NCBI GenBank assembly: GCA_001872995.1
Contig: MNXO01000012.1
Coordinates: forward strand, 1-33,719
Direction: 5' to 3'
DNA length: 33,719 nt
Origin: Bacteroidetes bacterium CG2_30_32_10
GTDB lineage: Bacteria; Bacteroidota; Bacteroidia; Bacteroidales; CG2-30-32-10
In this document: positions 1 through 33,719 of the stretch, piece by piece
Numbering within the stretch: the stretch's first letter is position 1
Layout of the letters: every line of letters begins with the position of its first letter
Position numbers and translations under genes: made by a program
Notes under the pieces: generated by a model
The model's input: only the letters and a program-made list of their open reading frames with translations
Told to the model about the DNA's origin: nothing
Databases searched by the model: none

Positions 1-278
1 TGATTTATAAATCCATTGTGTTCAAATGAAAAGCCCATTGCTAATCTTTTAAAAATAGAATAATCAACATACAATTTAACATTATCGCCTGCATCATTAA
101 TTGTTGAAAACATTGGTAATAAATAGGTATCATTATATTTAATTTGATATTTACAAAAACCAATATTGGCACCTATATTAAATTTATATGGATTGTTGGT
201 TGGCTTTTCTTTTTTTTCTTGGCTAAAAGCACTTAGGTATATAAACCAAAGAATTATTAAAAACTTAAATTTTATCAT
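1..278 (-). CDS. Partial outer-membrane beta-barrel-like or hypothetical secreted protein, truncated at the left window edge
   Basis: Hand translation of the minus strand from ATG at 278..276: MIKFKFLIILWFIYLSAFSQEKKEKPTNNPYKFNIGANIGFCKYQIKYNDTYLLPMFSTINDAGDNVKLYVDYSIFKRLAMGFSFEHNGFINH..., open to the window edge. Signal peptide followed by barrel-like alternating segments. Not in the supplied ORF track. Confidence 0.65.
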   Translation of the reverse strand, partial: MIKFKFLIILWFIYLSAFSQEKKEKPTNNPYKFNIGANIGFCKYQIKYNDTYLLPMFSTINDAGDNVKLYVDYSIFKRLAMGFSFEHNGFIN

Positions 279-551
279 TATTTTTAATTGGTTTAATTTT
301 ATGTATCGAAATTAATAAAAGGTTTTGAAAATAACAAAAATACTTTTTAAGTAAGAAGGTTAAAATCTTTGGGTTTGTTTTAATTATAAATATTGATTTA
401 CAAAATCAATTTTGTTCAAATCGCCAATAAAAACGAAGCTTTTGGGTTTTCATAGTTTATATTTTGGGATGTTTGGTTTGTCTATTTGTCAACAAGTTTA
501 ATGTAATTCTTTTTCAGGACAAGACATTTTCTATTTAAATGCGATTATTTT

Positions 552-559
552 TAACTTTG
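552..559 (+). promoter_or_regulatory. Putative Bacteroidota sigma-A -7 element (TAACTTTG) upstream of the alkaline phosphatase
   Basis: Matches TAnnTTTG; 30 nt upstream of the ATG at 589. No clear -33 TTTG. Confidence 0.4.
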
Positions 560-588
560 TAAAATATTTCACTAATTAAAAAAAAACA

Positions 589-1986
589 ATGAAAAAAATA
601 GTAATATTAGTTTTAATTTCCCTTATTTTTTTATCTTTCACCAACATTTCGAATGCAGGAAACCCAAACAATAAAAAGAAACCTAAAAATATCATACTTC
701 TCATTGGAGATGGGATGGGTTACAATCAGATAAAATCCTGCGATTATTACTATGACCAAATACAAGCTTATGAAAAATGGGAAAATCATTATTGGGTAAG
801 CACTTATCCTTATGGTTCGTCTTATAATTCTGACTCTGTGTGGACATTTTATAATTATGTAAAAAGTCGTTATACCGATTCAGCACCAGCCGCCACAGCC
901 ATGGCAACGGGTGTAAAAACTTACGATGATGTGATTGGACTTGATCATTTATATTTAAAAGTAGAAAATGTTTGCGAATTAGCTAAGAAAAACAATAAAA
1001 GTACGGGGGTAATTACCACTGTTCCTATTCCACACGCAACCCCTGCTGGTTTTTTAGCTCACATTGTTAATAGAAACTATTATCATTCCATTCTAACACA
1101 AATGCTTATTGATAGCAAAGCCGATGTTGTTATGGGATGTGGCAATCCTGATTTCGATAACAATGGTAAACCTACTACCAAAGAATCTGATAGATATATT
1201 TATTCCAGTATTTGGAAAGATATTAAAAATGAAAGTCTGGAGTTTACCGATGAAACTGGTGTAAAAAGGACAATAAGTAGTTGCGATGCTGATAATACGC
1301 CTGATAAATGGTTTTTGTGTGAAAGATTTTCAACGTTCGACAGCATTGCCAAAGGATTATTTATACCAAAAAGATTGCTTGGCATTCCTCAAGTATTTGA
1401 AACCCTTCAACAAGAAAGAGATAAGAAGAGTGAAGAATTAAAACCTTATGATACGCCTTTTAATCCAAATATTCCTTCGCTTTCAACTATGGTTGGTGCA
1501 GGTTTAAATGTTTTACAAAAAAACAACAATGGTTTCTTTGTGATGATAGAAGGAGGTGCTATTGATTGGGCTTGTCATGGAGGAGATGCTGTTCGTTTGA
1601 TAGAAGAGGTCAATGAATTTAATAATGCCGTTGCCACAGTTATTGACTGGGTTAATAAAAACAGCAATTGGGACGAAACATTAGTTATCGTAGTAGCTGA
1701 CCACGAAACTGGTTTTTTAACTGGTAAAAATATCAACGAAAAAAATTATAAAACAGAAAAGCTGCAACTCGAAAATAATGGCAAACTAAATATGTCTGGT
1801 ATGGTATTCAACACGGGGAGTAAGACCAAAAGCTATTACTCTCATTCCAATTCATTAATACCAATATTTATCAAAGGAAACGGAAGCGAAGTGTTCACGA
1901 AATATATAGATGAATCTGATTTGGTTAGAGGCAAATATATGCAAAACAATGAAATAGGATTAGCTTTAAAAGAATTACTAAACTAA
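589..1986 (+). CDS. Alkaline phosphatase, secreted
   Basis: Signal peptide, NIILLIGDGMG metal site, TDSAPAATAMATG nucleophile motif, VVADHETG metal-ligand motif. Confidence 0.93.
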   Translation: MKKIVILVLISLIFLSFTNISNAGNPNNKKKPKNIILLIGDGMGYNQIKSCDYYYDQIQAYEKWENHYWVSTYPYGSSYNSDSVWTFYNYVKSRYTDSAPAATAMATGVKTYDDVIGLDHLYLKVENVCELAKKNNKSTGVITTVPIPHATPAGFLAHIVNRNYYHSILTQMLIDSKADVVMGCGNPDFDNNGKPTTKESDRYIYSSIWKDIKNESLEFTDETGVKRTISSCDADNTPDKWFLCERFSTFDSIAKGLFIPKRLLGIPQVFETLQQERDKKSEELKPYDTPFNPNIPSLSTMVGAGLNVLQKNNNGFFVMIEGGAIDWACHGGDAVRLIEEVNEFNNAVATVIDWVNKNSNWDETLVIVVADHETGFLTGKNINEKNYKTEKLQLENNGKLNMSGMVFNTGSKTKSYYSHSNSLIPIFIKGNGSEVFTKYIDESDLVRGKYMQNNEIGLALKELLN

Positions 1987-2006
1987 ATCGAAATTTTATA
2001 AATTTG

Positions 2007-2267
2007 GGTTAATCCTTTTTTTGAGGTGCTTTTTTATAATTTTTCGAGAAACTTTGTATAATAGCTATTACACAAAGAGCCTCAAAGAAACCTCAAAAAT
2101 CACAAAGACTCATAATTGAACAAACAGGTTAATCCTTTTTTTGAGGTGCTTTTTTAATTTTTTTTGTGCAACTTTGAGAAAATTTTGTGCAACTTTGTGT
2201 AATAGCTATACCATAAAGAGCCGTAAAGAAACCTCAAAAATCACAAAGACCTATGATTGAAAAAACC
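2007..2267 (+). repeat. Two directly adjacent tandem copies (2007-2126 and 2127-2267) of a leader unit upstream of and running into the GxxExxY gene
   Basis: Both copies start ggttaatcctttttttgaggtgctttttt and continue through a ctttgt..aatagctat..aaag palindrome, aaagaaacctcaaaaatcacaaagac, then ATAATTGAACAAACA (copy 1) or ATGATTGAAAAAACC (copy 2, the actual CDS start). Confidence 0.88.
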
Positions 2268-2633
2268 GAAAACGAACTATCAAATACTATTATTGGGTGT
2301 GCTATTGAAGTTCATAAACAATTAGGACCCGGTTTATTAGAATCGGCTTATCAGGAATGTTTGTTTTATGAGCTTGTTAACAAAGGATTGACTGTAATAA
2401 AAGAAAAACCTATGCCCATCATTTATAAAGATGTAAAACTTGATCATGGATATAGAATTGATTTACTCGTAAATAATAAGGTGGTAATAGAGATTAAAAC
2501 TGACGAGGTATTTACAGATGTCCATACTGCACAAGTTTTGACTTATCTTAAATTAGGTAATTATAAACTCGGTCTATTACTTAATTTTTATGTTACAACT
2601 CTTAAAACAGGAATAAAACGAGTTATCAATTAA
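2253..2633 (+). CDS. GxxExxY family protein, PD-(D/E)XK nuclease-like
   Basis: GPGLLESAYQECL (GxxExxY motif) and RIDLLVNNKVVIEIK (D-x9-ExK, nuclease-like signature). Confidence 0.9.
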   Translation: MIEKTENELSNTIIGCAIEVHKQLGPGLLESAYQECLFYELVNKGLTVIKEKPMPIIYKDVKLDHGYRIDLLVNNKVVIEIKTDEVFTDVHTAQVLTYLKLGNYKLGLLLNFYVTTLKTGIKRVIN

Positions 2634-2659
2634 AATAGTAGCACAAAAAAGAATTAACC

Positions 2660-2667
2660 TATATTTG
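2660..2667 (+). promoter_or_regulatory. Putative -7 element TATATTTG upstream of the 172-aa ORF
   Basis: Exact TAnnTTTG match; the TTG start lies about 18 nt downstream. No good -33 element. Confidence 0.35.
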
Positions 2668-2684
2668 CATTTTATTGATATGCT

Positions 2685-3203
2685 TTGAAAAGAACAATCA
2701 TCATACTAATCCTTTTACCTTTTCTGTATTTAAACATCGGATTTTATCCATTTTTCCTACTAAAACAGCAATTGATTAAAAAGGAAATCAAGCTAAAATT
2801 GAAAGGGAGCATTCCTAATAATGAATTAACAACATTAATATTCGATAAAGCTACTTATACATCTATAAAGTGGATCAATAAAAAAGAATTTTCTTTTAAT
2901 GACCACATGTATGATGTTGTCAAAATTGAAAACATCAATAATAATAACATCAAGGTAATTTGTATTGATGATATAAAAGAGAAATTATTATTTATACAAT
3001 TAGATAAACTCACTAAAACCAGCAAAAAAAGTAAACAGAACAAAGAATTCTTTTTATCTAAATTGCTTATCAAGGATTATATGCCAACTAATAAATTAAT
3101 TGTAGAGCGTTTTTATAAAATAATTAATCGCTTTAGCCTAATAAAAGACTTTTACAACTCTTTTGAAACGGAAAAACCCAGTCCTCCTCCTAAATTCTGT
3201 TAA
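2685..3203 (+). CDS. Hypothetical small secreted or membrane-anchored protein, TTG start
   Basis: ORF with N-terminal hydrophobic segment; C-terminus EKPSPPPKFC. The in-frame codon three upstream of the TTG is a TGA stop, so no ATG start is available. Confidence 0.6.
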   Translation: MKRTIIILILLPFLYLNIGFYPFFLLKQQLIKKEIKLKLKGSIPNNELTTLIFDKATYTSIKWINKKEFSFNDHMYDVVKIENINNNNIKVICIDDIKEKLLFIQLDKLTKTSKKSKQNKEFFLSKLLIKDYMPTNKLIVERFYKIINRFSLIKDFYNSFETEKPSPPPKFC

Positions 3204-3363
3204 TAATTTCTTTTAAGTGTTTAATAAATATTAATCCCATTAGGTTTAAAACCTCTGGTATTTTATTATTACACCCAATTTAATATTTGTTTGCTTATTG
3301 TTGTTTAGAAACAACTTTGAGGAAACGAAAAACATATTTATAAATTCAAATAATCGTAAAAAG

Positions 3364-5775
3364 ATGAAAAAAACAATACTTTTCTTTTTAATATTTACAA
3401 GCGTTATATCAATAAATAAAGCTCAAACCATATCGGTAATAGATAAAACAACCTTGCAAACCATTCCAAATATTACCATTACTGATTTGATTTCAAACAA
3501 AACCATTGTAACAAATGCAAAAGGTCAGGTTGATATAAGCCCTTTTAAACATTCTGACAGCATAAAAATTAGTTATGTGGGTTATCAAACAATGGTATTA
3601 AGTTATCAACAAATCATTGCCAATAAAAACAAAGTGATGATGAGCGAAAAACTATATTCATTAGGCGAAATCGTAATATCTGCCAACCGATTTGAGGAGA
3701 AAAAAGAAGATATTCCTTCGCAAATGCAATTAATAAAATCAAAGGAACTTACTTTTATGAATCAACCAACTACTGCTGATATTATTACACAATCGGGAAA
3801 CATACTTGTTCAAAAAAGCCAAATGGGTGGTGGGAGTCCAATTATTCGTGGTTTTGAAGCGAATAAAGTTTTGATGGTAATTGATGGTGTTAGGATGAAC
3901 AATGCAATATATCGTGTAGGTCATCTTCAAAATATCATCACCATTAATAATTCTGTTTTAGACAAGGTAGAAGTAATTTTTGGACCTGGCTCCGTAGTTT
4001 ATGGTAGTGATGCTTTGGGTGGTGTAATGCACTTTTATACCCAAAACCCTGTTTTGTCATCAGAAGTTGGTAAAACCAATATAAGTGCAAATGCATTTAC
4101 TAGGTATTCAACCGCTTCAAACGAAAGTACTTCTAATATAACGTTTAATATTGGTGGACAAAAAGTCGCATCTCTCACAAGTATCTCTTATTCTAAGTTT
4201 GGCGATTTACGCCAAGGCAATATTCGCAACCCCTTTTATGGTGATTGGGGAAAGTGCAATTTTTATGTGAAACGTTTTGATAACAAAGATAGTATGTTGG
4301 TTAATGACAATGTGAACATACAAAAGAACTCAGGTTATAGCCAGATTGATTTGTTTGAAAAGATTTTGTTTAAACAAACCGATTTTCTTTCTCATTTAAT
4401 AAACATACAATATTCTACTTCATCAGATATTCCTCGTTACGACCGACTAACAGAGATGTCGGGAGGTAAACCAAAATATGGTGAATGGTATTATGGACCA
4501 CAAAAACGCTTACTTGCTGCTTATAACCTAAACTATAAAAGGCAAAGTCTTGTAATGGATAACCTAAACCTTATTTTATCATACCAAGATATTGAAGAAA
4601 GCCGTTACGACCGCAAATTTAAAAAGAACTTTAAAAACTGTCGCATCGAACAAGTAAATGTAATGGCTTTGAACTTGGATGTGGAGAAAAAAATAAAGAA
4701 AAATGAACTCAGATACGGGCTTGAGGGAACCTACAATAAAGTAAATTCCTCTGCACACATTCAAGACATCATTGCTGATACTACCGCCTCATTAGACACA
4801 AGGTATCCTGATGGCGGTTCTGATATGAAATCGTTTGCACTTTATTTAACACATACCTACGAATTGAATCCTAAATTTATTATTACAGATGGGATTCGCT
4901 ATAGTTACGTTACATTGGATGCAACTTTTGAAGATACCACCTTCTATCATTTTCCTTTTAAAGAAGTAAGCCAGAAAAACAACGCATTAAATGGCAATTT
5001 AGGCGTTGTTTGTATGCCTGGTAGCGAATGGCGATTTGCACTTCTCGGTTCTACTGGGTTTCGAGCTCCTAATGTAGATGATTTGAGTAAAGTATTTGAA
5101 AGTGTTCCTGGCAACATCATTGTACCAAATCCTGATTTGAAACCAGAATATACTTATAATGGCGAAATAACTATAGGAAAAGGGTTTAATAATAGGATTA
5201 ATATTGAAGGAGTTGGTTATTATACCATTTATAAAAATGCTATCACCACAAAACCTGTAAAATTTAACGGAAAAGATAGCATAATGTATGACGGTCAATT
5301 GAGTCAAGTAACGAGCAATGTAAATGCACTCGAAGCTTATATATATGGGACAAGTATAAATTTAAAAGCAGATATTACTGATAATTTTTCTATTGCAAGT
5401 TCTTTAAATTATACTTATGGAAGAATTAAAACGGATACCACGGCTTATCAATTGGATCATATTCCTCCTGTTTTTGGAAAAACCTCCTTCAACTTAAATT
5501 TAAATAAATTCAGATGCGAATTTTTTGTGATGTATAATGGCTGGAAGCGAGAAAAAGATTATAATAAATATGGAGAAGACAACTTTAAAAGCGCAACACC
5601 CAATGGGATGCCCGCTTGGTTTACTTTAAATCTTCGGACTGCATATCAATTTAACAAACACATTCAGCTACAAGCTGGATTAGAAAACCTATTAAATCAA
5701 AATTATCGCGTTTTTGCTTCAGGCATTGGAGCACCAGGACGCAATTTGTTTGTAACACTTAGGGGAAACTTCTAA
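3364..5775 (+). CDS. TonB-dependent outer-membrane receptor with N-terminal carboxypeptidase-regulatory-like domain
   Basis: Signal peptide from ATG 3364, CarboxypepD_reg-like domain, plug domain (SPIIRGFEANKVLMVIDGVRMNNAIYR), FRAP...NPDLKPEY, C-terminal RNLFVTLRGNF. The track start at 3298 is a TTG; 3364 is preferred. Confidence 0.93.
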   Translation: MKKTILFFLIFTSVISINKAQTISVIDKTTLQTIPNITITDLISNKTIVTNAKGQVDISPFKHSDSIKISYVGYQTMVLSYQQIIANKNKVMMSEKLYSLGEIVISANRFEEKKEDIPSQMQLIKSKELTFMNQPTTADIITQSGNILVQKSQMGGGSPIIRGFEANKVLMVIDGVRMNNAIYRVGHLQNIITINNSVLDKVEVIFGPGSVVYGSDALGGVMHFYTQNPVLSSEVGKTNISANAFTRYSTASNESTSNITFNIGGQKVASLTSISYSKFGDLRQGNIRNPFYGDWGKCNFYVKRFDNKDSMLVNDNVNIQKNSGYSQIDLFEKILFKQTDFLSHLINIQYSTSSDIPRYDRLTEMSGGKPKYGEWYYGPQKRLLAAYNLNYKRQSLVMDNLNLILSYQDIEESRYDRKFKKNFKNCRIEQVNVMALNLDVEKKIKKNELRYGLEGTYNKVNSSAHIQDIIADTTASLDTRYPDGGSDMKSFALYLTHTYELNPKFIITDGIRYSYVTLDATFEDTTFYHFPFKEVSQKNNALNGNLGVVCMPGSEWRFALLGSTGFRAPNVDDLSKVFESVPGNIIVPNPDLKPEYTYNGEITIGKGFNNRINIEGVGYYTIYKNAITTKPVKFNGKDSIMYDGQLSQVTSNVNALEAYIYGTSINLKADITDNFSIASSLNYTYGRIKTDTTAYQLDHIPPVFGKTSFNLNLNKFRCEFFVMYNGWKREKDYNKYGEDNFKSATPNGMPAWFTLNLRTAYQFNKHIQLQAGLENLLNQNYRVFASGIGAPGRNLFVTLRGNF

Positions 5776-5779
5776 TAAG

Positions 5780-5812
5780 AATAGCGATGCTTTGTTGAAA
5801 AGCATCGCTATT
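5780..5812 (+). terminator. Intrinsic terminator after the TonB receptor
   Basis: Perfect 14-bp inverted repeat AATAGCGATGCTTT-gttga-AAAGCATCGCTATT followed by TTAAATTTTTTT. Confidence 0.88.
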
Positions 5813-5948
5813 TTAAATTTTTTTGCCCACTTTGTAGTATCAAAATTAAGTATTGCTAAAAATTTATAATTAACCTCTAACATGATGTATAAAATACAAA
5901 TGTTTGCCTGGTTTTGTTGATGCTGATCGAATAAGTATAAGGATAATA

Positions 5949-6272
5949 TTATAGCAAACCTAATTCGAGCATTGCTGCTTCTGATATCATATCTTTATCC
6001 CAAGGCGGCTCAAACGTTAAATCAATCTCAACGTCCGAAATGCCTTCAATTAATTTAACTGCATCGCGAACTTCTGTAGGCATTGTTTCTGCAATTGGAC
6101 AATTGGGGGAAGTTAAGGTCATTTTGATATATGCCTTCTTATTTTCATCGACTTTAATTTCATATATCAACCCCAAATCATAAATATTTACAGGTATTTC
6201 GGGATCGAAAATTGTTTTTAAGGTATCTACAATCTTACTTTCTAGGGCAAGGTAATTATTTTGATTTTCCAT
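5949..6272 (-). CDS. SufT/DUF59 (MIP18-like) Fe-S assembly protein
   Basis: FDPEIPVNIYDLGLIYEIKVDE...MTLTSPNCPIAETMP; last gene of the suf operon. Confidence 0.9.
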   Translation of the reverse strand: MENQNNYLALESKIVDTLKTIFDPEIPVNIYDLGLIYEIKVDENKKAYIKMTLTSPNCPIAETMPTEVRDAVKLIEGISDVEIDLTFEPPWDKDMISEAAMLELGLL

Positions 6273-6279
6273 AACTTAA

Positions 6280-6705
6280 TTATTTAGACATTTTTGTTTT
6301 AAAAGCCAATGCATAAAGCTTCATTTGCTTAATCATTGCTGTTAAACCATTGGCGCGAGTAGGAGAAAGATGCTCTTTTAAACCTATTTTTTCAACAAAA
6401 TCGAGCTTTGAATTCAAAACATCATCGGGTGTTTGATTTGACAAAGCGCGAATTAGCAAACCAACAATTCCTTTGGTGATAATAGCATCGCTATCGGCTT
6501 TAAAAATAATTTTATCACCCTCCAGTTCGGCATTTAACCATACCTGCGATTGGCATCCTTCTATTAGATTGCTTTTAGTTTTATATTTTTCATCAATAAG
6601 AGGTAAGGTTTTACCAAATTCAATGATGTAACTATACTTATCCATCCAATCGTCAAAGTTAGAAAACTCTTCAACGATTTCATTTTCTATTTCTTCTATT
6701 TTCAT
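6280..6705 (-). CDS. sufE: SufE sulfur acceptor
   Basis: IEGCQSQVWL active-cysteine motif; adjacent to sufS. Confidence 0.92.
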   Translation of the reverse strand: MKIEEIENEIVEEFSNFDDWMDKYSYIIEFGKTLPLIDEKYKTKSNLIEGCQSQVWLNAELEGDKIIFKADSDAIITKGIVGLLIRALSNQTPDDVLNSKLDFVEKIGLKEHLSPTRANGLTAMIKQMKLYALAFKTKMSK

Positions 6706-6748
6706 TTTCTATTTCTTTAAATTAATCGATTAAAAGACAAGCACCAAT

Positions 6749-7966
6749 TTAGCTAAACATTTCTATTACTTTTTGTAAGGATTTAATCATCCCATCAATT
6801 TCTTCTTTGGTATTATATAAAGCAAAAGAGGCACGAATGGTTCCGGGTATGCCATACCAATCCATAATAGGTTGTGCACAATGATGACCCGTCCGCACAG
6901 CCACGCCTAATTTATCTAATATAGTGCCAGCATCATAAGGATGAATATTTTCGAGTAAAAAAGAAATAACAGCCGCTTTTTCTTTGGCTGTTCCGTAAAT
7001 TTTTAAACCATTTATATTCAATAATTGATTGGTAGCATAGTGTAAGAGTTCAGCTTCATACAAAGCAATATTAAACAATCCAATAGAAGAAACATAATCT
7101 AAAGCTGCTTTAAGGGCAATACCATCGGCAATATTGGGTGTACCTGCTTCAAATTTGAAAGGCAAACTACTGTATTCTGTTTTTTCGAATGTAACTTTGC
7201 GAATCATTTCGCCTCCACCTTGGTAGGGAGGCATTTCTTCTAAAAGCTTTTCTTTGCCATACAATACTCCAATGCCTGTTGGTCCATACACTTTATGCCC
7301 AGAGAAACAATAAAAGTCGCAATCCAATTCTTTTACATCTACTTTGAGATGAGAAACTGCTTGTGCTCCATCAATTAATACTGGAATATTGTATTTATGA
7401 GCAATATCAATTAATCTTTTGATGGGGTTGATAGTTCCCAGTGCATTGGAAACATGGGTGATTGCCAAGAGTTTTGTTTTATCAGTAAAACGTTTTTCAA
7501 TATCGGTTAAATTTAATTCACCGGTATCAGTGATAGGAATCACCGCTAATTTGGCTTCTTTTTCTTCGCAAATTATTTGCCAGGGAACAATATTCGAATG
7601 ATGTTCCATCCCTGATAGCAATATTTCATCACCTTGCTTCAAGTATTTTTTCCCAAAAGAAGAGGCGACGAGGTTAATAGATTCGGTGGCACCACGGGTA
7701 AAAATAATTTCGTAGTCGTGTTCGGCATTGATAAAAGTTTTCACAGCTTTACGCGATTCTTCGTAAGCTTGCGTACCCATTTGACTTAAATAATGCACTC
7801 CTCTGTGAATATTGGCATTGTCTTGTTCGTAATATTTGCTAATGGCATCAATTACCACTTGCGGTTTTTGGGTAGTAGCAGCATTGTCAAAATAAACCAA
7901 AGGACGATTATAAACGGTTCTTTTGAGTATAGGAAAATCCTGTCTAATTTTATTTATATCGAACAT
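6749..7966 (-). CDS. sufS: Cysteine desulfurase SufS
   Basis: YFDNAATTQKP, FSGHKVYGPTGIGVLYG (PLP lysine), RTGHHCAQP catalytic cysteine. Confidence 0.95.
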   Translation of the reverse strand: MFDINKIRQDFPILKRTVYNRPLVYFDNAATTQKPQVVIDAISKYYEQDNANIHRGVHYLSQMGTQAYEESRKAVKTFINAEHDYEIIFTRGATESINLVASSFGKKYLKQGDEILLSGMEHHSNIVPWQIICEEKEAKLAVIPITDTGELNLTDIEKRFTDKTKLLAITHVSNALGTINPIKRLIDIAHKYNIPVLIDGAQAVSHLKVDVKELDCDFYCFSGHKVYGPTGIGVLYGKEKLLEEMPPYQGGGEMIRKVTFEKTEYSSLPFKFEAGTPNIADGIALKAALDYVSSIGLFNIALYEAELLHYATNQLLNINGLKIYGTAKEKAAVISFLLENIHPYDAGTILDKLGVAVRTGHHCAQPIMDWYGIPGTIRASFALYNTKEEIDGMIKSLQKVIEMFS

Positions 7967-7972
7967 ATTCGC

Positions 7973-9382
7973 TTATAGTTTACTTAAATCAATATTAAAC
8001 TGTGTGGGCGACTTGGAGTTACAATGCATAACGCATTGGTCGCAAACTGAAAGTTCGCCTCTCAGGCGTTTAGAAACCATATTACCCAAACGTACCCTTA
8101 GTGCTTCGATAGGAATTTTATTAATTACCTCATCCGCAAAAGCATACATCAACAACATTCTTGCACAATCTTCGCCCAAGCCACGCGACCGAAGATAAAA
8201 CATGGCTTCATTATCTAATTGCCCCACGGTAGCTCCATGGCTGCACTTTACATCATCGGCATATATTTCTAAATGCGGCTTGGTATTGATGGTCGCTTCA
8301 TCGGTTAGCAAAATATTTTTATTTGCTTGAAAAGCATTTGTTTTTTGAGCATCTCTTCGCACCATAACTTTGCCACTGAATACTGCTTTGGCTTTATCAT
8401 CAAGAATGCCTTTATACAACTCTTTACTATTGCTATTGGGAAGTAGATGGTCTACAAACGTATGATTATCGACAAACTGGGTTTTGTCTGCCAAATAAAT
8501 TCCATATAAATTGGCTTCGCAACCTTCTCCGTTTAACGAAATATCAAGGTCGTTTCTAATAAAGCCTGAGTTTAAAGTAAGCACATTAGAGGTAAGCATC
8601 GCATAATTCTTTTGCTCCACAAAAGTAGTATTAAGTAGCGTTGAGTTTTTACCTTTATTTTGCACCCGAATGTGGTTTAATTGGGCATTCTCATCAATTA
8701 GAATTTCGGTTACCGCATTTGAGAAACTATTCGTTTGCGTAAGCGAGTGGTCGCAGGAAACCAAAGTAATGCTGCTGTTTTTTTCAACTATAAACAAGTT
8801 TCTAGGTTGCACAAACACCTCTTCGGTAGTATTGATGATGTTAATAATTTGAATGGCTTGCTCAACTATTATATTTTGTGGCACATAAATAAAAATGCCA
8901 TCTTGAGCAAAAGCGGTATTGAGCGCAACAAAACCATTTTTATCATTCTTGGCATATTTATTAAAATGTTTTTCAATAATTTCGGGATATTCTTCAAGGG
9001 CTTTTTCGAAACTGCCGATAATAGTCCCATTATCAAGTTTTGTTAATGGAGTATGCTTATAGATATATCTCCCATTGAAAAGTACTACCACAAAGGTATC
9101 TAAATCGGGTACTTCACACTGAAAAATACTTTCTATATCAACATCTATTGGTTTTGTTTGTAAATGATGTTGGTATTCTGCTTTTAAATAAGGCTCTATA
9201 TTGGTTAAACGCCATTCTTCTAACTTGGTATGAGGAAAACCTATTTCATTGAATTTTGCAATGGCATTATTTTTAATATCAATCATTGACTTGCTGTTGT
9301 TTTTAAACAGCAATTGCTTGTTTTTTTCAAATAAGGCAAGCATTTTGTCCTTAAGGGAAATATCTATTGTAATTTGTTCCAT
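7973..9382 (-). CDS. sufD: Fe-S assembly scaffold protein SufD
   Basis: SufBD-family C-terminal KCSHGATVGQLDNEAMFYLRSRG; position between sufC and sufS. Confidence 0.94.
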   Translation of the reverse strand: MEQITIDISLKDKMLALFEKNKQLLFKNNSKSMIDIKNNAIAKFNEIGFPHTKLEEWRLTNIEPYLKAEYQHHLQTKPIDVDIESIFQCEVPDLDTFVVVLFNGRYIYKHTPLTKLDNGTIIGSFEKALEEYPEIIEKHFNKYAKNDKNGFVALNTAFAQDGIFIYVPQNIIVEQAIQIINIINTTEEVFVQPRNLFIVEKNSSITLVSCDHSLTQTNSFSNAVTEILIDENAQLNHIRVQNKGKNSTLLNTTFVEQKNYAMLTSNVLTLNSGFIRNDLDISLNGEGCEANLYGIYLADKTQFVDNHTFVDHLLPNSNSKELYKGILDDKAKAVFSGKVMVRRDAQKTNAFQANKNILLTDEATINTKPHLEIYADDVKCSHGATVGQLDNEAMFYLRSRGLGEDCARMLLMYAFADEVINKIPIEALRVRLGNMVSKRLRGELSVCDQCVMHCNSKSPTQFNIDLSKL

Positions 9383-9393
9383 ACTTTTAATGA

Positions 9394-10158
9394 TTAAATA
9401 CTTGCATTGGCTTCTAACTCTTGTTTAATCCAATCGTACCCTTTTTCTTCCAATTCAATGGCAAGGTGTTTGTCGCCCGATTTCACAATTTTTCCATCGT
9501 ACATTACATGCACGAAGTCTGGTACAATATAATCTAACAAGCGTTGATAGTGGGTAATCACTACGGTCGCATTGTCTTTAGTTCTGAGCTTGTTAACGCC
9601 ATTGGCAACAATACGCAAGGCATCAATATCGAGACCCGAATCTGTTTCGTCGAGAATAGAAAGGGTAGGATTGAGCATAGCCATTTGGAAAATTTCATTT
9701 TTCTTTTTTTCTCCACCCGAAAAACCTTCGTTCACGGAACGATTGTTTAATTTTGATTGAATCTCCACCAATTTTTTCTTTTCTTCCATCAATTTCAAGA
9801 AATCGGCACCTCCAATAGGTTCTAAACCTTTGTATTTGCGAATTTCGTTTACGGCAGTTTTCATAAAATTAGCCATACTAACCCCAGGAATTTCGACAGG
9901 ATATTGAAAACCTAAGAAAATACCTTCTCTTGCTCTTGTTTCGGGGGGTAAATCGAGTAAATTCTTACCTTTGTAAAGAATTTCTCCTTCGGTAACTTCA
10001 AAAATATCGCGACCAGCAATTACGGAAGCAAGTGTACTTTTGCCAGTGCCGTTGGGACCCATAATGGCATGCACTTCACCCGCTTTTACTTCTAAATTAA
10101 AATCTTTTAAAATTTCTTTTTGGTTGATAGATACGCGTAAATGTTTTATTTGTAACAT
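9394..10158 (-). CDS. sufC: Fe-S assembly ATPase SufC
   Basis: ABC ATPase: GPNGTGKST Walker A, SGGEKKKNEI signature, LSILDETDSGLD Walker B. Confidence 0.96.
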   Translation of the reverse strand: MLQIKHLRVSINQKEILKDFNLEVKAGEVHAIMGPNGTGKSTLASVIAGRDIFEVTEGEILYKGKNLLDLPPETRAREGIFLGFQYPVEIPGVSMANFMKTAVNEIRKYKGLEPIGGADFLKLMEEKKKLVEIQSKLNNRSVNEGFSGGEKKKNEIFQMAMLNPTLSILDETDSGLDIDALRIVANGVNKLRTKDNATVVITHYQRLLDYIVPDFVHVMYDGKIVKSGDKHLAIELEEKGYDWIKQELEANASI

Positions 10159-10183
10159 AAATAATTTTTTTTAAATGAATGAA

Positions 10184-11632
10184 TTAACCTACACTGCCTT
10201 CGAGGCTAATGGATAATAATTTTTGAGCTTCTACGGCAAATTCCATAGGTAGTTTATTTAATACTTCTTTGGCGTAGCCATTTACAATTAAACTAATAGC
10301 ACTCTCGTTGTCAATGCCACGTTGTAAACAATAAAACAACTGGTCTTCAGAAATTTTGGAAGTAGTGGCTTCGTGTTCGACAATAGAAGATTTGTTGTTG
10401 GTTTCTATGTAAGGGAATGTATGAGCTCCACACTTATCGCCCAACAATAAAGAGTCGCATTGGGTATAGTTTCGCGAATTGATAGCGTTTTTAGAAACTT
10501 TAATTAATCCACGATAAGAATTATTGCTTTTGCCAGCCGAAATACCTTTTGATATAACGGTGCTTTTGGTGTTTTTACCCAAATGAATCATTTTAGTTCC
10601 AGTATCCGCCTGTTGATAATTGTTAGTAACTGCCACTGAATAAAACTCACCCACCGAATTGTCGCCTTTGAGGATAAGACTAGGGTATTTCCAAGTAATG
10701 GCAGAACCTGTTTCAACCTGTGTCCACGATATTTTAGAATTATGCCCTTTGCAAAAACCTCGTTTGGTAACAAAATTATAAATACCCCCATCACCGTTTT
10801 TATTACCGGGATACCAATTTTGAACGGTTGAATATTTTACTTCCGCATTGTCGTGTGCAATGATTTCAACAATGGCGGCATGCAATTGATTTTCGTCACG
10901 CATAGGCGCTGTGCAACCTTCCATATAACTAACATAGCTGCCTTCGTCTGCAATAATCAAAGTGCGTTCAAATTGACCGCTATTGGCTGCGTTAATTCTA
11001 AAATAGGTGGATAACTCAATAGGACATCGAACACCAGGTGGAATGTAGCAAAAAGAACCATCGCTAAAGACTGCCGAATTTAAAGCAGCAAAAAAATTGT
11101 CGGTATAAGGCACTACTGAACCCATATATTTTTTAACTAAATCGGGATGCTCTTTCACTGCTTCGCTATAAGAACAAAAGATAATTCCTTTTTCGGAAAG
11201 CGTTTCTTTGAAGGTAGTTTTCACCGAAATGCTATCAACCACAGCATCAACCGCAACCCCAGAAAACAGTTTTTGTTCTTCTAAAGAAATGCCGAGTTTA
11301 TTGAATGTTTTAAGCAATTCGGGGTCCACTTCATCTAAACTATTGAGCGTTTGTTGTTTTTTGGGAGCGGCATAAAAAATAATATTTTGATAATCGATGG
11401 GAGGGTGATGCAAATGTGCCCAAGTGGGTTCTGTAAGCGTGAGCCAATGACGATAAGCCTTTAAGCGAAATTCGAGCATAAACTCGGGTTCATTCTTTTT
11501 GGCAGAAATATATCGAACGGTATCTTCTGATAAACCGATGGGGGAGGTTTCTGTTTCTATATCGGTAACAAAACCATATTTATAATCACCTTGGGTAAGT
11601 TCTTGTATGATATTGTTTTTGTCGTTTTCCAT
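10184..11632 (-). CDS. sufB: Fe-S assembly scaffold protein SufB
   Basis: [48 protein letters not shown]; first gene of the operon. Confidence 0.96.
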
Positions 11633-11680
11633 GATAAATAAATCAATTGTCGTTTATTTAGATTAAATATAAATAATATG

Positions 11681-11712
11681 CAAAAATAATTAAATCGTAT
11701 GGAATATCCCAA
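11681..11712 (-). promoter_or_regulatory. Putative sigma-A promoter of the suf operon
   Basis: Minus-strand TATTTTTG (11688..11681) with TTG at 11712..11710, spacer 21 nt. Confidence 0.45.
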
Positions 11713-11919
11713 TAAAAAAAATAAATATTTTTAAACGTTCTTAAAAAAAAAGACCTCAAACAAAGAATTATTAAAGAGTTCCAAAATGGATAGTCCTAAT
11801 TGGCAATTTGGGATAAAATATAATAACAATTGAAATCCATGAGTTTAGCCTCCTAGTCTAATGCCTAAGCAACTGAATAGTAAAAGAGATGGTATAAAAA
11901 TTAATTTGGGGGAGTCTAT

Positions 11920-12819
11920 CTATTTATTGTTTAAGGGAGCTAATGCAGCTTGCAAAACGTGATAATCGCTGGCATCATACACAAAAGCTACAATTGATAA
12001 ATTGTCTTTTTTCCAATCGCTTTTCAGCGTTAGTGTATATGAATTATTAAATGTATCTCCTATCTTAATTGAAGCATTCCCAATAGTAGTTCCCCAAGTT
12101 GAGTTAACAACGCTTCTTAAAACGTGCATGTGAACATAATCAATGATATCGGGGGTGCTACCAATGCTTGGGTCGCTGTTTTTTTGTGGTTTAATAATAC
12201 TATCTTCCATAATGCACACACATAGCTTATAATTGCCCGTTAATGCAATATTGAACTTTGTATTAACTCTTGTAGTATAATTGCTTGTAGTTGTATTATA
12301 ATAGTTTTTAACATTAATAATTGCTTCTGGAGATGTAGTTACAATACTTGCAATTTTACCATCCCACGAACCATAAGCATTAACAAAGCTTCCATTATAT
12401 TTTGTTCTATTTATTAAACCAGCAGGGTATCCAGTGATACTCCATACGGCATTCCATTCATCAACAGTTGGCAATACTCTAAAGTCATAAGTATAATCAC
12501 CAGAGGAAGCGGGTGCTGCAAAAGTACCTTGATGGACCGCCAAAACCACTAATTGATTGCCGTATTTTTGCAATAATTCGTGTGCTTTCACATGGGCTTT
12601 AGGGCAATTTACGCAAGTGTGTCCAGTATAATCTTCTAACAATACAACTCTTTTATCTATAGTATCTGTAATGGTATTTCCTGTTAAAACACCTGTTGTA
12701 TCTATAATTACTGATTGTTGTTTTTTGTAAGGTTCGTCAATTTTACTACAGGCGAAAAATGAAAATGCAATTACCAATGTTAGTAATAGTAATTTGCTTA
12801 TTTTAATTATGTTTTTCAT
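11920..12819 (-). CDS. Omp28-related outer-membrane lipoprotein with CxxC
   Basis: Lipobox-like ...VIAFSFFACSK; VLLEDYTGHTCVNCPKAHVKAHELL thioredoxin-like CxxC characteristic of the Omp28 family. Confidence 0.85.
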   Translation of the reverse strand: MKNIIKISKLLLLTLVIAFSFFACSKIDEPYKKQQSVIIDTTGVLTGNTITDTIDKRVVLLEDYTGHTCVNCPKAHVKAHELLQKYGNQLVVLAVHQGTFAAPASSGDYTYDFRVLPTVDEWNAVWSITGYPAGLINRTKYNGSFVNAYGSWDGKIASIVTTSPEAIINVKNYYNTTTSNYTTRVNTKFNIALTGNYKLCVCIMEDSIIKPQKNSDPSIGSTPDIIDYVHMHVLRSVVNSTWGTTIGNASIKIGDTFNNSYTLTLKSDWKKDNLSIVAFVYDASDYHVLQAALAPLNNK

Positions 12820-12837
12820 AGATTATAATTTTAAAAA

Positions 12838-14505
12838 TTAAAAACTACTTGTAATAGTTAATGAAATTCCATTAGAAGCAGGAACTTGCCTACATACACC
12901 GCCAACACAGGTTATGCCTTGTCGTTGTTTGCCATAAGATAATGCAAAACGATTGGTGCCTTTGGTAAATCCAAAAGCAGCATTATAATAATGAAAGCGT
13001 CTTTTGGTGTCAGGATTGTCGTAATTATATAAATCGGCAACAGAAAAAAACCATTTTGGAGCTATGGTATATTCTAACAAACACATCGCCCAATCGTGTT
13101 CATCTTGTTTTGCCATTAGGCTATGCAATTCCATACGTAGTGTATTTGTAGTATTAAATTTATAAGATATATCTAGCACTACAATATTTGCAAATATTGT
13201 TGGAGCACCAGGATGTCCTTCAATAATGTCTTTATTGTATGTAATATATGCATAAGTTAATATCGCTTTAATGCTTTTAGAAAATTTTCGGTTAATTTCA
13301 ATGTTAAAATCTTCAAAATACTTTTTATCTCCCATTTTAAAGAAATCTGATTTATAACCCAAAGTGCCATCGGTTCCAATAGCAATTGTATCATTTAATT
13401 TTTGCTTATCAATAGAGTTGGCTAATGAATAATTTACAGAAACTTTGGTTCCATAAGAACCACCAAGCCAAGAGTCTTTTTTTATGTTGTACATAATACT
13501 TCCTTCATAACCAATTTCGCCATTAGGTTGTGTTCCATAAGGATACATGGCGGTTAAGGTATAAGCATGTTGTTTGGTAAGAGCAGGTAGATAATTAATA
13601 ATTAATACATTACCAACTTCGTTTCTGTCAGAACGAAAGTCCATATTGTCAATTCTTTTGGCAGAAAGGATAACTCCCAAGCCTTTTTGTGAATAACTTG
13701 TAGAAACAAACAAACCTTCTCCATGTTTATAAATCATATTATTACTGGCATTCGGGTCGTTGATTTTATAAGCATATTCGCCCATTATACCAAAACCACT
13801 TCGGGTAATATTTAATCTTCCAGCATAAGCTCCTACATTTTCGGGTAAATTATAAACAGGGTCTGAGCTAGGCTGATATTTACTAACAAAACTTCCTCCA
13901 ATTGTATATTTAGTTTTCATAGCATCCAAACCAAATATATCATTAATAAAGAAATTGCCATCAAAACCTCTTACAATACCTACTCCTTTATCGAAAAAGA
14001 AACGCTGATTACCAATAAGTCCTTTTAATTCTATTCCTTTATAAGGTTTGTATTTCACATGTATTCCATCCATGGCATTATCGTAGCCTAAACTTCTTTC
14101 TTCGTAAGTTCTAAATACCATTCCACTACCAAATTGGTCATAAAAATTACCCACCGTAACTTGTAACCCATCATTTGTATAAGAGGCAAAACGATATGGT
14201 ATACCATTACCTTTATATCTTGGATCAAAGCCTAACATAGCATTTTGATAACTTTCGAAACGAATACCCGCATTAAAATTACCATTGGAATAAATAATAT
14301 TTGCAAAACCATTCATCAACAATTTTTCTGGCACATTTGGAGCGCCAATTAGACTATCTTTCAAATAATATTGAGCATCCATTTGAAAATTTCCGTGTAT
14401 TTGCCCACCACCAATAGTTTGTGATTTTGCAAATATTGGAGAAAGAACCACTGATAAAATAAAAATCGTATAAACTTTTCTGAAATAATTTTTCATAGTC
14501 ATCAT
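12838..14505 (-). CDS. DUF6029-like outer-membrane protein, predicted beta-barrel
   Basis: Signal peptide, IGGGQIHGNFQMDAQYY, long barrel-like sequence, C-terminal CVGGVCRQVPASNGISLTITSSF. Family name from memory. Confidence 0.75.
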   Translation of the reverse strand: MMTMKNYFRKVYTIFILSVVLSPIFAKSQTIGGGQIHGNFQMDAQYYLKDSLIGAPNVPEKLLMNGFANIIYSNGNFNAGIRFESYQNAMLGFDPRYKGNGIPYRFASYTNDGLQVTVGNFYDQFGSGMVFRTYEERSLGYDNAMDGIHVKYKPYKGIELKGLIGNQRFFFDKGVGIVRGFDGNFFINDIFGLDAMKTKYTIGGSFVSKYQPSSDPVYNLPENVGAYAGRLNITRSGFGIMGEYAYKINDPNASNNMIYKHGEGLFVSTSYSQKGLGVILSAKRIDNMDFRSDRNEVGNVLIINYLPALTKQHAYTLTAMYPYGTQPNGEIGYEGSIMYNIKKDSWLGGSYGTKVSVNYSLANSIDKQKLNDTIAIGTDGTLGYKSDFFKMGDKKYFEDFNIEINRKFSKSIKAILTYAYITYNKDIIEGHPGAPTIFANIVVLDISYKFNTTNTLRMELHSLMAKQDEHDWAMCLLEYTIAPKWFFSVADLYNYDNPDTKRRFHYYNAAFGFTKGTNRFALSYGKQRQGITCVGGVCRQVPASNGISLTITSSF

Positions 14506-14521
14506 ATTTAATGGTAGTATT

Positions 14522-15043
14522 TTACTTAATATCTTCGCCTTTGATTATTTTTCTTACGATATCAATTATTTCAAGTTCTCCACCGTCTGAAAAAGAGGTG
14601 TGTTGCCAAACAATTTCTTTTTTTCCATTAAGAATGAACATATGGGGAACTAAATTTACATTCATCGCTCTTTTAAAGTCTTGATTTGGGTCGAGCAATA
14701 TTTCGAAATCCCAACTATTTCCATTTGCTAGTGGTTTCACTTTGTCAGAAGAACGAGAATCGTCAATAGAAACAGCAATTAGTTTTACACCAGTTTCTTG
14801 TTGCCAGTCAGCATATACATCCGCAATTGTATTGAGCTCTTTGCAGCACGGTTTGCACCAAGTAGCCCAAAAACTAATGATAATTGGTTTCCCATTGTTT
14901 TCAATTTGACTACTGTTGAATGTATTGCCCTCAATCGTTTTTAGGTCAACAGAAGGTATTTGAGCAAGCTTTTTCTCAGTATCTTGAGAATATACTGCCA
15001 TTACTAACATTGAAATCAATAGCATTAAACCGATTTTTTTCAT
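14522..15043 (-). CDS. TlpA/ResA-like periplasmic thioredoxin-family protein
   Basis: Signal peptide; ISFWATWCKPCCKELNTIADVY thioredoxin active site; VPHMFILNGKKEIVW cis-Pro region. Confidence 0.93.
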   Translation of the reverse strand: MKKIGLMLLISMLVMAVYSQDTEKKLAQIPSVDLKTIEGNTFNSSQIENNGKPIIISFWATWCKPCCKELNTIADVYADWQQETGVKLIAVSIDDSRSSDKVKPLANGNSWDFEILLDPNQDFKRAMNVNLVPHMFILNGKKEIVWQHTSFSDGGELEIIDIVRKIIKGEDIK

Positions 15044-15118
15044 AATAATTTTTTTTAAGTTTTAAATGATTGTTGCAATAATTACACCATTTTTAAGAAA
15101 AAGGAAATTTATGAGTTG

Positions 15119-15150
15119 CAAATATAAAAAATAAACAATCATACATCAAA
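15119..15150 (-). promoter_or_regulatory. Putative sigma-A promoter of the Trx / DUF6029 / Omp28 operon
   Basis: Minus strand TTTG (15150..15147), N20, TATATTTG (15126..15119): close match to Bacteroidota TTTG/TAnnTTTG. Confidence 0.62.
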
Positions 15151-15167
15151 ACATTTTTATATATAAA

Positions 15168-15851
15168 TTAATTAATATGTTGATAAAAATTAATTGATAA
15201 CTCTTCCTTTAAAATAGAAGGTTGTTCGATTTCAGATGGTTCGGGTTCAATTTCATCATCTTGTTCTTCTTCCCATTCGTATTTCTTACTTTGAGGTCCT
15301 TGATGACGGTAAAACCAAGCAATTACAACTCCTGCAATCAATCCCATTAAATGCGATTCCCAAGAAACTTGTTCTTTCATTGGGAAAATGCCCCAAACCA
15401 TTCCTCCATAAAGAAAAATAATAAGCATAGAGATCGCCATTAATTTCCCATCACGCCTAAGAACGCCACTACAAAACAAAAATGAGGCATAACCATAAAT
15501 AATACCACTTGCTCCTATATGATAGGCATCTCTTGCAATAATCCACACCCATAATCCTGTTAAAATATATATCATTATTGAAACTTTTATTGCTACTTCT
15601 CGATAAAAATAAAAGATCCCCCAGCTAAGTAAAAATAAAGGGGCGGAGTTAGCCAAGAGGTGCGAAAAGCTTGCGTGTATGAGAGGAGCTGTAATAATAC
15701 CAATCAAACCTCTTGCTTGTAGAGGCAATATTCCATAATCGGAAAAATCTAAATGAAAAACATATTCTATCAGTTTGATTAGCCAGATGATAGTTAAAAA
15801 GCAAAACGGGAAAATCAATGAATTTAATACTTTTTTATTTTCCTCTTTCAT
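15168..15851 (-). CDS. Rhomboid-family intramembrane serine protease
   Basis: HASFSHLLANSAPLFLLSW, GASGIIYGYASF (catalytic Ser), SWESHLMGLIAGVVIAW (catalytic His); multiple TM segments. Confidence 0.92.
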   Translation of the reverse strand: MKEENKKVLNSLIFPFCFLTIIWLIKLIEYVFHLDFSDYGILPLQARGLIGIITAPLIHASFSHLLANSAPLFLLSWGIFYFYREVAIKVSIMIYILTGLWVWIIARDAYHIGASGIIYGYASFLFCSGVLRRDGKLMAISMLIIFLYGGMVWGIFPMKEQVSWESHLMGLIAGVVIAWFYRHQGPQSKKYEWEEEQDDEIEPEPSEIEQPSILKEELSINFYQHIN

Positions 15852-16001
15852 TTAAAGATTATTTTAAAAAAAACCTAATAATAAATATATTTACAAAGCC
15901 TTTTCATAAAAATTGTTAAATATATCTACTGTTTGAGCAAAGTAAATCAATTTTATTGTAATTTTACCATTCTTTAACAAGTAAAAATAAAATCTTAAAA
16001 T

Positions 16002-17759
16002 ATGAATACTAAAATAAGCAATATGAAGCGATTTCTAACTTTTTTTCTTGTAATATGTTTTGTTTTATCTATAAACATAGTCAAAGCTCAAAACAATAAA
16101 TCAGAGCAAAACAATGCTGAAAAAAGAAAAGCTCAAAACGATAATGAATTTGATAATAGTAAAAATAAAAGTAACAATCCTATTGCTCCTAATAAGGATA
16201 TCAAATATATTGATAATAATTATAGCAATAAAAGCGACATATCAGATTTAAGTAATAAATTTTCTTCTGCACTTCAGATAATCAATTTATCTTATGTTGA
16301 TACTGTTAATGAAAACAAGCTTGTAGAAACTGCAATTATTAAAATGCTTGAAGAACTTGACCCACATTCTGTTTACATTAGTGCAGCAGAATTAAAAGCT
16401 GCAAATGAACCTTTAGAAGGCAATTTCGAAGGTGTAGGCATACAGTTTCAGATAATAAAAGACACAATAGAAGTGGTGGCAACTATTGCAGGCGGTCCTT
16501 CAGAAAAAGTGGGTGTGATGCCTGGCGATAAAATAGTGATGATTGATAAAGAAAGTGCTACTGGCAAAAAAATTTCCAATGATTATGTCCTGAAAAAACT
16601 TAGAGGAAAGAAAAACACTAGAGTAAATATTATGATTTTTCGCAGAGGAGTTAAAGAGTTACTCGATTTTACTATAACAAGAGATGTAATTCCTTTGAAA
16701 AGCATTGATGCTACCTTTATGGCAACTGATAATATTGGTTATATTAAGTTAGATCGTTTTGCACAATCATCTATCTTAGAATTTAACCAATCGCTTACCG
16801 AATTGAAAAAGAAAGGAATGAAAAGCCTTATTCTCGATTTAAGAGGTAATTCTGGTGGTTACCTTAATACAGCCATTGATTTAGCTGATGAATTTTTACC
16901 CAAAGGGAAATTAATTGTTTATACAGAAGGAGTTCATAGTCAACGAATCAATTATAATGACAAATACAAAGGAGACTTTGAAGATGGAAAATTGGTTGTA
17001 TTAATTGACGAAGGTTCTGCTTCTGCTAGCGAAATTGTTGCTGGAGCAATTCAAGATTGGGACAGAGGTTTAATTATTGGTCGTCTTTCTTTTGGAAAAG
17101 GGTTAGTTCAAAGACCGTATGATTTACCTGATGGTTCCGTGATTAGATTAACTACAGCCCGTTATCACACACCAACTGGTCGTTGTATTCAACGTCCTTA
17201 TATAAATGGCGTTGATAAATATTACGAAGACCTTGAAGATAGATTTAAAAAAGGAGAACTTTATACTGCTGACAGCATTCATTTTCCTGATTCTCTCAAG
17301 TACTACACTTCCAAAAATAGGGTAGTTTATGGTGGAGGTGGAATTATGCCAGATATTTTTATTCCTATTGACACTACAGAAACTTCTATTTATTATTCTT
17401 CGCTTGTTCGTAAAGGAATTTTAAATCAATTTTCTCTCCAATATGTTGATGACCATAGAAAAAAATTAAAAGAACAATATACAAACCTTGATTATTATGT
17501 AAAAAATTATGTTGTTGAAGAGGAGGTATTTAATCAGCTTGTAGAATATGCAATCAAAGACGGTGTTAAAAAAGATGATAAAGGAATTGAGACTTCTAAA
17601 AATTTAATAAAAAGAGATTTAAAAGGGCTGATAGCAAGAAATCTTTGGGATACAGGTGCTTATATTCAAATATTTATGCAAACAGACAATGCTTATATTA
17701 AAGCTATTGAAGCTATCAATGATTCTAATACATTCAAAAAAAATAAAATTCAGGAATAA
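16002..17759 (+). CDS. S41-family C-terminal processing peptidase with PDZ domain
   Basis: PDZ segment (AGGPSEKVGVMPGDKIVMID), LILDLRGNSGGYL, DEGSASASEIVAGAIQD (Ser) and SFGKGLVQ (Lys). Start could also be ATG 16023. Confidence 0.93.
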   Translation: MNTKISNMKRFLTFFLVICFVLSINIVKAQNNKSEQNNAEKRKAQNDNEFDNSKNKSNNPIAPNKDIKYIDNNYSNKSDISDLSNKFSSALQIINLSYVDTVNENKLVETAIIKMLEELDPHSVYISAAELKAANEPLEGNFEGVGIQFQIIKDTIEVVATIAGGPSEKVGVMPGDKIVMIDKESATGKKISNDYVLKKLRGKKNTRVNIMIFRRGVKELLDFTITRDVIPLKSIDATFMATDNIGYIKLDRFAQSSILEFNQSLTELKKKGMKSLILDLRGNSGGYLNTAIDLADEFLPKGKLIVYTEGVHSQRINYNDKYKGDFEDGKLVVLIDEGSASASEIVAGAIQDWDRGLIIGRLSFGKGLVQRPYDLPDGSVIRLTTARYHTPTGRCIQRPYINGVDKYYEDLEDRFKKGELYTADSIHFPDSLKYYTSKNRVVYGGGGIMPDIFIPIDTTETSIYYSSLVRKGILNQFSLQYVDDHRKKLKEQYTNLDYYVKNYVVEEEVFNQLVEYAIKDGVKKDDKGIETSKNLIKRDLKGLIARNLWDTGAYIQIFMQTDNAYIKAIEAINDSNTFKKNKIQE

Positions 17760-17777
17760 ATAAAACTCAATTTAATA

Positions 17778-19166
17778 ATGGAAGTATTTTATGTATGTTG
17801 TGGATTGGCAATAGGTTTTCTTATTGCTTGGTTTTATATTAACAATAAAGGAAAAAATAAAATAGATAATTTGCAGCAATCTTTCTATGATTTAGAAAAA
17901 GATAAAATAAAAACAATTGCTGAATATGATAAATCGAATGGTATCTTAGGTGAAAAGCTTGAAACATTGATTAAAGAAGCCGACATCAACAAAAAAGAAT
18001 TATTGGAAGAAAAACTTAAATCCGAAGCTTATTCTACTAGACTTGCAAAAGCAGAAGTTGAATTTCGCAATCTACAAGAAAAACTTGCTACACAAAAAAC
18101 AGAATATGAAGAACTCCAGAAAAAATTAACTATTGAATTTGAAAATATTGCAAATAAGGTTTTAAAAGTACACTCTCAAGAGTTTACTTTGTCAAACCAA
18201 AAGAATATTGGCGATATTCTTAATCCTTTGCGTGAAAAGATTACTGATTTTGAGAAAAAAGTTAATGAGGCTTACGATAAAGAGCTTAGGGATAAAATAA
18301 GCTTGAAAGAAGAAGTTAAAAAACTATATGAATTAAATCATAAAATTAACGAAGAAGCTCGTAACCTTACAAGAGCACTTAAAGGAGACTCAAAGAAACA
18401 AGGAAACTGGGGAGAAGTGGTGCTTGAACGTATTTTAGAACGTTCGGGACTTGCCAAAGGGCAGGAATATGAAATGCAAGTTTCTATTACCAATGAAGAC
18501 GGCAAGCGTTTTCAACCAGATGCAGTGGTTTTTTTGCCTGATAAAAAACACATCATTATTGACTCGAAGGTATCGCTTGTTGCTTACGAGAATTATGTAA
18601 ATGCCACAGATGAAGAGCGGAAAGTACAATTTATAAAAGAGCATTTGCATTCAGTTAGAACTCACATCAAGGAGCTTAGTGAAAAAAACTATGAAAAATT
18701 AGATAGTTTTAATACTCCAGATTTTGTTTTGCTTTTTATACCTATAGAGTCATCGTTTGGAGTTGCAGTGCAAGCTGACCAAGAGTTGTTTAATTTTGCT
18801 TGGGATAATAAAATTGTTATTGTGAGTCCTTCTACATTACTTGCAACTTTGAGAACGATTGCTTCTATTTGGAAACAAGAAAATCAAACTAAAAACGCAC
18901 TCGAAATAGCAAGTCAAGGCGGTGCTTTATACGATAAATTTGTTGGTTTTGTTAAAGATTTAGATAAAATAGGAATTAATATTCGCCAAACACAAAATTC
19001 TTATGATGATGCTATGAATAAACTTCAGATAGGGAAGGGCAATCTAATTACAAGAGCTGAAAATATAAGAAAATTGGGTGCAAAGACTAAAAACACATTG
19101 CCTGAAAAGTTTGTTTCGGAAGAGGAAACAGGGACCCTTTTTGATCAAAGCAAACCGGAAGATTAA
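17778..19166 (+). CDS. rmuC: DNA recombination protein RmuC homologue
   Basis: N-terminal TM, coiled coil, KGDSKKQGNWGEVVLERILERSGL, PDAVVFLPDKKHIIIDSKVSL nuclease-like core. Confidence 0.93.
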   Translation: MEVFYVCCGLAIGFLIAWFYINNKGKNKIDNLQQSFYDLEKDKIKTIAEYDKSNGILGEKLETLIKEADINKKELLEEKLKSEAYSTRLAKAEVEFRNLQEKLATQKTEYEELQKKLTIEFENIANKVLKVHSQEFTLSNQKNIGDILNPLREKITDFEKKVNEAYDKELRDKISLKEEVKKLYELNHKINEEARNLTRALKGDSKKQGNWGEVVLERILERSGLAKGQEYEMQVSITNEDGKRFQPDAVVFLPDKKHIIIDSKVSLVAYENYVNATDEERKVQFIKEHLHSVRTHIKELSEKNYEKLDSFNTPDFVLLFIPIESSFGVAVQADQELFNFAWDNKIVIVSPSTLLATLRTIASIWKQENQTKNALEIASQGGALYDKFVGFVKDLDKIGINIRQTQNSYDDAMNKLQIGKGNLITRAENIRKLGAKTKNTLPEKFVSEEETGTLFDQSKPED

Positions 19167-19172
19167 AAACAA

Positions 19173-20294
19173 TCACACATTTTTATTTTCTTTCTTTCTA
19201 CTTTTAATAGCAATAAGGAACAATGTTAAAAACAGAATAACAAGGTATGTTCCAAAAAACAAAAAGTACAAAATGCTCCATTCGTTGATAAACTGCAAAA
19301 CAATAACATTAAGAATTGCTGAAATAATTGATATTGTGATAAAAACTAAAGCCACCTGCTTGTCGTTTAAACCAAGATATGATAAATGATGTGTTGTGTG
19401 ATCTTTGCCACCAATAAAAGGTGAAGTGCGTTTAGCCAATCGTTTAATAAATACAGTCGTTGTGTCAATAAGTGGTAAAGCAAATATTAGTGAAACGGAA
19501 ATGATTTGTTTAGAAAAAAAATAACTTTCGTTGTTGTCGTTATTAATATTCCAAAAATAAACAATACCCATTGCTGCTAAAAAGATTCCTAAAAATTGAC
19601 TTCCTGTATTGCCCATATACATTTTGGCTGGATGCCAATTAAACTTTAAAAAACCAATTAAAGTGGCAAGCAAGCCAATTAAGATTAATATATGAGGATT
19701 TCCAATATCATTTTGAATAAAAATATTTAAAAGAACACAAATAATAATAGATGCCGAAATAGAGGTTGAAATTGCATCCATATTATCAAGCATATTAATT
19801 GAATTCATAATGCCAACCACCCAAATTAGTGTAAGAATATAATCAAGGTAAACCTGATTGAAAAAATGGATATAAGTTCCAGTAAAAATTAAAATGAAAC
19901 CGCAGGTTAATTGGGTGAAAAATTTCAAGAAAGGCTTGGTATTATATGCATCATCAAATAAACCCATCAAAAATCCCAAAGTGCTCGAAAGTAAAATGCC
20001 GAGAAATTGAGCGTTTAAAAAGAATTGGCTTTTTTCAAAAATAAAAGAGTAAGAAATAATGGATAAAAGAAAGATAATATAAAAAGATATGCCACCAATT
20101 GCAGGCTTAGATTGAGAAGCCCAGCGAATTGCGTTTTCTTCTCCATTTCTAATGCCCAGTGTATTGGCAAACTTCAATAAAAGACTATTTATTAATACCG
20201 AAAATAGTATGGAACAAATGAAAAAAGCGATATAAATAATTGGCAAATAGTATTCTGAATTAATCAAAGATTGAATGAACGCAAACATAAACAT
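19173..20294 (-). CDS. Undecaprenyl-phosphate sugar-1-phosphate transferase, WecA/MraY family
   Basis: Multi-TM; GLFDDAYNTKPFLKFFTQ, NMLDNMDAIS, GNTGSQFLGIFL, GGKDHTTHHLSYLGL. Confidence 0.92.
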   Translation of the reverse strand: MFMFAFIQSLINSEYYLPIIYIAFFICSILFSVLINSLLLKFANTLGIRNGEENAIRWASQSKPAIGGISFYIIFLLSIISYSFIFEKSQFFLNAQFLGILLSSTLGFLMGLFDDAYNTKPFLKFFTQLTCGFILIFTGTYIHFFNQVYLDYILTLIWVVGIMNSINMLDNMDAISTSISASIIICVLLNIFIQNDIGNPHILILIGLLATLIGFLKFNWHPAKMYMGNTGSQFLGIFLAAMGIVYFWNINNDNNESYFFSKQIISVSLIFALPLIDTTTVFIKRLAKRTSPFIGGKDHTTHHLSYLGLNDKQVALVFITISIISAILNVIVLQFINEWSILYFLFFGTYLVILFLTLFLIAIKSRKKENKNV

Positions 20295-20302
20295 TTAGAA
20301 TA

Positions 20303-20845
20303 TTAAAACTTACTTATGAAATTAGCAAAAGGTTTGCCTTTTTTATCTTTATCTGAAATGGTTGGATTGGCTATGTTCCATGCGATATTTAAATCCGAAT
20401 CGCTCCATAATAAAGTGTCCTCAGCTTCTTTATTGTATTTATTGCTGCATTTATAGGTAAAAATAGTATTATCTTCAAGTGTAAGAAATCCATGAGCAAA
20501 GCCAACTGGGATGTATAGCATTTTTTTCTCATATTCATCAATAATAAGAGAAAAATATTTGCCATAAGTAGGAGAATTTTTACGAATATCTAAAGCCACA
20601 TCAAGCACGCTGCCTTTTATAACACGCACTAATTTGCTTTGTGCATAAGGTGGGTTTTGAAAGTGCATTCCTCTAAGAACTCCTTTATTTGATTTTGATT
20701 GATTATCTTGTATAAACTCTTCAATGATGCCATTTTTTTCAAATATTGCTTTGTTATATGATTCGTAAAAATAGCCTCTTTCATCTTCAAATACTGAAGG
20801 TGAAATTATTAACAATCCTGAAATATTGGTATTGATTACTTCCAT
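20303..20845 (-). CDS. rfbC: dTDP-4-dehydrorhamnose 3,5-epimerase
   Basis: DERGYFYESYN, GVLRGMHFQNPPYAQSKLVRVIKGSVLDVALDIRKNSPTYG, VGFAHGFLTLEDNT. Confidence 0.93.
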   Translation of the reverse strand: MEVINTNISGLLIISPSVFEDERGYFYESYNKAIFEKNGIIEEFIQDNQSKSNKGVLRGMHFQNPPYAQSKLVRVIKGSVLDVALDIRKNSPTYGKYFSLIIDEYEKKMLYIPVGFAHGFLTLEDNTIFTYKCSNKYNKEAEDTLLWSDSDLNIAWNIANPTISDKDKKGKPFANFISKF

Positions 20846-23256
20846 TTTTTATTTTTAAAATTAATCGAGCTTAAAAATTTTTTTAATTTGCTTTGTATGG
20901 CATCATCGTCATAGTAGCCATATCCGTAGCCGTTTGAATAATTTTTAGATTTTCCATAAGATAAGTACTGCGAATCAACTGCATTTAATATGATTGATAA
21001 ATTTTTTATGTTGTTTTCATTGATTAATGCATCAACATTGGCAATATAGCTTCGTTTTGAATGGTTAGCATAAAATACATATATTGGATAATCTGCTTTG
21101 ATAAGACTTTTCATACCATCAGTTACTAAACCAATAGGAGGATTGTCGATAATAATAAAGTCGTACGTTAATTTAAGTTGTTCAATTAGGTCGTCCATAC
21201 GCTTATTCAGAATTAATTCAGAAGGATTTGGTGGAATGGGACCCGCTGTAATAAAATCAAGATTATTAATGCTGCTGTGGTTAATACAATTATCTAAAGT
21301 TGTTTGTCCTGCTAATATAGTGCTTATTCCGTATAGGTTTTCGGAACCAAAACCAGAATGTATCTTTGGCTTACGCATATCCAAATCGAGTATGATAACT
21401 TTTTTATCCGAAAAAGCAAGAATACCAGCTAAATTGATAGCAATAAATGTTTTGCCTTCGCCAGATACGGTAGATGTTATTGCAATAACCTTTGCTCCTG
21501 ACTCATTAGAAATAAATTGAAGATTGGTTCTTATTATTCTTAGGTATTCTGCAATTAATGATTTAGGTTTTTTATCAACAATCATTTGCGAAATAGGTAT
21601 ATCATACTTATATTTCGGTAATATACCAAGCAAAGGAGCATTGCTGTGTTTTGATATGTCTTCAACTGATCTAATTTCATTATAAAATAAATAAATAACC
21701 AATACTACAATCAAACTAATTAAAAAAGCGGCTATAATAGCACCTATATATATTCTTTTTTTCTGAGGAGAAACTGGCTTGCTTGGAGTAGTAGATTTTT
21801 CGAGAATTAGATTTTGAGATACATAACCCGCTTTCATAATCGAATATTCTGCTCTTTTTTCAATTAGTTGATTATGGAATTGTTCGTTAATAGCATATAT
21901 TCTTTGTAGTCGATTAAGTTCAACGGCATTAAAATCGCCCGTTTTGGCATTGATAAGTTTTTCGTAGCCTTGTATTTTTATTTTAAGTTCTGATTTGCGA
22001 TGTTGAATGTTATTCTTCAAAGATTTTATACTTTCGATAAGTAATTTTTTTTGGATGTTAATTTGGTAATTAATAGATTCTATTTGGCTGCTATTGAGGG
22101 TTACTTCGTAGAGAAGTTGTTCTCTTTTCAATAGCAAATCCTGCAAATTATTCAATAAACTAGAAATTATTCCTTGAAATTCACTACCAGCAATAGTTGC
22201 AATAAGTTTATAAATATCAACGTTTTCAGATGCATTAAAAGTAATTTCCACTTCATTGAGCATATTTTCTTCCAATTCTAGTTTAGAAAATTGGTTTTCC
22301 AATTCATTCTGACGTGAAAATAATGTTGGAACAACATCTAGTTTAATAGTATCAATTTTATTGGTTTTTTTAAATCTTTCTAACTGATTTTCAGATTTTG
22401 CAAGCGTATCATACATTCGGTTTATCTGATTGTCAATAAATTCAATAATTTTATTGGTACTTTCTGCTTTTTTTTCAATATCATATATAACAAATTCTTC
22501 GGCAATAGTATTAACTATGTCTGAAGTTTTTTGGGCATTTTCGTCTCTAAAAGTAATACTAACTGTTTTGGCTGCTTCATTGATGATGCTAATGTTCAAT
22601 GGTCTTACATAATTAGATAAATTGGTAGAAGGATTATTAATGATAAAATAGTAATTATCGCTATTTAATATTCCACTTTTATTAAAAACCACTTCAGGAT
22701 TGGTTACTTTAACATCTAAATCGACATCTTGAAAAACTATTTTTTCGGTCAATCCAAAAGTTTTTTCAATTTTGGAGTTATCGCTAATGCAGTAAGAGAT
22801 TTTAATTTGTTTGTCGTCATTGAAATTAATATATATAGGAATCCCATAAATAGCAGGGTTTTTTATAGAATATTTTATTTCAAATGGGGAGCTTTTGTAT
22901 AGCTCAAAATTTAATAGTCTGCCCTCTGTATAATAAGAAATATCTAAAGGTAGTTTACTTATCACTCTGTTTAAAAACAGGGAAGAACGCATTAATTCTA
23001 TTTGTTTTGCGAGATTGTTGTCTTCTTCAACATTAATGTTATTGGTTTGAAAAATTTTTTGAGCTTCGTTATCGCTGCTTAATTGAATAATGGAATGTGT
23101 TTCATAAATGGGTGGCGTATATCGCAGATAGATATAAGAACCAGCGATAGCCATTATAAATAATATTGCGAAAAGTAAAAGATTTCTTTTGACTAAGAAT
23201 AAAAATAACTTTGGGTCAATTTCTTCATTGATAATTGAAAACTTCTTAGGCTGCAT
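20836..23256 (-). CDS. Wzc-like polysaccharide co-polymerase / BY-kinase
   Basis: Two TM segments flanking a coiled-coil periplasmic domain; TSTVSGEGKTFIAINLA (Walker A), VIILDLDMRKPK (A'), DFIIIDNPPIG (B), Tyr-rich tail. Confidence 0.94.
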   Translation of the reverse strand: MQPKKFSIINEEIDPKLFLFLVKRNLLLFAILFIMAIAGSYIYLRYTPPIYETHSIIQLSSDNEAQKIFQTNNINVEEDNNLAKQIELMRSSLFLNRVISKLPLDISYYTEGRLLNFELYKSSPFEIKYSIKNPAIYGIPIYINFNDDKQIKISYCISDNSKIEKTFGLTEKIVFQDVDLDVKVTNPEVVFNKSGILNSDNYYFIINNPSTNLSNYVRPLNISIINEAAKTVSITFRDENAQKTSDIVNTIAEEFVIYDIEKKAESTNKIIEFIDNQINRMYDTLAKSENQLERFKKTNKIDTIKLDVVPTLFSRQNELENQFSKLELEENMLNEVEITFNASENVDIYKLIATIAGSEFQGIISSLLNNLQDLLLKREQLLYEVTLNSSQIESINYQINIQKKLLIESIKSLKNNIQHRKSELKIKIQGYEKLINAKTGDFNAVELNRLQRIYAINEQFHNQLIEKRAEYSIMKAGYVSQNLILEKSTTPSKPVSPQKKRIYIGAIIAAFLISLIVVLVIYLFYNEIRSVEDISKHSNAPLLGILPKYKYDIPISQMIVDKKPKSLIAEYLRIIRTNLQFISNESGAKVIAITSTVSGEGKTFIAINLAGILAFSDKKVIILDLDMRKPKIHSGFGSENLYGISTILAGQTTLDNCINHSSINNLDFITAGPIPPNPSELILNKRMDDLIEQLKLTYDFIIIDNPPIGLVTDGMKSLIKADYPIYVFYANHSKRSYIANVDALINENNIKNLSIILNAVDSQYLSYGKSKNYSNGYGYGYYDDDAIQSKLKKFLSSINFKNKKWK

Positions 23257-23257
23257 A

Positions 23258-24007
23258 TTATTTAAATAAATTGTAAATCAATAAAGTTGTTGATAATAGA
23301 GTTAAGTAGGGTGCAATGTTTTCAAGAATACGTTGAGCCACTTTTGGTCTGGGTTCTACATAGATTATATCATTTGCTTGTAGAACAAGGTTTGATGCTT
23401 TCATTCCTTCAATTGTTGAAAGGTCTATTAAATAAACTTTTGGATTATGCAAATCGCCACGTATAAGTTTAATTTTATGTGCTTTGCCATCAGAAATTCC
23501 ACCAGCCAGCGCAAGAGCTTCAATGAGAGTGGTATTTGTGTTTGAAAGCGTAATTACGGTAGATGTTCCGCCTTGTCCACCAGGGAAAATGATAACTCGG
23601 TTGTTGGTAACTTTTAATTGCACAAAAGGTTTGTTATAATATTTGGCATATTTATTTTCGAGTTTTTTTTCGGCTTCGCGAAGGGTTAAATTGCTTAATT
23701 GTTCGCGACCAAGCAATGGAAGTTTAACTTTTCCATCAAATTCAACTTGATAGGTGGAATTGTTGGTTGTATTTTGACTGTTCATATTGGCTTCTAATGG
23801 GTTGATTAGTTTTTCTCCTTCATTAGTAAACAATTTAAACATCAACTCATCGTTTGGTGCAATTTTGTATTCAGGTTTCAAGGTGTCTTCTTTAAAAGAA
23901 GAATAAGGATAGTTTTTTGTTCTTAACATTTGGCTTGGATTAAGCAAATGGCAAGAAGTTAAAAGCAAAATGGGAAGAAAAACAATTAGGAATAATAATC
24001 TTTTCAT
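23258..24007 (-). CDS. Wza/BexD-like polysaccharide export lipoprotein
   Basis: Lipobox LLTSCHLL; YKIAPNDELMFKLF and SLBB-like regions; C-terminal hydrophobic segment. Confidence 0.9.
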   Translation of the reverse strand: MKRLLFLIVFLPILLLTSCHLLNPSQMLRTKNYPYSSFKEDTLKPEYKIAPNDELMFKLFTNEGEKLINPLEANMNSQNTTNNSTYQVEFDGKVKLPLLGREQLSNLTLREAEKKLENKYAKYYNKPFVQLKVTNNRVIIFPGGQGGTSTVITLSNTNTTLIEALALAGGISDGKAHKIKLIRGDLHNPKVYLIDLSTIEGMKASNLVLQANDIIYVEPRPKVAQRILENIAPYLTLLSTTLLIYNLFK

Positions 24008-24071
24008 TTAGCAATATTTATTGTTCAAAAGTAATAAAAAATTATTATTCTGACATTAATATATGAATAAA

Positions 24072-25256
24072 TTAACCAAGTAGTTTGTAATAAAGTTGTT
24101 TCATATCTTCTACAAGACGAGTATAATGGTATTTATTTTTTACAAAATTCCAGCCATCATTGCTTAATTCTTTGCGAAGTAAGTTGTTTTCTACTAATGA
24201 CAATAGGTTTTCATCAAAAGTTTTAAAATCTTGGGCGTTTGAGAGCAAAGCTGTTTTGTTTTTAAGAACCACATCTTCTATACCCCCAACGGCTGTAGTA
24301 ACAATTGGTTTGTTAGATGCTTGTGCTTCAATTAAACTTACAGGGGTTCCTTCGTTTAAAGAAGTGAGGGCTATGATGTCCATTCCTGCATTCACCCAAT
24401 CGGCTTCTTTTATCCAAGAGGTGAAGGTTAAGGTCGCTTTTTGAGTTATATTAGCATTTGTAGTAAAATCAATATTAAGTTCTGTGGCTTTGGCTTCTAT
24501 TTTTTTTCTGTCTTCTCCATCCCCAACAATGAAAGCCCTAATTTTCTTTGAAGTGCTTTGTTGAAGGTTGCGAATAGCATAAAGAAACATAGTGTGGTTT
24601 TTAATGGGAACAATTCTACCGATAATGCCAATGGCTATTTCATCTTCTTCGATATTGTATTTTTGGCGAAAATCCTTTCTTTTGTCATCCATGTGCTCTC
24701 TAAAACGGCTAAGGTCGAAACCCAGAGGGATTACTTCTACTTTATCCTTTCCACAAATTTTATATTTATCTGTTAAATCAAACTTTTGTTTTTCTGATAT
24801 GGCAATAATTTTAGAGCTTTTTTTGGCTAAATTTCTTTCAATTCGTTTATAAAATGTAGCTTGAAAATTATTGAAATATGCATCGAAAACATGCCCGTGA
24901 AAAGTATGAACAATCACTGGAACTTTCTCATTTATTGCGGCATACCTGCCCAAGGCTCCGGCTTTTGAGGCGTGGGTGTGAATTATGTCTGGTTTAAATT
25001 TTTTAATAATTTCTTTTATCTTCTGATATGCAATATAATCATATTTTATATTTAAAGAACGCTTCATTTCTGGGATAATGATAGGTTTAAGTCCCAAATT
25101 GCAAACAATAAATTCAGAATTTTCTTCAGTATCATCTTTTTCGCCACCAATTAATAGTGTTTCAAATTCGGGTGCAAGATATTTGGATAGATATGCTGCG
25201 TTGTAGGTAGGTCCTCCTAAATTGAATCTATTAATAATTCGTAAAACTTTTGGCAT
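24072..25256 (-). CDS. Glycosyltransferase family 4
   Basis: IIHTHASKAGALGRYAA, GIIGRIVPIKNHTMFLYAI, ALTSLNEGTPVSLIEAQASNKPIVTTAVGG. Confidence 0.93.
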   Translation of the reverse strand: MPKVLRIINRFNLGGPTYNAAYLSKYLAPEFETLLIGGEKDDTEENSEFIVCNLGLKPIIIPEMKRSLNIKYDYIAYQKIKEIIKKFKPDIIHTHASKAGALGRYAAINEKVPVIVHTFHGHVFDAYFNNFQATFYKRIERNLAKKSSKIIAISEKQKFDLTDKYKICGKDKVEVIPLGFDLSRFREHMDDKRKDFRQKYNIEEDEIAIGIIGRIVPIKNHTMFLYAIRNLQQSTSKKIRAFIVGDGEDRKKIEAKATELNIDFTTNANITQKATLTFTSWIKEADWVNAGMDIIALTSLNEGTPVSLIEAQASNKPIVTTAVGGIEDVVLKNKTALLSNAQDFKTFDENLLSLVENNLLRKELSNDGWNFVKNKYHYTRLVEDMKQLYYKLLG

Positions 25257-25279
25257 TTCTATGCTATTTTTTGTTTATA

Positions 25280-25287
25280 CAAAGATA
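25280..25287 (-). promoter_or_regulatory. Putative -7 element (TATCTTTG) for the GT4 / polysaccharide cluster
   Basis: Minus-strand exact TAnnTTTG, 24 nt upstream of the GT4 ATG. No clear -33; that region overlaps the terminator hairpin. Confidence 0.4.
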
Positions 25288-25298
25288 GTATTAATAAT

Positions 25299-25330
25299 AA
25301 AAAAAGAGGTTGTTGTAACCTCTTTTTTTT
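25299..25330 (-). terminator. Intrinsic terminator of argF, symmetric and so potentially bidirectional
   Basis: AAAAAAAGAGGTT-gttgt-AACCTCTTTTTTTT: perfect hairpin flanked by A and T tracts, about 25 nt past the argF stop. Confidence 0.85.
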
Positions 25331-25354
25331 AGTTTTAACTTAAAGATTGCGAAA

Positions 25355-26356
25355 TTAGCAACCTAGGGTTGCAATCATAATTGCTTTTATGGTATGCATC
25401 CGGTTTTCGGCTTCGTCAAAAACAACTGATGCTTCAGATTCAAAAACATCATCCGTAACTTCCATTCCATTAAGACCGTATTTATTGAAAATATCTAATC
25501 CAATTTTTGTGTCTTTATTGTGGAATGCAGGTAAACAATGCAAAAACTTTACTTTTGGATTGCCTGTTTTAGCAACTAATTCTTTATTTATTTGATAGGG
25601 TTTAAGCAACTTGATGCGTTCTTCCCAAACTGAATCTGCTTCTCCCATAGATACCCATACATCTGTGTATAAATAATCAACACCTTTAACAGCATCAGCT
25701 GCATTATCAGTTATAGTAATTTTTGCACCTGTTTGTTTTGCAATTTCTCTGCATTTATTAACAAGTTCTTCGCTTGGTTGACATGCTTTTGGAGCTGCAG
25801 CACGGAAATCCATTCCCATTTTTGCTGCACCAACTAACAAAGAGTTTCCCATATTGTTGCGAGCATCGCCTAAATAACAAAAAGAAATTTTATTTAAAGG
25901 CTTGTCGCTGTGTTCTTTCATTGTCATTAAATCGGCGAGAATTTGGGTTGGGTGAAATTCGGTTGTTAAACCATTCCAAACAGGAACACCAGCATATTTG
26001 GCAAGTTCTTCAACTATTGCCTGTCCATAACCACGGTATTCAATGGCATCATACATTCTGCCAAGAACTCTTGCGGTGTCTTTCATTGTTTCTTTTTTGC
26101 CTATTTGTGAACCAGAGGGTCCAAGGTAGGTGATGTGAGCTCCTTGATCGAGTGCAGCTACTTCGAAAGCACAACGTGTACGGGTGGAGTCCTTCTCGAA
26201 TATAAGTGCAATATTTTTGCCTTTTAATCTTTGTTGTTCGGTACCAGCGTATTTATTTTTTTTTAAATCTACTGATAAATCGAGAAGAAATTGAATTTCT
26301 GTAGGTGTAAAATCAAGAAGTTTTAAAAAATGTCTGTTTTTTAAATTGAATGCCAT
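25355..26356 (-). CDS. argF: Ornithine carbamoyltransferase
   Basis: [15 protein letters not shown] (STRT), [20 protein letters not shown]. Confidence 0.96.
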
Positions 26357-26395
26357 TGTTTTTAAGTTTTATATTAGTAAAAATTTATTTTTGGG

Positions 26396-26427
26396 CAAAA
26401 TTACACAATCCCTTTTTCATTTTCAAA
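26396..26427 (-). promoter_or_regulatory. Putative sigma-A promoter of argF
   Basis: Minus strand TTTG (26427..26424), N20, TAATTTTG (26403..26396). Confidence 0.6.
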
Positions 26428-26553
26428 AATTAAATGAATCCCAAAATTCTATTAACGAATGTAACTGAATTAAAGGGAACATTCTATAATATTTTTTAAG
26501 GCATAAAATATAATAGGTCAAATGCAGATTTGAATTACGAAAGCAATAACAGC

Positions 26554-28695
26554 TTACTTTTTAGAATCAATAAGAATATTAAGTATTTTGATGCCTGCAT
26601 CAGCAATCATTGTACCAGGACCAAAAATGCCTACCACTCCAGCATCATAAAGAAACTGATAATCTTGAGCAGGAATAACGCCACCTACAATAATCATCAT
26701 ATCATCTCTTCCCAATTTCTTAAGTTCTTCAATGATTTGCGGAACAAGTGTTTTATGACCTGCAGCAAGACTGGATATGCCAACAATGTGAACATCATTT
26801 TCCACAGCTTGTTTTGCTGCTTCGGCAGGAGTTTGAAACAAAGGACCCATATCCACATCAAATCCCATATCTGCATAAGCAGTTGCAACTACTTTAGCAC
26901 CTCTGTCGTGCCCATCTTGTCCCATTTTTGCAATCATAATACGTGGGCGACGACCTTCTATCTTCGCAAATTCATCAGCAAGTTCTCTGGCTTTTTTGAA
27001 ATTACTGTCATTTTCTATTTCCATTTTATATACTCCTGAAATTGAACGAATAGTAGCTTTATATCTACCAAATATTTTTTCGCAAGCATCTGAAATTTCA
27101 CCAAGTGAAGCACGTTTTCTTGCAGCATCTATTGCCAATGCTAATAAATTTCCTTGTCCAGTCTGACAAGCATTAGTAATGGCATCTAATGCTTTTTTAA
27201 CCTCATCGCTATTTCTTTCAGCTCTTAGTTTTTTCAAACGAGCTATTTGCGATATACGAACGGCAGTGTTATCTACCTCTAAAGTTTCGATGGGGTCTTC
27301 TTTATCTAAGCGATATTTATTTATACCTACAATTACGTCTTTACCTGAATCAATCTTTGCCTGTTTGCGTGCAGAAGCCTCTTCAATTCGCATTTTTGGC
27401 AAACCTGTTTCAATAGCTTTTGCCATTCCACCCAATTCTTCAACCTCTTGTATTAGTTTCCATGCTTTGTGAGCGATTTCGTGAGTTAATGCTTCTACAT
27501 AATAAGAACCAGCCCATGGATCAATGGCTTTGCATATATTAGTTTCTTCTTGTATAAATATTTGGGTGTTTCTTGCAATACGAGCGGAAAAATCAGTGGG
27601 TAGTGCAATTGCTTCATCAAGAGCATTGGTGTGAAGAGATTGCGTATGACCCAAAGCAGCAGCCATCGCTTCAATACAAGTACGAGCTATATTATTATAG
27701 GGGTCTTGCTCTGTTAAACTCCATCCAGAAGTTTGCGAATGTGTTCTTAAGGCAAGCGATTTAGGGTTCTTAGGATTGAATTGTTTAACCAATTTTGCCC
27801 ACAACATTCTTGCTGCACGCATTTTAGCTATTTCCATAAAATGATTCATTCCTACACCCCAGAAAAACGACAATCTTGGTGCAAAAGAATCTATGTCCAT
27901 ACCAGCTTTAACGCCAGTACGCAAATATTCTAAGCCATCAGCTAAAGTATAAGCCAATTCAATATCAGCAGTGGCACCAGCTTCTTGTATATGATATCCA
28001 CTAATGCTAATAGAATTGAATTTAGGCATGTTTTTGGATGTAAACTCAAATATGTCAGCAATAATTTTCATAGAAGGAGTTGGCGGATAAATATAAGTGT
28101 TACGAACCATAAACTCCTTTAAAATGTCATTTTGAATGGTTCCGCTTAGTTTTTCCATTGATACGCCTTGTTCTTCGGCAGCAACAATATAAAATGCAAG
28201 AACTGGTAATACAGCTCCATTCATAGTCATTGAAACAGACATTTTATCTAAGGGAATTTGGTCGAAAAGAACTTTCATATCAAGAATAGAATCGATAGCA
28301 ACACCAGCTTTACCAACATCACCAACAACGCGTTCGTGGTCAGAATCGTAACCACGATGTGTAGCTAAGTCAAATGCAACAGATAATCCCATTTGACCTG
28401 CTGCAAGATTTCTTCTATAAAAGGCATTTGATTCCTCTGCAGTAGAAAAACCAGCATATTGTCTAATTGTCCAAGGCTGCATCACATACATAGTCGAATA
28501 AGGACCTCTTAGAAAAGGCGCTATGCCTGCTGCATAGTTCAAATGTTCCATTCCTAACAAATCAGATTCCTCATAAACTCCTTTAACTGGAATTTGCTCG
28601 GAAGTAATCCAATTTTTACCAACATTATCTTTACTTTCAGAAGAGTTAGTATTTGTAATTGTTTTATATTGAATATTTTTAAAATCTGGACGCAT
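26554..28695 (-). CDS. mutB: Methylmalonyl-CoA mutase large subunit
   Basis: [62 protein letters not shown]12-binding DGHDRG (DxHxxG) and C-terminal domain. Confidence 0.96.
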
Positions 28696-28719
28696 AATAA
28701 TAATTTTGAGGATTCGTAT

Positions 28720-30591
28720 TTATATTCCTAAAAGGTGATTAAATTTTTGAAGTGTTTCTAAGACATTGGTTCTAATATGAATAAAGGCATCTACACCCGC
28801 TTGTTTAAGATTATCAATAATAGCTGTAGGATAGCCAGCAACAATAACTTTAATATTATTATTTCTTTCTTTTATTTGTTTACAAGATTTAGGTACTATT
28901 TCTGCATATTCATCATCAGAACTACAAATGACAATAATATCGGCATTAGCGTTAAAAGCTTCTTTCGCGCCTTCTTCAACAGTTTGAAATCCATTGGTAT
29001 CAATAATATCATAACCGGCACATCCAAAGAAGTTATTAGCAAACATTGCACGGGCTTTTCGCATAGTAAGATTGCCTATGGTCATCAAAAATACTATAGG
29101 TTTCTTATTCCCTTTTAAAACAAAGTCTTCGGTAGCCATACGCAGTGCTTCAAATGCGGTAGCTCCACGATAGGTTTTTAATTTAGAAGTTAAATCTTTA
29201 ATATCTTTGTTTGGCTGCAACTTATCGAGCATTGTTTCTTTCTGATTAGCATGTTGATTGGTTCCTAACATAACAGTTTTACGCATTGCAATATCCATAT
29301 CTCTTTGCTGGCAGGTTTTTTCAATTTCTTCATAAATTGAGCCATTAGTAATTTGTTCAATTAATCCACCTTTTTCTTCAATAGATTGGAACAATTTCCA
29401 AGCTGCATTAGCAATAGAATCGGTTAAATTTTCTATATAATATGAACCTCCAGCAATATCGGCTACTTTGCTAAAATACGCTTCTTCTTTCAATATGATT
29501 TGAGTGTTTCTAGCAACACGATTTGAAAAATCATCAGGTTTTTTGTAGGTTAAATCAAATGGAAGTACGGTAATTGAATTTGCACCGCCAAGAGAAGCTG
29601 CCATTGTTTCTGTTGTGCTACGAAGTACATTCACATAAGGATCATAAATAGTTTTATTCCAAAAAGAAGTAATCGCATGTATATTCATAGACGCAGATGC
29701 GATGTTCTGAGGTTTATATTGTTCCACAATTTTCGCCCATAATAATCTTGCTGCTCTTAATTTGGCAATTTCCATAAAGTAATTTGACCCAATAGCGAAT
29801 GAAAATAGCATTTTAGATGAAATACTATCGATAGAAATTCCTCTATTTGTCATTTCTGCTAAATACTCATTTGCCGAAGCAAGACTATAAGCAAGTTCTT
29901 GAACAATGGATGCACCAGCATTATGATAATAATGACCATTAATGGTTATTGTTGAAATATTTGGAAGATGAGACTTGGTTGTTTTAAGAACTTCGGCACA
30001 TTCATCAAAATCTGCATTTTTAGATTTATAGAAATTGCCGTGTAGCAGGCAAAAGCTTATTGGGTCAAAATTAATTGAGCCTTTTAATTTTTTAATTTCA
30101 ACATTTTGATTTTGTAATTCTTGGATTAATAAATCCAAAAAAGAGGGATAGGATGTTGCTCCAAAAAAATGAATACTTGTAGTGTTAATATCAATACCTT
30201 TCAATATTTGTCTAATATCATCAGGTGTTTCAATATAATGGGCGTTAAAACCGATAGCATTTGCACCTCTTTTAATTGCTTCTAATGCAATTTTATTTGC
30301 TTCAATCACACTTTTAATGTCCACTTCTTGTCTTATTTCCCAATCGTTTCCATTAGTCTTTGTTCCTCTAACAAAAGGAAAATGTTGGGGTAATGATTTT
30401 AAATGTTCAAGATTGGTGAGATTTTCTTGTCTGTAATAAGGTTTTATCTTTAATCCATCAATGGTTTTCCAGATAAGTTTTTTTTCATAATCGCCACCTT
30501 TAAGGTCTTGCATTATTTTTTCTTCCCATTGTGGTGTTGAAATGTCTGGAAATTCGGAAAATAATTGATCTTCGTTATTGTTTTTACTCAT
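28720..30591 (-). CDS. mutA: Methylmalonyl-CoA mutase small subunit
   Basis: MCM-family sequence directly upstream of mutB with a B12-domain remnant lacking DxHxxG. ATG 30591 (MSKNNNEDQ) preferred over the track start 30654. Confidence 0.93.
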   Translation of the reverse strand: MSKNNNEDQLFSEFPDISTPQWEEKIMQDLKGGDYEKKLIWKTIDGLKIKPYYRQENLTNLEHLKSLPQHFPFVRGTKTNGNDWEIRQEVDIKSVIEANKIALEAIKRGANAIGFNAHYIETPDDIRQILKGIDINTTSIHFFGATSYPSFLDLLIQELQNQNVEIKKLKGSINFDPISFCLLHGNFYKSKNADFDECAEVLKTTKSHLPNISTITINGHYYHNAGASIVQELAYSLASANEYLAEMTNRGISIDSISSKMLFSFAIGSNYFMEIAKLRAARLLWAKIVEQYKPQNIASASMNIHAITSFWNKTIYDPYVNVLRSTTETMAASLGGANSITVLPFDLTYKKPDDFSNRVARNTQIILKEEAYFSKVADIAGGSYYIENLTDSIANAAWKLFQSIEEKGGLIEQITNGSIYEEIEKTCQQRDMDIAMRKTVMLGTNQHANQKETMLDKLQPNKDIKDLTSKLKTYRGATAFEALRMATEDFVLKGNKKPIVFLMTIGNLTMRKARAMFANNFFGCAGYDIIDTNGFQTVEEGAKEAFNANADIIVICSSDDEYAEIVPKSCKQIKERNNNIKVIVAGYPTAIIDNLKQAGVDAFIHIRTNVLETLQKFNHLLGI

Positions 30592-30643
30592 AATCAATAA
30601 ATTTAGAGAGTTGCTTTTATTAATTTTTAGTTTAAATAGCCCA

Positions 30644-30651
30644 CAAAAATA
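30644..30651 (-). promoter_or_regulatory. Putative -7 element TATTTTTG for mutA-mutB
   Basis: Minus-strand exact TAnnTTTG, 53 nt upstream of ATG 30591; weak TTTA-like -33. Confidence 0.4.
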
Positions 30652-30746
30652 CAATAAAATATTTATACTATAAATCTTTTACCTCGTATTTTTCGTTATA
30701 AAAACAACTGAAATACGCTGTTATAAAGGGAATTAATTTGAAAATT

Positions 30747-31313
30747 TTACTTCCAACGAAAAGTTGAAATATCAAAACCAGCCAAATCGAGCACTCTATC
30801 AATAACCGTATCAATTAACTCATCAATTGTTGAGGGTTTAGAATAAAAGGAAGGGCTTGCAGGACAAATTATACCTCCAGCAAGCGTTATTTTTTTTAAG
30901 TTTTCTATATGTATTAAGTTAAAAGGCATCTCGCGGGTAACTAGAATTAGTTTTTTTTTTTCTTTAAGCATCACATCAGCGGCTCTAGTGAGCAAATCGT
31001 TTGAAATGCCATTAGAAATTCTGCCTAAAGTTCCCATTGTGCAAGGACAAATAATCATAGCATCATATTTTGCCGACCCAGAGGCAAAAGGAGCAAAAAA
31101 ATCATCGGGAGCATATATTTTATAAGGAAATTGATGATAATACTTGTTTCCCAACTCATATTCCCAAACTTTTTTGGCATTCTCAGAAAAGATAATTCCA
31201 CAATCATCAACCTGATTATCTATTGTTTGCAGCTTATTTATTAGTGATTTTGCATAAATTGCCCCACTAGCACCAGTTACACCAACTATAATTTTTTTTT
31301 TATTTTCATTCAT
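30747..31313 (-). CDS. ubiX: UbiX-family flavin prenyltransferase
   Basis: IIVGVTGASGAIYAKSL, ICPCTMGTLGRISNGISNDLLTRAADVMLKEKKKLILVTREMPFNLIH. ATG 31313 (MNENKKK) preferred over the track start 31388. Confidence 0.92.
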   Translation of the reverse strand: MNENKKKIIVGVTGASGAIYAKSLINKLQTIDNQVDDCGIIFSENAKKVWEYELGNKYYHQFPYKIYAPDDFFAPFASGSAKYDAMIICPCTMGTLGRISNGISNDLLTRAADVMLKEKKKLILVTREMPFNLIHIENLKKITLAGGIICPASPSFYSKPSTIDELIDTVIDRVLDLAGFDISTFRWK

Positions 31314-31941
31314 TGTTAAACTGATAATAAAAAGTAAATACCAATAAATTGTTAAACTGTCCACGTTTAAACTTGTAAATACTACCAACAGCTTGCTTGC
31401 GAATTGGTATTATTGAGTATGAATGACTTAGATTAAACAAAAGTTTTTTTGTTAATTTATAGGTTATTCCAAAGTTATAAGACAGTTCATAACTATAAAA
31501 ATAGCGATTCCCTTCCTCATATAAGCGATAGCCATCACTTTCTTCTTTATAGTTAATTAAATAGCCCATGCTTACTCCAAGATTAATAATAAATTTTTTC
31601 TTGTAATGGTAGTTTAAGGATAAGGGCACTTCAGCATAATTAAAATGCAAGCGATAATCTCTATCATTAAAATCAATACTATCTGGAGCGTGATGGCTGC
31701 CCTTTTGAATAAATTTCATTTCTAATTGCCAACTAAAATTATCATTAATTTTACGGTTAACAAAAGCTCCAGCCAAAAAACCCGCTTTATGGTAACCCCC
31801 ATAAGTGTCGCCATCAACTTGACTGGCAGTCATTCCTGCCATTATACCTCCATTAAACTTTTGTGCTGATAAGGAATAGGAAAGGAAAAGAGTGAAAAAT
31901 ATACCAAAAATACAATGTTTCATAAGTTTACATTTTACCAA
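31306..31941 (-). CDS. Outer-membrane beta-barrel protein (PorT-like/OMP_b-brl type)
   Basis: Signal peptide ...LSAQKFNGGIMAGMTASQVDGDTYGGYHKAGFLAGAFVNRKI; terminal beta strand LLVFTFYYQFNNE. Confidence 0.82.
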   Translation of the reverse strand: MVKCKLMKHCIFGIFFTLFLSYSLSAQKFNGGIMAGMTASQVDGDTYGGYHKAGFLAGAFVNRKINDNFSWQLEMKFIQKGSHHAPDSIDFNDRDYRLHFNYAEVPLSLNYHYKKKFIINLGVSMGYLINYKEESDGYRLYEEGNRYFYSYELSYNFGITYKLTKKLLFNLSHSYSIIPIRKQAVGSIYKFKRGQFNNLLVFTFYYQFNNE

Positions 31942-31991
31942 TAAGGCTGTAAATTTACAAAATAAATATTAAGTTTTTATTGAAATGAAAT

Positions 31992-32348
31992 TTAGTAGAG
32001 AAGGTATTTTTTTGCAACCTTTTCCCACTTAGCATCATATTTGCTATCCACAAAATAGATGAGCAAATCGGCATCATACTTGCTATCTACAAAATAAATA
32101 AGTTTATCAGCATCGTATTTGCTTTCGGTGAAGAACCACAAGCCTTCATTTTGTGTAACATCGTACTGACTGCTTACTTTATAAACAAGCAAATCGGCAT
32201 CATACTTGCTATCCACTACAAATACTTTAATTTTTGCATCGTATTTGCTATCGCATGAAAACACTTTTTGTGAAAAAGCTAAATTATAATGAAGAATACC
32301 TCCCCACCATACAAGCAAAACAGCGAATTTGAGAATAATGGATTTCAT
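31992..32348 (-). CDS. Secreted SKYDA-repeat protein (DUF6150-like; possible septknot fold)
   Basis: N-terminal hydrophobic segment followed by six copies of [VIL]-[FYW]-x-x-x-[DSE]-S-[KQ]-Y-D-[AV] with a 13-aa period. Confidence 0.75.
   Translation of the reverse strand: MKSIILKFAVLLVWWGGILHYNLAFSQKVFSCDSKYDAKIKVFVVDSKYDADLLVYKVSSQYDVTQNEGLWFFTESKYDADKLIYFVDSKYDADLLIYFVDSKYDAKWEKVAKKYLLY
32031..32264 (-). repeat. Coding repeat array, about 39-bp period, six SKYDA units (one unit extended by 9 bp)
   Basis: SKYDA-equivalent codons at 32249-32235, 32210-32196, 32171-32157, 32123-32109, 32084-32070, 32045-32031: spacings of 39, 39, 48, 39 and 39 bp. Confidence 0.92.
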
Positions 32349-32423
32349 AATATTTTGTATTTAATGAATAACTATTTTAAATAAAAACCCTGTCTATATT
32401 AAGTATTCAGTATTATTGAATCT

Positions 32424-33584
32424 CTAATTAAAAATATATTTATGGTTATATATAATGCTTTTAGCAATATCTTTCATCATAGCATTTGCTTGAAATATCA
32501 TATCTATATCATTAGGAAAAGGTATAGGCTGTGAATTCTTTACTTTTTGGAGAGTTTCTGGTTTCAGTGCATCGAAATCGCCATTTGCTTGAGTAAACAC
32601 ATTGACAAAAGGAGTTTGAACGGTAATAGGTTCTGTTTTAATTAATTGTTTAGTTACATTGTTATAAAAATCAATATATCCAGAAATAATTGATTCTTTA
32701 TTTAGAACTGTTTCGGACACTTTGCAAGAAATGGTTTTAGTTTTAGCAACTTTAAGATCATTGCCTAAGCTGTCTTTCATTACATTTCCCCTGCTATCAT
32801 AAACATATTGCCAGCCATCAGCTACCTCTTTGGTTTCAAACCAATTGTTTGTATTCACTTGTTCGGGAGATACGCTAATAAGCTTGATGTTTAAATAAAT
32901 ATTGTAGTCGTAATCTAAGCCTGTATTTTGCTTGGCATCAAAGTTAATCCACTTGCTATTCATATCAGTTAGGCTTATTTTCAATAACTCTTCTTCAAAG
33001 TTTGGGTGGAAAGGAATGCCGGTTTGGTTTTGAATTTTGAACAGCACATTGGTGGTGCCTAAAAAAAGCGCGATTTGAATTTGGTTATCTACATCTTTAA
33101 AGTCATTGTAATAACCTTTAACTCTAAGAAGGTCATCATAAGCTTGACGTGCACTGTTTTTATCTTTCTTTTTCAGCAAATCCATTGCATGTGCATAGAA
33201 AAAAGTCGCTGCTTTCAATTTGGCGGCGATAATTTCTTCATCATAATTGATATACTTATAGTTAATGGCTGATAAAATATTGCCTGGCAACACTTTTACT
33301 TTATCTTCTCTGTATTTAAGAGAGCGATAAAAGTTAAAGATTTCGTCCCAAATATCAGGTTGACCAGTTTTTCTGAGATATTCGATTTGGTCATTGTCTT
33401 TTTGATTGGCAATGGCATAAGCGTCTTTTAATACATTAATTTCTTTTGCCGAAGAAGGTTTCTTTTTTAATTTCTTCACCGATTTTTCAACCGCCTTATC
33501 GTACATTCCTTTGTTTAAGTAATGAGTAGAGCTGCATCCCATCATTATACTTGCTACTATTAATATAACCGCTATTTTTTTCAT
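32424..33584 (-). CDS. Predicted TPR-like lipoprotein, function unknown
   Basis: Lipobox VASIMMGCSS; helical repeat-like N-terminal half. ATG 33584 (MKKIAVIL) preferred over 33596. Confidence 0.7.
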   Translation of the reverse strand: MKKIAVILIVASIMMGCSSTHYLNKGMYDKAVEKSVKKLKKKPSSAKEINVLKDAYAIANQKDNDQIEYLRKTGQPDIWDEIFNFYRSLKYREDKVKVLPGNILSAINYKYINYDEEIIAAKLKAATFFYAHAMDLLKKKDKNSARQAYDDLLRVKGYYNDFKDVDNQIQIALFLGTTNVLFKIQNQTGIPFHPNFEEELLKISLTDMNSKWINFDAKQNTGLDYDYNIYLNIKLISVSPEQVNTNNWFETKEVADGWQYVYDSRGNVMKDSLGNDLKVAKTKTISCKVSETVLNKESIISGYIDFYNNVTKQLIKTEPITVQTPFVNVFTQANGDFDALKPETLQKVKNSQPIPFPNDIDMIFQANAMMKDIAKSIIYNHKYIFN

Positions 33585-33719
33585 TATGAAAAGCATTTTA
33601 TTGTATGATTAAACGACTGTTTTTTATTTTTTCTATTAATTCATTAAACAAAGATTGAGCCAAAATTAGTGAATAATTTCAAATAAAATAGTCGAACCAA
33701 AAATTACTTATTCAAATTT

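Follow-up and report, generated by a model that had tools for sequence, protein, structure and literature searches.

The gene at 31992..32348 (minus strand) lies in a stretch of 33,719 nucleotides from Bacteroidetes bacterium CG2_30_32_10, the whole of which is called the window here. It raises two connected questions, namely why six units of one small protein carry the same short turn, and whether the chain that links these units may be knotted.

Layout of the gene and its family

According to the list of open reading frames and its translation, the minus strand of 31992-32348 encodes a DUF6150 (PF19647) protein of 118 aa, made of a leader and a six-unit domain; translation of the plus strand of 31992-32348 is interrupted by stops. 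The 27-residue hydrophobic leader MKSIILKFAVLLVWWGGILHYNLAFSQ (32268..32348; all features of this gene are on the minus strand) has no lipobox cysteine, is modelled as a helix at residues 2-21 and, judged from its sequence, is probably a Sec signal peptide. A hydrophobic leader before unit 1 is kept in the aligned homologues and ends in AQ or SQ. It is followed by unit 1 KVFSCDSKYDAKI (32229..32267), unit 2 KVFVVDSKYDADL (32190..32228) and unit 3 LVYKVSSQYDVTQ (32151..32189), the last with the degenerate core SQYDV, then by a midpoint insertion of three residues, NEG (32142..32150), and by unit 4 LWFFTESKYDADK (32103..32141), unit 5 LIYFVDSKYDADL (32064..32102) and unit 6 LIYFVDSKYDAKW (32025..32063). 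The chain ends in a basic tail of ten residues, EKVAKKYLLY (31995..32024), a seventh element that is predicted to be helical (residues 84-89 of the mature model).

This layout agrees with the initial annotation, which had described, without naming the strand, a 27-residue leader and six units repeating every 13 aa, one of them with a degenerate core and an extension of 3 aa. Translation of the minus strand yields both the leader and the six units, and the unusual unit is unit 3 with NEG after it. The period is likewise confirmed, with identities at 33 of 78 positions at lag 13 of the mature sequence compared to a maximum of 20 at the best lag in 10,000 shuffles. A 39-base period, though imperfect, is detectable in the DNA of the repeat gene. 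Unit 3 is also the most deviant unit family-wide, and an insertion of 2-4 aa occupies the same site across the DUF6150 alignment, its Gly and the next Trp being nearly invariant.

The protein matched Pfam PF19647 over profile positions 6-98 of 98 with a score of 133.3 bits (cut-off 27; E 3.2e-39), so that the DUF6150 type proposed in the initial annotation was borne out by an HMM match over nearly the full profile; a search of NCBIfam with the same protein gave no match. The Pfam entry carries the name DUF6150. Neither this term nor Septknot was found in the literature searched, which likewise contained no described function for the family. The window protein is a further member of an already known family. 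It has the six 13-aa units and the midpoint insertion followed by Trp that mark DUF6150, shares with PF19647 a hydrophobic, putatively secretory leader, the W/G at the midpoint, the C-terminal tail and a full-length match, and shows no essential difference from it, the window gene being a typical member with the word SKYD. A secretion leader is usual, not universal, in DUF6150, as four members (L019, L156, L160 and L070) appear to be without one.

Members are mostly Bacteroidota in the genome samples searched, in line with the initial annotation. DUF6150 was found in 18 of the 41 nearest genomes, in 85 of the 294 genomes sampled from the order and in 21 of 397 genomes sampled across the phylum. 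The window genome has three copies, comprising the window gene (SKYD), a 59% identical ADYK copy and a 38% identical WKSE/WKSD copy. In the phylum to which the Coatesbacteria locus L051 belongs, eight of 14 genomes also have the family; in the class of G688, a MAG with the label Acholeplasmatales, only three of 395 do. The DUF6150-matching contig of G688 occurs in a Bacteroidales MAG as well and may be a contamination. A mobile origin of the gene was considered and rejected, no match being found among viral contigs, phages, plasmids and viral structures.

Four-residue words shared by the turns

Unit number was six in 147 of the 150 DUF6150 members scored, and these 147 proteins were cut into their units and compared position by position. 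At core positions 6-9, agreement between the units of one protein was 0.86, 0.70, 0.93 and 0.88, and agreement between different proteins at the same unit was 0.32, 0.25, 0.37 and 0.31. The within-protein match of the core was 0.841 versus 0.317 ± 0.006 when the units were reshuffled among proteins. Positions 1, 3, 11 and 12 behave in the opposite way to the core, with an agreement of 0.61-0.77 for the same unit of different proteins versus 0.09-0.35 across units. The turns of one protein mostly share a word, and 46 majority words were counted, such as SKYD, YKSD, ADYK, YESQ, YDYQ, WKSE, TESW and SESY. The matching of turn words seems not to have been described before, a judgement that rests solely on the absence of DUF6150 from the literature searched.

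When positions 5-9 were left out of the tree, it showed at least 61 changes of word, 26 of the position of the aromatic residue and 29 of the charge pattern at positions 7/9; these counts are rough because the tree rests on few columns. The frequent residue pairs at positions 7/9 are K-D, E-Q, K-E, D-Q and D-K, and between SKYD and ADYK, which are both present in the window genome, the Lys and the acid swap places. Where a core residue deviates from the word of its protein, it is often similar in kind (K/R, E/D, Y/H or A/S). Such joint deviations of units did not reveal which turns are neighbours, the cases being too few. At positions 0-4, units 1-3 cluster apart from units 4-6.

Predicted fold and why the turns may match

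Two AlphaFold2 models were obtained, one of the full-length protein (31 sequences) with a pLDDT of 97-98 across most of the repeats and one of the mature chain (60 sequences) with a pLDDT of 92, and in both of them each unit has a single short strand and a turn centred on the core. The top four Foldseek matches of either model in the PDB were all Q9PR55, a Ureaplasma protein whose 7_1 knot was predicted first and later proven by X-ray crystallography (PDB 8IWA, 8IWB, 8JRM). The next different protein followed at an E-value of 1.4-1.7 with a probability <0.1 (0.08 for the mature model), and no Foldseek E-value was <0.01. In its best register, the mature model aligned over the whole chain with 8iwa_D (TM 0.61, 3.2 Å, 80 columns, probability 0.99), which is a global similarity to the 7_1 crystal structure, and it reached TM 0.61 at 3.4 Å with 8iwb_F. 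The suggestion of a coiled beta repeat with a 7_1-type fold is supported by these confident models and by Q9PR55 as the sole meaningful match in the PDB; neither of the refuting outcomes named in the initial annotation, a failure to match the family or a low-confidence structure without coil or knot, was obtained. From its likeness to Q9PR55, the window protein would carry a 7_1 knot, a prediction to which the described unreliability of AlphaFold on topology (PMC10672856) applies.

The likeness to Q9PR55 is one of fold, whereas identity in the fold alignments is 16-20% and Q9PR55 has 89 aa. P73136 is reported as a relative of Q9PR55 (48% identity) that has one winding fewer and a predicted 5_1 knot (Brems 2022, PMC9278004). 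De novo designed knotted tandem repeats with (2,3) and (2,5) torus knots (PMC10598012) resemble the window protein in that identical repeats are wound twice round a ring, but they are alpha-helical and designed, while the window protein is natural and consists of beta strands and turns.

We consider it probable that DUF6150 proteins are secreted and share the torus-coil fold of Q9PR55, with matched turns packed side by side in a stable scaffold. Six beta-strand/turn units and the C-terminal element would form a compact, probably very stable coil, in which the chain may run twice round a ring with about three units per pass, the conserved midpoint insertion lying near the change of pass. The separate grouping of units 1-3 and 4-6 at positions 0-4, with the insertion between the groups, fits two passes. 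By analogy with the designed knotted repeats, a (2,q) torus arrangement would make units three or four apart neighbours. Turns of different units would then lie side by side and their residues would have to fit each other, presumably through a Lys/Asp or Glu/Gln pair at positions 7/9 together with an aromatic residue at 6, 8 or 9, so that a change in one turn would select the same change in the remaining turns. The role of the protein is the weakest step of this explanation; most likely it is a stable secreted scaffold, which could be protease-resistant, reside in the periplasm or on the cell surface and show a ring of identical polar-aromatic loops that would serve either self-packing or the binding of a repetitive ligand.

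More tentatively, and with somewhat less than even confidence, the DUF6150 proteins might all be beta-repeat proteins with a torus knot and so form a large natural family of this type. The knot would pack distant turns together and force one word on all units, a word that would have been exchanged in all turns jointly on dozens of occasions, and members with three, four or five units (L171, L021, L192, L070) would be simpler torus knots. No protein knot of higher complexity than 7_1 has a solved structure, and studies of this knot have dealt with a single protein. If the proposal is true, a family present in 85 of the 294 genomes sampled from one bacterial order, with 46 interchangeable words and with members of fewer than six units, would provide natural variants to test the formation, the cost and the purpose of such a knot. 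The family would, moreover, be an uncommon example of selection under which six sites of one chain change together.

Matching turns could also arise at the DNA level, by slippage, gene conversion or unequal crossover of 39-bp units, without any selection for matching. The codon identity of matching core residues is slightly above expectation over the 147 genes (0.596 vs 0.497), and this excess is strong in some of them (L041, L058, L129, L033), in which short conversion tracts between units are possible. In the window gene, however, codon identity is near expectation (0.57 vs 0.51), 147 of the 150 members scored have exactly six units, and the flank positions 1, 3, 11 and 12 keep their unit identity across proteins, so that conversion tracts would need to be about 12-15 bp long. 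Since codons are barely above expectation and the flanks keep unit identity, a recent duplication of whole units is unlikely in most genes, and selection that keeps the loops alike is the better explanation, given that homogenised codons are the exception; concerted evolution at the DNA level is an improbable explanation of the matched words. The fold could, on the other hand, be an ordinary unknotted beta-solenoid with a merely local resemblance to Q9PR55. In a number of Foldseek alignments the superposition is poor, at about 10 Å, namely in those of the mature model with 8iwa_A and the NMR model and in every alignment of the full-length model, and no sequence link between DUF6150 and Q9PR55 was found by phmmer (window protein, L019, L070 and L185) or with two family profiles against the PDB, with E up to 10 in most of these searches. 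A search across the class of G688 for a Ureaplasma-like member likewise returned one short SKYD member (L185) and no bridge to Q9PR55. The alignments at about 10 Å are probably in the wrong register, a shift that the repeats permit. Given that two alignments span the whole chain of Q9PR55 at 3.2-3.4 Å with TM 0.61, and that no solenoid is among the PDB matches, we regard an unknotted solenoid as very improbable.

With regard to the role, the six loops may instead match because they make up a multivalent ring that binds a repetitive ligand such as a surface glycan, a mineral or a polymer, the word setting the specificity, so that paralogues would differ in their word. The loops are polar-aromatic turns and the protein has a leader; paralogues of one genome often do differ (SKYD, ADYK and WKSE/WKSD in the window genome), and tandem pairs of SKYD and YKSD recur (L029, L033, L034, L042, L044, L084). 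Yet differing words are expected by chance from a pool of 46, two copies in one genome (L126 and L128 of G484) have the identical word YESQ, and no neighbouring gene or domain points to a ligand. A binding ring as the reason for the match seems rather unlikely, and we favour the packing of turns side by side in a stable scaffold.

Gene neighbours and variants of the family

No gene neighbour was conserved generally among the DUF6150 loci or held in common with the window. Some contexts are shared locally, such as rpsP-rimM in three loci and, in four loci, a tandem pair flanked by a transporter, an outer-membrane protein and a large membrane-anchored protein. The neighbours of the window gene encode a beta-barrel outer-membrane protein and a flavoprotein, the latter by inference UbiX-like, and a probable lipoprotein of 390 aa (MMGCSS; 32424-33596, minus strand) without a Pfam match is encoded upstream of it. 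Two consecutive methylmalonyl-CoA mutase genes, of the large and small subunit type, are found at 26554-30654 (minus strand).

Some members have fewer units, with four in L021:1456-1728 (-), three in L171:914-1159 (+) and four in L192:256-1698 (+), and these three are candidates for simpler torus knots. A short leaderless SKYD/SKYN member, L185:1480-1707 (-), was found in a genome of 1.3 Mb of the class sampled around G688 and is possibly near the Ureaplasma type. Members with the words WKSE, WKSD or YKSE (L003, L063, L152, L157, L158, L164) are without the C-terminal tail and end shortly after the last unit. A fusion, L070:985-1701 (-), joins five leaderless units of the YAYEA type to a Ser-rich stretch, a probable membrane segment and an SH3_3-like domain, which scored below the cut-off (24.1 of 27 bits). 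L173-L179 are distant relatives that score weakly and have a degenerate repeat pattern; most of them start with TVIEMTHPxDANLVLL or similar, and the two matches in L172 are unrelated-looking long ORFs. Tandem DUF6150 genes with differing words adjoin in nine loci (L029, L033, L034, L041, L042, L044, L084, L037 and L190); SKYD stands beside YKSD or YKSE or beside YESQ, and L190 combines YEYQ, YESQ and YESG.
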